64,000 bases of DNA from contig NZ_CP135027.1 of the NCBI RefSeq assembly GCF_039392895.1, positions 248,001 through 312,000 on the forward strand. The letters run 5' to 3'. This DNA is from Buchnera aphidicola (Mindarus keteleerifoliae). Its GTDB lineage: Bacteria; Pseudomonadota; Gammaproteobacteria; Enterobacterales; Enterobacteriaceae. The stretch's first letter is position 1. Each line of letters begins with the position of its first letter. Positions 1 to 64,000 of this stretch are shown piece by piece. A program made the position numbers and the translations under genes. The notes under the pieces were generated by a model. It did no database searches, was not told where the DNA came from, and saw nothing but the letters and a program-made list of their open reading frames with translations.

Positions 1-1691
1 AATTTATAGGAAAAATACAAAAAAAGAAAGATGTATTTTTTATAGTTCCAGAAAATTCATTAGTGAAACAAGATATTTTTTGTTCTAAAAAAAATGATAT
101 TTTACATACATTTCAAGAAGGAGATTGGGTAATTGCAAAATTAGTAAACCATAAATTAAATGGATATAAATTTTTTTTTGCTGAACTTATAGAATTTATA
201 ATAAGTTCGAATGAACCATTTTATTTTTGGAATGTAATTTTATCTAAATATAATTTAAAAAAAAGAGAACCTTTAATCGATATTAAAAATGATATAGAAT
301 TTATTCCGGATGAACTAAACAGAAAAAATTTAACAAATTTAGATTTTTTTACAATTGATAATGATAACACCAAAGATATTGATGATGCTTTATTTATTCA
401 AAAGAAAAAGAATGGTAATGTTAAATTAATAGTTGCCATTGCAGATCCTACTTCGTATATTTCTGTTGGAAGTAAATTAGATGAGTTAGCTAAAGATCGT
501 TCTTTTACTAGTTATTTTCCAGGATTTAATGTACCTATGTTACCTAGATCATTGTCAGAAAATTTATGTTCGTTACGGCCGAATAAAAGAAGACCATCAT
601 TGGTATGCAAAATGCTTATCGATGAATTTGGAAACATTCTTCAAAAAAAAACTAAATTTTTCTTAGCTTGGATAAAATCTAGAGAACAATTAACTTATCT
701 AAATGTTTCTAACTGGTTAAACAATATTGGAAATTGGAAGCCTAATAATTTTTCTATAAAAAAACAATTAATTTTATTAAAAAAATTTTGTTTACTTCGT
801 ATTAAATGGAGAAAAAAAAACGCTTTGATCTTTAAAGAAAGACCTGAATATCGATTTCAGATTGATCCAAAAGGAAAAATTATAAACATATATACTGAAC
901 CTAGAAAAATAGGAAATAGAATTGTAGAAGAAGCAATGATTTCTGCAAATATAAGCGCAGCAAACATTTTATTTAAAAAATTAGGTTTTGGAATATATAA
1001 CACTCATGTTGGATTTAATTCAAAAAATGCTGAAAATACAAGTAAATTATTAATTAATTATGGAATTTTTATTGATAGTCAAGAAATTAATACTTTAGAA
1101 GGATTTAAAAAATTAAGTTCTATTATTGAAAACTTATCTAATAATTATCTTGAAGCTAGAATACGTAAGTTTCAAGCTTTTGGAAAAATAAGTAGACGAC
1201 CTAAACCTCACTTAGCATTAGGATTAAAAATATATGCAACTTGGACCTCTCCTATCAGAAAATATGGAGATATGATAAATCATCGACTTTTAAAATCTAT
1301 CATTAAAAAAGAAAAGATTGAGATTCCAGAAAAATCTATATTGTCTAAAATAAATGAACAACGAAGAAAAAATAAAATGGCTGAAAGAGAAATACAAGGT
1401 TGGTTATATTTAAATTTTTTTAAAAAAATAGATGAAAAAAACAAAATTTATACTGCAGAAATCATAGATGTTTATAATAATGGAATAAAAGCAAGAATTA
1501 TTCAGAATGGAGCATATGTATTTATTCCTTTATTATTTTTACATTCCAAAAAAAATGAAGTAGTATGCAATAGAGAACATGGAATTATAGAAGTTATGAA
1601 ACAAAAATTTTATAAGATATCAGATATATTAAAGGTAACTATAGTAGATATTCAAATGAATAGAAGAAGCATAATAGCTTCTCCAATATAA
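1..1691 (+). CDS. rnb: Exoribonuclease II, 5' part cut off by window edge
   Basis: Processive 3'-to-5' exoribonuclease that degrades single-stranded RNA in the cytoplasm. The frame is already open at base 3, and its first codons (FIGKIQ..., then IVPENSLVKQDIFC) align with E. coli RNase II near residue 86. The GTG at 63 is therefore internal, and the true start lies left of the window. The catalytic acidic cluster is intact (TIDNDNTKDIDDALF, about 350-395), followed by the RNB-domain signatures PGFNIPMLPR-like and ATWTSPIRKYGDMINHRLL, and a C-terminal S1-like domain ending in RSIIASPI as in E. coli. No frameshift is visible. With rne at the right edge, two RNA decay enzymes flank the window. 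Confidence 0.95.
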   Translation, partial: FIGKIQKKKDVFFIVPENSLVKQDIFCSKKNDILHTFQEGDWVIAKLVNHKLNGYKFFFAELIEFIISSNEPFYFWNVILSKYNLKKREPLIDIKNDIEFIPDELNRKNLTNLDFFTIDNDNTKDIDDALFIQKKKNGNVKLIVAIADPTSYISVGSKLDELAKDRSFTSYFPGFNVPMLPRSLSENLCSLRPNKRRPSLVCKMLIDEFGNILQKKTKFFLAWIKSREQLTYLNVSNWLNNIGNWKPNNFSIKKQLILLKKFCLLRIKWRKKNALIFKERPEYRFQIDPKGKIINIYTEPRKIGNRIVEEAMISANISAANILFKKLGFGIYNTHVGFNSKNAENTSKLLINYGIFIDSQEINTLEGFKKLSSIIENLSNNYLEARIRKFQAFGKISRRPKPHLALGLKIYATWTSPIRKYGDMINHRLLKSIIKKEKIEIPEKSILSKINEQRRKNKMAEREIQGWLYLNFFKKIDEKNKIYTAEIIDVYNNGIKARIIQNGAYVFIPLLFLHSKKNEVVCNREHGIIEVMKQKFYKISDILKVTIVDIQMNRRSIIASPI

Positions 1692-1770
1692 AAAATAATA
1701 TTTTTCTGTTTAAAAGTTTTTTCTAAAAAAATATTTTTAATTAATTTTTATTTATAAGTTATAAATAAAA

Positions 1771-1801
1771 ACTTAATTTTTATAAATTAAGTATTTTTTT
1801 A
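1771..1801 (+). terminator. Candidate intrinsic terminator after rnb
   Basis: A 9-base inverted repeat (ACTTAATTT at 1771-1779, AAATTAAGT at 1784-1792) with a 4-base loop is followed by a run of seven T. It lies in the rnb-marC spacer. The stem contains only two G-C pairs, so it is weak, but T-run and position fit a rho-independent terminator. Confidence 0.45.
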
Positions 1802-1863
1802 AAAAAATATCCATTTAATTTATTTTTTTTAAGTTTTTAACTTTAAAAATAAGGAAATAACAT

Positions 1864-2499
1864 ATGAATATGTTTTTTATTGATTTTTTTATTTATATAA
1901 AATTTTTTTTTAGTTTGTTTGCATTAGTAAACCCTATAGGATTAATTCCAATTTTTACTACTATAACTAGAAAAAAAACGATCGAAGAAAGAAATCGAAC
2001 TAATTTAATTGCTAATATATCCGTCAGTATTATTTTATGTGTTTCATTGATTTTTGGAAAAATTATTTTAAATACCTTTGGAATTTCAATTAATTCTTTT
2101 CGAATTGCTGGAGGTATATTAGTCATAGCTATTGCTTTTTCTATGTTAAATGGGAAAATTTTAAAAGAAAAAAACAAAAATTCTTCTAAATGTAATTCTG
2201 AAAATGATGATGTCAGTGTAATTCCCTTAGCAATGCCTTTAATAGCTGGGCCAGGAGCTATTAGCTCCACTATTGTTTGGGGTAGCCAACATTCTAGTTT
2301 ACAAAATTTAATCATTTGTAGTGTAACAATTTTAATATTTTCATTTTTTTGTTGGGCATTATTTAAAATATCTCCCTGTATAGTTAGATTTCTTGGAAAA
2401 AATAGTATTAATATTATGACTAAAATTATGGGTTTATTATTGTTTTCTATAGGAGTTGAGTTCATAATTGCTAGTATTAAATCTATTTTTAATGTATAA
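1864..2499 (+). CDS. marC: MarC-family inner membrane protein (YchE)
   Basis: Polytopic inner membrane protein of the MarC/YchE family, whose transported substrate is not established. The 211-residue length matches the family. About six hydrophobic segments are visible, the first at residues 4-25, with the conserved stretches LVNPIGLIPIF near residue 20 and IPLAMPLIAGPGAI near residue 120 (the NP and GPG family motifs). The start is supported by AAGGAAAT 6-13 bases upstream of ATG 1864; a second ATG follows two codons later. A long open frame on the opposite strand is only the antisense shadow of this gene. In this reduced genome the gene's retention suggests a transport role, but nothing here shows which. 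Confidence 0.88.
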   Translation: MNMFFIDFFIYIKFFFSLFALVNPIGLIPIFTTITRKKTIEERNRTNLIANISVSIILCVSLIFGKIILNTFGISINSFRIAGGILVIAIAFSMLNGKILKEKNKNSSKCNSENDDVSVIPLAMPLIAGPGAISSTIVWGSQHSSLQNLIICSVTILIFSFFCWALFKISPCIVRFLGKNSINIMTKIMGLLLFSIGVEFIIASIKSIFNV

Positions 2500-2602
2500 A
2501 AAATATTTTTATGTATTAATGGTTTTTAAAAAAATAAACAAAAATTCAATATTTGTTTAATTGAAAAATTTTTATCTTTTGAAGATTAAATAGGAATTAA
2601 AT

Positions 2603-3229
2603 TTGTATAATCAAAAAATTATAATTCGTGATTTGGGTTTAAAAAATTGGAAAAGCATTGTTGATTCTATGTTTGAATTCAATTCATTAAGAAAAAAGAG
2701 TACTTTAGATGAAGTTTGGTTAGTTGAGCATTATTCTATTTATACTCAAGGTCAAATAAAAAATAAAAAAAATATTATTAATGTTATCGACATCCCAGTT
2801 GCTAATAGTGATAGAGGAGGACAAATTACTTATCATGGACCAGGGCAAAAATTAATGTATTTTTTAATTGATTTAAAAAGAAGAAAAATACATGTTCGAC
2901 ATTTAATTGAAATATTACAAAAAATTATTTTGAATACGTTAAATATTTTTAATATTTTTGGGAATATTAAGAATAATATGCCAGGAGTTTTTATAAAAAA
3001 TAAAAAAGTTTGTTCGTTAGGATTAAAAATACAAAATGGATGTTCCCTATATGGTTTATCATTAAACGTAAATATGGATTTAAGTCCTTTTCGAAACATT
3101 ATTCCTTGTGGGAATAAAACAATAAAAATGACTAATATTGTTAATTATACATCTAACAAAAAATTAAAAAATATTACGAACCTCTTAAAAAAAAATATAA
3201 TAAAAGAATTTAAAAATATTAATAATTAA
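2603..3229 (+). CDS. lipB: Octanoyl-[ACP]:protein N-octanoyltransferase LipB
   Basis: Transfers the octanoyl group from acyl carrier protein to the lipoyl domains of 2-oxoacid dehydrogenases and the glycine cleavage H protein. The 208-residue product aligns through its full length with E. coli LipB. The thioester-forming Cys falls at residue 169 (IIPCGN) and the catalytic Lys at 135 (KNKKVCSLG), exactly the E. coli numbering, with the substrate-pocket motif SDRGGQITYHGPGQ near 69-82. The start codon is TTG at 2603, preceded by AGGA at 2592-2595; the protein then begins MYNQKIIIRDLGL, as in E. coli. It is followed by lipA, and the visible client is SucB in this window. Confidence 0.95.
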   Translation: MYNQKIIIRDLGLKNWKSIVDSMFEFNSLRKKSTLDEVWLVEHYSIYTQGQIKNKKNIINVIDIPVANSDRGGQITYHGPGQKLMYFLIDLKRRKIHVRHLIEILQKIILNTLNIFNIFGNIKNNMPGVFIKNKKVCSLGLKIQNGCSLYGLSLNVNMDLSPFRNIIPCGNKTIKMTNIVNYTSNKKLKNITNLLKKNIIKEFKNINN

Positions 3230-3328
3230 TTATTTTTCTGTTAATTTTTTTCTTTTTTTTATGCTAGAATTGGTAGATTGTTTAAAATTAAATGATTTTT
3301 ATTTAAAAATAAATATTTTTCATAAATT

Positions 3329-4186
3329 ATGCTAAAAAAACCAAATTGGATAAAAATAAAAGTTCCAATAAATTCAGAAAAAGTTAATGATATAGTTGAT
3401 AAACTAAGAAAAAAGAAACTAAATTCTGTTTGCGAAGAAGCGAAATGTCCGAATTTAAGGGAATGTTTTCAGCGTGGTACAGCTACTTTCATGATTCTTG
3501 GAAAAGTTTGTACTAGAAAATGTCCTTTTTGTGCTGTAAATAATGGAAGGGCTATGCCTTTAGATAAAAAAGAACCTAAAAATTTAGCTTTGACCATTTT
3601 AGATATGAATATAAATTATGTAGTAATTACTTCTGTTGCAAGAGACGATTTACATGATGGAGGAGCAAAACATTTTTCAAATTGTATTAGAGAAATAAGA
3701 AAAGTAAAAAATGTAAAGATAGAAATTTTAGTACCTGATTTCAGAAAAAAAATTAATATTGCTTTAAAAATAATCAAATCAGAACTTCCTGACGTATTTA
3801 ATCATAATTTAGAAAACGTTCCTCGATTGTATTCAGTAATAAGACCTGGAGCTAATTATTTTTCATCTTTGAGTTTATTAAATACTTTTAAAATTAAAAA
3901 TCCTAAAATTCCAACCAAATCTGGATTAATGTTAGGTTTAGGTGAAACTGATAAAGAAATTATTCAAGTGATGAAAGATCTAAGAAATAATGGAGTAAAT
4001 ATGATAACTATAGGTCAATATTTACAACCTAGTAAATTTCATTTACCTGTAAAACGTTATGTTACTCCTAAAGAATTTAAAGATTTCGAAAGAGAAGCTT
4101 TTTCTATGGGTTTTACAAGTGCTTTTTGCGGTCCTTTTGTTCGTTCCTCTTATCACGCAAAAGATCAAATTAAAATTTTTAGGTAA
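3329..4186 (+). CDS. lipA: Lipoyl synthase LipA, short N-terminus
   Basis: Radical SAM enzyme that inserts two sulfur atoms into octanoyl groups attached to lipoyl domains, completing lipoate after LipB. The auxiliary [4Fe-4S] cluster ligands are Cys35, Cys40 and Cys46 ([12 protein letters not shown]), the radical SAM cluster is Cys61, Cys65 and Cys68 (CTRKCPFC), and the C-terminal RSSYHA Ser ligand motif is present. The product has 285 residues against about 321 in E. coli. It starts where E. coli has LLRKPEWMKIK, so about 33 N-terminal residues are absent. An in-frame stop at 3323-3325 prevents extension. No Shine-Dalgarno sequence is visible before ATG 3329. All catalytic elements are retained, so it is probably functional. 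Confidence 0.93.
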
Positions 4187-4599
4187 GAAATAGATAATTT
4201 AGATTTTTAATTTAAACAAAATTTTTTTTAAAATTTATTTCAAATTATTTTAATAAATAATAAATTGTATTTTTCTAAATTTAAAAATCAGTAAGTAATA
4301 ATAGTAATTCAATTTATAGATATATTTTAAATATCTTAAAATTTAAGGAATTAAATAATTTAATTTTTTGTAAATATATATACGTTCTTAATGTAAAAAA
4401 TATTTTTTGATAAAACTTTAATAATTTAAAATATATAAACTAAAAAAATAATTTAAAAAAAATTTTATCGAAAATAAGATTTATAAAATATATATTAACT
4501 TCATTTATAATAAATTAAACTTATTAATGTTTATTTTTGATCATTATCAGTAAAAATTTAATTTTTTTTCGGTACATTTTAAATAAATAGGATTCTATT
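4187..4599. other. 413-base spacer lipA-ribA, no gene seen
   Basis: Stop-dense AT-rich sequence in all frames. I compared short translated stretches with the pyrF product, a gene I recall near ribA in other Buchnera, and found no convincing match. A TATAAT hexamer at 4506-4511 could be a -10 box for ribA, but no matching -35 box is visible. No FMN riboswitch-like conserved G/C core is present before ribA. Confidence 0.5.
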
Positions 4600-5187
4600 A
4601 TGCAACTTAAAAAAATATCAGAAGCTAATTTACCTACCCCATGGGGTAATTTTTTAATTATGGGATTTAAAGAAAAAAATAGTGATAAAAATCATGTAGC
4701 TTTAATTTTTGGAGATGTAAGTAAAAATATTCCTATATTGTCAAGAATACATTCTGAATGTTTAACAGGAGATGCTTTTTTTAGCTTAAGATGTGATTGT
4801 GGATTTCAATTAAAAAAAGCGTTAGAATTAATTTCCTTAGAAAATAGAGGTATTTTAATTTATCATCGACAAGAAGGAAGAAATATTGGTTTGTTAAACA
4901 AAATTAAAGCTTATTCCTTACAAGATAATGGATTAGATACTGTAGAGGCAAACCAAAAGTTAGGTTTTTCTGCAGATGAAAGAGATTTTTCTATTTGTAT
5001 AGATATATTTAATTTATTAAATATAAAAAAAATAAAATTGTTAACCAATAATCCTATGAAAATAAAAATTTTTAATGATTCAGGTATAGATGTTATAGAA
5101 AGAGTATCTATTATTGTAGGAAAGAATTCCAATAATTTAAATTATTTAACTACCAAAGAAAAAAAAATGGGACACTATTCAAAATAA
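4600..5187 (+). CDS. ribA: GTP cyclohydrolase II
   Basis: Opens GTP to 2,5-diamino-6-ribosylamino-4(3H)-pyrimidinone 5'-phosphate, formate and pyrophosphate, the first step of riboflavin synthesis. The 195 residues align end to end with E. coli RibA. The zinc ligands are Cys54, Cys65 and Cys67 ([14 protein letters not shown]), the same numbering as E. coli, and the catalytic region [15 protein letters not shown] and the HSECLTGD motif are intact. This is a stand-alone RibA, without a fused RibB domain. The ATG at 4600 has only a weak AGGA 10 bases upstream. Riboflavin is one of the B vitamins Buchnera is thought to supply to its host. Confidence 0.96.
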
Positions 5188-5489
5188 ACATTTAAAATGT
5201 TAAAAGTTTATACTTTTTAACATTAAAAAATGGTTTTATTAATGCAAACAAAAACTATTTTTTTATTTTTAATCAATTCAATTGCTGTTTAAATTAAAAT
5301 AATTTGTTAGTTTTCTGGTAATATGCTAAGAATATCATTCTTATAAAATTTTTTATTACTTCATGAAAAAGTAGATCACATCTAATTTAAATTATTTTTT
5401 TTAAATTTTTTATTTTTACTAAATTAAATATAAAAATAAATTTATATTATATTAATATTTTGAATATATAAAAAATATATATCTTTTTT
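5188..5489. other. 302-base spacer between ribA and the hns pseudogene
   Basis: No gene is recognised. On the minus strand a 29-codon open stretch (about 5291-5379) could be a remnant, but I could not match it to cardiolipin synthase or any other neighbour known from related genomes. The rest is stop-dense AT-rich sequence. Confidence 0.45.
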
Positions 5490-5893
5490 TTAATAAAAGA
5501 AAATCCTTTAATTTTTTTCTTCTTTTAAAATTACTATTTTTATAGTAATGGACATTTTACCCTTCCCTATTCTCATTTTAACTTTACTATTTTCGTTAGT
5601 ATACTTATATTTTTCGAAAAAAATTGATTTATTTTTCTTGTTTATAAGTTTTTCAAGTTTATTTTTTTTGATAATTTTTTAGGATTAATCTCATCTTCTT
5701 GTAACATTTTTGTGTATTAATTATTTTTTTTATCTTTGGTTTTACTTTTTCTTTTAATTTTGCTCTTTTTTTTATTTTTATTAATAATAGTCTTAAATTT
5801 TCTAGAATTTCTTCTAAAACGTTTAATAAAGAACTTTTATGTTTGGAAACTTAAAATTTCAAGATCATTAAATTTTTTAAGCTTATCTTTTAT
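5490..5893 (-). pseudogene. hns: Decayed hns (nucleoid protein H-NS)
   Basis: No intact frame exists, but four consecutive leftward pieces align with E. coli H-NS in order. Residues LKKFNDLEILSFQT (5840-5881) match LKILNNIRTLRAQA. LEEILENLRLLL (5782-5817) matches LEEMLEKLEVVV. YTKMLQEDEINPKKL (5672-5716) matches YREMLIADGIDPNEL. KYKYTNENSKVK (5577-5612) matches KYSYVDENGETK of the DNA-binding domain, followed by MRIGKGKMS in place of TWTGQGRTP. The span from a lost start (ATA at 5891-5893) to a stop at 5490-5492 is 404 bases, almost exactly the H-NS length. At least three frameshifts and three in-frame stops separate the pieces. The 67-codon rightward open frame at 5736-5939 is its antisense shadow. 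Confidence 0.85.
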
Positions 5894-6015
5894 TTGGATA
5901 ATTTTAATATTTAGATTCAAAAATTATTTTAACCAATAATCAAAAAATTAATTTTCTTTGATTAAAAACTGTTTCTATTTAAAATGTTCTTTTTATATAT
6001 GATAATATTGATATA

Positions 6016-6068
6016 TTCATGTATGTTTTTCAAAACATAAAAAAATTTTTTATGAAAACATACATGAA
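6016..6068 (-). terminator. Large hairpin downstream of yciA
   Basis: A perfect 14-base inverted repeat (TTCATGTATGTTTT at 6016-6029, AAAACATACATGAA at 6055-6068) encloses a second 9-base repeat (CATAAAAAA / TTTTTTATG). With the adjacent 11-base hairpin at 6084-6115 it lies between the yciA stop and the hns remnant. No clear T-run follows on the minus strand, so termination is inferred from structure and position only. Confidence 0.4.
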
Positions 6069-6083
6069 ATGTAAAACATTAGT

Positions 6084-6115
6084 AAATTTATGTAAATTTT
6101 TTCATACATAAATTT
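6084..6115 (-). terminator. Hairpin directly after the yciA stop codon
   Basis: Inverted repeat AAATTTATGTA (6084-6094) and TACATAAATTT (6105-6115) with a 10-base loop, 26 bases beyond the yciA stop. It is the nearer of two stacked hairpins and may terminate the yciC-yciA transcript. Confidence 0.4.
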
Positions 6116-6141
6116 TAAAAAAATTATTGTTTTAATCTTTT

Positions 6142-6537
6142 TTAGATTAAAAAAATGCGAGGTTTTCCTGTATCGTCAATAGCTACATATATAAAATTTG
6201 ATGTTGCAACAATATATTTTTTTTTTGTGGATTTAGAAAAAATTTTCTTTATCCATATTTCTATATTAATGGAAATAGAACTTTTCCCTATTTTTACAAG
6301 ATCGACATAACAACTAACGATATCTCCAATAGAAACTGGTTTTAAAAAAGTTATGTTATTAACTTGAACAGTAACTACTTTTCCTTGAGAGATTTCTTTA
6401 GCAAGAATAGCTCCAGCTATGTCCATTTTTGACATTATCCATCCTCCAAATACGTCTCCATTTGAATTGGTATTCAAATTTGTAGGTACTGTACGTAAAA
6501 CCATTTTTCCTGTAGGTCTATTTTTTTCTATTTCCAT
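6142..6537 (-). CDS. yciA: Acyl-CoA thioesterase YciA
   Basis: Hotdog-fold thioesterase that hydrolyses a broad range of acyl-CoA esters in the cytoplasm, probably regulating free CoA. The 131 residues match E. coli YciA closely. The hotdog signature runs from about residue 24 to 43 (NSNGDVFGGWIMSKMD), containing the Asn and Asp that position substrate and water, followed by VTVQVNNITFLKPVSIGD. In E. coli the order on this strand is yciC-yciB-yciA; here yciC and yciA are intact and the place of yciB holds a remnant. The start follows GGAAAATAGTTTCGAT. Confidence 0.93.
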   Translation of the reverse strand: MEIEKNRPTGKMVLRTVPTNLNTNSNGDVFGGWIMSKMDIAGAILAKEISQGKVVTVQVNNITFLKPVSIGDIVSCYVDLVKIGKSSISINIEIWIKKIFSKSTKKKYIVATSNFIYVAIDDTGKPRIFLI

Positions 6538-6540
6538 ATC

Positions 6541-6866
6541 GAAACTATTTTCCTTATTAAATTTAAAAATTGTTTTTTCTTTTTAATATAAAACATATAA
6601 TAAATATTTAATAAAAATGCAACTAGTCCACCAAATTATTTTTATAATAAATAAATACTAAAAAAATAAATTCAAAGAGAACATTATTTATATTTTTTGC
6701 TGAATTGATTGTTATTATTAATATTTTATAAATTATTTTAAAAATATTAAGAGATTAGTATTCTACAAAAAATAAAAAATTGTTATGTTTAATAAACATT
6801 AATAATAAGAAATTAAAAATAAGAATAAACGAAGTAATAGAAATATTATATTTAATATATAAAAAA
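6541..6866 (-). pseudogene. yciB: Probable yciB (septation membrane protein) remnant
   Basis: The 353-base spacer between yciC and yciA is where E. coli has yciB, a gene of about 540 bases. A minus-strand open stretch (about 6758-6860) contains ISITSFILIF-NFLLL-MFIKHN, which aligns without gaps with [21 protein letters not shown] of E. coli YciB, including the HN at 6782-6787. Further on, FGGLVAFLLNIYYMFYIKKK (6576-6635) resembles the C-terminal FGLTALTLIF...GIYIYRHM segment. The order and strand are right, but hydrophobic AT-rich sequence matches easily by chance, so the call is moderate. Confidence 0.45.
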
Positions 6867-6890
6867 AACAGTTTTTTTACACATCTATTT

Positions 6891-7652
6891 TTATAAAAAA
6901 TTTTTATCTTTAATAATAACAAGTACATAAAAACGAAATAAATAAATTATTAAAATAGACAATAAAATATTATTAATTCCATACAATAAAAAAATGTTTA
7001 AATATGGAGGAATTATTATATGAGAAATTAAACTAACAATTAAAATTAGCATTTTACTAAACATCCAAAATATTATGCTAGGAAGAATAAATTTCATATT
7101 TTTAAAAGTTAAATTTATACTTTTTTTAATTGAAAAAATTACATTTTTTTCTTCAATAAATAATATAATAGGAGATAATGACAATAAACTTGATATAAAT
7201 AAACCAGGAATTATGAATATCATAGAACCAAATTGAATAATTACTGTTAATATAATCACTAATAATAATAAATTTGGAAAAAAAATAATCATTTTATGAA
7301 TTTTTTTTTTCCATGAATCGAGTTTATTTAGAAAAATGAATTCAAGAAAACCTATTATTCCAATTAATAAAATTGTATTTCCTATTAAATAAGAAAAAAT
7401 TTTTGCAAATAATGTTCTAAATAATATTTTTTGTTCTGAAAAATGCATATTTTGAATTTTGTTAAATAAATAACCAGCATTATATTTGTCTAATTCATAA
7501 AAAATATTTAGTTTTCTATAATCTGGAGCAATAAAATAATTTATAATTATTGCTACTAGCGCTGAAAATATGGAAATTAATAATATTGTTCCAAAATTTT
7601 TTGTAAAAAAATTTTTAGTATCATTGAGTATTAATTTATTTGTAAAATACAT
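6891..7652 (-). CDS. yciC: YciC (UPF0259) inner membrane protein
   Basis: Membrane protein of unknown function. The 253 residues compare with 247 in E. coli. About six hydrophobic helices are visible, near residues 18-40, 88-108, 122-146, 148-166, 190-215 and 220-245. The GSMIFIIPGLFISSLLSLSPIILFIEE stretch in the middle is the part I recognise best (family consensus IPGIILAVLLSFSPVIL). It lies 97 bases downstream of trpA on the same strand, and the yciB remnant follows. The C-terminus is poorly conserved, as usual for this family. Confidence 0.85.
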   Translation of the reverse strand: MYFTNKLILNDTKNFFTKNFGTILLISIFSALVAIIINYFIAPDYRKLNIFYELDKYNAGYLFNKIQNMHFSEQKILFRTLFAKIFSYLIGNTILLIGIIGFLEFIFLNKLDSWKKKIHKMIIFFPNLLLLVIILTVIIQFGSMIFIIPGLFISSLLSLSPIILFIEEKNVIFSIKKSINLTFKNMKFILPSIIFWMFSKMLILIVSLISHIIIPPYLNIFLLYGINNILLSILIIYLFRFYVLVIIKDKNFL

Positions 7653-7749
7653 ATCTCGCCATCCTTTATATAGAACTGAATTTCTAAAAAAATCTTATTT
7701 AAAATTTATACATTAATTTTTTTAAAAAAAACAATGATTCATTTTAATT

Positions 7750-8562
7750 TTAAAATATATTTTTAGTAGATAATTTAAGAAACTTTATTTTCTTTTTAAT
7801 TTTTTTAAGTATTTTTTTTTCTTCAGAATACTTTTCTATTATTTTGATTAAGACTGATCCGCAGATTATTCCTGATGTTCCCATTTCAATGGAATCTTTG
7901 ATTTCTTTTTTTTTATGAATTCCAAATCCCTGTAAAATAGGAACTGAAGTATATTTTTTTAATGTATTAATTATATTGTTATCAATAGTATAAGATTTTT
8001 TTTCAATTCCTGTTACTCCAGGTCTAGATACCATATAAATATATCCTTTTGCATATAACGAAATTTTCTTTAAAAAAGAAATATTTGCATTAGGAGGACA
8101 AATAAAGATTTGAGATATATTTTTTTTTATTGATTCTTTATAAAAAGGTAAAGATTCTTCTATTGGTACATCTGGTATTAAAATAGAGTCTATTCCAACA
8201 TGACTACATTGAGTATAAAAATTCGATATTTTATATTTATAAACAATATTGGCATATACTAATATTCCAATAGGAATTTTAGGATATTTTTTTCTAATTT
8301 TTGATAATAAAGAAAAACAAGTTTCAATGTTAATACCTGCTTTAAAAGCTCTTAAATTTGCCTGTTGTACAACAGGGCCATCTGCCATAGGATCTGAAAA
8401 AGGAATTCCTAACTCTAATGCATCAGCTCCATTTTTTATAAGAACATCAATTATTTTTAAAAAAAAGTTAAAAGAAGGATCTCCTACTGTTATAAATGGA
8501 ACAAGAACACCTTCATTTTTCGTTTTTTTTTGAAGATTAAACATATACTTGTATCTTGACAT
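7750..8562 (-). CDS. trpA: Tryptophan synthase alpha subunit
   Basis: Cleaves indole-3-glycerol phosphate to indole and glyceraldehyde 3-phosphate; the indole is channelled to TrpB. The 270-residue TIM barrel (268 in E. coli) retains the catalytic Glu and Asp in ALELGIPFSDPMADGPVVQQA (about residues 46-66) and the phosphate-binding GTSGIICGSVLIK near the C-terminus. Only one base separates the trpB stop from this ATG (TAA-T-ATG), which points to translational coupling and equal subunit supply. Last gene of the trpDC(F)BA cluster. I see no hairpin with T-run directly after it, so read-through into yciC is possible. Confidence 0.97.
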   Translation of the reverse strand: MSRYKYMFNLQKKTKNEGVLVPFITVGDPSFNFFLKIIDVLIKNGADALELGIPFSDPMADGPVVQQANLRAFKAGINIETCFSLLSKIRKKYPKIPIGILVYANIVYKYKISNFYTQCSHVGIDSILIPDVPIEESLPFYKESIKKNISQIFICPPNANISFLKKISLYAKGYIYMVSRPGVTGIEKKSYTIDNNIINTLKKYTSVPILQGFGIHKKKEIKDSIEMGTSGIICGSVLIKIIEKYSEEKKILKKIKKKIKFLKLSTKNIF

Positions 8563-8563
8563 A

Positions 8564-9751
8564 TTATTTCTCTTTTTTAATTAAAGAATTATAAACAGTA
8601 TTAAGATCTTTATCCCCTCTTCCTGAAAGATTTACAATGAATAATTGTTTTTTACGGGGATTTTTTTTCATTAATTTAATAGCATAAGATAAAGCATGAG
8701 CAGATTCTAAAGCAGGAATAATTCCTTCTGTTTTACAAAGAATTTCGAATGCTTCTAAAGCTTCCATATCATTTATAGAAAAATATTCAGCTCTACCAAT
8801 AGATTGTAACCAGGCATGTTCTGGTCCTACAGAAGGAAAGTCTAATCCTGCCGAAATAGAAGAAGAATTTCTAATTTGACCTTCACTAGTTTGTAATATT
8901 TTAGATTTCATTCCAAAATATATACCTGTTTCTCCTAATGTTAATGAAGAACCATGGTGATTAGTATTTAACCCCTTTCCACCTGCTTCAACTCCTATTA
9001 ATCGAACACTTTTATGTTTAATAAAACTAGAAAATATTCCAATAGCGTTAGAACCTCCTCCTACACATGCAATTACAGCATCAGGTAAACGATTTTCTTT
9101 TTTTAAAATCTGAATTTTACTTTCTTTTCCTATAATTTTCTGAAATTCTTTAACAATACTAGGATATGGATGAGGTCCAGCAGAAGTTCCTAACATGTAA
9201 TAAGAACGATCATAACTGCCTGACCAATCTCTTAACGCTTCATTGCAAGCATCTTTTAAACTAGAAGAACCAATGCTTACAGGAATTATCTTAGAACCCA
9301 TTAATTTCATTCTAAAAACATTTAATTTTTGACGATTAATGTCTTTGGCACCCATATAAATTCTACATTTTAATCCTAATAGAGAACAAATCATGGAAAC
9401 AGCTACCCCATGCTGCCCCGCCCCTGTTTCTGCTATAACTTCTTTTTTATTCATTTTCAGACATAACAAACCTTGAGCTAACACTTGATTAGTTTTATGA
9501 GCACCTCCATGTAATAAATCTTCTCTTTTAATGTAAATCCGAGTATTTGTACACTTGGTTAAATTTTTACATAAAGTTAAAGGAGTGGGCCTACCTGCAT
9601 AATCTTTTAATAATTTAGATAAATCTTCATTAAATTTTTTTTCTTTTTTACAATTAATAAATACTTTTTCTAAATCATATAAGGCTGGAATTAAAATTTG
9701 AGGAACATACATACCTCCAAATTTTCCAAAATATGAATTTAATATTTTCAT
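8564..9751 (-). CDS. trpB: Tryptophan synthase beta subunit
   Basis: PLP enzyme that condenses indole with serine to give tryptophan, working in an alpha2-beta2 complex with TrpA. The 395 residues match E. coli TrpB (397). The PLP lysine is Lys86 (HGGAHKTNQ), the phosphate-binding loop is [10 protein letters not shown], and the monovalent-cation and COMM-domain regions (ETGAGQHG) are present. Serine comes from the pathway of SerC, also encoded here. It follows trpC by 31 bases and is coupled to trpA. Confidence 0.98.
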
Positions 9752-9782
9752 TGTTTCTTCTTATTTTTTATTTTTTTTCATG

Positions 9783-11147
9783 TTAAGAATAGTTTCTTAA
9801 TATTTTAAATACAGATTTAATTTTTTTGTTACTTTTTATTCCAATTTTTTTTTCTACACCAGAATTAAAATCTAATCCACAAAAACCCAATTTTGAAGCT
9901 GATAAACAATTATTTTTGTTAATTCCTCCACTTAATAACACTTTTCCTAATTTTTTGTTTTTAACAATGGACCAATCAAATGTTTTTCCACTTCCTCCAT
10001 TTAAATTATCAAATAAATAGTAATCTACGTTTTTTAAATTTAAAGAAGGAAATTTTTTAGAAATACTATAGACTTTCCATATGGCAATATTTTTAGGAAT
10101 TTTTTTTCTTAAAGAAGAAATATATTCTTGATTTTCATCTCCATGCAATTGAATAGCTTTCAAAGTTACTTTTTTTATTACTGATAAAATGAAATCCATA
10201 GAAGAATTTTGAAATACTCCAACATAATTAAAATTAATTGAGTTTGTTAATATTTTCGCAGTATTAATAGATATTTTTCTTTTAGAATAAGGACAAAAAA
10301 TTAGTCCTCCATAAATAGCACCTGAATTTTTTACTTTTTTTGCATCTTTTAAATTGGTTAAACCACAAATTTTATTATTTCCTAAAATTAACTTTCGTAT
10401 ATCTAAATTTAAATTATTTGATTTCATTAAAGATGTACCAATTAAAAATCCATCTACTATTTTGCTTAATTTTCTTATTTGAGAATAGTCATTTATTCCT
10501 GATTCACTAATTGTTATAATATTTTTAGGAATTAAAGGAGCTAATTCTTTTGTTTTATTAATATTTACAGATAAATCATTTAAATTTCTATTATTAATTC
10601 CAATTATTTTAGCTTTTAAGTAAATAGCTCTATTTAGTTCTTTTTTATCGTGTATTTCGGTAAGTATTCCCATGTTTAGTTTTTTTGCTAGATCTGAAAG
10701 AAAAAGATATTGATGATCATTTAATATCGATAACATTAATAAAACGGCATCTGCTCCATAATAACGGGCTAAGTATATTTGATATGGATCAATAAAAAAA
10801 TCTTTGCATAGAATTGGTTGACTTACATTTTTCCTTATGATATTTAAGTATTCAAATTTTCCTAAAAAATACTTCTCATCAGTTAAAACCGATATTGAAT
10901 TAGCATATTTTTTATATATTTCAGAAATTTTTGAAATGCTTAGATATTTGTTAAGAATACCTAAAGAAGGAGATTTTTTTTTATATTCTAAAATAAAATT
11001 TGGTTTTTTTCTTGATAAAGAAGAATAAAAATTTCTTTCAGATTTTTTTAAAAAATTCTGAAATTTATCTAGAGGTTCTTTTTTTTTTCTATCTTTAATC
11101 CAACTAATTTTATCTATTACAATTTTTTTTAAGATAGAATTAATCAT
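9783..11147 (-). CDS. trpC: Bifunctional indole-3-glycerol phosphate synthase / PRA isomerase
   Basis: One 454-residue chain carries two TIM barrels that catalyse consecutive steps, isomerisation of phosphoribosylanthranilate (C-terminal domain) and ring closure to indole-3-glycerol phosphate (N-terminal domain), as in enteric bacteria. Visible signatures are ILEYKKKSPSLG near residue 50 and CKDFFIDPYQI near 115 for the synthase, and KICGLTNLKDAK near 260 and LDFNSGVE near 430 for the isomerase. The fusion, typical of enterics, supports the taxonomic call. Its start overlaps the end of trpD by 8 bases, so the two are translationally coupled. Confidence 0.97.
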   Translation of the reverse strand: MINSILKKIVIDKISWIKDRKKKEPLDKFQNFLKKSERNFYSSLSRKKPNFILEYKKKSPSLGILNKYLSISKISEIYKKYANSISVLTDEKYFLGKFEYLNIIRKNVSQPILCKDFFIDPYQIYLARYYGADAVLLMLSILNDHQYLFLSDLAKKLNMGILTEIHDKKELNRAIYLKAKIIGINNRNLNDLSVNINKTKELAPLIPKNIITISESGINDYSQIRKLSKIVDGFLIGTSLMKSNNLNLDIRKLILGNNKICGLTNLKDAKKVKNSGAIYGGLIFCPYSKRKISINTAKILTNSINFNYVGVFQNSSMDFILSVIKKVTLKAIQLHGDENQEYISSLRKKIPKNIAIWKVYSISKKFPSLNLKNVDYYLFDNLNGGSGKTFDWSIVKNKKLGKVLLSGGINKNNCLSASKLGFCGLDFNSGVEKKIGIKSNKKIKSVFKILRNYS

Positions 11148-12147
11148 AATTTTCCTTTTTCGAAAAATTTTTTATAAAGTTATAAACTTTCCCACTTTTA
11201 ATACTTTTGAAGGCTAAATTAGAGTTTTCTTTTAAATTTTTATGACCAAATAACTTTAATAATAACCCTACGTTTGCTGATATCGTTTCAGTGTAAACGG
11301 AATCTCCTTCACCTTTTAGAATAGATTTCATAATTTCGTAATTTTCTTTTACCGTACCTCCTATTAATGCCTGTTTAGAATATGAATTCATACCAAAATC
11401 CTCCGGACATAAAGTATAAGATTTTATTTTGTTCTTATATAATTCTACAATTTTTGTTTCATTACATAAAGTTACTTCATCACATTGATTGCTATTTACT
11501 AAAATTACATGTTGATATTTTAATTTTTTTAATATTTTACTAATTGGTACTAATAATTTTTTAGTATAAACACCAATAACAGCTAAAGCAGGTCTGGCTG
11601 GATTTAATAACGGTCCTATAATATTAAAAATAGTACTAGTTTTTAATTCTTTTCGAACTGATGTTGAAAATCGAAAACCAGAATGATATTCTGATGCAAG
11701 TAAAAAACAAATATTATTTTTTTTAAGTGATTTTAAAGAATGTTCAACTGAAACTTTAGGATTAATGCCATATGATTTTAAAAAATCAGCGGATCCAGAT
11801 TGACTTGAGATACTATAATTACAATGTTTTATAATTTTAAAACCACAATATGCAGCTACAAAAGCACTAATAGTTGAAATATTAATTTTGTTTAATTTAT
11901 CTCCTCCTGTACCAACGATATCTGCAAAAATATGAGATGGGGCTGGAAAAGGTTTTGAATATTTTAAACATGCTTGAACAGCTCCTAATATTTCTAAGTC
12001 TGTTTCTCCTCTTATTTTCATTGATATTAAAACTGCTGACAATTGTATTGATGTTAATTTTCCTTTTATAATATTTTTAAATAATATATAACTTTCTATT
12101 TCAGTTAAATTCTTTTTTTCATATATTTTTTTTAATATCTTTTTCAT
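11140..12147 (-). CDS. trpD: Anthranilate phosphoribosyltransferase (TrpD only, no TrpG fusion)
   Basis: Transfers the phosphoribosyl group of PRPP to anthranilate. The 335 residues cover only the transferase; in E. coli the TrpG glutamine amidotransferase is fused to its N-terminus, and here it is absent. The PRPP-binding DIVGTGGDKLNKINIST (about residues 79-95) and HCNYSISSQSGSADFL, with Ser instead of the usual Arg-Gly in part of the loop, are visible. No trpE or trpG occurs in the window. In several Buchnera lineages these are on a plasmid, which would explain the separation. The sequence before the ATG is a heptamer repeat, not a normal ribosome binding site. Confidence 0.95.
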   Translation of the reverse strand: MKKILKKIYEKKNLTEIESYILFKNIIKGKLTSIQLSAVLISMKIRGETDLEILGAVQACLKYSKPFPAPSHIFADIVGTGGDKLNKINISTISAFVAAYCGFKIIKHCNYSISSQSGSADFLKSYGINPKVSVEHSLKSLKKNNICFLLASEYHSGFRFSTSVRKELKTSTIFNIIGPLLNPARPALAVIGVYTKKLLVPISKILKKLKYQHVILVNSNQCDEVTLCNETKIVELYKNKIKSYTLCPEDFGMNSYSKQALIGGTVKENYEIMKSILKGEGDSVYTETISANVGLLLKLFGHKNLKENSNLAFKSIKSGKVYNFIKNFSKKENYD

Positions 12148-12188
12148 TTTTTATTTTTTATTTTTTATTTTTTATTTTTTATTTTTTA
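12147..12188 (-). repeat. Six tandem copies of a 7-base unit directly before trpD
   Basis: On the plus strand the unit TTTTTTA occurs six times without interruption from 12147 to 12188; on the coding strand this is AAAAAAT repeated up to and including the A of the trpD ATG. It fills the place where a Shine-Dalgarno sequence should be. Such a tract is prone to length change by replication slippage and is entirely A-rich, which could itself help ribosome binding through S1. Confidence 0.95.
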
Positions 12189-12330
12189 TTAATATTATTA
12201 TTAACATAAAATATATAACTTTTTTAATTTTTTATAAAAATTTTTTTTGGTTTAAATGATTTTAAAAGTTAATTTTTTTATAAAAAATACTCGTTTAATT
12301 TTATTCGTTATATAAAATAGGAGATTTTTG

Positions 12331-13278
12331 GTGCAAACAGTGATAATAATCTCATTATTTACTTTAATTTCTTTTATATGGGGAACAACATGGATCGCTA
12401 TGAAAATAGCAACTGATACTATTCCTCCCTTATTTGCTACCGGATTTCGATTTTTATTGTCATTTCCGATATTACTAATAATTGCTTATTTTAAAAAAGT
12501 TCCTTTATTTTTTCCTAAAGGTCAAAAAAAATTTCAATTTTTAATATCTATTTTTTATTTTTTTCTTCCATTTTCATTAATGTTATATGCAGGTAGTATT
12601 TTGAATTCTGTTTTAGCATCAATTATATTTTCAAATATGCCTGTAATTGTATTAATATCATCTATTATTTTATTAAAAGAAAAAATATATTTTCTAAGGA
12701 AATTAGGAATATTTACTTCAATGTTATCATTAATCCTCTTGTTAGGAAAAGAACTATATTTATGTCATTATAATGTTTTAATTGGAATGGTAGCATTAAT
12801 AGGTGCAATGATTTGTCATGCTATTATTTATATACAATGTAAAAAAAAATCTTATAGAGTTTCAATTATTACATTTAATACTGCGCCTTCCCTTTTTTCC
12901 GGTTTATTGTTAATAACAATTTCTTGGTTTATTGAATCTCCTTGCATAAAGAAATTTTCATTTGTCTCTATAATTTCAGTTTTTTATTTAAGTACTTTTG
13001 TTAGCATAGGTGCAATTTTAATGTATTTTTATCTTCAAAAATATATCAATAATTTTTATGCTTCAATAGTATTTTTAATTATTCCTATAATTTCAGAAAT
13101 ATTAGAATTTTTTCTTTATGGAAAAAATATTTCTTTATATCAACATTTGTTTTTTATTCCTACAATTGTAAGTGTATTCTTAACTTTATTACCAGAATCA
13201 TTTTTTAAAAATAATATTTTTTTATTTAAAAAATTGTTTGATTTCATCAATAATTGCAAAAAATTTTACATAGGTTAG
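12331..13278 (+). CDS. EamA/DMT-family membrane transporter
   Basis: Predicted inner membrane exporter of the drug/metabolite transporter superfamily, about ten hydrophobic helices in two EamA repeats (residues about 1-135 and 145-290). The first repeat has the family signature FIWGTTWIAMKIATDTIPPLFATGFRFLLSFP. GTG at 12331 is preferred because AGGAG at 12319-12323 is 7 bases upstream; the TTG at 12328 would be too close. The gene is divergent from the trp cluster and shares its 180-base upstream region. Family members in E. coli export amino acids or metabolites (YddG, RhtA, YedA). The substrate cannot be read from sequence. Export of an amino acid toward the host is a reasonable guess only. 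Confidence 0.85.
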   Translation: MQTVIIISLFTLISFIWGTTWIAMKIATDTIPPLFATGFRFLLSFPILLIIAYFKKVPLFFPKGQKKFQFLISIFYFFLPFSLMLYAGSILNSVLASIIFSNMPVIVLISSIILLKEKIYFLRKLGIFTSMLSLILLLGKELYLCHYNVLIGMVALIGAMICHAIIYIQCKKKSYRVSIITFNTAPSLFSGLLLITISWFIESPCIKKFSFVSIISVFYLSTFVSIGAILMYFYLQKYINNFYASIVFLIIPIISEILEFFLYGKNISLYQHLFFIPTIVSVFLTLLPESFFKNNIFLFKKLFDFINNCKKFYIG

Positions 13279-13298
13279 AAAAGTTTTTCAGTTAATTG

Positions 13299-13345
13299 TT
13301 AAATATACGAAATTTATATCTCAGAAAAAATTTTCGTATATTTAA
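13299..13345. terminator. Hairpin between convergent EamA gene and suhB
   Basis: Perfect 14-base inverted repeat TTAAATATACGAAA (13299-13312) and TTTCGTATATTTAA (13332-13345), loop 19 bases, 20 bases past the transporter stop and about 110 bases past the suhB stop. No long T-run follows on either strand, so it may act as a weak bidirectional terminator or an RNA 3'-end stabiliser. Confidence 0.45.
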
Positions 13346-13455
13346 AATAAATTATATAGATTAAATATTCGATATAATTATAATTAAATATAAATTTAAA
13401 CAAAAAATTCTAAAGAAATAAAAAATTTTATTGATACTCATTAACATAATATGTA

Positions 13456-14235
13456 TTAAACATTATCAAGAATTTTTTTCAAACAAGAGGAATTTCCTAT
13501 TAATATTGAATTTTTTTCTAAAAAATTATTTTTTTCATAAAAATTTCTAATTAATCCACCAGATTCTTGTACTTGCAATATTCCAGCCATATAATAATCT
13601 GATATATTAATTAAATTAAAATAACATAATCCATCTAATCTACCACTAGAAAAATATGCTAAATCTAACATTTTAGATCCTGTGCATCTAAAATATATAT
13701 TTTTAAAATGAAAATTTCTAAATATTTCTTGATAATATAAAATATTTTTTTTACAGTTAAATGGTTGATTTATTCCTATTATTATTTTTTTATATACGTA
13801 ATCGTTATTACATCTAATTCTATAACCATTTAATTGAGCCCCTCTTCCTTTAACAGCAGTAAATAATTCGTTTTTTAACGGATCATAAATTACTGAAACT
13901 TCTAAATTAAAATTTATTATTATTGCAATTGAAATACAGAAATGAGGAAAATTATTTTTAAAATTTTCAATTCCATGCAAAGGATTAATTAACCATTGAA
14001 TTTTCTTAATTTTATTTTTTTTAAAATTTTTGTTAATTTGACATATATAATGCGTAGGGTAAGTTTGAAAAATTATGTTTTTCATTGTTTGATAAGAAAA
14101 AAAAATAGTTTTTTCTATTTTTTTTAAATATTCGGGATTTTTTTTTAAAAAAATGTTTTGACTGTCGAAATCATGAGCAAGAATGGTTCCACCTTGTCTA
14201 ACTGCTCTGATGGCAATGTTTAACATTGGATGCAT
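13456..14235 (-). CDS. suhB: SuhB-like inositol monophosphatase family protein with lost catalytic residues
   Basis: E. coli SuhB is an inositol-1-monophosphatase fold protein that also joins the Nus complex for rRNA antitermination and ribosome maturation. The 259 residues align without gaps with E. coli through the active-site region, but three metal ligands are changed: Glu67 is Ile67, Asp84 is Asn84 and Asp87 is His87 (LINPLHGIENF for VIDPLDGTTNF). Only the fourth Asp, here residue 213, remains. Other conserved blocks are intact (MHPMLNIA, DPLKNELFTAVKGRGAQLNGYR, RCTGSKMLDLAY, AGILQVQESGG). Loss of catalysis with retention of fold suggests that the RNA polymerase or ribosome role is what is selected. 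The frame is uninterrupted. Confidence 0.92.
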   Translation of the reverse strand: MHPMLNIAIRAVRQGGTILAHDFDSQNIFLKKNPEYLKKIEKTIFFSYQTMKNIIFQTYPTHYICQINKNFKKNKIKKIQWLINPLHGIENFKNNFPHFCISIAIIINFNLEVSVIYDPLKNELFTAVKGRGAQLNGYRIRCNNDYVYKKIIIGINQPFNCKKNILYYQEIFRNFHFKNIYFRCTGSKMLDLAYFSSGRLDGLCYFNLINISDYYMAGILQVQESGGLIRNFYEKNNFLEKNSILIGNSSCLKKILDNV

Positions 14236-14393
14236 ATTATTATTCTTACATAAATATAAATAAAATTAATTATATCAGTTAAGTGCTTATGTGTCTTTGA
14301 CATTAATTAATCAGCAATCACGAAATGTTTTTTAAAATCATATTATTATATATAGTATGTATATATATACATTTTTCTACGGGAAAGAAAAAA

Positions 14394-15482
14394 GTGAATA
14401 TTATTTCAAATTTTCAAACTAATTTTCAGACAATTTCTAAGATAAATTTATTAAATTTAAATCTTCAAAAGATGCGTGGTTTTTTGATTAACATTGAAGA
14501 AAAACCTTTTAGGGCAAATCAAATTATGCATTGGATATATCATTATTTTTGTGATGACTTTTCAAAAATGTCTAATTTAAGTACAAAGTTAAAAGAAAAA
14601 TTAAAAAAATATTCTATTATTTATTCTCCAAAATTCATCAAAAAAAAGAAATCAATTGATGGAACAATAAAATGGAGTTTTTTAACTAATAAAAAATATG
14701 TTGAGACTATATATATTCCAGAAAAACATAGAACAACCATTTGTGTTTCTTCTCAAGTAGGTTGTGCTTTAAAATGTGATTTTTGTTATACAGGGAAAAT
14801 GGGATTTAAAAAAAATTTGCAAGTTTTTGAAATTGTAGGACAATTATGGAATTTAATGAAATTAGCTTATGACAAAAAAAATAGAATAAAAAAAATAACT
14901 AACATTGTTTTTATGGGTATGGGAGAACCTTTATTAAATTTAAAAAATGTAACAATAGCATTAGATATTATATTAAATAAATATGGTTTTAATTTTTCAA
15001 AATATAAAGTGACTTTATCAACAGCAGGTATAGTACCTATAATTGACAAATTAAGTAAAGTTCAAGATATTAAAATTGCTATTTCTTTACATGCCTCAAA
15101 CGATCAAATTAGAAGTAAACTAATGCCTATCAATAAAAAATATAATATTAAATCGGTATTACAGTCAGCAAATAATTACCTCAAAAATTCTAAAGCCAAT
15201 AAAGGAAAAATAACTATAGAATATGTTATGCTTAATAATATTAACGATTCTTTAAAAGATGCTAAAGAGTTAGTAACAATTTTAAAAAATATTCCTAGTA
15301 AAGTTAATTTAATACCTTGGAATTGTTTCCCGAATTCTATGTACAAAAGTAGTACTAAAAAAAACATATTTTGTTTTTCAGATTTTTTAACAAAAAAAGG
15401 AATTTTTAATTCTATCAGAAAAAATAGAGGAAAAGACATTACAGCCGCATGCGGACAATTAAACAATAATATAAAAATATGA
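14394..15482 (+). CDS. rlmN: Dual-specificity 23S rRNA/tRNA (adenine-C2) methyltransferase RlmN
   Basis: Radical SAM enzyme that methylates C2 of A2503 in 23S rRNA and A37 of some tRNAs. The cluster motif CALKCDFC, the upstream resolving Cys in ICVSSQVGC, the GMGEPLLN SAM-binding motif and the methyl-carrying Cys in ITAACGQL are all present. The frame is open from an ATG at 14325, but the 23 extra residues are hydrophobic and unlike the family. GTG at 14394, preceded by GGGAAAG, gives 362 residues and a normal N-terminus (E. coli 384). hisS follows after 39 bases; in E. coli rodZ and ispG lie between them. Confidence 0.93.
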   Translation: MNIISNFQTNFQTISKINLLNLNLQKMRGFLINIEEKPFRANQIMHWIYHYFCDDFSKMSNLSTKLKEKLKKYSIIYSPKFIKKKKSIDGTIKWSFLTNKKYVETIYIPEKHRTTICVSSQVGCALKCDFCYTGKMGFKKNLQVFEIVGQLWNLMKLAYDKKNRIKKITNIVFMGMGEPLLNLKNVTIALDIILNKYGFNFSKYKVTLSTAGIVPIIDKLSKVQDIKIAISLHASNDQIRSKLMPINKKYNIKSVLQSANNYLKNSKANKGKITIEYVMLNNINDSLKDAKELVTILKNIPSKVNLIPWNCFPNSMYKSSTKKNIFCFSDFLTKKGIFNSIRKNRGKDITAACGQLNNNIKI

Positions 15483-15521
15483 AAAATTGTTATAAAGTTT
15501 ATTAATTTACAGGAAAAACAA

Positions 15522-16808
15522 ATGAATGGTAAGATCCAAATTGTAAGAGGTATGCATGATTTAATACCAACTGAAGTTATTGAATGGAACTTAATAGAAA
15601 ATATTTTTAAAAAAGTATTGATCAATTATTGTTATGATGAAATTCGATTTCCCATTATAGAAAAAAAAATGCTTTTTAAAAAATCAATTGGTACAGTTAC
15701 TGATATTTTCGAAAAAGAAATATATTCTTTTAAAGATAAAAGTAAAAATGAAATTTGTTTACGTCCAGAAGGAACAGCTAGCTGCGTTAGAGCTTCTCTA
15801 AATCATGGTTTGATATATAAAAAAAAACAAAGATTATGGTATATTGGACCAATGTTTAGATATGAAAGACCCCAAAAAGGAAGGTACAGACAATTTTATC
15901 AATTAGGAATCGAAGTGTTTGGGTATTTAGAGCCTGAAATTGACTTAGAGATTATATTACTTAATATTAGTTGGTGGAAAAAACTTAACATTGAAAAATA
16001 TTTAACTTTAGAAATTAATACTATTGGTTCGATAGAAGATCGAGAAAAGTATCAAAAGGCATTAATTAAATTTCTTAGTAAAAAAAAATCAGTTTTAGAT
16101 CAACAATCTAAAAATCGATTATTTAAAAATCCACTGAGAATTTTGGATAGTAAAAATAAAAAAATTCAAGAAATTCTTATTAGCGGACCTAAATTATTTG
16201 ATTTTTTAAGTAAAAAATCTATTCTTCGATTCAATTTCTTATGCAAATTATTAGATTCTATAAACATCAAATATAAAATTAATAATAATTTAGTTAGAGG
16301 ATTAGATTATTACAATGATACTGTTTTTGAATGGAAATGCGAGTCTTTTAACCTATCTCAAAATACAATATGTGCCGGAGGTAGATATGATAATCTTGTA
16401 GAAAAAATTGGAGGCTATTCTACCCCAGCAATTGGGTGTGCAGTTGGAATGGAAAGAATTTTATTCTTACGTTCATTAATTTTAAATAAATCAAACTCAT
16501 CCATTATAAAAATTGATGTATATATTGTTTTTTTTGATAAAAACTTATATTTAGAATGTTTAAAACTAAGTCAAAAAATAAGAAAAAAATTTGGAAATAT
16601 AAAAACATTATTAGAAATATCTTTTGTAACTAAAAAAAATTATTTAAAAAAAGCTAGTAAATTAAATTCAAGATTTTGTATTGTTGTAAGTTCAATAAAA
16701 AAAAATGAAAAAAATATTTTAGTAAAAGATTTGAAAAAAAACGTTAATTTAAAATGTTGTGAGCAAAAATTACTAATGTTTCTTGAAAGAGAATATTATT
16801 CTCAATAA
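15522..16808 (+). CDS. hisS: Histidyl-tRNA synthetase
   Basis: Class II aminoacyl-tRNA synthetase charging tRNA-His. The 428 residues compare with 424 in E. coli. Motif 2 (RPEGTASCVRA then MFRYERPQKGRYRQFYQLG), the HisA signature GLDYYNDTVFEW and motif 3 (AIGCAVGMERI) are all readable, followed by the anticodon-binding domain. The ATG at 15522 has AGGA 8 bases upstream. It shares a short intergenic region with rlmN and is probably co-transcribed. Confidence 0.98.
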   Translation: MNGKIQIVRGMHDLIPTEVIEWNLIENIFKKVLINYCYDEIRFPIIEKKMLFKKSIGTVTDIFEKEIYSFKDKSKNEICLRPEGTASCVRASLNHGLIYKKKQRLWYIGPMFRYERPQKGRYRQFYQLGIEVFGYLEPEIDLEIILLNISWWKKLNIEKYLTLEINTIGSIEDREKYQKALIKFLSKKKSVLDQQSKNRLFKNPLRILDSKNKKIQEILISGPKLFDFLSKKSILRFNFLCKLLDSINIKYKINNNLVRGLDYYNDTVFEWKCESFNLSQNTICAGGRYDNLVEKIGGYSTPAIGCAVGMERILFLRSLILNKSNSSIIKIDVYIVFFDKNLYLECLKLSQKIRKKFGNIKTLLEISFVTKKNYLKKASKLNSRFCIVVSSIKKNEKNILVKDLKKNVNLKCCEQKLLMFLEREYYSQ

Positions 16809-16850
16809 TGATCTTATAGATTTAATTCAAAACATTATTAGTAAAAAAAT

Positions 16851-16880
16851 TTTATGATTTTTTTTTAAAATAATCATAAA
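16851..16880 (+). terminator. Hairpin after hisS
   Basis: Nine-base inverted repeat TTTATGATT (16851-16859) and AATCATAAA (16872-16880) around a T-rich loop, 43 bases after the hisS stop. A TATAAT at 16884-16889 directly beyond it may be the -10 box of the glyA promoter, though no good -35 box is visible. Confidence 0.35.
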
Positions 16881-17002
16881 TTGTATAATAAAGCTATTAA
16901 TTTAAAATTTATTTTTTTTAATACAAAAACTTGTTTTACAAAAAAATTTTGTTTCTAGCACAACAATAAACATTGTTTGTAATATTTACTTTAGGAGAAA
17001 AA

Positions 17003-18259
17003 ATGTTTCTTCCTCAAAAAAAAATTTCTAATTATGATATGGAACTATGGAATATATTAGAAAAAGAAAAAAATCGTCAAGAAAATCATATAGAACTCAT
17101 AGCATCAGAAAATTATGCTAGTTTAGCTACAATGGAAGCCCAAGGAACATGGTTAACTAATAAATATGCTGAAGGCTATCCTTACAAACGATATTATGGA
17201 GGTTGTAAATATGTAGATAAAATAGAAAATTTGGCTATAAATAGAGCAAAAAAATTATTTAATGCTGATTATGCTAACGTTCAACCTCATTCCGGATCTC
17301 AAGCTAATTTTTCTGTTTATACAGCTTTACTAAAACCTGGAGATTGTATATTAGGAATGTCTTTATCTCATGGAGGACATTTAACGCATGGAGCATCAGT
17401 AAATTTATCCGGAAAATTATACAGAGTTATTTCATACGGATTAAATAAAAAGGAAGAAATTAATTATTATGAAATAGAAAAATTAGCAAAAAAATATAGA
17501 CCTAAAATGATTATAGGAGGATTTTCAGCTTATTCAGGAATTTGTAATTGGGAAAAAATTCGAATTATCGCAGACAAAATAAATGCATATTTTATGGTAG
17601 ATATGGCTCACATCGCTGGTTTAGTAGCAGCAAATTTATATCCTAATCCTATAGATTACGCTCATGTTGTAACTTCAACTACTCATAAAACTTTAGGAGG
17701 ACCTAGAGGCGGATTAATTTTATCAAAAAATCAAAGTGAAAAGTTTTATTCTTTACTGAATTCTTCAGTATTTCCAGGAAATCAAGGAGGTCCTCTGGTT
17801 CATATTATAGCTGCTAAAGCAATATCATTTAAAGAAGCAATGGAATCTTGGTTTGTTTCATATCAAAAAAAAATAATAAAAAATGCAAAAGCGATGGTAG
17901 ATATCTTTATAAAAAGAAACTACAAAATCGTATCTGGAAAAAGTGAAAATCATTTATTTTTAATTAATTTATCAAATAAAAAGATAACAGGAAAAGAAGC
18001 TGATTTAACCTTAGGTAAAGCCAACATTACCGTAAATAAAAATACGGTTCCTAACGATAACGAAAATCCGTTCATAACTTCAGGGATTCGAATAGGAACT
18101 CCTGCTATAACTAGAAGAGGATTTAAAGAATCAGATGCTCGTCAAGTAGCAATTTGGATTAGTGATATATTAGATGATATTCAGAATCAAGGAAGAATTA
18201 TTGAAATAAAGAAGAAAGTTTTAGAATTATGCAAAAAATATCCTGTTTATAATATTTAA
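17003..18259 (+). CDS. glyA: Serine hydroxymethyltransferase
   Basis: PLP enzyme that converts serine and tetrahydrofolate to glycine and methylene-tetrahydrofolate, the main source of one-carbon units. With ATG 17003 the product has 418 residues (417 in E. coli). AGGAGA at 16993-16998 supports this start over an ATG 30 bases upstream. The PLP lysine lies in [14 protein letters not shown], and [24 protein letters not shown] and [10 protein letters not shown] are conserved. Serine is supplied by the SerC pathway. It is followed by a convergent terminator shared with bioD. Confidence 0.98.
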
Positions 18260-18285
18260 CTTTTTAAAATTAAATGACGATTTAT

Positions 18286-18326
18286 AAAACTAATTTTCTT
18301 TTTAAAATTAAGAAAGTTAGTTTTTT
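18286..18326. terminator. Intrinsic terminator between glyA and bioD
   Basis: A 15-base stem (AAAACTAATTTTCTT at 18286-18300, AAGAAAGTTAGTTTT at 18310-18324) with one G-T pair, a 9-base loop and a T-run ending at 18326. It lies between the convergent glyA and bioD stops and could act in both directions. A small rightward open frame over it is not a gene. Confidence 0.65.
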
Positions 18327-18362
18327 GACTTTAACATTTTTTAAATTTAATCGTGATGAAAA

Positions 18363-19043
18363 TTACATATCTGGTAAAATCAAATTACTTTTAAAATCGT
18401 GTCTTTTTTTCTTATTTTTAATATATGGGATTGTTCCAAGAAAAGGAGAAGATATTATATTTTTAATGTAATCTACGTATAAGAATGAATTTCGAGTTTT
18501 ATTGTCAATGTGATTAGCTATCCATCCTGAAAGATTTAAACCAGATTTTTTAATAGCTTCGCTGGTTAGAATAGCATGATTTATACATCCCATTTTTATT
18601 CCTACTACTAATATTACATTTAATTTTTCTTCAATAACCCAATTAGAATAATTAAAATGTAAAGATAAAGGAGTATGCCAACCACCAGCTCCTTCGATTA
18701 AAATCCAATTAGCTTTTTTAGATAATTCAATCAAACCTATAGACATTTTTTTAAAATGTTTATCTTTCATTTTATTTTTTTTTAAAAAAAAAGAAGGAGG
18801 TGAAAAAAATTCATAAGCATAAGGATTAATTTTTTCATAGGATAAATTTATAGTACTGTATTTTTTCAATAAAATAGCGTCTTTATTTCTTAATCCAAAT
18901 CTAGTTTTTTTGCAACCTGCAGCGAAAGGTTTATATCCAATAGCAGTATAACCTAACTTTTTTGCTATTTTTAACAAAAAAATACTTGCGGTAGTTTTTC
19001 CTACATTAGTATCTGTTCCGGTAATAAAATATTTTTTTTCCAT
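18363..19043 (-). CDS. bioD: Dethiobiotin synthetase
   Basis: ATP-dependent carboxylation of 7,8-diaminopelargonate to dethiobiotin, the penultimate biotin step. The 226 residues match E. coli BioD (225). The Walker A loop is GTDTNVGKTTAS (residues about 8-19), followed by GYKPFAAGC and the ILIEGAGGW loop. In E. coli bioD ends the bioBFCD operon; here bioF and bioC are missing and a hairpin separates bioD from bioB, so bioD may need its own promoter in 19044-19138. Confidence 0.95.
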   Translation of the reverse strand: MEKKYFITGTDTNVGKTTASIFLLKIAKKLGYTAIGYKPFAAGCKKTRFGLRNKDAILLKKYSTINLSYEKINPYAYEFFSPPSFFLKKNKMKDKHFKKMSIGLIELSKKANWILIEGAGGWHTPLSLHFNYSNWVIEEKLNVILVVGIKMGCINHAILTSEAIKKSGLNLSGWIANHIDNKTRNSFLYVDYIKNIISSPFLGTIPYIKNKKKRHDFKSNLILPDM

Positions 19044-19116
19044 TTTTTTTTAAATATAAAGAACATTTTTATAAATATAGCATAAAATAATTAATAATTT
19101 ATGGTTAACAACCAAT

Positions 19117-19178
19117 TACTCTCAAAAAAATTAATTTTAAATATAATTCTAAAATTATTTAATTTTAGAATTATATTT
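19117..19178 (-). terminator. Intrinsic terminator after bioB
   Basis: Near-perfect palindrome with 19-base arms (19139-19157 and 19160-19178), folding as a 16-18 pair stem. On the minus strand it is followed within 8 bases by a T-run (AATTTTTTTG). It lies 85 bases beyond the bioB stop and before bioD. The stem is nearly all A-T. Confidence 0.6.
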
Positions 19179-19262
19179 TATTTAAAAAATTTTATACTTA
19201 TGTTTTATAGATGTTATTTATTTAGAACACAAAAAATAATTTTTCGAATAAAAAATTATTTT

Positions 19263-20219
19263 TTATTTTTCTTTGAAAAATTTTGTATTAGTTTTAAGTC
19301 CTAATTTTTTAAATAAATAAAAATCTTTTTTTTCAGCAATATTTTTAGTAGTTAATAACTTTGATCCATAGAAGATCGAGTTTGCACCTGCCATAAAACA
19401 CATAGTTTGCATTTCATCACTCATTTGCTCTCTTCCAGCCGACAAACGTATGAATGATGTAGGCATCATTATTCTTGCAACTGCTATAGTTCTAATAAAA
19501 TCAAGATTACTAATATTTTTGTTTTTTTCCATAGGTGTTCCAGGAATTTTAACTAACATATTAATAGGTATACTTTCTGGAGGTTTAGGTAAACTAGATA
19601 GTTTTATCAATAACTTTATTCTGTCTTCTTTAGATTCTCCTAATCCCAAAATTCCACCTGAACATACTTTTATTCCTATTTTTCTAATTATATTAATAGT
19701 GTCTAACCGTTCTTGATAGCTTCTTGTAGTTACTATTTGTTTATAAAATTCTTCTGAAGTATCTAAATTATGATTATAGAAATCTAAACCAGCATTATTT
19801 AATCTTTTAGCTTGTTCAAAAGAAAGAGAACCTAATGTCATACATGTTTCCATTCCTAATTTCTTAACTTCTTGAATAACCTTTTCTAAATAAGCCATAT
19901 CTCTTTCTTTAGGATTTTTCCATGCAGCACCCATACAAAATCTTTCAGAGCCCGATTTTTTTGCTTTTTTTGCCGCTTTTAATATATTTTCTATTTTAAT
20001 TAAATTTTCATTTTTTATATTGGTTTTATATCGAGAACTTTGAGAACAATATTTGCAGTCTTCGGGGCAAGATCCTGTTTTTATAGAAAGTAATGTACTG
20101 ATTTGAATCTTATTAGGTTCAAAGTTTTTTCTATGAATTTTTTGAGCATGAAACATAATGTCTAAAAAAGACATTTCAAAAAGTTTTTTGGTTTCTAAAA
20201 CAGACCACAATTTTCTCAT
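19263..20219 (-). CDS. bioB: Biotin synthase
   Basis: Radical SAM enzyme that inserts sulfur into dethiobiotin. Cluster ligands are Cys51, Cys55 and Cys58 (CPEDCKYC). The [2Fe-2S] ligands are recognisable in [27 protein letters not shown] and the Arg of RLSAGREQM. The product has 318 residues against 346 in E. coli; the difference is a missing C-terminal tail after KKLGL, which is variable in the family. FldA, encoded in this window, is the expected electron donor. It is transcribed divergently from bioA from an 89-base intergenic region. Confidence 0.96.
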
Positions 20220-20263
20220 ATTTAACCTTATAATTAATTTATGGAATTTTTAAAGTAAAAGTT

Positions 20264-20279
20264 TATAATAAATATTATA
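20264..20279. promoter_or_regulatory. Two opposing -10 boxes between bioB and bioA
   Basis: TATAAT occurs on the plus strand at 20264-20269 and on the minus strand at 20274-20279 in the 89-base region between the divergent starts. They would give 5' leaders of roughly 35 bases for bioA and 50 for bioB, in a face-to-face arrangement like that of E. coli bioO. The -35 regions are poor. I see no TTGTAAACC-type BirA operator. Confidence 0.4.
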
Positions 20280-20308
20280 CGAAAATTTATATTTTTTATA
20301 TATTTGAA

Positions 20309-21595
20309 ATGAATAAAGATGATTTAATTTTTAATTCTAAACATATTTGGCATCCTTACGATTCAATAAAAAATCCATTACCTTGTTATCCTATAATCTC
20401 TGCTAAAGGAATTTATTTAACATTAAATAATGGAAAAAAGTTAATTGACGGCATGTCTTCTTGGTGGGCAACCATACATGGTTATAACCATCCTCGTTTA
20501 AATCAAGCCTTAAAAAATCAAATAAACCGAGTTTCTCATATCATGTTTGGAGGAATAATTCATCCTCCTGCAATATCATTATGCAAAAAATTAATTTCTA
20601 TGACACATAAAAAGTTGCAGTATGTTTTTTTAGCTGATTCTGGTTCAGTTGCTATTGAAATAGCTATGAAGATGGCTCTTCAATATTGGGCTAAAGAAGA
20701 TTCTGAAAAAAAAAATTTTTTAACCATTAAAAGTGGGTATCATGGAGATACCTTTTCAGCTATGTCAATTTCTGATCCGAAAAATTCAATACATCGATTG
20801 TATAGAAAATACTTACCTCTTCATTTGTTTGCTGAATCGCCTAAATCAAAATTTGGAGAAAAATGGAAAAAAGGAGATATAGATTCTTTCGAAAATTTAA
20901 TAAAAAAAAATTTTAAAAAAATTGCTGCTGTTATTTTAGAACCAATAGTTCAAGGAGCAGGAGGAATGAAATTCTATCATTCAAAATATTTAAAAAAAGT
21001 TAAATTACTTTGCAAAAATTACAAAATTCCTTTAATTTTAGACGAAATTGCTACTGGCTTTGGAAGAACTGGAAAATTGTTTGCATACGAACATTCTAAA
21101 ATTTTCCCTGACATTCTATGTTTAGGGAAAGCAATTACAGGAGGTACCTTAACTTTATCAGCTGTATTAACTACCAAAAAAATTTCTGAAAAAATTAGCA
21201 ATAATTATCCAGGATATCTGATGCACGGACCTACTTTTATGGCAAATCCATTAGCATGTGCTGTTGCTAGTGAAAATTTAAGTATATTAAAAGAAAATAT
21301 TTGGAAAAAACAAGTTTCTAAAATTTATAGAATTTTATCAAAATACTTATTTCCAATAAGAAATCATTATATGGTTCATGATATTCGCATCCTAGGCGCC
21401 ATAGCAGTTGTCGAATGTAAAAAAGAAATAAACATAAAAAAAATACAATATTTTTTTGTTAAAAACGGTGTTTGGATTAGACCATTTAAAAAATTAATAT
21501 ATATCATGCCTGCTTATATCATAGATAAAAAATCATTAAAAAAAATTATTGAATTAATAATTCAATCGTTAAATTATAAAAAGTTTTTTATATGA
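20309..21595 (+). CDS. bioA: Adenosylmethionine-8-amino-7-oxononanoate aminotransferase
   Basis: PLP aminotransferase that converts 7-keto-8-aminopelargonate to 7,8-diaminopelargonate using S-adenosylmethionine as amino donor. The 428 residues match E. coli BioA (429). The PLP lysine is Lys274 (CLGKAITGG), the same number as in E. coli. WHPYDS, GMSSWWATIHGYNHP, SGSVAIEIAMKMA and LDEIATGFGRTG are conserved. With bioD and bioB it makes a pathway able to start only from 7-keto-8-aminopelargonate, since bioF and bioC are not here. Confidence 0.97.
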   Translation: MNKDDLIFNSKHIWHPYDSIKNPLPCYPIISAKGIYLTLNNGKKLIDGMSSWWATIHGYNHPRLNQALKNQINRVSHIMFGGIIHPPAISLCKKLISMTHKKLQYVFLADSGSVAIEIAMKMALQYWAKEDSEKKNFLTIKSGYHGDTFSAMSISDPKNSIHRLYRKYLPLHLFAESPKSKFGEKWKKGDIDSFENLIKKNFKKIAAVILEPIVQGAGGMKFYHSKYLKKVKLLCKNYKIPLILDEIATGFGRTGKLFAYEHSKIFPDILCLGKAITGGTLTLSAVLTTKKISEKISNNYPGYLMHGPTFMANPLACAVASENLSILKENIWKKQVSKIYRILSKYLFPIRNHYMVHDIRILGAIAVVECKKEINIKKIQYFFVKNGVWIRPFKKLIYIMPAYIIDKKSLKKIIELIIQSLNYKKFFI

Positions 21596-21653
21596 AAACA
21601 TTTATTTATTTTAAATAAAATTTATAAACTTAAAAATGTAAATAAATAAAAAA

Positions 21654-22649
21654 TTATTTATATAGGGTTTCCAACCAGATTGGGCCTTTTCCTACTAAAA
21701 TAGATTTTTCTTTTAAAAGGTATCCTGTTTTTGAACATATATTATATATAATCATTCGATTAGATTTTTGTCCAAGAACAATTAATTTTTTGTTTTTTTC
21801 ATCGATGTTAAAAGAACGAGGTTGATTTTCAGTTTTAAAACATTTCTCAAATTTAAGTAAATTTGTTTCTTCATTTATTGAAAAAAGAGAAATAAGATTT
21901 GCTGCTCGATCTGAAGTATATAAAAAATTATTAAATAAATTTAAACGTATTTCAGCAGCCCACCTACTTCCTATATAATTATTCGGAAGAATATTTATTG
22001 TTTGAATACATTTTATTTTTTTTATATTTTTACTTAATTTCCAAACATTTACTGTGCTATTAAGTTCATTAATTGAATATGCAATTTCTTTTTTCTTATG
22101 AAATGCCATATGTCTTGGACCAGATTTTTTATTCGTTTCTATGTAAAAAAAATTTTTTTCTTCTAATCCTATTTTTTTTTTAAAAGGATATAAATAAATT
22201 TTATCTTTTAGAAGAGAAGTTACAAACAAAGTATTAGTTCTTTCTTCTAAATAAGAAAAATGACAACCATCTAGGATTGATATCTTTTGTGTATATTTTT
22301 GGGGAACATAAAAATTATCTAAAGGCAAAAGAACGATACTTCCATATTTATATGAACTAACGAATAAAAAATTCTGATTTATATCAGAAGAAATGTGGTT
22401 TGGAGAAACAGGCAATCTTGTTCTAGAAAATTCATTTAAAGTACCATCTAGATTGATATTATACGTAATAATACTGTATTTTGGTCTAATTCCTACATAA
22501 AGTTTATTGATTTTTTTTATAATTTTAATGGGTTGAGCCTGTCCGGGTGTAAATATCTTTTGAATTAATTCTATAGAATTAGAATTTTTAAACTTCCAAA
22601 CTTCAATAGTTTCATCTTCAGGACAGGATATATAAATAAATAGTTTCAT
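21654..22649 (-). CDS. pgl: 6-phosphogluconolactonase (YbhE type)
   Basis: Hydrolyses 6-phosphogluconolactone, the product of Zwf (also encoded in this window), in the oxidative pentose phosphate pathway. The 331 residues equal the E. coli length. It is a seven-bladed beta propeller; repeated blade motifs are seen, e.g. the N-terminal IYISCPEDETIEVWKF, SPNHISSDINQNFLFVSSY and GPRHMAFHKKKEIAYSINEL, the last carrying the conserved active-site Arg-His. In E. coli pgl also neighbours bioA, so the location is ancestral. Confidence 0.94.
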   Translation of the reverse strand: MKLFIYISCPEDETIEVWKFKNSNSIELIQKIFTPGQAQPIKIIKKINKLYVGIRPKYSIITYNINLDGTLNEFSRTRLPVSPNHISSDINQNFLFVSSYKYGSIVLLPLDNFYVPQKYTQKISILDGCHFSYLEERTNTLFVTSLLKDKIYLYPFKKKIGLEEKNFFYIETNKKSGPRHMAFHKKKEIAYSINELNSTVNVWKLSKNIKKIKCIQTINILPNNYIGSRWAAEIRLNLFNNFLYTSDRAANLISLFSINEETNLLKFEKCFKTENQPRSFNIDEKNKKLIVLGQKSNRMIIYNICSKTGYLLKEKSILVGKGPIWLETLYK

Positions 22650-22745
22650 TAATACTCCTCAATAAAAATATTTTTTTTACAACAATAATTTATATATTTT
22701 AACACGTGAATATATAAATATTATTACATATTTTTTTATAAAAAA

Positions 22746-24827
22746 TCATTTTTTTGTATATTTTATTTTTTTTAATATAGTTTTAAACCAAATTAAACAT
22801 TCTACCTTTTTGAAAAATTTTTTTTTAAAAGAAATAGATGAATTTTTATTTATCTTCCAAACTTCTGTTTCTAAATTTAATATTTTAAACAAATTTTTTA
22901 CATGAATTTTATTTTTTTTTAAAAAATCTATTTTCCCATTTTTTTCAGAAAATGCAATATAAGTAATTCCAACTTTCTTTGCTAAAAAACGAATTTTTTC
23001 AATTTCAAATAAATTTTTGGTGACATTTGGAATAACTCCAAATTTTAAGAATAATTCGTTTTTCAAAATATCTAGCTCTTTTTTTGTTTGGCAATCAGAT
23101 ATTTTTCTGTAAAAAAATAAACGAGTGTTTACATCAGAAATGTATTTAGATGGTAATAAAGCTGATATTTTTAGATCTATTTCTGGTTTATAAGAAGTTA
23201 TTTTTGATAATGAAAAATTTCTTTTATTTTTTAAATTCCAAATAGCATTTTTTAAAATTTTTGAATACAAAGAAATTCCAATTTTTTTTATATGTCCACT
23301 TTGTTTCTTTCCTAACAATTCCCCGCTTCCTCTAATTTCAGAATCATAGGTCGACAAGGTTAATCCAGCTCCGAAATATTTTGAAGAAGAGATAGCAGCT
23401 AATCTTTTTTTAGCATCTTCTGTGATTTTTTCATAATCATAAACTAACAACCAGGCATAACCTTGATGAAAAGATCTCCCGACCCTACCTCTTAATTGAT
23501 GTAATTGAGACAAACCAAAATTATCAGCTTGTTCAATAATAATTGTATTAACATTGGTTATATTAATTCCAGTTTCTATAATAGTTGTGCATACTAAAAC
23601 ATTAAACTTTTTATGGAAAAAATTTTTTATAACTTTTTTTAAATCTTTTCCTTTCATTTTTCCATGACCTACATCTATAATGGCTTCAGGTACTAATTTT
23701 TTTATTTTATTAGCTATTTTATAAATATGCTTTACCTTATTAAATAAATAATAAACTTGACCTCCTCTATTAATTTCTTTAAGAATAATTTTTCTAACCA
23801 ATTTAGAATCGTAATTTTTAATAAATGTTTTTACTTCTAATCTTTTGTTAGGAGGGGTGTTTATAATAGAAATGTCCTTAATTCCATTTATAGACATATT
23901 TAAAGTCCTAGGTATGGGAGTTGCAGTTAAAGTCAATATGTCAATATCTATATTAAACTTTTTTATTAATTCTTTTTGTTTTACCCCAAATCTATGTTCT
24001 TCATCAATAATTAATAATCCAAGATTATACCATTTTATCTTTTTAAATAATATTTTATGGGTTCCTATAAGTATATCGATCTTTCCATTTTCAATCTTAT
24101 CTAAAGAATCCTGTTCTTTTTGTTTTGTGCAAAATCTTGAAAAGACAGAAATTTTTGTTTTAAAATTTTTAAATCTTTCTTTGAAAGAAAAAAAATGTTG
24201 TTGAGATAATAAAGTTGTCGGTACTAAAATAAGTACTTGTTTTTTGTTAGATGTTGCTACAAATGATGCTCTCATTGCTATTTCTGTTTTTCCAAATCCT
24301 ACATCTCCACAAATTAATCTGTCCATAGGAATTGGTTTATACATATCTTGTAATACGGAGTTAATAGCATTTTGCTGATCTGGAGTTGTTTTAAATAAAA
24401 AATTTGAACAAAATTTATTGTATTTAACAATATTTTTCTTAAATGAAAACCCTCTTTTTACTTTTCTTCTTGAATATATATCTAATAAAGCAGTTGCAGT
24501 GTCTTCAATGTTTTTAATTGTATTCTTCCGTTCTTTTTTCCAATTTTCGTTTCCTAACTTATCTAAAATAACATTTTCTCTTTTAATTCCCCTGTATTTT
24601 GAAATTAAATGCAATGAAGAAATTGGAACGTATAATTTTGTGTTATCTGCATAACCTAACATAATATATTCCGATTCAATTTCATTATTTTTTAAATTAA
24701 TTAATCCCAAATATTTTCCTATTCCATGTTCCAAATGTATAACAGGTTCATTTATTAAAAAAAACTTTTTTTTTTCTTTATTTCTTTTATTTTTATCAAA
24801 ACAATCTAGAGAAAATAATGAAAACAT
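22746..24827 (-). CDS. mfd: Transcription-repair coupling factor Mfd lacking the N-terminal third
   Basis: Translocase that removes stalled RNA polymerase from DNA and in full-length form recruits UvrA. The product has 693 residues against 1148 in E. coli. It begins just before the RNA polymerase-interaction domain (PVIHLEHGIGKYLGLINL, residues 28-45) and continues through the RecG-like motor (Walker A GDVGFGKT near 174-181, DEEH at 275-278, TATPIPRTL, QLRGRVGR) to the C-terminal domain. The UvrB-like and UvrA-binding domains 1-3 are absent. An in-frame stop (TAA) 9 codons before the ATG shows that the frame does not extend. The enzyme may still displace polymerase but should not couple to excision repair. 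Confidence 0.93.
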   Translation of the reverse strand: MFSLFSLDCFDKNKRNKEKKKFFLINEPVIHLEHGIGKYLGLINLKNNEIESEYIMLGYADNTKLYVPISSLHLISKYRGIKRENVILDKLGNENWKKERKNTIKNIEDTATALLDIYSRRKVKRGFSFKKNIVKYNKFCSNFLFKTTPDQQNAINSVLQDMYKPIPMDRLICGDVGFGKTEIAMRASFVATSNKKQVLILVPTTLLSQQHFFSFKERFKNFKTKISVFSRFCTKQKEQDSLDKIENGKIDILIGTHKILFKKIKWYNLGLLIIDEEHRFGVKQKELIKKFNIDIDILTLTATPIPRTLNMSINGIKDISIINTPPNKRLEVKTFIKNYDSKLVRKIILKEINRGGQVYYLFNKVKHIYKIANKIKKLVPEAIIDVGHGKMKGKDLKKVIKNFFHKKFNVLVCTTIIETGINITNVNTIIIEQADNFGLSQLHQLRGRVGRSFHQGYAWLLVYDYEKITEDAKKRLAAISSSKYFGAGLTLSTYDSEIRGSGELLGKKQSGHIKKIGISLYSKILKNAIWNLKNKRNFSLSKITSYKPEIDLKISALLPSKYISDVNTRLFFYRKISDCQTKKELDILKNELFLKFGVIPNVTKNLFEIEKIRFLAKKVGITYIAFSEKNGKIDFLKKNKIHVKNLFKILNLETEVWKINKNSSISFKKKFFKKVECLIWFKTILKKIKYTKK

Positions 24828-25821
24828 ATTGAATAAACCATAATTAAGTTTTTAGAAGATAGAAATCTAATTCCAATAATTATTTATGATAACAACTCTA
24901 ATTTAATTAGATTAATTATTAAATTTTATATAAAAATTATATTTTTAGAAAAATAATATTATTGACAATAATTAAATAATTAATGAAAATATAAATATAA
25001 CTTATAAGTTGTTTATTTTTTAATATTCATAATTTTTACGTTATCATATAATAAAAATTATCTTTATGATTTCTAATGTATTAGCAATTCTTTTATAAAT
25101 ACATTCGAAAATTTTAAGATGAAAAATTCAACAATTTAAATTTTAATCAATCAAAAAATTAAAAAATATTTTTAAAAAAATCTTTACAAAAATAAAAAAT
25201 TATTTTTATATAATTGAATGATGAAATTGAATAAATGAATGTATTTATATTTTGAAAAATATTAAAAAAATTATTTTTATATAATTAAATATTCTTTATT
25301 TTTTAGATTTGATACAATATTATCAAAAATATAGTTATTTTAAAATTAAAAATAAAAAATAAGTAATTTTTAAATTTGAAAATATTTAAAATTATTTTTT
25401 TTTTAAAATATTCGCCTTGAATAAATGTACTTAGACATAAAATTAATAGTTTAAATTTCTATATAGAATAATTTTCTAATCTAGAAATAAACATTTACTT
25501 AGAAATTTAAAAAATACAACTTTTTACATATTAATCAATTCTATAATTATCTAAAAAAATAAATATATTTAGGTATTAATATATTTTTTAAAAGATTTTT
25601 TGTTCTTTTAAGTAAATTAAATTTTGTTAATTTCTTTATTATAAATATTTTTATTCTAAAAAAATCTTAATATTTTATTCGAAATTGTTATTAAACAAAA
25701 TATTTATTTAAATTTAACAAATTATTTAAATATTTTTTAGCAATATTAATAAAAATTAATATTTTATTATCATTTTAATTTCAAAATTTTTTTGAATTAT
25801 AACTTTAAAGAGAACAAAGTA
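24828..25821. other. 994-base region without a gene, mfd-gapA
   Basis: Stop-dense AT-rich DNA on both strands. In other Buchnera I recall lolC, lolD and lolE here, as in E. coli beside mfd. I looked for the LolD Walker A and ABC signature and for LolC/LolE C-terminal motifs and found none. A direct repeat of about 17 bases (ATTATTTTTATATAATT) occurs at 25199-25215 and 25270-25286. The final 80 bases must include the gapA promoter. Confidence 0.5.
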
Positions 25822-26832
25822 ATGACTATTAAAATAGGGATTAATGGATTTGGAAGAATTGGTAGAATAGTTTTTAGATTAGCTCAAGAAAGATCAGAAA
25901 TACAGGTAGTAGCTATAAACGATTTAGTTGATATAAATTATTTAGCATATTTACTTAAATACGATTCTACTCATGGAACATTCAATAAAAAAATTGAAAT
26001 AAAAAACAATTTTTTATTAATAAACAAACAAAAAATAAAAATTTTTTCAGAAAGAAATCCTGAAGCCATAGATTGGAAAGGAGAAAATGTCGATACTGTA
26101 ATAGAATCAACTGGTATTTTTTTAACAAAAGAAACTGCCTATAAACATATTATAGCTGGAGCCAAAAAGGTTATTATTACTGGTCCTTCAAAAGATGAAA
26201 CACCTATGTTTGTCAGAGGAGTAAACTTCGATAAATATAAAGGAGAAGAAATTGTTTCAAATGCTTCATGCACTACAAATTGTCTAGCACCCATAGCAAA
26301 AGTTATTCATAAAAAATTTAATATTATTGAAGGACTGATGACTACAATACATGCTACAACTTCCACTCAAAAAACAGTAGATAGTCCATCAATAAGAGAT
26401 TGGAGAGGAGGTAGAGGGGCTTTACAAAATATCATTCCTTCTTCTACAGGAGCTGCTAAAGCTGTAGGTAAAGTTCTACCTGAATTAAAAGGAAAATTAA
26501 CTGGGATAGCATTCCGAATTCCTACAGCCAATGTATCAGTAATCGATCTCACCGTTAGACTTAAAAAATCAGTTAGTTATCTTGATTTATGTAAAGTTAT
26601 AAAATTTGAATCAAAAAATAAAATGAAAAATATCATAGGTTATACTAATAAAGAAGTAGTTTCTTCTGATTTTAATGGAAATAAATGTACATCTATTTTT
26701 GATGAAAGAGCAGGATTAGCTTTAAATAACAATTTTATTAAAATAATTTCTTGGTATGATAATGAAACGGGTTATTCAAGTAAAGTTTTAGATCTAGTTG
26801 TTTTAATAAATAAAAGAAAATTCCAGTCTTAA
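25822..26832 (+). CDS. gapA: Glyceraldehyde-3-phosphate dehydrogenase A
   Basis: NAD-dependent oxidation and phosphorylation of glyceraldehyde 3-phosphate in glycolysis. With ATG 25822 the protein begins [15 protein letters not shown] as in E. coli and has 336 residues; the in-frame ATG 30 bases upstream adds an unrelated leader. The catalytic Cys lies in [12 protein letters not shown] and the catalytic His in [12 protein letters not shown], and the NAD-binding Rossmann motif GFGRIGR is intact. Upstream GAGAAC is a weak ribosome binding site. It is followed by ibpA after 141 bases. Confidence 0.98.
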
Positions 26833-26880
26833 CGAACATTTTTTGAAAACCATTAAGAAAAAAATATTTTTTCGTTTATA

Positions 26881-26907
26881 TTGAAAAAAAGAAAAATGAC
26901 TCAATAT
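26881..26907 (+). promoter_or_regulatory. Candidate sigma32 promoter of ibpA
   Basis: TTGAAA (26881-26886), a 13-base spacer, then CTCAATAT (26900-26907) resembles the heat-shock consensus CTTGAA...CCCCATNT. It ends 66 bases before the ibpA ATG. The overlapping A-rich stretch is seven A (26884-26890), one G (26891) and five A (26892-26896). No alternative promoter is seen in the spacer. Confidence 0.55.
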
Positions 26908-26973
26908 ACCTTATCAAGGTATTTATATATAAATAAAAAATTTTAATAAAATGCCGTTTAAAAGGAGGATAGC

Positions 26974-27450
26974 ATGAAATTTCATTCTTTATCTTTAATG
27001 CCATCATTTAGCGAAAATATTTTTTCTGATAGATTTAATCAAATAGATAAAATGTTTAGTACTCTGACAGGAGAAAAACCAATATCCTCTTCACCTGTTT
27101 ACGATTTGATTCAAAAAAACGAAAAAAAATATGAATTGATTATCAGCTTACCAGGATATTCTGAAGATGATTTAGATATAAGTGTTCATAAAAATCAACT
27201 TAAAATTATAGGAAATCAAAAAAAATCTAAATTAATCGAAAAAAAAGAAAAAATTCTACACAGTGGAATTAGAAAAAATAATTTTTCTTTAGTATTTAAT
27301 TTAGATAATCATGTAGAAGTTAAAAAAGCAAATTTAAATTTAGGAATACTTACAATAGAATTTGAATATGAAATTCCAGAAAAAGAAAAACCAAAAAAAA
27401 TAATTATTGAAAATAAAAAAGAAAAAATAACAAATAGTCCTTCTACTTAA
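26974..27450 (+). CDS. ibpA: Small heat-shock protein (IbpA/HspC type)
   Basis: Alpha-crystallin family holdase that binds unfolding proteins during heat stress. The 158 residues contain the crystallin domain from about residue 40 to 135 (YDLIQKNEKKYELIISLPGYSEDDLDI, then KILHSGIRKNNFSLVFNL and ANLNLGILTIEFE), closing with a Lys-rich tail. Translation is supported by a very strong Shine-Dalgarno sequence (AAAGGAGGA at 26961-26969), the best in the window. A sigma32-like promoter lies upstream. It ends at a convergent hairpin shared with queF. Confidence 0.95.
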   Translation: MKFHSLSLMPSFSENIFSDRFNQIDKMFSTLTGEKPISSSPVYDLIQKNEKKYELIISLPGYSEDDLDISVHKNQLKIIGNQKKSKLIEKKEKILHSGIRKNNFSLVFNLDNHVEVKKANLNLGILTIEFEYEIPEKEKPKKIIIENKKEKITNSPST

Positions 27451-27464
27451 AGAACTAAAAATAC

Positions 27465-27496
27465 AATCTACTATGCTCTGTGGAGCATAGTAGATT
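27465..27496. terminator. Bidirectional hairpin between ibpA and queF
   Basis: Perfect 14-base inverted repeat AATCTACTATGCTC (27465-27478) and GAGCATAGTAGATT (27483-27496), loop TGTG. It sits between the two convergent stop codons and ends 2 bases from the queF stop. The stem has five G-C pairs, unusually many here. On the minus strand GTATTTTT follows, so it best fits termination of queF, and possibly of both genes. Confidence 0.7.
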
Positions 27497-27498
27497 AC

Positions 27499-28269
27499 CT
27501 ATTGCCTAACTAACCTTTTATGTGAAGGAGAAAAATTAATACAATTACTTCTCCAAGGATTAATATCAATTCCTCCTCTTCTATTATATCTAGCATATAC
27601 AGAGAGTTTTATCGGTTTACAAAAATGATTAATATCTGAAAAAATTTTTTCAACACAATCCTCATGAAATTTGTTAATATCTCTAAAATTTATTAAATAT
27701 ATTAATAATGATTTTTTATTTATAGGGAAACCTTTATATGAAATTTCTACTGATGCCCAATCAGGTTGTTTTGTTTTAGGACAATTGGATCTTAATAAAT
27801 TACTACATAAAGATTCTTCTACTATTTCTTTATTTTGATCAATAGTTAAAACATTTTTTATATCATGAAAAAGATTAATTTTTTCATTATCTATGTTAAT
27901 TCCAGTAAGAGTTCTAATTCTATTAAATTTTTTATGACTTAAATTAAACAAATTAAAAACTAATCTTCCTTGAACAATTTTTTTTAAATCCATTTTTACT
28001 TTTTCTTTAAAATCTTCTTTAGAAAAAAAAATACTATTATTCAAACTATGTAAATAAAGCTTAAAACTTTTTGATTCTATTAAGTTAATACTTTTAGCAT
28101 CAATTTCTAATATTCCTAAAGCTAATTGAGGAATTTTTTCTTTATTTAACCAAGAAAGTTCATATAAATTCCAAATATCAAATCCAATAAAAGAAATATT
28201 TTTAAAATCGAATGTTAATTTTTTTCGGATATTTTCTCTTGAAATTCCCTTTAACATTTTTAAGAACAT
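27499..28269 (-). CDS. queF: NADPH-dependent 7-cyano-7-deazaguanine reductase
   Basis: Reduces preQ0 to preQ1 in queuosine synthesis for tRNA wobble position 34. The 256 residues (282 in E. coli) show the long two-domain QueF type. The catalytic Cys lies in LLRSNCPKTKQPDW with the general-acid Asp of the PDW motif, and NLIESKSFKLYLHSLN and SVYARYNRRGGIDINPWRSN are conserved. The N-terminus is about 25 residues shorter than in E. coli. It forms a two-gene leftward unit with fldA, 34 bases upstream. Confidence 0.95.
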   Translation of the reverse strand: MFLKMLKGISRENIRKKLTFDFKNISFIGFDIWNLYELSWLNKEKIPQLALGILEIDAKSINLIESKSFKLYLHSLNNSIFFSKEDFKEKVKMDLKKIVQGRLVFNLFNLSHKKFNRIRTLTGINIDNEKINLFHDIKNVLTIDQNKEIVEESLCSNLLRSNCPKTKQPDWASVEISYKGFPINKKSLLIYLINFRDINKFHEDCVEKIFSDINHFCKPIKLSVYARYNRRGGIDINPWRSNCINFSPSHKRLVRQ

Positions 28270-28303
28270 AATTTTTACCTCAAAAAAATAATTTTAAAAA
28301 AAA

Positions 28304-28825
28304 TTATTTTTTAATGTTTTCAAATTCAAAAATAAGATTTTTAATCCAAATTTCTATTCTTTTTTGAGTAAATTCAGGTTGTCTATCTTCATCTAGAGTC
28401 AAACCTAAAAAATGATTTTTATCTAATAAAGCTTTTGAAGATTCAAAGAAATAATTTTTACTTGGCCATCTCCCAATTACTTTCCCTTCATTATTTTTAA
28501 CTACATCATAAACAATTCGCATTGCGTCACAAAAATATTCTCCGTAATCTTCTTGATCTCCACATCCAAAAAAAGCAACAACTTTTTTTTTGAAATTAAT
28601 TTTTTTTAAAATTGGTAAAAAATCATCCCAATCAGATTGTATCTCACCATAAAACCATGTAGGAATACCAAAAATTAATCGATTAAATGATTCTACTTCT
28701 TTTTTATTACTATTTGCAATATCGAACAATTTTGATTTTTTTTCTCCTAAATAATTGAAAATTTGCTTCGCAACCAATTCAGTATTTCCTGTATCACTAC
28801 CAAAAAAAATTCCAATTTTTTTCAT
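28304..28825 (-). CDS. fldA: Flavodoxin 1
   Basis: FMN-containing electron carrier that feeds radical SAM enzymes (BioB, LipA and RlmN are all encoded here) and other reductive enzymes. The 173 residues match E. coli FldA (176). The FMN phosphate loop is GSDTGNTE (residues about 9-16), and the flavin-stacking regions [16 protein letters not shown] and [14 protein letters not shown] are conserved. In E. coli it is reduced by Fpr or pyruvate oxidoreductase; neither gene is in this window. Confidence 0.97.
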
Positions 28826-28980
28826 TTTTTTATTTTCCTATTTTTATTTTTTAAAATATCTATTTAAACCATACAAAATTTTTAAATTATTTAAAATTAA
28901 TTAATGTTAAAAGTATATTTTTTATATTAAAACATAAAGGCACTTCGTTCTAGAAAAAAATAAATAGAATTTACAATTCA

Positions 28981-29010
28981 AAAAAAATTTCTTAAAAGAA
29001 ATTTTTTTTT
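28981..29010 (+). terminator. Terminator-like hairpin upstream of phrB
   Basis: Inverted repeat AAAAAAATTTCTT (28981-28993) and AAGAAATTTTTTT (28996-29008) followed by more T. It lies between the divergent fldA and phrB starts, where a rightward terminator has no evident gene to serve. It may be a relic of a deleted gene or a leader structure for phrB. Confidence 0.35.
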
Positions 29011-29052
29011 TACATTATAATGTATTTATATAATATTTTATTTAAAAAAAAT

Positions 29053-30483
29053 ATGAACATCAATTTAGTTTGGTTTAGAAATGATCTTCGTGTACGCGAT
29101 AATACTGCTTTATTTAAAGCATGTAGAAGCAAAGAAGATAAAATTGTAGCTATTTACATAGCTACTCCAAAACAATGGAAATCTCACAATATGTCTCCTA
29201 AACAATCTTTTTTCATTTATAAAAATTTACTTTTGTTAGAAAAAAAATTATTTTTATTAAAAATTCCATTTTTTTATTTTGAAATTTCAAACTTCGATTC
29301 TCAAATACTGTTTTTAGTTGAATTTTGTAAAAAAAAAAATATTCACACTTTATTTTATAATAAACAATATGAAATAAATGAAATAAAAAGAGACCAAAAA
29401 ATAAAAAAGATATTAAATTCAAAAAAAATAAATATGATTGGATATCATGATTCAATTTTAATTTCTCCAAATTTAATTTTTAATTCTAATAAAAAAAGCT
29501 ATATAAAATATACTCCCTTTAAAAATAAAATTTTTAGTTATTTAAATAAAAAAAAAATAAGATGTTTTCCCGTTCCTGATGTTCGTTCTATAAAAGAAAA
29601 AGAATTTTCATCAAAAATTTTTTCTTTTACATATCCAAAAGAAAAATTTTCTACTAAACTTTTTCCAATTGGAGAAAATAATGCTATTAAAAAATTAAAT
29701 TTTTTTTTAAACCAAACAACAATGAGTTACTCTTTAACAAGAAATTTTTTTGGAATGAATTCTACAAGTTTTTTATCTCCTTATTTGAGTATTGGAATTT
29801 TATCTCCAAGACAATGTCTAAGTGCAATATTTAAGGAAAAAATTTCTTTTGAAAGTGTTAATAATGATAAAATAACTTGGGTGGAAGAATTGATATGGAG
29901 AGAATTTTATAAACATACTATGAATTCATATTCTTTGATAAGTAAAGAAAAGTCCATTTTTCATTGGGAAAAAGAAATAAAATGGAATAATAATAAAAAA
30001 CATTTTTCTTTGTGGAAAAAGGGATTAACAGGATATCCTATTATCGATGCTGCTATGAGACAATTAAATCAATTAGGATGGATGCATAATAGATTGAGAA
30101 TGATAACTGCTTCTTTTTTAACTAAAAATCTTTTGATAGATTGGAGAAAAGGAGCAAAATATTTTATGTCTAAATTAATAGATGGTGATTTTTCTTCTAA
30201 TATAGGAGGTTGGCAATGGGCAGCCTCAGTGGGATTTGATTCCGTTCCATATTTTAGATTTTTTAATCCTTTGATACAAAGCAAAAAATTTGATCCTAAT
30301 GGGAAATTTATATATTCTTTTATTCCTGAATTAAGAAAAGTACCTATTAATTTTATACATGATCTACAAAGATGGAGAGAAAAAAATCCAAATACAATTG
30401 ATTATCCTCATCCGATTGTTAATTATAAATTAACAAAAAAAGAATTCTGTGAAAAAATTAAAAAAGCTAAAAATTCATTTTAA
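29053..30483 (+). CDS. phrB: Deoxyribodipyrimidine photolyase
   Basis: Light-driven repair of cyclobutane pyrimidine dimers, with FAD as catalyst and a folate antenna. ATG 29053 gives MNINLVWFRNDLRVRDN, matching E. coli MTTHLVWFRQDLRLHDN, and 476 residues (472 in E. coli). An upstream in-frame ATG at 29020 adds 11 unrelated residues. The FAD-binding C-terminal half is highly conserved: WVEELIWREFYKH, GKTGYPIVDAAMRQL-like GLTGYPIIDAAMRQLNQLGWMHNRLRM, and DGDFSSNIGGWQWAAS. ybgI follows as in E. coli. Confidence 0.96.
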   Translation: MNINLVWFRNDLRVRDNTALFKACRSKEDKIVAIYIATPKQWKSHNMSPKQSFFIYKNLLLLEKKLFLLKIPFFYFEISNFDSQILFLVEFCKKKNIHTLFYNKQYEINEIKRDQKIKKILNSKKINMIGYHDSILISPNLIFNSNKKSYIKYTPFKNKIFSYLNKKKIRCFPVPDVRSIKEKEFSSKIFSFTYPKEKFSTKLFPIGENNAIKKLNFFLNQTTMSYSLTRNFFGMNSTSFLSPYLSIGILSPRQCLSAIFKEKISFESVNNDKITWVEELIWREFYKHTMNSYSLISKEKSIFHWEKEIKWNNNKKHFSLWKKGLTGYPIIDAAMRQLNQLGWMHNRLRMITASFLTKNLLIDWRKGAKYFMSKLIDGDFSSNIGGWQWAASVGFDSVPYFRFFNPLIQSKKFDPNGKFIYSFIPELRKVPINFIHDLQRWREKNPNTIDYPHPIVNYKLTKKEFCEKIKKAKNSF

Positions 30484-30514
30484 ATGTTTTTTAATAAATG
30501 TGGAATAATTAAAG

Positions 30515-31258
30515 ATGTTAAATATGACTTTAGAAAAGATAATTAATAAAGAACTAAATAGTAAAAACATTAAAGACTATGTACCAAATGGATTACAGAT
30601 TGAAGGGAAAAAAAATATTACAAAAATAATTACAGGAGTAACAGCTTGTCAAGAATTATTAAATTTAGCAGTAAAAAAAAACGCAGATGCGATTATAGTA
30701 CATCATGGATTTTTTTGGTTTAGTGAATTTAAATCTATTACAGGAATTTTAAAAAAAAGAATCAAAACATTGATTACTAATGATATTAATTTATACAGCT
30801 GGCATCTTCCATTAGATATGCATATGAGAATGGGTAATAACAGACAAATAGCAAATAAATTAAAAATAGAAATTTTAGGCAAAATATTACCTATATTACC
30901 TTGGGGAAAATTTAAAAAAAGAGTAACAGGAGAAGAACTAACTAAAAAAATTATTAAAAAATATAAACGAGTCCCATTTTATTATGGACCTAGTAAAAAT
31001 AAAAACATTAAAAGTATAGCTTGGTGTAGTGGAAGAGGACAAAAATTTTTACAAGAAGCTGTTAATTTCGGAGTAGACGCATTTTTAACAGGAGAAATGT
31101 CTGAAGAAACATTACATTTTGTTAAAGAAAATAAAATTCATTTTTTTTCAATAGGACATCATGCAAGCGAAATAGACGGGATAAAATCTTTAACCAAATG
31201 GTTAAAAAAAAATTATAATTTTGATACCGAATTTATTAATATTAATAATCCTGTATAA
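30515..31258 (+). CDS. ybgI: NIF3-family metal-binding protein YbgI
   Basis: Conserved dinuclear metal protein, described in E. coli as a GTP cyclohydrolase 1 type 2 homologue with poorly known function. The 247 residues equal the E. coli length. Metal-binding motifs are VHHGFFW near residue 67, WHLPLDMH near 97 and GHHASEIDG near 215, together with the start region YVPNGLQIEG. It follows phrB after 31 bases with no clear ribosome binding site and is likely co-transcribed. Confidence 0.93.
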   Translation: MLNMTLEKIINKELNSKNIKDYVPNGLQIEGKKNITKIITGVTACQELLNLAVKKNADAIIVHHGFFWFSEFKSITGILKKRIKTLITNDINLYSWHLPLDMHMRMGNNRQIANKLKIEILGKILPILPWGKFKKRVTGEELTKKIIKKYKRVPFYYGPSKNKNIKSIAWCSGRGQKFLQEAVNFGVDAFLTGEMSEETLHFVKENKIHFFSIGHHASEIDGIKSLTKWLKKNYNFDTEFININNPV

Positions 31259-31403
31259 AACAAAATTTATATAAATACATTTTTAGTTGAATATTAAAAT
31301 ATTCTATGTAAAAAAAAATTTTAAAAAATGTTTTTAAAAACAATAAAAAAATTTTATTTTTTTGTAAGAATCATATTCTATTTCAAAATTTTAAGGAAAT
31401 TTT

Positions 31404-34184
31404 ATGAATGATGGACATGAAAAATATTGGGGTAATTTTCTTAATATAATTAATAGTAATCAGTTTTATATACAATACTTATATAAAAAATTTTTAAAAA
31501 ATTCAAATTCAATTGACAATTGTTGGGAAAAAGTATTTCTACAGTTTTCTAAAAAGATAAAAAATAAAAATAAAATTTTTAATAACAAAATTTTAAAAAA
31601 AATAAAGTTATTAAATAAAAGGGATAACTTTAAAGATAATTGTTCTTTTCGAATAATTAAGTTAATCAATTTATTTAGGAAATATGGACATCATTATGCT
31701 AATTTAGATCCATTGGAAAAAAATAAAAGAAAATTTCATATTGATATGAAATTATCTACTTATAATAAAAAAGAAAATAAATTTATTCAAGATGAGAATT
31801 TCTTTTATTTAAATAATAAAAAAAAATATAGTTCCTTAGAAAATCTCTATTCTGATTTAAAAAAAATATATTCAGATTCTATGGGTATAGAATATATGCA
31901 CGTTGAAAACATTAAAGAAAAAAAATGGATACAGAAAAATGTTGAGTCATTAGTTCAGAATTCTTTATGTAACGAATATGAACAAAAAGAAATTTTAAAA
32001 AATTTAATTTCAGCAGAAAGTTTAGAAAAATATTTGAATATAAAATTTCCAGGAGTTAAAAGATTTTCTTTGGAAGGATCAGAAACTTTAATACCTATGT
32101 TATCTAACATAATATCGCAAACTATTAAATCAAAAGTTTCAAAAATATTATTAGGGATGGCTCATAGAGGTAGAATTAATGTTCTAGCAAATATAATTGG
32201 TAAAAAAATAAGAAATATTTTTTATGAATTTTCTTCTAAAATAAAAAATAATTTTTATAGCGGAGATGTAAAATATCACATGGGTTTTAAATCAATATTA
32301 AAAAAAACAAATAATATTTTAATAGATTTAAAATTTAATCCTTCTCATTTAGAAATTGTATCTCCAGTTGTTCTTGGTTCTGTTAGAGCTCATTTAGATC
32401 AACAAAAAGAATTTAATACTAATAATGTTCTTCCATTAATCATTCATGGAGATGCTTCAATTACGGGACAAGGAGTTGTGCAAGAGACTTTAAATATGTC
32501 CCAAACTAGAGGGTATACAGTCGGAGGAAGTATACATATTATAATTAATAATCAAATAGGGTTTACAACTTCAGATCAAGCTGATTTAAGGTCTACAAAA
32601 TACTGCACTGATATAGCTAAAATGATTCAAGCACCTATATTTCATGTTAATGCAGATAATCCAGAAGAAGCTGTTTTCTTATCTAAATTAGCTTTAAAAT
32701 ATAGAAATATTTTTAAAAAAGATATTTTTATTGATTTAGTTTGTTATCGAAGATTTGGACATAATGAAATTGATGATCCTTCTGCTACTCAACCAATGAT
32801 GTATCAGAAAATAAAAAATCATAAAACTGTTAAAACATTATATGAAGAAAAATTAATCAATTCTAAGTTGATTACATCAAATGATGTTTCAAAAATATAT
32901 TTAGATTATAAAAAAAAACTGGATATTGAATATGAAAAATATCTTTGTTTAAAATCTAAAAAAAAATTTTTATTTTTATTAAAAAAAAATGAAAATTTTG
33001 ATTTAAAAAATAATGAAAAAAAAAACTCTGTTAAAAACATTAAAAATATAGCTAAAAATATTTTTTCTTTACCTACATCAATTAATCTACATAAAAAAGT
33101 TCAGAATATTTATCAAGAAAGATTAAAAATGGCTAATGAAAAAACAAACTTTGATTGGGGTAGTTCAGAACTTTTAGCGTATGGAATATTATTAAATCAA
33201 AATATTTCCTGTAGAATAACAGGAGAAGATGTTTCTAGAGGAACGTTTTTTCATAGACATGCTATGATCCATGATCAAAAAAATGGGCAAGTTTATACAC
33301 CTTTAAAAGTTTTTTGTAAATTCAAAAAATCTAAATTTTATATCTGGGACTCCGTTTTATCAGAAGAATCAACTTTAGCTTTCGAATATGGATATAGTTC
33401 TACCAATCAAAACATGTTAGTTGTTTGGGAAGCTCAATTCGGAGATTTCTCTAATGGAGCACAAATAGTAATTGATCAATTTTTAAGTTCTAGCGAACAA
33501 AAATGGGATGAAACAAGTGGATTAGTAATGTTATTACCTCATGGATATGAAGGACAAGGACCAGAACATTCTTCAGCACGTATAGAACGTTTTTTACAAT
33601 TGTGTGCTCAAAAAAATATGCAAATTTCTGTTCCTACAACATCTGGACAATTACATCACTTATTAGTTGAACATGCTTTTAAAAAAAACAAAAAACCTTT
33701 AATTATTATTTCTCCAAAATCTCTTTTAAGAAATCCATTAACATTTTCTTCTTTACAAGAACTTAAATATGGAAAATTTCAATCAGTAATTTACGATATT
33801 AAAAAAATTAAAGAAAAAAAAATAAATAAAATTATTTTTTGCTGTGGAAAAATATATTATGAATTATTATCAAATCAAATTAAATATCAAAAAAATAATA
33901 TTTTTATAATTAGGATCGAAAATTTATATCCTTTTCCAATCAAAGAAATAATGAAAATATTTCAATCATTTAACAAAATTAATGATATTATTTGGTGTCA
34001 AGAAGAACCTAAAAATCAAGGTGCTTGGAGCTACATTAAAAACTATTTTGAAAAAAAAATATTTAAAAATACAAAAATAATCTATATAGGAAGAAAAAAA
34101 TTAGCTGCACCAGCAGGTGGTTCTTTTTATTTACATCAAAAAGAACAAAAAAAAATAATTTCTGATGCTTTGAATATAATTTAG
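31404..34184 (+). CDS. sucA: 2-oxoglutarate dehydrogenase E1 component
   Basis: Thiamine diphosphate enzyme that decarboxylates 2-oxoglutarate and transfers succinyl to the lipoyl group of SucB. The 926 residues match E. coli SucA (933) from the N-terminal E2-binding segment onward. The ThDP motif begins at HGDASITGQGVVQETLNMS, and LGMAHRGRLNVL-like LGMAHRGRINVL, GEDVSRGTFFHRHA and LPHGYEGQGPEHSSARIERF are conserved. AAGGAA precedes ATG 31404. Sequence between about residues 505 and 560 is Lys-rich and diverged. sucB follows after 17 bases. Confidence 0.97.
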   Translation: MNDGHEKYWGNFLNIINSNQFYIQYLYKKFLKNSNSIDNCWEKVFLQFSKKIKNKNKIFNNKILKKIKLLNKRDNFKDNCSFRIIKLINLFRKYGHHYANLDPLEKNKRKFHIDMKLSTYNKKENKFIQDENFFYLNNKKKYSSLENLYSDLKKIYSDSMGIEYMHVENIKEKKWIQKNVESLVQNSLCNEYEQKEILKNLISAESLEKYLNIKFPGVKRFSLEGSETLIPMLSNIISQTIKSKVSKILLGMAHRGRINVLANIIGKKIRNIFYEFSSKIKNNFYSGDVKYHMGFKSILKKTNNILIDLKFNPSHLEIVSPVVLGSVRAHLDQQKEFNTNNVLPLIIHGDASITGQGVVQETLNMSQTRGYTVGGSIHIIINNQIGFTTSDQADLRSTKYCTDIAKMIQAPIFHVNADNPEEAVFLSKLALKYRNIFKKDIFIDLVCYRRFGHNEIDDPSATQPMMYQKIKNHKTVKTLYEEKLINSKLITSNDVSKIYLDYKKKLDIEYEKYLCLKSKKKFLFLLKKNENFDLKNNEKKNSVKNIKNIAKNIFSLPTSINLHKKVQNIYQERLKMANEKTNFDWGSSELLAYGILLNQNISCRITGEDVSRGTFFHRHAMIHDQKNGQVYTPLKVFCKFKKSKFYIWDSVLSEESTLAFEYGYSSTNQNMLVVWEAQFGDFSNGAQIVIDQFLSSSEQKWDETSGLVMLLPHGYEGQGPEHSSARIERFLQLCAQKNMQISVPTTSGQLHHLLVEHAFKKNKKPLIIISPKSLLRNPLTFSSLQELKYGKFQSVIYDIKKIKEKKINKIIFCCGKIYYELLSNQIKYQKNNIFIIRIENLYPFPIKEIMKIFQSFNKINDIIWCQEEPKNQGAWSYIKNYFEKKIFKNTKIIYIGRKKLAAPAGGSFYLHQKEQKKIISDALNII

Positions 34185-34201
34185 TAATAATGAAGGAAAA
34201 A

Positions 34202-35386
34202 ATGAAAAAAATAGATATATTAGTACCTGATCTTCCAGAATCTATTATAACTGCTACAGTTGCATCTTGGCATAAAAAAACCGGAGATGTTATTTTAAAA
34301 GATGAAATTATAGTAGATATCGAAACTGATAAAGTAATATTAGAAATACCATCTTCATCAGAAGGTATTCTTTCTAAAATTTTTGAAAAAGAAGGTTCAA
34401 CTGTAAGTTCAAAACAAATTTTAGGAGAAATTATTAAAAATAAAAATAAAAATAAAAAAATAAAAGAAAAAGATTTATCAATCATACCTGAATCTAAAAA
34501 ACATTTTAGTCCTTCTTTAAGAAGAATTTTATCTTATAAAAAAAATAGTACTTTAAAAAGTCAAAATATTTCTTATTTAGCAAAAAAAAATGATTCTTTA
34601 AAACAGGAATCTAATTATTTTAAAGATAAAAAAGACGAAAAAACGTTTAATTTAAATGAAAAGAAAATCAATTTTGATAAAAGAGAAAGATTTATTACAA
34701 GAAAAAAAATGAGTCCTTTGAGAAAATGTATAGCTGAACGATTACTTTACTCAAAAAATTCAACAGCTATGTTGACAACATTTAATGAAGTAAATATGAA
34801 ATCTGTTATTAAGTTTAGAAAAAAAAATACTGATTTTTTTAAAAAAAAGCATGGAATTAAATTAGGCTTAATGTCTTTTTTTGTTAAATCAATAGTAGAA
34901 TGTTTAAAGAGTTTTCCTTCAATTAACACTTCGATCGAAGATGATAATTTAGTATTATTTAATTACTTTGATATTAATATTGCAGTTTCTACTGAAAGAG
35001 GCCTAATTACCCCTGTTTTAAAAGATGCTAACAAAATGAGCATTTCAGAAATAGAAAAAAAAATAAAATATTTTTCTGAACAAGGTAATAAAGGAAAACT
35101 AGATATAAGTGATTTGGAAAATGGTACTTTTACAATTACCAACGGAGGGGTTTTCGGGTCACTTTTATCTACTCCTATAATCAATTTTCCGCAAGCAGCC
35201 ATATTAGGTATGCATGCCATAAAAAATAGACCTGTTGTTATAAATAACGAAATAAAAATAGCTCCTATGATGTATTTAGCTTTATCCTATGATCATCGAA
35301 TAATAGATGGAAAAGAATCTATAAATTTTTTAAATCACTTAAAAAAAATGCTTGAAAATATATCAACGTTATTTTTAGAGCTTTAA
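34202..35386 (+). CDS. sucB: Dihydrolipoamide succinyltransferase (E2) with degenerate E3-binding domain
   Basis: Core of the 2-oxoglutarate dehydrogenase complex, transferring succinyl from lipoyl-lysine to CoA. ATG 34202 is chosen over 34190 because AAGGA at 34193-34197 precedes it and the length (394) then fits E. coli (405). The lipoyl lysine is in DIETDKVILE near residue 44. The catalytic domain is intact (STAMLTTFNEVNM, SYDHRIIDGKE with the active His). The peripheral subunit-binding domain near residues 100-135 starts normally (FSPSLRRIL) but lacks the GTG-GGR-EDV core that contacts E3, reading SYKKNSTLKSQNISYL instead. Confidence 0.95.
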   Translation: MKKIDILVPDLPESIITATVASWHKKTGDVILKDEIIVDIETDKVILEIPSSSEGILSKIFEKEGSTVSSKQILGEIIKNKNKNKKIKEKDLSIIPESKKHFSPSLRRILSYKKNSTLKSQNISYLAKKNDSLKQESNYFKDKKDEKTFNLNEKKINFDKRERFITRKKMSPLRKCIAERLLYSKNSTAMLTTFNEVNMKSVIKFRKKNTDFFKKKHGIKLGLMSFFVKSIVECLKSFPSINTSIEDDNLVLFNYFDINIAVSTERGLITPVLKDANKMSISEIEKKIKYFSEQGNKGKLDISDLENGTFTITNGGVFGSLLSTPIINFPQAAILGMHAIKNRPVVINNEIKIAPMMYLALSYDHRIIDGKESINFLNHLKKMLENISTLFLEL

Positions 35387-35534
35387 GTTAAAAAACTAAA
35401 TTTTTTCTATTTATAAAAAAATCAATAACAATTAAAATAAATATTAAAATTTATTTATTGTTTTAAATAGCCATTTATTATTTTTAAGTAAGTATTTAAA
35501 CATAAATTAAAAAAAATAAAATTAAGGAATAAAT

Positions 35535-36233
35535 ATGAAAGTTACAAAAATGGTTTTACTTCGACATGGAGAGAGTAAATGGAATAAATTAAATAGATTC
35601 ACGGGATGGCATGATATTGATCTATCTAAAAAGGGAGTGTTAGAAGCTAAGAATGCCGGAAAATTGTTAAAATCTAAAAATTTCTTCTTTGACTATTCTT
35701 ATACTTCTTTATTAAAACGAGCTATTCATACAACATGGAATATTTTAATTGAATTGAATCAATCTTGGATTCCAGTTAAAAAAACATGGCGTTTAAATGA
35801 AAGACATTATGGATTATTACAAGGTGCAGACAAATCAGAAACGGAACTAAAGTATGGAAAAGAAATAGTTTCGAAATGGAGAAGAGGATTTAAAATTGCT
35901 CCTCCAGAACTAAAAAAAATTGATCAAAATTATTCCGGATATGATCGAAAATATGAAAAATTGAATAACTTTAAAAAACCAATGTCTGAAAGTTTGGAAA
36001 TGACAAAACATAGAGTTATTCCAATTTGGGAAAAAAGTATTTTTCCAAAAATAAAAAATAACAATACAATTTTAATTGTAGCACATGGAAATTCATTACG
36101 AGCATTAATGAAACATTTATCTAATATTAAAGATGATCAAATAAAAAATTTAGATATTCCTACTGGAACTCCAATTGTTTATGAATTTGATGAAAAATCA
36201 ATGCCGATTAAATATTATTTTCTTGAAAAATAA
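35535..36233 (+). CDS. gpmA: 2,3-bisphosphoglycerate-dependent phosphoglycerate mutase
   Basis: Interconverts 3- and 2-phosphoglycerate in glycolysis through a phosphohistidine. The phosphorylated His is in [10 protein letters not shown] (residues about 8-17), with [21 protein letters not shown] and the second catalytic His in [10 protein letters not shown]. The 232 residues are 18 fewer than E. coli: the flexible C-terminal tail after YYFLEK is missing. AAGGAA precedes the ATG. Confidence 0.97.
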
Positions 36234-36457
36234 AATTTTCTAAAAATTCAAAATTTACATCTATTGTTTATTTATAAAAAAAATAAAATTTATTTTTTTT
36301 TAAAAAATTCTGTTTTTTTTAAATTTTTATATTTATGTTTTAAACTATAAATAACATATTCTTATTTATTTAAAATTTATAAAATAAAAAAATAGATTTA
36401 AATTATTTTAAAATTTAAAAAACTTAAATATACAATTTAAATTATCTGGAGATAAAA

Positions 36458-37420
36458 ATGATTAAGAGAATTGGTGTACTCACTAGTGGAGGAGATTCTC
36501 CAGGTATGAATGCAGCTATCCGAAGTGTAGTAAGGGCTGGAATTACTGAAAATTTAGAGGTTATTGGAATATACGATGGATTTCTAGGTTTATTTAGAAA
36601 TAAAATGGAAATTTTAGATAGGTATAGTGTATCTGACATTATCAATAAAGGAGGAACATTTTTAGGATCATCTAGATTTCCTGAATTTTGTAAAGAAAAC
36701 ATACGTTCTATTTCAATTTCAAATATGAAAAAAAATAAGATAGATTTCTTAATAGTTATTGGAGGAGATGGATCTTATATAGGTGCTAAACTAATTTCAG
36801 AAGCTGGATTTCCCTGTATTAGTTTACCGGCTACTATTGATAATGATATTCCTGGAACAGATTATACTATAGGGTATTTCACAGCATTAGGGACAGTAGT
36901 TGAAGCAATTGATCGTTTAAGAGATACTTCCTCTTCTCATCAAAGAATTTCCATAGTAGAAGTTATGGGAAGAACTTGCGGAGACTTAACATTAGGTGCT
37001 GCAATAGCAGGAGGTTGCGAGTTTATATTATTACCCGAATTAGAATATAAAAAAGAAGAATTATTATTAGAAATCAAAAGAGGTATTAAAAAGGGAAAAA
37101 AACACGCTATAGTTGCTATTACAGAATATATTTGTGACATAGAAGAACTAGCAAAATATATTGAAAAAGAAACAGGACGAGAAACAAGAGCTACTATTTT
37201 AGGACATATTCAACGAGGAGGTTCTCCTGTAGTATACGACAGAATATTAGCTTCCCGTATGGGAGCTTATTCCATTAAATTATTATTGCAAGGACATACC
37301 AATCGGTGCATTGGCATAAAAAATGAAAAAATGGTTCATCACAATATCGTCGATGCATTAAAAAATATGAGACGTTCTTTTAAGCAAGATTGGTTACATA
37401 CTGCTAAACAATTATTTTAA
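36458..37420 (+). CDS. pfkA: 6-phosphofructokinase 1
   Basis: ATP-dependent phosphorylation of fructose 6-phosphate, the committed glycolytic step. The 320 residues equal the E. coli length. The ATP loop is [10 protein letters not shown] near residue 9, the diphosphate site GGDGSYIGA near 102, and the catalytic Asp is in [14 protein letters not shown] near 127. TCTGGAGAT just before the ATG holds a clear Shine-Dalgarno sequence. It ends at a GC-rich terminator. In E. coli tpiA is also a near neighbour. Confidence 0.98.
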
Positions 37421-37426
37421 ATATTA

Positions 37427-37451
37427 GGTGCCGGATCAACTTCCCGGCGCT
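37427..37451. terminator. GC-rich terminator between pfkA and tpiA
   Basis: Stem GTGCCGG (37428-37434) with CCGGCGC (37444-37450), seven pairs including one G-T, loop of nine bases, 7 bases after the pfkA stop. It is the most G-C-rich hairpin in the window. The following T content is modest on the plus strand. It lies between convergent genes and may serve both. Confidence 0.7.
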
Positions 37452-37497
37452 AGTTATTTATCTATTACTAGTAATTTAAAAAATATTTTTTTAAACT

Positions 37498-38259
37498 TTA
37501 TTTAGAAATCTTTTCTAAAATTTTAAAAAATGAATCAAAATTCAAACATGCGTTACCTAATAAAAATCCATCTATATCTTTCCTCTTACAAAAACTATCA
37601 ATGTTATTTTCATTTATAGAACCACCGTATAATAAATAAAAATTATTTAAAGAATACAACATTTTTTTTCTAATATAATTACGTAAAGAACCTAAAATAA
37701 ATTGTACTTCTTTCGGGTCAGCAGATTTTCCTGTTCCAATAGACCATATAGGTTCATATGCAATAACAGTATCATTAAATACATTTTTATCTTTAGATTG
37801 AAAAATAAAATCTATTTGTTTTTTACAAATTTCAATAGTTTCATTATTCTTTCTTTCTTCTTGAGTTTCACCAATACATAAAACAGGAGTTAAATTACAA
37901 TTTTTTAATAAAAAAAACTTTTTGCTAATTAAATGTTGACTTTCATAATGATTAATTCTTCTTTCAGAATGCCCTATTAAAACATTTTTTACTGACATAT
38001 CCTTTAACATTAAAGCTGATACTTCTCCTGTAAAAGATCCTGATAAATGAATATCTACGTTTTGTGCACTTAAAGTTAAATATTTATGTTTCTTTATAAT
38101 TTTCTTGAATTTATACAAGTAGACATAAGATGGAGAAATACTTAAATTGCATTTTTTTTCAATTTTTTCTTGATTTTTTTTCAAAAAATTTAATAATAAA
38201 GAAAAAGTTTCTTTATTTCCATTTAATTTCCAATTTGCTATTACTAAAGGCAACTTCAT
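37498..38259 (-). CDS. tpiA: Triosephosphate isomerase
   Basis: Interconverts dihydroxyacetone phosphate and glyceraldehyde 3-phosphate. ATG 38259 gives MKLPLVIANWKLNGN and 253 residues (255 in E. coli). GGAG on the minus strand at 38272-38269 supports it over an in-frame start 54 bases upstream that lies within the rpsA terminator. Catalytic residues are visible: Lys in NWKLNGN, His in IGHSERR and Glu in AYEPIWSIGTG; the phosphate loop is YGGSINENN. Confidence 0.98.
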   Translation of the reverse strand: MKLPLVIANWKLNGNKETFSLLLNFLKKNQEKIEKKCNLSISPSYVYLYKFKKIIKKHKYLTLSAQNVDIHLSGSFTGEVSALMLKDMSVKNVLIGHSERRINHYESQHLISKKFFLLKNCNLTPVLCIGETQEERKNNETIEICKKQIDFIFQSKDKNVFNDTVIAYEPIWSIGTGKSADPKEVQFILGSLRNYIRKKMLYSLNNFYLLYGGSINENNIDSFCKRKDIDGFLLGNACLNFDSFFKILEKISK

Positions 38260-38282
38260 ATGTTTTAGCTCCAAAAATACAT

Positions 38283-38321
38283 AAAAAAATTTTTGAAGTG
38301 CTTTTAAAAGCACTTCAAAAA
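38283..38321 (-). terminator. Strong intrinsic terminator after rpsA
   Basis: A 32-base perfect palindrome (arms 38290-38305 and 38306-38321, core GAAGTGC / GCACTTC) is followed on the minus strand immediately by seven T (38289-38283). It lies 50 bases after the rpsA stop and just upstream of the tpiA start, separating the two. E. coli has ihfB in this position. Confidence 0.85.
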
Positions 38322-38371
38322 ATTTTAATTTAAAAAAAATTTATTACTTTATTTAAATCTAATAACAAAAA

Positions 38372-40051
38372 TTACTCACTATTTTTTGCTGCTTTAAATG
38401 CTTCAAACATAATATTAGAAAATTTTTCATCTTTTAATTTTAATTTTTTTACATTATTTATTTTTTTTTCTTTATTTTTTTCTTTTTCATGAATAGAAAG
38501 ATAAATAATCCTATTTTTTCTATCGACATTATTAACTTTTACCGAAATTATTTGACCTATTTTATAAATATTCGTTTTTTTATTTTTATTTGGATTTTCT
38601 ATAATTTCTGAAAGTTTTATGATTCCTTCTAGATTATTTTCTAAACTAGCAATAATACTTTTATTATCAATTGAAAGTATTTTCCCTGAAATTATCAAGT
38701 TTTTTTTGCTAATATTTATAAATTGATTTAATGGATCTTCACTTAATTGTTTAATTCCTAAAGAAATTCTTTCTCTATCAGAATCAACTTGTAAAACAAC
38801 GGCCTTAATTTCATCTGTTTTTTTATATTTTTGAACAGCAATTTCTCCAGGAATTGTCCAAGAAATATCTGACAAATGAACTAAACCATCAATTCCTCCC
38901 TTTAAACCTATAAAAATTCCAAAATCAGTAATAGATTTAATTTTTCCAATAACATGGCATCCTTTTTGATGAGTTTCAGAAAATTCTTTCCAAGGATTTA
39001 ACGTACATTGCTTTAACCCTAATGAAATTCTTCTTCTTTCTTCATCAATATCTAAAACCATGACTTTCACTTTATCATTAACATTAACTACTTTAGACGG
39101 ATGTATATTTTTATTTTTCCAATCCATTTCCGAAACATGAACTAATCCTTCTACACCTTCTCTGATTTCAACAAAACAACCATAATCTGTCAAATTTGTT
39201 ACTCTACCTTTTAACTTAGTTCCTTCCGGATATTTTTTAGCAATTTCTACCCAAGGATCTTTCCCTAATTGTTTTAATCCTAGTGAAACTCTAACTTTTT
39301 CTCTATCAAATTTTAAAACAATTACTACAATATCATCTCCTATACTAACAATTTCGCTAGGATGTTTTACTCTTTTCCATGCCATATCTGTAATATGTAG
39401 TAAGCCGTCTACACCACCTAAATCTACAAATGCTCCATAATCTGTTAAATTTTTAACTATTCCCTTAACCTTCACTCCCTCTTGAAGACTTTCTAACAAT
39501 TGATTTCTCTCAGCACTATTTTCTGATTCAATAACCGCTCTTCTAGAAACAACTACATTATTTCTTTTTTGATCTAATTTAATAACTTTAAATTCCAATT
39601 CTTTTCCTTCGAAATGGATGGTATCTCTAACTGGACGAACATCTACTAATGAACCTGGTAAAAAAGCTCTAATATCATTTAGTTCAACAGTAAAACCTCC
39701 TTTTACCTTTCCATTAATTATTCCAACTATTGTTTCAGAATTTTCATAAGCTTTTTCCAGTGAAATCCAAGCTTCATGCCGTTTTGCTTTTTCTCTAGAA
39801 AGTATTGTTTCTCCAAAACCATCTTCAATAGCGTCTAGTGCTACATCAATAATTTCACCAACGGAAACTTCTACTTTTCCTTTAGAATTTTTAAACTGTT
39901 CAATTGGAATAACCGATTCGGATTTTAATCCTGCATCTACCAATACCATATCTTTATTGATTGCAATAACGGTTCCTTGAATAATTGATCCAGGTTGAGT
40001 TTTAATCTCTTTAAGAGATTCTTCAAATAATTTTGAAAAAGATTCAGTCAT
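38372..40051 (-). CDS. rpsA: 30S ribosomal protein S1
   Basis: Largest 30S protein; binds A/U-rich leaders of mRNA and helps ribosomes initiate where Shine-Dalgarno sequences are weak, which describes many genes here. The 559 residues (557 in E. coli) hold six S1 repeats, the best marked ending in [36 protein letters not shown] and [28 protein letters not shown] at the N-terminus is the 30S-binding part. The sixth repeat is the most diverged. It follows cmk by 116 bases in the E. coli order and ends at a strong terminator. Confidence 0.98.
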
Positions 40052-40167
40052 ATTAATAGTTCTTTAGAAAATTCATGTTAAATTTCTAATTAGAATCCTT
40101 CTAATTAAATATTTTTTATATTTATTTATAATATCCATTTCATAAAACCATAAATTAAATGTTCTTT

Positions 40168-40851
40168 TTAAACATTTTTTTTATATTTTTTATATATATG
40201 ATCCATGCATAATGCAAGTACTTCTTTAATAGTCATATTTGTTGAATCAATAATTATAGCATTTTTTGCAGGTACTAAAGGAGAAATAGTTCGAGTATAA
40301 TCTCTGTTATCTCGTTTCTTCATTTCTAAAAAAAGTTGATTTGTATCAATATAAAAACCTTTCTTCTTTAGTTCTAACATTCTTCTATTGACACGACTAA
40401 TTAAATCAGCTTTTAAAAAAAATTTTATTTTAGCTTCTGGAAAGACAACTGTTCCCATATCTCTTCCATTAGCTACTAATCCAGGAAACTTTTGAAACAT
40501 TCGTTGTTTTTTTAACAAAGCTTTTCGTACGTGAGGAATCATGGCTAATTTTGAAGCAATGTTGCTTACTTCTTGAAAAATGATTTTTTTAGATATGTTT
40601 TTCCCATTAGAAAAAAATAAAAAATTATTTTTTTTCTTTAATATTTTAAATTTTAAATTTTTCGAAATTGAAATTAAATCTACATCTAAAATAGATATAT
40701 TATTCTCTATTACTATTAATGCTAAAGCTCTATAAATGATTCCTGATTCTAAAAAAAACCAATTTAATTTATTTGCTATAGCTTTACATATAACACTTTT
40801 TCCGGCCCCACTGGGTCCATCTATAGTAATTACAGGAGCAAGTATTTTCAT
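40168..40851 (-). CDS. cmk: Cytidylate kinase
   Basis: Phosphorylates CMP and dCMP with ATP. The 227 residues equal the E. coli length. The P-loop is DGPSGAGKS near residues 11-19 (Ser where E. coli has Gly-Thr after Lys), and the NMP-binding DGRDMGTVVFPEA-like NGRDMGTVVFPEA and RDNRDYTRTISPLVPA lid regions are conserved. A cap of CTCC on the plus strand (GGAG on the coding strand) lies 6 bases before the ATG. It lies between aroA and rpsA, the enteric order. Confidence 0.97.
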   Translation of the reverse strand: MKILAPVITIDGPSGAGKSVICKAIANKLNWFFLESGIIYRALALIVIENNISILDVDLISISKNLKFKILKKKNNFLFFSNGKNISKKIIFQEVSNIASKLAMIPHVRKALLKKQRMFQKFPGLVANGRDMGTVVFPEAKIKFFLKADLISRVNRRMLELKKKGFYIDTNQLFLEMKKRDNRDYTRTISPLVPAKNAIIIDSTNMTIKEVLALCMDHIYKKYKKNV

Positions 40852-41019
40852 TTTTTTCTCCTGTTAAAACCAAATTAGTGTATTTTAATTATAAATATTT
40901 TTTATTTTATATTTTTTAAATCTTTACTAATTTAGTTATTTAAGATTATTTTTTTTTAAAGTACCTAAAATATATTATATAAAAAAAAAAATACAAATGA
41001 ATTAATGTAATTTAAAAAA

Positions 41020-42306
41020 TTAATTGTAAAAACTAATTTTTTCAAATTCAGTAAAATAAGAAGGAAACGTTTTATCTACACAATTAGGATCTAAAATAGT
41101 TACTGAGATGTCGGATAACGCTATGAGCGAAAAACACATAGCTATACGATGATCATTATAAGTATTAATTTTTGATTTCACAAATTTTGAAGGGGGTTCA
41201 ATAAAAATATAATCTTTTCCTTCTTCAATCTTTGCTCCTATTTTTTTTAATTCTGTAGCCATGGCCGATAAACGGTCACTTTCTTTTAATCTCCAATTGT
41301 ATACATTTTTAATCTTAGTTATTCCATTGGAAAATAAAGCTACCATTGCTATAGTCATTGCTGCATCCGGAATATGATTCATATCTAGTTGTACAGCATT
41401 TAATTTATTTTTAGTACAAGAAATAAAATTTTCTCCCCAACTAATATTTGCTCCCATTTTTTTTAAAATATTAGCAAAATCAATATCTCCTTGAAAAGCG
41501 TTTTTTCCAATACCGTGGACTTTGACAGTTCCTCCTTTAATAGCAGCAGCTGCTAAAAAATATGATGCTGATGAAGCATCTCCTTCTACTAAAAATTTAC
41601 CTGGACTTTTATATTTTTGATTTCCTTTAATAAAAAATGAAGAATATTCATTTTTTTTAACTAAAACACCAAATTTTTCCATTAATTTAATAGTTAAATC
41701 TACATAAGGTTTAGATACCAATTTCCCTGAAATAAAAATTTTTGTATCATTTTTTGATAAAGGCGACGCTATTAATAAAGAAGTTAAAAATTGACTAGAA
41801 ATATTTCCTTTGAGATAAATCTCTCCTCCTACATATCCTCCTTTAATATGAATTGGAAGAAACCCATCTTTTTTAAGATATCTAATATCTGATCCTCCTT
41901 GTCTCAGCGCATTTACTAAATGACCTATTGGTCTTTCAAGCATTCTAGGTTCGCCTGTTAAAATTATATTATTTTTTTTTAATGAAAAAATAGCTGTTAA
42001 GGGCCTTACTGCTGTTCCTGCATTACCTAAAAAAAGAGTAGTTTTTTTTAAAATTTGAAAAGAATTTATATTTCCATGAATTATACAAGATTTATTGTTA
42101 TCAAATAATTTGTATTTAATTCCTAAATTTTGCAATGCTTTAAGCATATATTTAGTATCATCACTATCTAATAAATTACTTATAGTTGTTTTTTTATCCG
42201 ATAAAGCAGATAAAAGTAATATTCTATTAGAAATGCTTTTCGAACCGGGTAAATAAACTTCTCCATTTATTTTTTTTATAGATCTTAATTTTATTTTTTT
42301 ATTCAT
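41020..42306 (-). CDS. aroA: EPSP synthase (3-phosphoshikimate 1-carboxyvinyltransferase)
   Basis: Sixth step of the shikimate pathway, joining PEP and shikimate 3-phosphate on the way to chorismate and so to tryptophan, tyrosine and phenylalanine. The 428 residues match E. coli AroA (427). LPGSKSISNRILLLSAL (residues about 19-35), LFLGNAGTAVRPL and GEPRMLERPIGHLVNALRQGG carry the PEP/glyphosate-site residues, with Gly-Thr-Ala unchanged, and DHRIAMCFSL is near the C-terminus. It is 72 bases after serC, as in the E. coli serC-aroA operon. Confidence 0.98.
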   Translation of the reverse strand: MNKKIKLRSIKKINGEVYLPGSKSISNRILLLSALSDKKTTISNLLDSDDTKYMLKALQNLGIKYKLFDNNKSCIIHGNINSFQILKKTTLFLGNAGTAVRPLTAIFSLKKNNIILTGEPRMLERPIGHLVNALRQGGSDIRYLKKDGFLPIHIKGGYVGGEIYLKGNISSQFLTSLLIASPLSKNDTKIFISGKLVSKPYVDLTIKLMEKFGVLVKKNEYSSFFIKGNQKYKSPGKFLVEGDASSASYFLAAAAIKGGTVKVHGIGKNAFQGDIDFANILKKMGANISWGENFISCTKNKLNAVQLDMNHIPDAAMTIAMVALFSNGITKIKNVYNWRLKESDRLSAMATELKKIGAKIEEGKDYIFIEPPSKFVKSKINTYNDHRIAMCFSLIALSDISVTILDPNCVDKTFPSYFTEFEKISFYN

Positions 42307-42378
42307 AATATAAAACTCAAATATTTATTAAAATTTTATTTTTAAAATTGTTATAAAATCTTCAAAAACAATTAAAAT

Positions 42379-43464
42379 TTATCGATATTTTTTTTCAAAG
42401 TAAGTCATAAAACTTATTAACTTTTGAATTCCCTTTATAGGCATAGCATTATAAATAGAAGCTCTCATTCCACCTACTATATAATGACCTTTTAAGGCAT
42501 ATAATCCATGAGAAAAAGCTTCTTTTAAAAAAACTTCATTTAGTTTTTCGTCTTTCAAATAAAATGAAATATTCATAAATGACCTGTATTTTTTACTAAT
42601 ATTATTATAATAAAAATCAGTATCATCTATTTTTTCATAAAGTAATTTTGCTTTTTTCTCATTTTCTTTTTCTATTTTTTTTATTCCTCCTTTTTTTATT
42701 AGCCACTTAAAAACTAAACTAGCCAAATACCAAGAAAATGTAGCCGGCGTATTAAACATAGATTGATTGTCTACTGCAACTTTATAATTTAAAAAAGAAG
42801 GCACCAAAGATTTTTGATCTTTAACTAAATCTTTTCTAATAATGACTAAAGTTATACCTGCTGTAGAAATATTTTTCTGAGCACTAGCATAAATTAGACC
42901 ATACTTATTAATATCTATACATCTAGATAATATGGTTGAAGAAAAGTCTCCTATGATTATTTTATTTGAAAAATTCGGTTCTTCTTTTATTTCTATTCCT
43001 TCAAGAGTTTCATTAGGACAATAATGAATATAACTTGATTTTTTATTTAGTTTCCATTTTAAAGAAGGAAGAACATCTTTAATATTATTGTTAATTTTAA
43101 CAATATTTATTTTTTTGGGTAAACAGTACTTTTTAGCTTCTAAAAAAGCAGCTTGAGACCAGTAACCGCTACAAATATAATCAGCATATTCATTTGATTT
43201 TATCAAATTCATAGGAATAGCAGAAAACTGAGCTCGTGCGCCACCTGAAAAAAATAAAACATGATAATTACTTGGAATGTTCATTAAGAATCTTAAATTC
43301 TCTTCACATTCATTTATCATTTTTGTAAATTCAAAACTTCTGTGACTAATTTCAATAATCGAAACCCCTAAATTTTTCCAATTGTAAAATTCTTTTTTGT
43401 ATTGAATTAAAACATCAGTAGGAATCATCGAAGGACCAGCACTAAAATTATAAATTTTATTCAT
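42379..43464 (-). CDS. serC: Phosphoserine aminotransferase
   Basis: PLP enzyme that makes 3-phosphoserine from 3-phosphohydroxypyruvate in serine synthesis. ATG 43464 gives MNKIYNFSAGPSMIP and 361 residues (362 in E. coli); a GTG nine bases upstream in frame is less likely. The PLP lysine is in ASAQKNISTAGITLVI, and FSGGARAQFSAIPMN and MGDFSST-like IIGDFSSTIL are conserved. Serine from this pathway serves TrpB, GlyA and SerS, all encoded in the window. Confidence 0.97.
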   Translation of the reverse strand: MNKIYNFSAGPSMIPTDVLIQYKKEFYNWKNLGVSIIEISHRSFEFTKMINECEENLRFLMNIPSNYHVLFFSGGARAQFSAIPMNLIKSNEYADYICSGYWSQAAFLEAKKYCLPKKINIVKINNNIKDVLPSLKWKLNKKSSYIHYCPNETLEGIEIKEEPNFSNKIIIGDFSSTILSRCIDINKYGLIYASAQKNISTAGITLVIIRKDLVKDQKSLVPSFLNYKVAVDNQSMFNTPATFSWYLASLVFKWLIKKGGIKKIEKENEKKAKLLYEKIDDTDFYYNNISKKYRSFMNISFYLKDEKLNEVFLKEAFSHGLYALKGHYIVGGMRASIYNAMPIKGIQKLISFMTYFEKKYR

Positions 43465-43505
43465 ATAATTCACCAGTATCTTTTAAAAAACATATAAAAA
43501 TATTA

Positions 43506-44804
43506 TTAAGATAATATTTTTAATCCGTTCATGTATTTTTTTTGTAATACTTTTGGAACTTCAATTGTTCCATTTTCTAATTGATAATTTTCTAATACTG
43601 CTCCCAACGTTCTACTTAGAGCTAATGCAGAACCATTTATAGTATGAAGTAGTTTTTTTTTAGTTTTATCAGAAACACTAATATACCTTGATTTCATCCT
43701 TCTTGCTTGAAAATCAGACATGTTAGAACAAGAAGATATTTCTCGATATTTTTTTTGAAATGGAAACCAAACTTCTAAATCATAAGTTTTTGTAGAAGAA
43801 AAACCTAAATCATTAGGACATAATTGCACTTTTCTATAAGGTAAATCTAACAACTTTAATATTTCTTCAGCATGCGAAGTTAATTCTTCTAATGCTTTCA
43901 TTGAACTTTTAGGATGCACAATTTGTACTATTTCTACTTTTTCAAATTGATGCATCCTAATTAACCCTCTAGATTCTTTTCCATAAGAAGGATTCTCTAA
44001 CCTAAAACAGGGAGTGAGAGCCGTTAACATTATAGGTAATTCTTCTTTACTAACAATTCTATTTCTTACCAAATTTGTTAAAGGAACTTCTGCAGTCGGA
44101 ATTAACGTATATTGAAAATTTTGACTATTTTTTTCGGGAGATTGAATATGAAATAATTCTGAACTAAATTTAGGTAGTTGTCCAGTACCATACAAACTTT
44201 CAGAATTGACTATATATGGTACATAAGTTTCTAAATATCCATGTTTAATAGTATGAATATCTATCATAAATTGACTTAAAGCTCTATGCAATAAAGCAAT
44301 TTTTCCTTTCATAATAACAAATCTTGAACCTGAAATTTTAACCGAAGATTTCCAATCTAATCCTTGTAATTTTTCACCTAACTCAACATGATCTTTGATC
44401 TTAAAATCAAATTTTTTAATTTTACCCCATTTTATTATTTCTTTATTTTTGTTTTTTAAACAATTTAAAATAGTATCTTCTGATGGAAGATTAGGAATTT
44501 CATTATAAATTTTTAATAATTTTTTTTTAAAATATTTTAATTTTATTTGACATCTTTGTAATTTTTTATTTATTTTTAAAACTCTATCTTTAATTTTTAA
44601 CGTTTCTTTGTTTTCTTTTTTTAAAATTCCTATTTCTCTGGATAAAACATTCCGAATAGCTTGTAAATTTTCAGTTTTTATTTGAAAATTTTTTCGATTT
44701 TTTTCCATCTCTTTAATTTTTTCAGTTTCTAAGATGAATCCTCTAATCAACAATTTTTTTTTTAGAGAATCTAGTTGATAGCGTAGTAAATTTTGATCAA
44801 TCAT
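43506..44804 (-). CDS. serS: Seryl-tRNA synthetase
   Basis: Class II synthetase charging tRNA-Ser; a tRNA-Ser(UGA) gene lies in this window. The 432 residues (430 in E. coli) start with the long antiparallel coiled-coil arm that grips the tRNA variable arm (residues about 25-110, Lys/Glu-rich heptads). Motif 2 (PCFRLENPSYGKESRGLIRMHQFEKVE) and motif 3 (NGSALALSRTLGAVLENYQ) are intact. It heads the leftward serS-serC-aroA-cmk-rpsA block and is divergent from trxB. Confidence 0.98.
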   Translation of the reverse strand: MIDQNLLRYQLDSLKKKLLIRGFILETEKIKEMEKNRKNFQIKTENLQAIRNVLSREIGILKKENKETLKIKDRVLKINKKLQRCQIKLKYFKKKLLKIYNEIPNLPSEDTILNCLKNKNKEIIKWGKIKKFDFKIKDHVELGEKLQGLDWKSSVKISGSRFVIMKGKIALLHRALSQFMIDIHTIKHGYLETYVPYIVNSESLYGTGQLPKFSSELFHIQSPEKNSQNFQYTLIPTAEVPLTNLVRNRIVSKEELPIMLTALTPCFRLENPSYGKESRGLIRMHQFEKVEIVQIVHPKSSMKALEELTSHAEEILKLLDLPYRKVQLCPNDLGFSSTKTYDLEVWFPFQKKYREISSCSNMSDFQARRMKSRYISVSDKTKKKLLHTINGSALALSRTLGAVLENYQLENGTIEVPKVLQKKYMNGLKILS

Positions 44805-45192
44805 AATATCAATATTTTCTTGTTTGGTTAATGTTCTAATTATAATATAATATTTTTAGATACAAAAAAATATTATTATTATTTATAAAGAAACAAAAAA
44901 TATTAATTTTTAACATTTATTTAAATTTAGATAAAAATTTAAAAACAATTTTCATCAAAAAAATATCGGGAATTTTAAATAGTTTTTTAAAAAAACATTT
45001 CTATTTATATAGAGTATTTATTCTATATAATTTAAATAAATAATAAACGTTTTAAATAACTGTTAAAAAAAAAAAATCATGTTATAATTTTTTACTTAAA
45101 GTTATTAAAAACTTTTTTTCAAGAACAAGAACTATTAATTTCCTAATTCTTAATAAAAAACTAAAAAAATATTTTTTAGAGAAAAATATAAA
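44805..45192. other. 388-base divergent spacer serS-trxB
   Basis: No gene is seen. E. coli has lrp, ftsK, lolA and rarA between these genes; none is recognisable. It holds TATAAT-like hexamers on both strands (e.g. TTATAAT near 45081-45087 facing trxB) and a 9-base inverted repeat at 45005-45030 (TTATATAGA / TCTATATAA). The right part should contain the trxB promoter and the left part that of serS. Confidence 0.5.
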
Positions 45193-46155
45193 ATGAAATT
45201 ATTAAAAAAAAGAAAAATAATTATTATAGGATCTGGACCGGCCGGGTATACTGCTTCAATCTACGCTGCTAGAGCAAATTTAAAACCTACTTTAATTACC
45301 GGAATAGTTCCAGGCGGACAATTAACAAAAACTGAAAATATTGAAAATTGGCCAGGAGATATAAATTCTATCCCTGGAACACTTTTAATGGATCGTATGA
45401 AAAATCATTCTTTAAAATTCAACTCTGAAATTATATCTGATAATATATTAAGTGTAGATTTTAAAAGTTTTCCTTTTAAATTATTTGGAGAAGAATATAA
45501 CTATTCTTCTAGTTCTGTAATTATTGCAACTGGAGCATCGGCTAGATATTTAAATATAAAATCTGAAAAAAAATTTCTTGGAAAAGGAATTTCAACTTGC
45601 GCAATATGCGATGGTTTTTTTTACAAAGATAAAGAAATTGCAGTCATAGGAGGAGGTAATACCGCTATAGAAGAAGCTTTATATTTATCAAATATTGCGT
45701 CTAAAGTTTATTTAATTCATAGAGGATCAAAATTTACTGCAGAAAAAATTTTAGTCGATAGACTAAATAAAAAAATTCAAGAAAAAAAAATTTTTACATA
45801 TATGAATCATTCGGTAAAAAAATTTGTAGGAAATAATATTGAATTGAAAGAAATAAAAATTATTTCTACAAAAGAAAATCTTTTTACTAGCAGAATTAAT
45901 GTTTCAGGTGCTTTTATTTGTATAGGAAATATTCCAAATACAAAAATGTTTAAAAAACAGTTGCAAATGAATAATGGTTATATAAAAACGAATTTTTCCA
46001 ATTTTCATGGATACAAAACTCAAACAAATATAAAAGGAGTTTTTGCTGCCGGAGACGTTACAGATCATATTTATAGACAAGCAATAACTTCATCAGCTAG
46101 TGGCTGTATGGCTGCTATAGATGCAGAAAAATACCTTCAAATTTCTTCTATTTAA
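45193..46155 (+). CDS. trxB: Thioredoxin reductase
   Basis: NADPH-dependent FAD enzyme that reduces thioredoxin. The 320 residues match E. coli TrxB (321). The FAD-binding GSGPAGYTASIYAARANL is near residues 13-30, the redox-active pair is in CAICDGFF near residue 138, the NADPH site is GGGNTAIEEALYL, and GVFAAGDVTDHIYRQAITS closes the FAD domain. infA follows after 60 bases. Confidence 0.98.
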   Translation: MKLLKKRKIIIIGSGPAGYTASIYAARANLKPTLITGIVPGGQLTKTENIENWPGDINSIPGTLLMDRMKNHSLKFNSEIISDNILSVDFKSFPFKLFGEEYNYSSSSVIIATGASARYLNIKSEKKFLGKGISTCAICDGFFYKDKEIAVIGGGNTAIEEALYLSNIASKVYLIHRGSKFTAEKILVDRLNKKIQEKKIFTYMNHSVKKFVGNNIELKEIKIISTKENLFTSRINVSGAFICIGNIPNTKMFKKQLQMNNGYIKTNFSNFHGYKTQTNIKGVFAAGDVTDHIYRQAITSSASGCMAAIDAEKYLQISSI

Positions 46156-46215
46156 TTCATTTAAAAATAAAAATCTTAAAAAAAATAATAAAAATATATC
46201 TTAATCGAGAAAACT

Positions 46216-46434
46216 ATGTCAAAAGAAGAAAATATAGAAATGCAAGGAATTGTTGTAGATACCCTACCTAATACTATGTTTCGTGTAAAATTAGAAAATA
46301 ATCATTTAATAATAGCTCATATATCAGGAAAAATGAGAAAAAATTATATTCGAATTCTTACTGGAGATAAAGTTACTGTACAATTAACACCTTATGATCT
46401 TAGCAAAGGAAGAATAATTTTTAGAAGTAGATAA
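46216..46434 (+). CDS. infA: Translation initiation factor IF-1
   Basis: OB-fold protein that binds the ribosomal A site during initiation. The 72 residues equal the E. coli length and are nearly identical ([25 protein letters not shown], then [36 protein letters not shown]). In E. coli the tRNA gene serW follows; no tRNA is seen here. Confidence 0.98.
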
Positions 46435-47008
46435 AACACTTTTAAATATTCTTAATTTAAAATTAAATTAAGCGATAATTTATTAAATTATTTATTTGGT
46501 ACAAAAATATATTGATATAAATTTTTTTTAGGGAAAAAACATTTTTTTTAATTTTTATTTTTTCAAAAAAAACAAAAATTAATTAAAAATAATAGTTTTT
46601 ATATATAAAAAAATATTTTCATAATTTTAAAAAATATTTTTATATAGTATTTAAAATAAGATATAAATACACCTGAAATAAAATTTGCATATTTTTTTTG
46701 TCGAATTCTAAAAATTATATTTTATATGTACGTAAAATATTGTTTTTTAAAAAATAGTTTTCTTTTAACTATTTAAAAAATTTTTATTTTTTTAAAAAAA
46801 ATATGTAACTACTAATTTTTTACTTAATGGTTTACAATTATTTAAAAATTTAAAATCTTAATTTAATTATTTTTATGTTTAAAATTAAAATATAACTAGA
46901 ATTTTTTTTATTTGATGAACAAATACATTCATTTAAATATTTTTATAAACTTATAAAAATAAGATATAAATATTAATATATCTGATAAAAAAAATAAGTA
47001 GGATTGAT
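46435..47008. other. 574-base spacer infA-aspS, no gene seen
   Basis: AT-rich, stop-dense, no tRNA-like T-arm. Two modest hairpins are visible: CTTAATTT / AAATTAAG at 46451-46472 shortly after infA, and AAATAGTT / AACTATTT at 46752-46774 followed by T-rich sequence, a possible terminator. The last part should hold the aspS promoter; AGGA lies at 47001-47004. Confidence 0.5.
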
Positions 47009-48757
47009 ATGCGAACAAAATATTGTGGACAACTTAGATTATCTGATCTAGAAAAAAATGTACGATTATGCGGATGGATTAAAAAAATAAGAAACTTAGG
47101 TAATATTATTTTCGTAGACATGAAAGATAAAGAAGGAATTGTTCAAATAGTTTTTGATTCAAAAAATTCAAAAACTTTTTATAAATCTACTTTTTTAAAA
47201 CAAGAATCTTGTATTCAAATTTTAGGAATAGTTAAAGAACGAAAAGAAAAAAACAAAAATTTTTTTTTACCTACTGGAGAAGTAGAAGTAGTAGTCGAAA
47301 AACTAAAAATTTTTAATATTTCTAAACCATTTCCGTTAGATTTTAACCATAAAAATAATGAAAAAATAAGACTAAAGTATCGTTATTTAGATTTAAGAAA
47401 TGAAAAATTGTTTAACAATTTAAAAATCAGAAATAATATTTCAATATTAATTCGAAATTTTATGCAAAAAAATAATTTTTTAGACATTGAAACTCCTGTT
47501 CTAACGAGATCAACCCCAGAAGGAGCAAATGATTATCTTATACCTAGTAGAATCCATAAAGGAAAATTTTATGCACTACCTCAATCGCCTCAATTATTTA
47601 AACAATTGTTAATGATATCAGGATTCGATAAATATTATCAAATTGCTAAATGTTTTAGAGATGAAGATTTAAGGTCTGATAGACAACCGGAATTTACTCA
47701 AATAGACATTGAAATGTCGTTCGTAACAAACAAAAAAATACGTCAATTAATTGAAAAATTGATTCGTAGAATTTGGAAAAAAACTATTAATTTTAATATT
47801 AAAAAATTTCCTATTCTTACATATCATCAAGCAATAAACACTTACGGATCGGATAAACCAGATTTGAGAAATCCTCTAAAATTAACTGAACTCAGTAATA
47901 TTTTTAAATATGATTTTTCTTTTTTTAATTTAAATAATAATAAAAATTATAGAGTGGCAGGTTTGCATATTTCCAATATCTTAAAAATAAGTTTAAAAAA
48001 AATAAAAAGCTACGAAACTTTCGTTAAAAATTATAATATTGAAAAATTACATCTGATCAAAATATTAGATATATCTAGTAAAAAAAATAAATTTAAAAGT
48101 TCCATAAAAGCTATACTTTCGACAAAAAAAATTGAAAAAATATTAAAAAAAACAAATTTTAAAAATAATGATTTGATGTTTATCATTGGAGGTAAAGAAA
48201 ATATTGTTAATTTCGCTTTAGGAAAACTACGAGAAAAAATAGGAAAAGATTTTTTTTTACTTAACAAAAATACTTGGAAACCCTTATGGATAACAGATTT
48301 TCCTATGTTTAAAAAAGATGATTTTGGAAATTTTCATTCCATTCATCATCCATTTACTGCTCCTAAAAAATACAATATTAAAGATTTAAAAAAAAATCCA
48401 GAAAATATATTGTCAAATTCCTATGATCTTGTCATTAATGGATATGAAATTGGAGGTGGTTCTATTAGAATCAATACTGAAGAAATGCAAAAGACTATTT
48501 TTGACATACTAAAAATTTCTAATCAAGAACAAAAGAAAAATTTTGGATTTTTTTTAAAAGCATTAAAGTATGGTACTCCACCTCACGGAGGAATCGCTTT
48601 AGGATTAGATCGAATAACGATGCTGTTGACAAATAGCAAAAGTATTAGAGATGTAATAGCATTCCCTAAAAGTACAAGTGCTACTTGTTTAGTTACAAAA
48701 TCTCCGAGTAAAATAAATAATTTAGAATTAACAGAATTAGGAATAAAAAAAATATAA
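47009..48757 (+). CDS. aspS: Aspartyl-tRNA synthetase
   Basis: Class II synthetase charging tRNA-Asp. The 582 residues compare with 590 in E. coli. The N-terminal OB anticodon domain ([24 protein letters not shown]), motif 2 ([23 protein letters not shown]), the bacterial GAD insertion (about residues 270-410, poorly conserved) and motif 3 ([13 protein letters not shown]) are visible. Start supported by AGGATTGAT before the ATG. Confidence 0.98.
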
Positions 48758-49124
48758 AATCCATTTATTTTTTGCATTATTTAATTTCAAAAATAAATAA
48801 CTTAAGTAATTACTATTTTTTTTAAAATTGTTAAATAAAGAAATAAATTCTAATATTTTTGAGTTTTTATTTAACATAACTTTTATACATTAAATTTACT
48901 TTTTCTTAAAAAAAAATTTATTTCAATGCTAATATAAAAAATATATTCATTAAATAAAATTAAAAAATTATAAATACTGAACTTTTCATACTTTTAAAAA
49001 AGTAAATAATTTCACTAATATAAAACTTAATTTATATAAAGATATGTACATTAGTTCATGAATAAAATCTTTAAATATTATATGTAAATTCTTTTATAAA
49101 ATTTTAAAAAACAAAAAAATTTGT
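48758..49124. other. Left part of the eroded aspS-pykA region
   Basis: No feature recognised. By the E. coli map this would hold the beginning of mepM and znu genes, but no alignable translated stretch was found. It joins directly to the mepM remnant. Confidence 0.45.
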
Positions 49125-49910
49125 ATGTTTAAAACTATACGCAAGAAGAAAAACATTTTATTTTTCAAATATAAAATTTCTAAAAAAAATACGTTAAGAA
49201 AAAATTTTCCTAAAAATAATGTTTTTATTAAAAATATTTATGAAATTATACAGTCAAATAATAATTTAAATAATTTTAAAATAAGAAAAAAAAAATTGCT
49301 AAGAAATTAGATAATTAAATAAAAAAAATTTCTAAAATGGAATATTTTTAAATTACAAATTAAATTCTTTTTTAATTTTTTAAAAAATACAAAATAAAAA
49401 CTAAAAATTTTAGACATACGAATTTAATATAAAAATATTAATTGCTATTTAATAGATAAAATAAAAAAATTATTAGTAAAAAAAAGATTTTTTTTCTTTA
49501 AAATTAAATAATTTCTCTAGTTCTTAAAAAATATAGAAATTTATCTTCATTCAATTTAGATTAATTGTATTTAATCAAAAAAAAGATTCTTCCTCATAAA
49601 AAATTAATTTAAAAGTTTCTTTTAATACTTCAGTGTTTTCAGTAAATAATAAAGATATTTTAAAAGATAGACATTTAAAATCAGCTGGAAATTATATTTT
49701 AATATAACACAGAAAGATATTTTTAATTAGATATGTGCATTTAAAAAAATATTAATTAAATAAGGAAATAAAATAAATAAAGAAGATACGGTTATCCTTT
49801 CTGTTAGCACTAGAAATTCAACAAGTTCTCATTCATATTTTAAAATATAAATAAATAACATTTCAGTTAATTCAACATCAAAAAAAAAATTTATTAGACT
49901 TTCCTGCTAA
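49125..49910 (+). pseudogene. mepM: Decayed mepM/yebA (murein endopeptidase)
   Basis: Two parts of E. coli MepM can be read. The LysM domain is in an open frame from 49125: NIYEIIQSNNNLNNFKI (49233-49283) aligns with DITQLAAADKELRNLKI, and the alignment continues without gaps past the stop at 49308-49310 to FLKW opposite RLTW. The M23 peptidase domain follows at 49535-49910: RYVHLKKILIK (49729-49761) aligns with RYMHLRKILVK and VILSVSTRNSTSSH (49791-49832) with IALSGNTGRSTGPH. Several in-frame stops and a one-base deletion between the PH at 49592-49597 and 49627 destroy it. About 240 bases between the parts are missing. E. coli also has mepM beside pykA in the same convergent orientation. Confidence 0.88.
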
Positions 49911-50040
49911 AAAATAACAATTTATATTGTATATATGCAACTGAATTTAAAAAATGTAAAAAATAAATTTATAAAAAAATAATTTATTTTATTAAGAGTT
50001 AACTATATTAAAAAATATATTTAATTCTTAATAAAAAATG

Positions 50041-51483
50041 TTATTTTACTTTTAAAATTCTATTTGTATTTGTTTTTCCTGATTGATGCGATACATCTCC
50101 TTGTGTAATAATAACAAGATTACCTTTTCTTAAAAATCCTTTTTTACATAATAAATCTATAGCTTGATTGGAAGCATTTAATCCAGTTTCTGTGCTATTA
50201 AAATAAATTGGAATCACTCCTCTATATAAAGAAACTATTTTTAATGTTTTTATATTTCTTGACAATGCAAATATAGGTAATCCAGAAGTGATCCTTGATG
50301 TCATTAAAGATGTTTTCCCAGATTCTGTTATTGTAATAATAGCAGAAATTCCTATTAAATGATTAGCAGTATACATAGCCGACATTGCTACTGCTTCCTC
50401 TATATTAGTAAATTTTACGTCAAGACGATGTCTAGAAACGTTAATACTAGGTATTTTTTCTGCCCCCCGACAAACATTTGACATTTTTAATACTGTTTCT
50501 ACAGGATATTGTCCCGAAGCTGTTTCTGCTGATAGCATAACAGCATCACTTCCATCTAATACTGCATTAGCAACATCCATTACTTCTGCACGAGTTGGAG
50601 TTGGATTTGATATCATTGATTCCATCATTTGCGTAGCCGTAATAACAATTTTATTTAATTGACGAGCTCTTCGAATTAATGTTTTTTGTACTCCTACTAA
50701 TTCTGGATCGCCTATTTCAACCCCTAAATCTCCTCTAGCTACCATAATAACATCTGAACATGTTATAATATCTTCTATAATTTTTATATCAGAAACTACT
50801 TCTGCCCTTTCAATTTTTGCTATAATCTTTGCATCGCTCCCTGCTTTGGCTGCTAACTTTTTTGCTAAGATTATATCTTTTGAAGATCTTGGAAAAGAAA
50901 TCGCTAAATAATCAATTCCTATTCTTGCCGCTAACTTAATATCGAGTTTATCTTTTTTTGTTAATGCTTTTGCTGAAAGTCCTCCTCCTAATTTATTAAT
51001 ACCTTTATTATTAGAAAGATATCCTCCTATCATTACTTTAGTAAATATTTTTCTTTTAACTATTTTTAAAACTTTTAATTGGATTTTTCCATCATCTAAT
51101 AATAAAATATCTTCTGGTAATAAATCCAAAGGTAAATCATAATAATCTATGCCTACTGATTTCAAATCTCCTTCGTTTTTTGGTAAATCTGAATCTAAAA
51201 TGAAAGAATCATTAAAAGATAATAATATCTTATTTTGTTTAAATTTAGAAATTCTGATTTTAGGTCCTTGCAAATCCCCTAATAAAGGTACATATAAACC
51301 TAATTTTTTAATTAAAAAATTAGCTTTTTCAGCTCTTAATATATGATCTTTACTACTTCCATGAGAAAAATTTAACCTTAACATATTAGCTCCAGCTAAT
51401 AATACTTTTTCTAAAATTTTTTCATTATCTGTGGATGGTCCCAAAGTAATAACTATTTTAGTTCTTCTCATTCTTTTTGGCAT
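50041..51483 (-). CDS. pykA: Pyruvate kinase II
   Basis: Last glycolytic step, PEP plus ADP to pyruvate plus ATP. The 480 residues equal E. coli PykA and the start ([18 protein letters not shown]) is of the PykA, not PykF, type. The substrate and metal region [39 protein letters not shown] and [39 protein letters not shown] are intact, followed by the allosteric C domain. It is divergent from zwf, as in E. coli. Confidence 0.98.
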
Positions 51484-51828
51484 TATAATCTCATTATTCT
51501 CGACTAATTTAATCTTTAAATAACTAAAATATTTTTATTAAAAATAAATATAAATATATTTTAAAAAAATACATTACAATATATAGTACACATTAAATTA
51601 GTATATATCTATATCTTTTAAAAACTTACAAAAACAAAAAATAAAAATTTAATAAAAAGTAAATAGATTTAATGAAAATTACTTTCAAGATAATTTAAAC
51701 TATATAATAGTATGATTAAACTATTTATTAAATAATATTTAAAAAACAAAATTCATTTGTTCATAAATTTAATTTATTACAGATTTTAAAATTAAAAAAT
51801 AAATTTCATCTAAATACAAGGTTAAAAT
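51484..51828. other. 345-base divergent spacer pykA-zwf
   Basis: No gene. E. coli has the regulator gene hexR here; no remnant of it is recognised. TATAAT at 51703-51708 could be a -10 box for zwf, without a convincing -35 box. The 3' end (ACAAGGTTAAAAT) gives zwf a ribosome binding site. Confidence 0.5.
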
Positions 51829-53298
51829 ATGCACATAGAAAAAAAAGAAAAATTATATGATTTAGTAATTTTTGGTGCCAAAGGAGATCTTACTATAAGA
51901 AAATTATTACCATCTTTATATAAATTAGAAAAAAATGAAAAAATTTTTAAAAACACAAGAATTATAGGAATAGGAAGAGCAAACTGGAATAGAATTGAAT
52001 ATTTTAAAATTGTGAAAAAAGCATTGATAAATTATTTACATTTTCCTTTAGAAAAAAAAGTTTGGAAACTATTTAAATCCAGAATTTTTTTTTATAATTT
52101 GGACATAAATGAAAATGTTTGTTTTGAACAATTGAAGAAAATTTTAAACCCTACTGAAAATATTACAATTTATTATCTGGCAATGCCAGCTAATACATTT
52201 GAAACAGTTTGCAAAGGACTAAACTTTTTTAATTTAAATGGAAAAAATACTAGGATAGTTATAGAAAAACCTATAGGAGATTCTTTTAAAAGTTCTGAAA
52301 TTATCAATAAAAAAATAAATACATATTTTAAAGAATCTCAAATATTTAGAATAGATCATTATTTAGGAAAAGAAACTATATTAAATTTATTATCATTGAG
52401 ATTTGCAAACACATTATTCTTCAATAACTGGAGTAATAAAATTATCGATCATATTCAAATTACTGTTTCGGAAGAAGTTGGTATAGAAGGAAGATGGAAA
52501 TATTTTGAAAAAACTGGTCAAATAAAAGATATGGTTCAAAATCATTTATTACAAATATTATCAATTATTGCTATGTCTCCTCCAAAAAGTTTGAATGCAA
52601 ATGATATAAGAAATGAAAAAGTGAAAGTTTTACAATCTTTACGTCTTATAAATCGGCAAAATATATTAAAAAATACAGTTTTAGGACAGTATTCTTTTGG
52701 AATGATTAATGGAAAAAAAATTAAATCTTATTTAAATGAAGAGGGAATAAAAAAAAACAGCTGTACTGAAACTTTTGTTGCCATACGAACAAAAATTGAT
52801 AATTTTCGTTGGAAAGGAGTTTCTTTTTATTTAAGAACAGGAAAAAGATTGCCTAAAAAATGCTCAAAAATAGTAATTTATTTTAAAAAAATGCCTATTA
52901 ACTTATTTAATCATTCTTGTATAAATATTCCTCAAAATAAATTAACTATTCATTTAGAGCCTAATGAAGGAATAGATTTTCAAATAATTAACAAGATTCC
53001 TGGTTTGCAACCTAAATACTTATTAGATACTGTTAAGTTGAATTTTAATTACTCAAAAACTTTTTCTAAAAATTCTCTATCAGATGCTTATGAACGATTA
53101 TTATTGGAAAGTATGACGGGAAATCAAGCTTTGTTTGTTAGTCATAAAGAAATTAAAGCTTCTTGGAAATGGATAGATGCAATAACTAAATCTTGGTTAT
53201 CTACTAATCAAACTCCTATTTTATATAAAGCAGGAACATGGGGGCCAGAAAAAGAATCAAATGAATTAATTAATCAAGACAATCAAAATTGGGATTAA
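51829..53298 (+). CDS. zwf: Glucose-6-phosphate 1-dehydrogenase
   Basis: Oxidises glucose 6-phosphate to 6-phosphogluconolactone with NADP, the entry to the pentose phosphate pathway and a main source of NADPH. The 489 residues compare with 491 in E. coli. The coenzyme loop is FGAKGDLTIRKLLPSLY near residue 15, the substrate-binding motif with the catalytic His is RIDHYLGKET near residue 176, and IQITVSEEVGIEGR follows. Pgl for the next step is at 21654-22649. AAGG lies 6 bases before the ATG. Confidence 0.97.
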   Translation: MHIEKKEKLYDLVIFGAKGDLTIRKLLPSLYKLEKNEKIFKNTRIIGIGRANWNRIEYFKIVKKALINYLHFPLEKKVWKLFKSRIFFYNLDINENVCFEQLKKILNPTENITIYYLAMPANTFETVCKGLNFFNLNGKNTRIVIEKPIGDSFKSSEIINKKINTYFKESQIFRIDHYLGKETILNLLSLRFANTLFFNNWSNKIIDHIQITVSEEVGIEGRWKYFEKTGQIKDMVQNHLLQILSIIAMSPPKSLNANDIRNEKVKVLQSLRLINRQNILKNTVLGQYSFGMINGKKIKSYLNEEGIKKNSCTETFVAIRTKIDNFRWKGVSFYLRTGKRLPKKCSKIVIYFKKMPINLFNHSCINIPQNKLTIHLEPNEGIDFQIINKIPGLQPKYLLDTVKLNFNYSKTFSKNSLSDAYERLLLESMTGNQALFVSHKEIKASWKWIDAITKSWLSTNQTPILYKAGTWGPEKESNELINQDNQNWD

Positions 53299-53416
53299 TT
53301 AAAAAATAAAAAATAATTTATTAATAAAAATTGAAAGAATACAAATTCTATGTAAATATTAAATTAATAATATATTTTTTTTATTTTTAAAAACAAGGGA
53401 GAATACATAAAAAATT

Positions 53417-54289
53417 ATGATGAGAATTATTCTTTTTTTGTTTACTAACCTAGCTGTAGTAATAGTATTCGGAGTCGTTCTAACATTAACAGGAATTAAG
53501 ACAAATAGTCTTTATACTTTGTTAGTTATGTCAATCTTATTTGGTTTTGGAGGATCTCTAATATCATTATTAATGTCTAAATGGATTGCTTTAAATTCGG
53601 TTAGTGGGAAGATATTATCGATTCCTTTAAATGAGCAAGAAAAATGGTTATTTCGAATCGTTGAAGATCAATCTTCTTTGTTAAATATTAAAGTTCCTAA
53701 AATAGCAATATATCCCTCTTCTGATATCAATGCATTTGCTACTGGTCCACATAAAAATTCATCTTTAATAGCAGTTTCTTTAGGATTGTTAAAAAATATG
53801 AACAAAGAAGAAACAGAAGCGGTTATAGCACATGAAATGACGCACATTAAAAACGGAGATATGGTTACCATGACTTTAATACAAGGAGTCATTAACACCT
53901 TCGTAATCTTCATTTCTCGTGTTATAGCTAATATAGTTACTAGTTTTTTTAGTAATAAAGATGAAAATAGATATTCTAATAATTCTATGACTTACTTTTT
54001 AATTTCTGGAATGTTAGAACTTATTTTTGGAATTTTAGCTAGTTTAATTACTATGTGGTTTTCTAGATATAGAGAATTTTATGCTGATGCAGGATCTGCT
54101 AAATTGGTAGGAAGAAAAAAAATGATTGCTGCTCTAAAAAAAATAAAAACAAGTTATGAACCTACAGAAGATAATAGTATTATAGCTTTTTGCATTAATG
54201 GAAAATCTCATTCTTTTCTTAATTTATTTATGTCTCATCCTCCAATAGATCAACGTATCATCGCATTATATAATAAAAAATATATGTAA
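53417..54289 (+). CDS. htpX: Membrane protease HtpX
   Basis: Zinc metalloprotease of the inner membrane that degrades misfolded membrane proteins together with FtsH. The 290 residues match E. coli HtpX (293). Two N-terminal helices (residues about 5-25 and 35-55) precede the HEMTH zinc site near residue 140; two further helices follow and the third ligand Glu is in [18 protein letters not shown]. The ATG-ATG start copies E. coli (MMRI). Confidence 0.96.
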
Positions 54290-54293
54290 TTTC

Positions 54294-54344
54294 AAAAATA
54301 AAAGAGAATATAAATTCTAAAAAAAATAATTCTCTTTTATTTTT
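54294..54344 (+). terminator. Intrinsic terminator after htpX
   Basis: Perfect 16-base inverted repeat AAAAATAAAAGAGAAT (54294-54309) and ATTCTCTTTTATTTTT (54329-54344), loop of 19 bases, 5 bases after the htpX stop and ending in T-rich sequence. Confidence 0.7.
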
Positions 54345-54532
54345 AATAATTCATTATCTAATAAACAAAAAAAATAATGATTTTATCAAATTTTTAAAAA
54401 ATTATTTTTAATAACTATTTAAAAAAATGCTTAATATGAATATATGTTAATTTAAAACTTAATTTTAAAATTAAACATTTAAAATGGAATAAGCATATAT
54501 TTTATTGTTTTACTTTCTTACGGAGTTTAAAA

Positions 54533-56125
54533 ATGGAGTTTTTTTTAGACCCATCTACATGGATAGGTCTACTTACCTTAATTACATTAGAAGTAGTACT
54601 TGGAATTGATAATTTAGTTTTTATTGCTATTTTAACTAAAAAATTACCTCCTTCACAACGTGATAAAGCAAGAATAATAGGGTTAAGTTTAGCCTTGTTA
54701 ATGAGGTTAAACTTATTACTATTGATATCTTGGATAGTAACCTTAACAACTCCTATTATACAAACTAAATATTTTGTTTTGTCAGGGCGAGATTTACTCT
54801 TATTATCAGGAGGATTGTTTTTGATCTTTAAAGCTACAATTGAATTGCATGAAAGATTAGAAAATTATCCTGAAAATAACTCTAGTAATAAAAATTATGC
54901 TAGTTTATGGGCTGTAATAATACAAATTATAGTTTTAGATGCTGTTTTTTCATTAGATGCTATTGTTACTGCAGTTGGAATAGTTAATAATTTACCGATT
55001 ATGATGACAGCAGTAATTATCTCAATGACAATAATGTCATTCGCATCTAAATTTTTAACGAATTACATTAATCATCATCAAAGCGTAATTTTACTTTGTC
55101 TTAGTTTTTTATTGATGATAGGATTTAATTTAGTAGCTGGGGCATTTCAAATACATATTCCAAAAGGATATATCTATGCTACTATAGGATTTTCTATAAT
55201 GATAGAATTATTTAATCAAATTTCATATAATAACTTTATTAAAAATCAATCTCGTCGTTCTATGCGTCAAAGAACTGCAGAAGCAATTTTACGATTAATG
55301 ATAAAAGAAAATCCAGAAGAAAAAAATAATTTACCCGAAAAAACGGATAAAAATAACTTAAAAATAAATTTTTCAAATACGAACTTATCTGAAACTTTTA
55401 AAGAAGAAGAAAGATATATGATGAATGGTGTTTTAACATTAGGAATGAGATCAATCAAAAGTATGATGACTCCAAGAGGAGAAATTTCTTGGGTAAACTT
55501 AGAAAAAAGTATAAATGAAATTAGATGTCAATTATTGGCTACTCCTCATAGCTTATTTCCTGTATGTAAAGGAGAACTAGATGAAATTATAGGGGTAGTT
55601 AGAGCTAAAGAATTATTGTTTGAAATAGAAAAAAAAATGAATCTAATTGAATTTTCTTCTAAAAATCCTCCCATTATCATACCAGATACACTAGATCCCA
55701 TTAATTTATTAAAAGTATTGAGAAAATCTAAAGGAAAATTAGCCATCATTACTAATGAATTTGGAGTTGTGCAAGGATTAATTACTCCTTTAGACATTTT
55801 AGAAGCTATTGCAGGAGAATTTCCAGATGAAGATGAAACTCCAGAAATAATTTCTGAAAATGATAGTTGGCTTGTAAAAGGAGGAACCGATTTACATTCT
55901 TTAGAACAATTATTAAATACTAAAGAATTAATCAAAAAAGAAGAAAATCATGTTTCATTGGCAGGATTGTTGATATCTCAAAAAGGACAATTGCCCTCTC
56001 CAGGAGAAATTATTTCTATACCTCCTTTTCAATTTCATATAATTGAAGCAACAGAATATCGAATTAATTTAGTAAGAATTAAAAAAAATGTTATTTCTAA
56101 AAAAGAAAAATTATTTCAAAAATAA
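54533..56125 (+). CDS. yoaE: TerC-family membrane protein with CBS and CorC domains (YoaE)
   Basis: Inner membrane protein, probably connected with metal ion export, exact role unproven. The 530 residues (518 in E. coli YoaE) show a TerC domain with about seven helices (residues 1-235; [25 protein letters not shown] and [21 protein letters not shown] carry the acidic family motifs), then a linker rich in Glu and Asn, two CBS repeats (about 300-425; [12 protein letters not shown]) and a C-terminal CorC/HlyC domain (about 440-520). One of the few membrane proteins retained; no frameshift. Confidence 0.93.
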
Positions 56126-56213
56126 AATCGATAAATTAATAATTATTTTTTGACATAGTTGAAAAAAAATATATTTAGTATACCTTATATAAAAAAATAT
56201 TTTTAAGTGAAAA

Positions 56214-56879
56214 ATGAATAAAACGATATTATCTATAGATGCTTCTTGTGCTGTTTGTTCAATAGCTTTATTATATAATAAAAAAATAAGCTCTACTTTT
56301 GAAAAAAATAAGAAAAACCAGACAAAAAAGATTTTAATCATGATTAGTAAAATTTTTAAATCTAGAAAAATTTCTTTAAAATTAGTAGATGCTATTACGT
56401 TTACAATAGGTCCTGGAAATTTTACAGGAATTCGAGCAGCTATAAATGTAGCTCAAAGTCTTGCATTAGGAACAAATATTAAATTGTTTCCACTTTCAAC
56501 TTTAGTTGTTATAGCTGAACAAGCTTGGAGAAAACTAAATTTGAATAAAGTATTAGTTTTATTAAATGCCAATAATAATCAAGTATATTGGGGAAAATAC
56601 ATTAGAAATAATGAAGGAATTTGGGAAAAAATTAAAAAGGAAAATTTAATTACAAAATCCGAACTAAGCAAAAAAATCAATTTTCTAAATAATAGTTGGA
56701 CAATTGTAGGAAATTTTCGGAATGAATTCTTCCTTAATTCTAAAATTAAAATTAACAAAAAAATATTTTTTTCGAAAGCTATAGACGCAATATATTGCAC
56801 CCAATTAAATATCAATAAAAATAAAAATAGCAATATTAAAAAAATTTTTCCTAATTATTTAAATTCATTAGGATTATAA
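56214..56879 (+). CDS. tsaB: tRNA t6A37 threonylcarbamoyltransferase complex subunit TsaB
   Basis: Partner of TsaD and TsaE in forming threonylcarbamoyl-adenosine at position 37 of ANN-decoding tRNAs. The 221 residues (231 in E. coli YeaZ) begin with the ASKHA motif ILSIDASCAVCSIALLY and include VDAITFTIGPGNFTGIRAAINVAQSLALG (residues about 58-86). The C-terminal half is diverged, which is usual. It is convergent with minE, 17 bases apart. Confidence 0.93.
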   Translation: MNKTILSIDASCAVCSIALLYNKKISSTFEKNKKNQTKKILIMISKIFKSRKISLKLVDAITFTIGPGNFTGIRAAINVAQSLALGTNIKLFPLSTLVVIAEQAWRKLNLNKVLVLLNANNNQVYWGKYIRNNEGIWEKIKKENLITKSELSKKINFLNNSWTIVGNFRNEFFLNSKIKINKKIFFSKAIDAIYCTQLNINKNKNSNIKKIFPNYLNSLGL

Positions 56880-56896
56880 TGATTTTATGAAAATTG

Positions 56897-57148
56897 TTAT
56901 TTTGAAAAAAATATGTTTAATTCTAAAATTGAAAGATTTCTATTTTTAGAATTTATCTTTATTTGTATCATTTTAGGCTTTATTTTAGTGTGTTTGTAAA
57001 CAACTTGATATATTTCATTTTTTAATCCTGGAAAATAGTCAGAAATCTGATTAATTTTTTTTTGTTCGGATATTATGATCTTTAATCTTTTTTTAGCAAT
57101 ATGGGCAGTATTATTTTTTCTAAATGTAAAAAAATTTAATATTGTCAT
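56897..57148 (-). CDS. minE: Cell division topological specificity factor MinE
   Basis: Stimulates MinD ATPase and drives Min oscillation, confining division inhibition to the poles. The 83 residues (88 in E. coli) keep the membrane-anchoring and anti-MinCD segment (MTILNFFTFRKNNTAHIAKKRLKIII) and the dimerisation region ending in LSILELNI. The last few residues are missing. It follows minD by 4 bases. Confidence 0.95.
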   Translation of the reverse strand: MTILNFFTFRKNNTAHIAKKRLKIIISEQKKINQISDYFPGLKNEIYQVVYKHTKIKPKMIQIKINSKNRNLSILELNIFFSK

Positions 57149-57152
57149 ATTT

Positions 57153-57965
57153 TTATCTCCTAAATAAACGTTGAAAAAAACTTTTTCTTTCTTCTTTTAT
57201 AAACCTTAATGGTATCTTATTTCCTAACAATCGATTTACTGTATCAGAATAAGCTTGACCTGCTATTGAATTTAAATCTAAAATTATAGGGATACCTTTG
57301 TTAGAAGCTTTCAATACAGATAAATCTTCTGGTATTACTCCTATAAGTTGAATTTTAAGAATATCTAAAACATCTTCTACACTTAACATTTCTCCTTCAT
57401 TTACTCTAGAAACATTGTATCTTGTTAATAATAGATATTCTTTTATGGGATTTTGATTTGTTTTCGCTTTATATGATTTAGATGAGATTATTCCTAAAAT
57501 TCTATCCGAATCTCGCACAGAAGAAACTTCTGGATTTGTTGTTACTATAGCTTCATCAGCAAAATAAATAGCTAATAAAGCTCCTGTTTCAATCCCTGCA
57601 GGAGAATCGCATATGATGAAATCAAATTTCATTTTTATTAAATTTTTTAAAACTTTGCAAACTCCATCGTATGTCAAAGACTCTTTGTCCCTTGTTTGAG
57701 AAGCAGGCAAAATATATAAATTTTTTGTATGTTTATCTCTTATTAAAGCCTGATTTAATGTAATATTATCATTTATAACGTTTATAAAATCATATACTAC
57801 TCTTCTTTCACATCCCATAATTAAATCAAGATTTCTAAGCCCAATATCAAAATCAATAACTACAGTTTTTTTTCCTTTTTTTGCTAATCCTGTAGCTATT
57901 GCAGCACTAGAAGTAGTTTTTCCTACACCTCCCTTTCCCGATGTCACTACAATTATTCGAGACAT
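57153..57965 (-). CDS. minD: Septum site-determining ATPase MinD
   Basis: Membrane-associated ATPase that recruits MinC. ATG 57965 gives MSRIIVVTSGKGGVGKTTSS and 270 residues, the E. coli length; AGGA lies 9 bases upstream, and an in-frame ATG 21 bases upstream is less likely. The deviant Walker A motif KGGVGKTT, Walker B VIDFDIGLRNLDLIMG and CDSPAGIETGA are intact. The C-terminal amphipathic helix (EERKSFFQRLFRR) for membrane binding is present. Confidence 0.98.
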   Translation of the reverse strand: MSRIIVVTSGKGGVGKTTSSAAIATGLAKKGKKTVVIDFDIGLRNLDLIMGCERRVVYDFINVINDNITLNQALIRDKHTKNLYILPASQTRDKESLTYDGVCKVLKNLIKMKFDFIICDSPAGIETGALLAIYFADEAIVTTNPEVSSVRDSDRILGIISSKSYKAKTNQNPIKEYLLLTRYNVSRVNEGEMLSVEDVLDILKIQLIGVIPEDLSVLKASNKGIPIILDLNSIAGQAYSDTVNRLLGNKIPLRFIKEERKSFFQRLFRR

Positions 57966-57997
57966 ATACATTTTCCTTTTATACATAAATTATATGA

Positions 57998-58695
57998 TCA
58001 TATTTCGTTTAATTCCAAAATTCCATTTCTTAAAAAAATATCTACTGTTTTTCCTATAAAATTTTTTGGAATTTGCTCCATCACCATATATTCCCCAGAA
58101 ATAGAAATTAATTCTGAACGTAAATTTAAACAAAAAATATGAGAAGAAATATCTCCCTTTGCACCAGCCAATGCTCTACCTCTCATTGTTCCATATACAT
58201 GAATATTTCCATTAGCTATTAATTCCGAACCAGCATTAACATTATTTATAATTATTAAATCGCCTTCAGGAGCATATATTTTTTGTCCTGCTCGAACTGG
58301 AAACTTAATTACTTTAGATTTTTGAATGGACTTATTTATAAAAGTAGTTTTTTTTTATTAATATTATCTAAAAATAAATCAGTATTTTTTTTTCTTTCCA
58401 AAAAAATCGGAATTTTTTCTTTTTTATTTTCTATTTTAATCCAATTGCTAGTGGTGCCGATTACCCCCACCATTAATATTCCTATATTAAATAATTTTCT
58501 TTTCAATTTTTTTAAATCAATTTTTTTTTTTAAATAAGATATGTTTACTATTAAAGGAGTGTTTTGAAAAAAAATAGAATATTTACTCATTTTTTCATAT
58601 AACGAACTTAAAATTTTTTCCATTTTATTACTAAATAAATAAAGTACCAATATCGTAAAAGAATTACTTTTTAATTTAATAGGATTTTTTTTCAT
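57998..58695 (-). pseudogene. minC: minC, frameshifted in a poly(A) run, possibly rescued by slippage
   Basis: FtsZ polymerisation inhibitor. The first part (58695 to 58336) encodes the N-terminal domain, beginning MKKNPIKLKSNSFTILVLYL, and then runs to a stop. From just past nine A (plus-strand T at 58348-58356) a second frame continues TTFINKSIQKSKVIKFPVRAG through YAPEGDLIIINNVNAGSELIANG to MRGRALAGAKGD and the end at 57998, the complete C-terminal domain. Total span plus one base gives 232 residues (231 in E. coli). One extra A in the mRNA restores the frame. Both halves are otherwise well conserved, so a functional product through RNA polymerase slippage is likely. Marked pseudogene only because the DNA frame is broken. 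Confidence 0.93.
58348..58356 (-). repeat. Nine-A tract at the minC frameshift
   Basis: Nine consecutive A on the coding strand (T on the plus strand) at exactly the point where the minC frame changes. Ten A would keep the frame open through the gene. Confidence 0.9.
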
Positions 58696-58881
58696 ATTTT
58701 ATATTGTTTAGAATACTTAAATAAAATGCAACTTATATAGTTATACATAAATTTTCATATAAAATACAGATTTTTTATTTAATTAACTAATTAAATTTCA
58801 TCTATAAAAAATAAAAAATTATTTAAAATAATTAAAATTAATATAAAGTAAATTTATATAAATATAAAAATTAATATCAGT

Positions 58882-59952
58882 ATGGATTTAAAAAATATGA
58901 ACAAAAAACAGATAAATAACATCAGTACTTTATTAATTAAAAATCAAAATATCTTTTTAAATAAAAAAGTTTTTTTTTCAGGTTTAAATTATGATGTAAT
59001 TATCAAAGAATTAAATTTAAAATTTTTCAAAATTCATACTAATCAATATAACGTTTGGAAAAAATTAAAAAACAAAAAAAATATTTATATTCAACATGTT
59101 TTGTTACCTAATAGTAACACTATTGCTGATAGTAATACTTTAATGTTTTTTTGGAAAAAAAATGTTTTAGAAAATATTTTCCAGTTAACAAATCTATTTT
59201 CTTTATTTCCTATCGGTTCTGATATCTATATTATAGGAGAAAATAAAAGCGGAATAAAAAGTAGTCCTGCTAAATTAAAAAAATGGATTTTTTTAAAAAA
59301 AATAAGTTTTTTAAGAAAATGTTCTCTTTTACATGGAAAAATTACAAAAAAAATATTTTTTTCAAAAAAAAAATTTGTTAAATTATTATTTTGGAAAGAT
59401 TTATATTTGTGTTTTTTTCCTGGTGTATTTAGCTACAATAAAATTGATGAAGGAAGTAAATTACTACTATCTACATTTTTACAAAAAGTTAAAGGAGATA
59501 TTTTAGATATCGGTTGCGGATGTGGAATTTTATCTGCTTTTTTATTAAAAAATAATAATAATAAAATTAATGCAATACTTTCAGATGTTCATTTGGCAGC
59601 ACATGAATCAAGTAAGTTAACTTTAAAAAAAAATAAGTTAAAAGGAAAATTCATTCTTAGTGATGTTTATTCAGAAATCAATGGAAAATTTGACTTAATT
59701 ATTTCTAATATTCCATTGCATGAAGAATTAAACATTAACTTAAAAATTGGTATTTCTATAATTAAAAACTCGATTGATCATTTAAAAAATAATGGAGAAA
59801 TTAGAATTGTTTTTAGTTCTTTTATAAATATTCTAGAAATTTTTAAAAAGTTTTTTAAAAGTTATAAAATATTAAAAAGAACAAAGAAATTCATCGTGTT
59901 ACAAGGGTATAAAAAAAACGCCTATACCAATTTTACCCGGAGCGGGACTTGA
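58882..59952 (+). CDS. rsmC: 16S rRNA m2G1207 methyltransferase RsmC, altered NPPF motif
   Basis: SAM-dependent guanine-N2 methyltransferase of 16S rRNA. The 356 residues (343 in E. coli) comprise a diverged N-terminal domain (with FQLTNLFSLFPIGSDIYIIGENKSGI near 100-125) and a catalytic Rossmann domain with motif I LDIGCGCGILSAF at 208-220. Motif IV, normally NPPF and directly involved in catalysis, reads NIPL at residues 276-279 (59707-59718). Activity may be reduced or lost. The last codons run 19 bases into the antisense strand of the tRNA-Leu gene, and the final residues (NFTRSGT) are encoded by tRNA sequence. Confidence 0.88.
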   Translation: MDLKNMNKKQINNISTLLIKNQNIFLNKKVFFSGLNYDVIIKELNLKFFKIHTNQYNVWKKLKNKKNIYIQHVLLPNSNTIADSNTLMFFWKKNVLENIFQLTNLFSLFPIGSDIYIIGENKSGIKSSPAKLKKWIFLKKISFLRKCSLLHGKITKKIFFSKKKFVKLLFWKDLYLCFFPGVFSYNKIDEGSKLLLSTFLQKVKGDILDIGCGCGILSAFLLKNNNNKINAILSDVHLAAHESSKLTLKKNKLKGKFILSDVYSEINGKFDLIISNIPLHEELNINLKIGISIIKNSIDHLKNNGEIRIVFSSFINILEIFKKFFKSYKILKRTKKFIVLQGYKKNAYTNFTRSGT

Positions 59953-60018
59953 ACCCGCAAAGCTATTAAAGCCGAGGGATTTTAAGTCCCTTGTGTCTAC
60001 CAATTTCACCATCCGGGC
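59934..60018 (-). tRNA. leuZ: tRNA-Leu(UAA)
   Basis: An 85-base cloverleaf on the minus strand, closely similar to E. coli leuZ: acceptor GCCCGGA / TCCGGGT, anticodon stem AGGGA-TCCCT with loop CTTAAAA (anticodon TAA), long variable arm, and T arm GCGGGTTCAAGTCCCGC. The 3' CCA is not encoded (discriminator A then AAA). It follows tRNA-Cys by 20 bases, as cysT-leuZ in E. coli. Confidence 0.97.
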
Positions 60019-60038
60019 TGAATTAAATCATACTTTTT

Positions 60039-60109
60039 AGGCGCATCCCGGAATCGAACCGAGTTTTACGGATTTGCAATCCGCCGCATCACCAATCTGC
60101 CAATGCGCC
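60039..60109 (-). tRNA. cysT: tRNA-Cys(GCA)
   Basis: A 71-base cloverleaf on the minus strand: acceptor GGCGCAT / ATGCGCC, anticodon loop ATTGCAAAT (GCA), T arm CTCGGTTCGATTCCGGG. No encoded CCA. E. coli has glyW before it; no glycine tRNA is seen upstream here. Confidence 0.97.
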
Positions 60110-60330
60110 AACCATTGTAATAAACTTTTTTGATTATATCAATAATTTTGTATTGAGACAATCAAATTCATTTTAAAAATTAAACTTTTTTATCATAAAA
60201 ATTTAATAATGCATTTTTATAATATCTTTTAATTTTAAATTTATTATAATTATTTATGAAATAATCAATTAAAAGACTTTACAGATACATTTATGCTATT
60301 TATAATTCTATTTGAATATTTTACAAAATA

Positions 60331-60415
60331 GGAGGGGTGGCCGAGTGGCTGAAGGCAGCGGTCTTGAAAACCGCCGATAAGAAATTATCCGAGAGTTCGA
60401 ATCTCTCTCCCTCCA
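60331..60415 (+). tRNA. serT: tRNA-Ser(UGA)
   Basis: An 85-base cloverleaf on the plus strand with acceptor GGAGGGG / TCCCTCC, anticodon loop CTTGAAA (TGA), a long variable arm typical of serine tRNA, and T arm GAGAGTTCGAATCTCTC. No encoded CCA (discriminator A then AAA). It is free-standing between the Cys/Leu pair and murJ. Confidence 0.97.
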
Positions 60416-60466
60416 AAACATAAATTTAAAAAAAAATAATAGCTATTTTATTTTTTATGTATTTTT

Positions 60467-61999
60467 TTAAAATTTGCAAAAAAAAACAGAAAAACAAATT
60501 CCTAAAAGAAAAAGAAAAGAAAAATATCCTATGATCCCTATCAAACAAATTATAAAAAGAATTATTAATCTATTCATCATTTTCAAAAAGAAATAATAAG
60601 AAAAAAAATGTAACATAATTAACATTAATATAGACATAAAAAAAACTGAAAGAGTAACTTTAAATAAAAAACAAACCCAATCATATTGAAAACATAACAA
60701 CCTTTTTTCGGATAATTTTAGATATGATATTAAAATACTAATCCAACTTGAAATACTAATAGATAATGCAAATCCAGAATGTTGAAAATAAGGTATTAAA
60801 ATAAGATTTAGAATTTGAGTTAAAAAAAAAGAAACTAACGATATAGAAGTAGGTGTTTTTATATCGTTTATAGAATAAAAAACTAAAAAAAATATTTTAT
60901 TTATAATAAAAGCAACTAGACCTATGGAATAAAAAATAAGAACTTTTTGAGTCATTAAAGTATCATAAAATGTAAATTTTCCGTATTGAAAAAGTGACAA
61001 AACAAAATATTTTGAAAGAATAATAAGAGCTATAGAACTAGGAAATGAAAAAATTATAGTTATTTTTAATGCCCAATTAATAACTTTTTTAGATTTTTTC
61101 AATGTACTAAAATTTATTTTTTTTGATAATAAGGGAAGTACTATAGTACTAATTGAAAAACTTAATATTCCAGAAGGAAATTCAATCAACCTTTCAGCAT
61201 AATATACCCAAGATATTGAACCAGAAACAAGCAAAGAAGAAACAATTGAATTTATTACTAAAGAAATTTGATTAATAGAAACTGAAAAAACTGAAAGGCT
61301 CATTTTTTTCAAAATACGCAATGTTTTCACATTAAATATATTAATAGAAGGAACAATAAACATGTTTATTTTTTTTAATAGCGGAATTTGATACAAAAAC
61401 TGTATTACACCTGATACTACAATTCCCCAAGCCATTGATAAAATAGGAGGATCAAAAAAATCTGAAATGAAAAATATACTAGATATTACACTAATATTTA
61501 ATATTATAGGCGAAAATGAAGGAATAATAAAATAATTCCAAGCATTCAAAATAGATGAAATAAATATAGTTATAGATACAAAAAACATATATGGAAATGT
61601 AACGGTTAATAATTTTATTGTAAGTTCTAATTTTTTATGATCGTCTAAAAATCCTGGTGCTATTAACAATACTAATTTTCTGGAATTAAATATTCCTAAC
61701 AAAGTAATTATAGACAATAAAAAAATTACTAGTCCTAATATTCCGGAAAGAACTTTTTTTATTTCTTTTAATTTTTTTTTATTTTTAATTTTCGACAAAA
61801 TAGGTATCAAAACTTGGGAAAAGGCTCCTTCAGAAAATACTCTTCGAAAAAAATTAGGAATTTTAAATGCAATAAAAAAAGCATCAGTTTCATTACAAAC
61901 TCCAAAAGAATAAGCTATGTAAACATCTCTAACACAACTTAATAATCGAGACAGTATTGTTATTACCCCTACAGAAACTAAACGCTTAAATAATTTCAT
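60467..61999 (-). CDS. murJ: Lipid II flippase MurJ (MviN)
   Basis: Moves lipid-linked peptidoglycan precursor across the inner membrane. The 510 residues (511 in E. coli) contain about fourteen hydrophobic helices. The N-terminal signature AFFIAFKIPNFFRRVFSEGAFSQVLIPIL (residues about 40-68) holds the Arg-Arg and acidic residues of the central cavity, and the FFLVFYSINDIKTPTSISL region near 390 is conserved. In E. coli it stands beside flgN and flgA; here flgH is the only flagellar gene left next to it. It ends near the tRNA-Ser gene. Confidence 0.95.
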   Translation of the reverse strand: MKLFKRLVSVGVITILSRLLSCVRDVYIAYSFGVCNETDAFFIAFKIPNFFRRVFSEGAFSQVLIPILSKIKNKKKLKEIKKVLSGILGLVIFLLSIITLLGIFNSRKLVLLIAPGFLDDHKKLELTIKLLTVTFPYMFFVSITIFISSILNAWNYFIIPSFSPIILNISVISSIFFISDFFDPPILSMAWGIVVSGVIQFLYQIPLLKKINMFIVPSINIFNVKTLRILKKMSLSVFSVSINQISLVINSIVSSLLVSGSISWVYYAERLIEFPSGILSFSISTIVLPLLSKKINFSTLKKSKKVINWALKITIIFSFPSSIALIILSKYFVLSLFQYGKFTFYDTLMTQKVLIFYSIGLVAFIINKIFFLVFYSINDIKTPTSISLVSFFLTQILNLILIPYFQHSGFALSISISSWISILISYLKLSEKRLLCFQYDWVCFLFKVTLSVFFMSILMLIMLHFFSYYFFLKMMNRLIILFIICLIGIIGYFSFLFLLGICFSVFFCKF

Positions 62000-62269
62000 A
62001 ATTTAAAAATAATCCTAAATCTCAATTAGAAGACTCTAATATTGTTAATAAATTTTATACTAAAAGAATATTCATTACCATTTCAAATATTTTTTAACAA
62101 AACTTATTTTGCACAAAAATTTAATAGAAAATTAGTTAATAAAACAAAAAATGTGAATGATTAATTTTTTAATATAATATTTACAAATATGGAAAATTCG
62201 TAATAATATATTATTATTAATTTAAAAAATACGTATAAATATACTATATAAAAATTTTTATATTTAAAA

Positions 62270-62979
62270 ATGAAAAAAAAAATAATACTTAAAATTTTTT
62301 TTACAATATTTTTATTATTTTTAATAATTTTTTTTTCTTTATTAAAAACATTAAAAAAAAAACACGATTTATTCCTGAAAAAAACATAATTTTTACTATC
62401 GATTGTAAAAGAAAAAAATTTTTTTATTCTAAAAAAAATATTAATTTAATTAAAAATAATTTCTATTCAATTTTAAAAAATTGTCCGAAAGAATATTTTG
62501 TTGGAGATCTATTGATCATGGTTTTACATGAAAATATTAAAATTGGAAAAAGTTCTACTCTAAATATTATAAAAAATAATAATCATTATACTAAATTAGG
62601 AGCTTCTGGATTAAATATTTTTCTTAAAAATTTATTTAAAAAAAATCAAATTAATTTATATAAAAATAAAAAAATTAGAAAACTAAAAAATAAAAAATTA
62701 TTTATTAATAATGTTTTTATAAACACATTAACAGTCACAATTAGCAAAATTTTATCCAATGGAAATTTTATTATTATAGGGGAAAAAAAAATTTTTATAA
62801 ATAATCACAAAGAATATCTTCATGTTTCAGGAATTGTGGATCCTAAAAATATAAATAAGAAAAAAATCATTAATTCAGCTCAAGTAGCTAACTTAAATAT
62901 TAAATATTTTAAATCTAAAAAAAAATATAGTAAAAAATACACTTGGTTTAAAAAATTTTTTTATTTTTTAAAAAAATAA
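62270..62979 (+). pseudogene. flgH: flgH, frameshifted in a ten-A run, possibly rescued by slippage
   Basis: Flagellar L-ring protein of the outer membrane. The conserved part is GDLLIMVLHENIKIGKSST (E. coli GDTLTIVLQENVSASKSSS), then TLTVTISKILSNGNFIIIGE and VSGIVDPKNI. This frame extends upstream without stop to a run of ten A (62353-62362). An ATG at 62270 with a hydrophobic leader reads into the same run in another frame and stops soon after. One extra A joins them into 236 residues (232 in E. coli). The leader has no lipobox Cys, though E. coli FlgH is a lipoprotein. The other flg genes that normally flank it are absent, so its product may serve in an incomplete basal body or another export role. 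Confidence 0.88.
62353..62362 (+). repeat. Ten-A tract at the flgH frameshift
   Basis: Ten consecutive A at the change of frame in flgH. Eleven would join the signal-like leader to the main frame. Confidence 0.9.
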
Positions 62980-63549
62980 AAATATATTCTGATGCTAATA
63001 AATTTAGAATAAAAAGATCTTGATTTTATTTACACTGATATACATTTTAATAATTTATACTACATAAACTATATCTATTTTAAATGTAAAAGAAAAGATT
63101 TAAACTTTATAAAAAATGATATTCTTTCTATATGATAGATTAATTAATTACATACCCTATGTTTAAAAAGATAAAGATATAAAATAATTTATCCTTTTTT
63201 AAGATATTTTAAAAAATAGAAATTTAAAATAAATTACTATAAATAAGAATAAAATGTTTTTTAAGAAAATGTTAAGTTTAAAAATAACTTTTTTTAGAAA
63301 TGAGTAAGTTGCTCATATCTTAATGTTTGATAAAAAACATTAATTTAAATATAAAATTTAAAAAATTTTCAATAAAATTGTTCTATTAAATTTTTAAAAA
63401 AAAATAATAAAATTGATATTTTTTATCAAGAAAAAACAAAATTAAAAATTATTTAATTTTAATAAAATTAATTCTAAAATGTTAAAAACTACTTTTTCAA
63501 GTAAGAAAAAAAACTTTTTTAAAAAAATAAATAATTTGTTTTTTAGAAG
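62980..63549. other. 570-base region without a gene, flgH-rne
   Basis: Stop-dense on both strands. In E. coli flgI, flgJ, flgK and flgL follow flgH before rne. I found no alignable FlgI or FlgK remnant. The stretch ends in a strong palindrome. Confidence 0.5.
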
Positions 63550-63589
63550 AAAATTAATATAAAACTATTAATAGTTTTATATTAATTTT
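63550..63589. terminator. 40-base perfect palindrome at the rne stop codon
   Basis: Arms 63550-63569 and 63570-63589 are exact reverse complements (20 bases each, core AAAACTATT / AATAGTTTT). It begins one base beyond the rne stop. On the plus strand it is continued by T-rich sequence. It probably terminates rne leftward and any rightward flg transcript. Confidence 0.75.
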
Positions 63590-63590
63590 T

Positions 63591-64000
63591 TTATTTTATA
63601 TTAATGTTTTCAGGTTTACACATAGGAGAATTAGAAATATTTTTTGCCATATGAACACCTGCTGCAGTTTTTTTTTGATTTTTTTTACGGATATTTTGAT
63701 TGGTTTTACTAGAAAATAAATTACTATCTTTAAATGAAAAAGATGCTTTTGTAACTGGAGAATTTGAATAATTTTTTTGTAAAAAAATATTTTTATATTT
63801 AGAAGAAAAATTCTTTTTTAAAACAGAAATTTTTTTATTTTTTTTGACTGATATTAAATCAACAACTTGATCTTTTTTATAAAAAAAATTTTTTTTATGC
63901 GAACATTTAACTGTTCTTTTAATATATTTAATATATTTTTTTATAAAAATTTTATAAAAATAAATACTTTTAATATTTAAAAAACTTAAATTTATTTCAA
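63591..64000 (-). CDS. rne: Ribonuclease E, C-terminal end only
   Basis: Endoribonuclease E, core of the RNA degradosome; only the last 136 codons are inside the window. The frame is open from the right edge to TAA at 63591-63593. The sequence is Lys- and Asn-rich, like the unstructured scaffold region, and ends with SPVTKASF and TAAGVHMAKN, which match the C-terminal APMTKAP and GAAGGHTAT of E. coli RNase E. The catalytic half lies outside. Confidence 0.85.
   Translation of the reverse strand, partial: EINLSFLNIKSIYFYKIFIKKYIKYIKRTVKCSHKKNFFYKKDQVVDLISVKKNKKISVLKKNFSSKYKNIFLQKNYSNSPVTKASFSFKDSNLFSSKTNQNIRKKNQKKTAAGVHMAKNISNSPMCKPENINIK

Follow-up and report, generated by a model that had tools for sequence, protein, structure and literature searches.

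The SuhB protein encoded in this stretch of the Buchnera genome appears to have lost the usual means of binding its catalytic metals, and it is probably now a non-catalytic protein that is kept as what would be a hub of rRNA antitermination and RNA chaperoning. The SuhB phosphatase of this genome is most likely dead and the gene is functional, and we infer that the rRNA role is the best candidate for the function that maintains it. The window, which is the whole stretch of DNA that was analysed (64,000 nucleotides), corresponds to G000:C1:248001-312000 and is part of a 551,674-base genome. On the second contig of this genome, the initial 3,000 bases resemble leuA/leuD plasmids; Buchnera accounts for 63 of 101 matched records, the best-covered being the plasmid of Buchnera from Greenidea ficicola (72.8% identity), which places the genome in a Buchnera lineage.

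The gene lies on the minus strand, and its neighbours, named by eye, are presumably trpD, the gene of an EamA-like transporter, rlmN, hisS and glyA:

Window 13456..14235, minus strand: suhB coding sequence, 259 amino acids and stop codon; IMPase-fold, orthologue of E. coli SuhB (PF00459 and NCBIfam profiles, phmmer)

The frame begins with ATG and has no internal stop (ORF reading of the window), as the sequence-only reading had claimed when it described a full open frame. The PF00459 profile gives the protein 94.3 bits (cut-off 27), and the best NCBIfam model is PRK10757 (E. coli-type IMPase), at 184 bits, followed by the next model at 67.5 bits, by HisN at 36 and by CysQ at 33; since the PRK10757 score is under the curated cut-off of that model (332), this is a divergent member of the SuhB group. 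The best full-length match is to SuhB over CysQ and HisN, and phmmer and structure searches both rank SuhB structures first. The alignments used were those of phmmer to PDB chains, in which the match to E. coli SuhB spans the whole protein at an identity of approximately 35%, and those of MAFFT with the E. coli SuhB locus L059. The IMPase/SuhB fold is predicted to be retained in an AlphaFold model (pLDDT 85.9, pTM 0.87; alignment of 56 sequences), whose top match among solved structures is E. coli SuhB 2qfl (Z 31.1, rmsd 2.8, 255 residues aligned), with the SuhB-NusA-AR2 complex 6ib8 (Z 30.5) and the rrn antitermination complex 6tqn (Z 30.3) as further matches. A common fold alone is no proof of function.

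Glu67, Asp84, Asp87 and Asp212 of E. coli SuhB are, as we assume, the metal ligands of inositol monophosphatase (IMPase), and Thr89 is presumably the residue that activates the nucleophile, in an Asp44-Thr89 dyad like that of human IMPase. The corresponding codons of the window are the following:

14035..14037, minus strand: codon Ile67 (ATT), counterpart of E. coli Glu67, metal ligand lost (MAFFT)
14032..14034, minus strand: codon Asn68, counterpart of E. coli Glu68 (MAFFT)
13984..13986, minus strand: codon Asn84 (AAT), counterpart of E. coli Asp84, metal ligand lost (phmmer, MAFFT)
13975..13977, minus strand: codon His87 (CAT), counterpart of E. coli Asp87, metal ligand lost (phmmer, MAFFT)
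13969..13971, minus strand: codon Ile89, counterpart of E. coli Thr89, lost (MAFFT)
13597..13599, minus strand: codon Asp213, probable counterpart of E. coli Asp212, adjoining a two-residue insertion (phmmer pairing)

The sequence-only reading had placed Ile, Asn and His at the sites of Glu67, Asp84 and Asp87, within positions 13970-14040, and this proved right, with all three codons inside that interval. The D212 column is ambiguous: MAFFT puts a Tyr there and Asp213 one column off, and phmmer, as second alignment, pairs Asp213 with Asp212; sister sequences read YDN and WDN in this region, and the counterpart of Asp212 is probably kept as the shifted Asp213. The D44 column reads Ile by MAFFT, or Glu by eye, one residue further. 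The set of ligands of a two-metal IMPase is thus incomplete (Ile, Asn and His at the first three positions, the fourth probably kept), and the Asp44-Thr89 dyad is missing as well, with Ile in place of Thr89 and Ile or Glu in place of Asp44. The congeneric genomes G001 and G002, whose proteins are 77% and 75% identical to this one, read Ile, Asn and Asn at the sites of E67, D84 and D87 in full-length frames, so that the ligand loss is no sequencing quirk. Where intact SuhBs are at least 95% invariant, the protein of the window retains 52 of the 79 non-catalytic residues and none of the six catalytic ones (Fisher p 0.0025, or 0.026 with D212 taken as retained). Judging from these residues, the protein is presumably without phosphatase activity.

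The loss of ligands is a family-wide pattern, special neither to this genome nor to Buchnera. Of the 285 family genomes in which a match was obtained, 101 had their SuhB ligands scored: 73 lie below 1.0 Mb, which are all the matched family genomes of that size, another 18 fall between 1.0 and 2.5 Mb, and 10 reach 2.5 Mb or more, the larger ones being hand-picked by size and score. All 73 SuhBs of the sampled family genomes below 1.0 Mb (37 genus codes, counted by eye) lack one or more of the four ligands, as do 16 of the 19 rows of 1.0-2.5 Mb (one of these rows is the named record L067) and two of the 10 rows at 2.5 Mb or more, one of these two (G148) being a gene split over two frames; G038, one of the three intact rows of 1.0-2.5 Mb, has already lost D44. 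To judge by their size and kinship, the small genomes with an altered SuhB belong to host-restricted symbionts. All four ligands are kept in 79 of 80 named relatives (the best-scoring 80 among the matches listed), the exception being L067, a secondary endosymbiont of Heteropsylla cubana. The four ligands, D44 and T89 are all kept in 40 of 40 SuhBs from outside the family, which are top scorers among the matches listed (362 of the 369 outside-family genomes matched). Several genomes of roughly 1 Mb are also among the matches from outside the family. The named relatives with an intact SuhB include some symbionts whose genomes are larger, for instance Symbiopectobacterium and Candidatus Pantoea persica, and symbiosis alone is therefore insufficient for ligand loss. 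Left out of these counts were two duplicates (L002, of L003, and L271, of L022), the CysQ loci L001, L006, L007, L132 and L133, and L279-L282 (fragments in G030 and IMPase-family relatives in G097 and G102).

The 91 altered proteins differ in what is left of the active site. Counted by column, they keep none of the ligands in 23 cases, one in 44, two in 21 and three in 3. At least one of E67, D84 and D87 is missing in 90 of the 91, the exception being L135, which is without D212; D87 is still kept in 48 of the 91, and D212 in 18 strictly by column, or in 22 if any Asp between columns 211 and 213 is counted. The commonest replacements are D84N (59/91) and E67K (31/91), and medium-sized genomes show differing partial losses: D84I in G150 and G081, E67K with D87N in G041, and E67G with D84Y in G137. 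Some of the losses do not overlap, since L126 is without E67 only, L135 without D212 only and L146 without D84 and D87, which amounts to three separate events if losses are not reversed, a result for which no tree is needed. On a SuhB tree, the minimum is 3 unordered changes between the intact and the broken state (11 to 24 per ligand), and irreversible loss gives 21 first inactivations; this was a quick tree with long branches, from which the active-site columns were dropped, and both the 3 and the 21 depend on it. The balance tips slightly towards the view that host restriction repeatedly makes the enzyme SuhB a non-catalytic rRNA factor, with at least three inactivations, or about 21 if they are irreversible, in one family and with differing active-site remnants.

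Selection on suhB was estimated by pairwise codon likelihood with our own script; most pairs have a saturated dS, and three of the fits ended at dS values without meaning. The metal-less sisters L004 and L005 have an omega of 0.050 (dS 0.96, 2dlnL 87.7 versus omega=1), and omega=1 is rejected in all 46 symbiont pairs, which are not mutually independent. Omega ranges from 0.045 to 0.37 in the eight symbiont pairs with dS below 1, and from 0.03 to 0.08 in nine free-living pairs. The loss of the metal site under strong purifying selection implies that a non-enzymatic function is being kept. The retention of individual sites was followed at 85 positions with at least 95% conservation among intact SuhBs, a set whose effective diversity is low (3.7 after weighting): the weighted retention is 0.19 for the six catalytic sites, versus 0.67 for the other 79 (permutation p 0.0004). 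When the 85 are ordered from the lowest retention upwards, five of the catalytic sites come between 3rd and 13th place, and D87 is 31st, at 0.53. The lowest-retained sites are A188, R184, E67, T89, D44, E205, E68, G70, V40, T90, W211, D84, D212 and D38, which, by homology with human IMPase, we take to outline mainly the active site, and Y59, W81, N91, Y117, F125, N136, R139, R141, L190, Y194 and E222 are kept near-universally. Uniform relaxed selection over the whole gene, the pattern that the sequence-only reading had named as speaking against it, does not appear; the relaxation centres on the active site.

One genus has a metal-less SuhB in comparatively large genomes, G071 (L160, 3.3 Mb) and G192 (L158, 2.1 Mb), and the pair has an omega of 0.37; with this weaker constraint, they are perhaps at an early stage of host restriction.

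The evidence on the rRNA role comes from the partners of SuhB. Excerpts of PMC6614801 describe K251 and L254 of E. coli SuhB as contacts of the AR2 domain of NusA, and both have kept counterparts in the window:

13477..13479, minus strand: codon Lys253, counterpart of E. coli Lys251, NusA-AR2 contact, kept (alignment; contact from PMC6614801)
13468..13470, minus strand: codon Leu256, counterpart of E. coli Leu254, NusA-AR2 contact, kept (alignment; contact from PMC6614801)

The NusA of this genome is a frame of 515 codons with both C-terminal repeats, so that the counterparts of both contact residues occur together with an AR2 domain. NusB is present (E 5e-35), and a boxA-like AGCTCTTTAAAAA precedes the 16S start motif by approximately 100 nt (p 0.007 on mononucleotide shuffling), which gives this genome a candidate boxA in the 16S leader as well as NusB. 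More widely, a boxA match at a mononucleotide-shuffle p below 0.02 was obtained in 24 of the 28 leaders scored, in a scan in which 51 of 54 genomes had a 16S match and 30 leaders were fetched, two of them not placeable.

The partners were examined in 80 genomes, 11 of which have no intact suhB (among these, the assemblies of G079, G199 and G272 have a completeness of 80-84%, and that of G133 a contamination of 8%). PMC11481867 counts suhB among the ancestrally essential genes of Enterobacteriaceae, and Table 2 of PMC11188193 has it under "Gene lost" for the Buchnera of Calaphidinae and Phyllaphidinae. The earlier proposal that the Nus/ribosome role is the essential one therefore stands only in part: a non-enzymatic function is kept (omega 0.050 in the metal-less sisters), but "essential" is too strong a word, because of these 11 genomes and of the losses in that table. 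NusA ends before AR2 in 7 of the 10 suhB-less genomes that have NusA and in 10 of the 69 with suhB (p 0.0005, with AR2 judged by frame length and the association uncorrected for kinship or genome size). The opposite combination, AR2 without an intact suhB, occurs in G102, G133 and G097. NusB persists in 8 of the 11 suhB-less genomes and boxA in both suhB-less leaders scored (G061 and G186), which means that the rRNA complexes manage there without SuhB.

The contact residues themselves are kept at weighted rates of 0.59 (K251) and 0.61 (L254), the rate of an average site; of the contrast that had been proposed between the NusA interface and the active site, what holds is that the AR2 contacts are kept more than most active-site residues, but they are not kept above the average site. 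Lys or Arg at 251 together with a hydrophobic residue at 254 is found in 41 of 59 AR2-bearing versus 4 of 10 AR2-less genomes (Fisher p 0.085); taken singly against AR2 presence, residue 254 gives p 0.046 and residue 251 p 0.11. In these counts AR2 was again judged by the length of the NusA frame, and G012, G090, G203, G128 and G229, with a full-length frame but only one detected repeat, went in as AR2-bearing. A test on independent pairs, at most three of which lay on supported branches, had no power.

These figures bear on the possibility that SuhB is kept for some other non-catalytic role, for example another RNA-binding or ribosome-linked task. The ten genomes in which suhB persists beside a NusA that stops short of AR2, the persistence of NusB and boxA where suhB is gone, and the p of 0.085 are in its favor, but suhB absence goes with AR2 absence and, according to the excerpts of PMC6614801, SuhB recruitment in E. 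coli depends on an RNA element and not on AR2, so that the loss of AR2 need not end the rRNA role; such a different task is unlikely, although it is the alternative that fares best. In host-restricted lineages SuhB is probably non-catalytic and kept as what we infer to be a Nus/rRNA factor.

Short NusA frames, of 354-453 codons and ending before AR2, occur in G054, G183, G261, G094, G226, G124, G263, G061, G186, G188, G165 and G132; NusA has been shortened in several genera, apparently more than once, and in one genus (g60) all three genomes have a short NusA, and suhB, too, is gone from two of them. The NusB of G103, G284, G212 and G102 covers only model positions of about 40 to 132, in frames of 96-103 codons (with a TAA in G212), as if the protein had been shortened at its N terminus in two genera. 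The NusA match reads through three to four TGA codons in each of G104, G213 and G285, genomes of approximately 300 kb from one genus, which suggests that TGA may be read as an amino acid there. Decaying copies of suhB are a remnant with a stop (G097:C1:48573-48698), a gene split over two frames (G148:C1:2336031-2336800) and a fragmented copy (G030:C1:1325066-1325835) in a genome listed as 49% complete.

A control for the decay of active sites in general is provided by CysQ, encoded by this genome's other PF00459 gene (G000:C1:501019-501798), which scores above the curated TIGR01331 cut-off for CysQ. The CysQ query matched 36 of 80 genomes and yielded 23 full CysQ genes (L164-L186), the rest being matches on SuhB. 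The motifs SEE, DP[LM]DGT and WDxxAG are kept in all 23 loci, and in 21 of the 21 genomes with both genes the CysQ motifs are intact and the SuhB ligands broken. One cysQ match (G205:C1:553775-554512, L167) has a single in-frame TAA; the frame compared is open and its catalytic motifs are intact. It could be argued that AT-biased drift has degraded the active sites of many enzymes and that SuhB is still weakly active, with a rearranged or one-metal site, given that its commonest replacements, D84N and E67K, can be obtained by single G-to-A changes and that D87 is still present in about half of the altered proteins (48/91). The replacements, however, vary between genera and form no new shared set, D44, T89, E205 and A188 decay too, and the intact motifs of CysQ, a member of the same Pfam family, led to the rejection of general drift as the main explanation, which leaves it improbable. 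That suhB is a decaying pseudogene in which no stop codon has arisen so far is less credible still and very improbable, for although the protein shares only about 35% identity with E. coli SuhB, has lost its active-site residues and has relatives in which the gene is absent or broken (the stop remnant of G097, the two frames of G148, the fragments of G030), this reading was rejected as the main explanation on the purifying selection seen in the metal-less sisters (2dlnL 87.7) and in all 46 symbiont pairs and on a matched stretch that is stop-free in all 73 small genomes counted, and it is also opposed by the 52 of 79 non-catalytic invariant sites kept versus none of the six catalytic ones and by the intact predicted fold.

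The preferred explanation, retention of a non-catalytic SuhB for rRNA synthesis, can be put as follows. The SuhB dimer would be the hub of an rRNA antitermination and RNA-chaperone complex that comprises boxA RNA, NusB, S10/NusE, NusA, NusG and S4, a role that in E. coli would be independent of phosphatase activity and for which SuhB would be retained. Within hosts the phosphatase would lose its fitness value and the active site would then decay, largely via replacements within reach of a single G-to-A transition (Asp to Asn, Glu to Lys), and the structural surfaces would stay.

The literature offers several points of contact. According to PMC4807359, IMPase activity is not linked to the growth defect of E. 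coli, and an obvious metabolic need for the SuhB phosphatase is not known in that organism; a metabolic model of Buchnera left suhB out as unconnected to biomass (PMC2649895). The Blochmannia member of the IMPase family has been placed in an inositol pathway (PMC1360075), an example of an annotation on which ligand loss may bear. A search of the open-licence literature on SuhB or inositol monophosphatase in Buchnera, Blochmannia, endosymbionts and pseudoenzymes found, in the parts of the texts available, no report of the loss of SuhB ligands.

E. coli SuhB has two jobs, and which of them matters has so far been argued from few mutants; evolution seems to have separated them several times. Dozens of SuhBs from small genomes, with an incomplete metal site and under purifying selection, are ready-made separation-of-function variants that could be expressed in E. 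coli, and, if the explanation is true, the residues that metal-less SuhBs have conserved would outline the surface on which the rRNA function depends. The conservation of the active site in other relatives (79 of 80 named, 40 of 40 outside the family) suggests that the phosphatase probably matters there; as it is kept almost without exception, it would, on the same explanation, have an unnamed fitness role outside hosts.

The window protein can be compared with three known systems. It shares with E. coli SuhB, which is both an inositol monophosphatase and a Nus factor, full-length orthology (35% identity, with 2qfl as the best structural match) and both AR2-contact residues, Lys and Leu, and it differs from it in having no counterparts of E67, D84, D87 and T89. 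CysQ, the 3'(2'),5'-bisphosphate nucleotidase, has PF00459 in common with it but retains its catalytic motifs. Pseudoenzymes are catalytically dead relatives of enzymes that are kept for a scaffold role, and the window SuhB resembles them in that the fold and the gene are kept and the catalytic residues lost; the difference is that here an orthologue of SuhB has apparently been converted in several host-restricted lineages, whereas the other relatives keep the enzyme.
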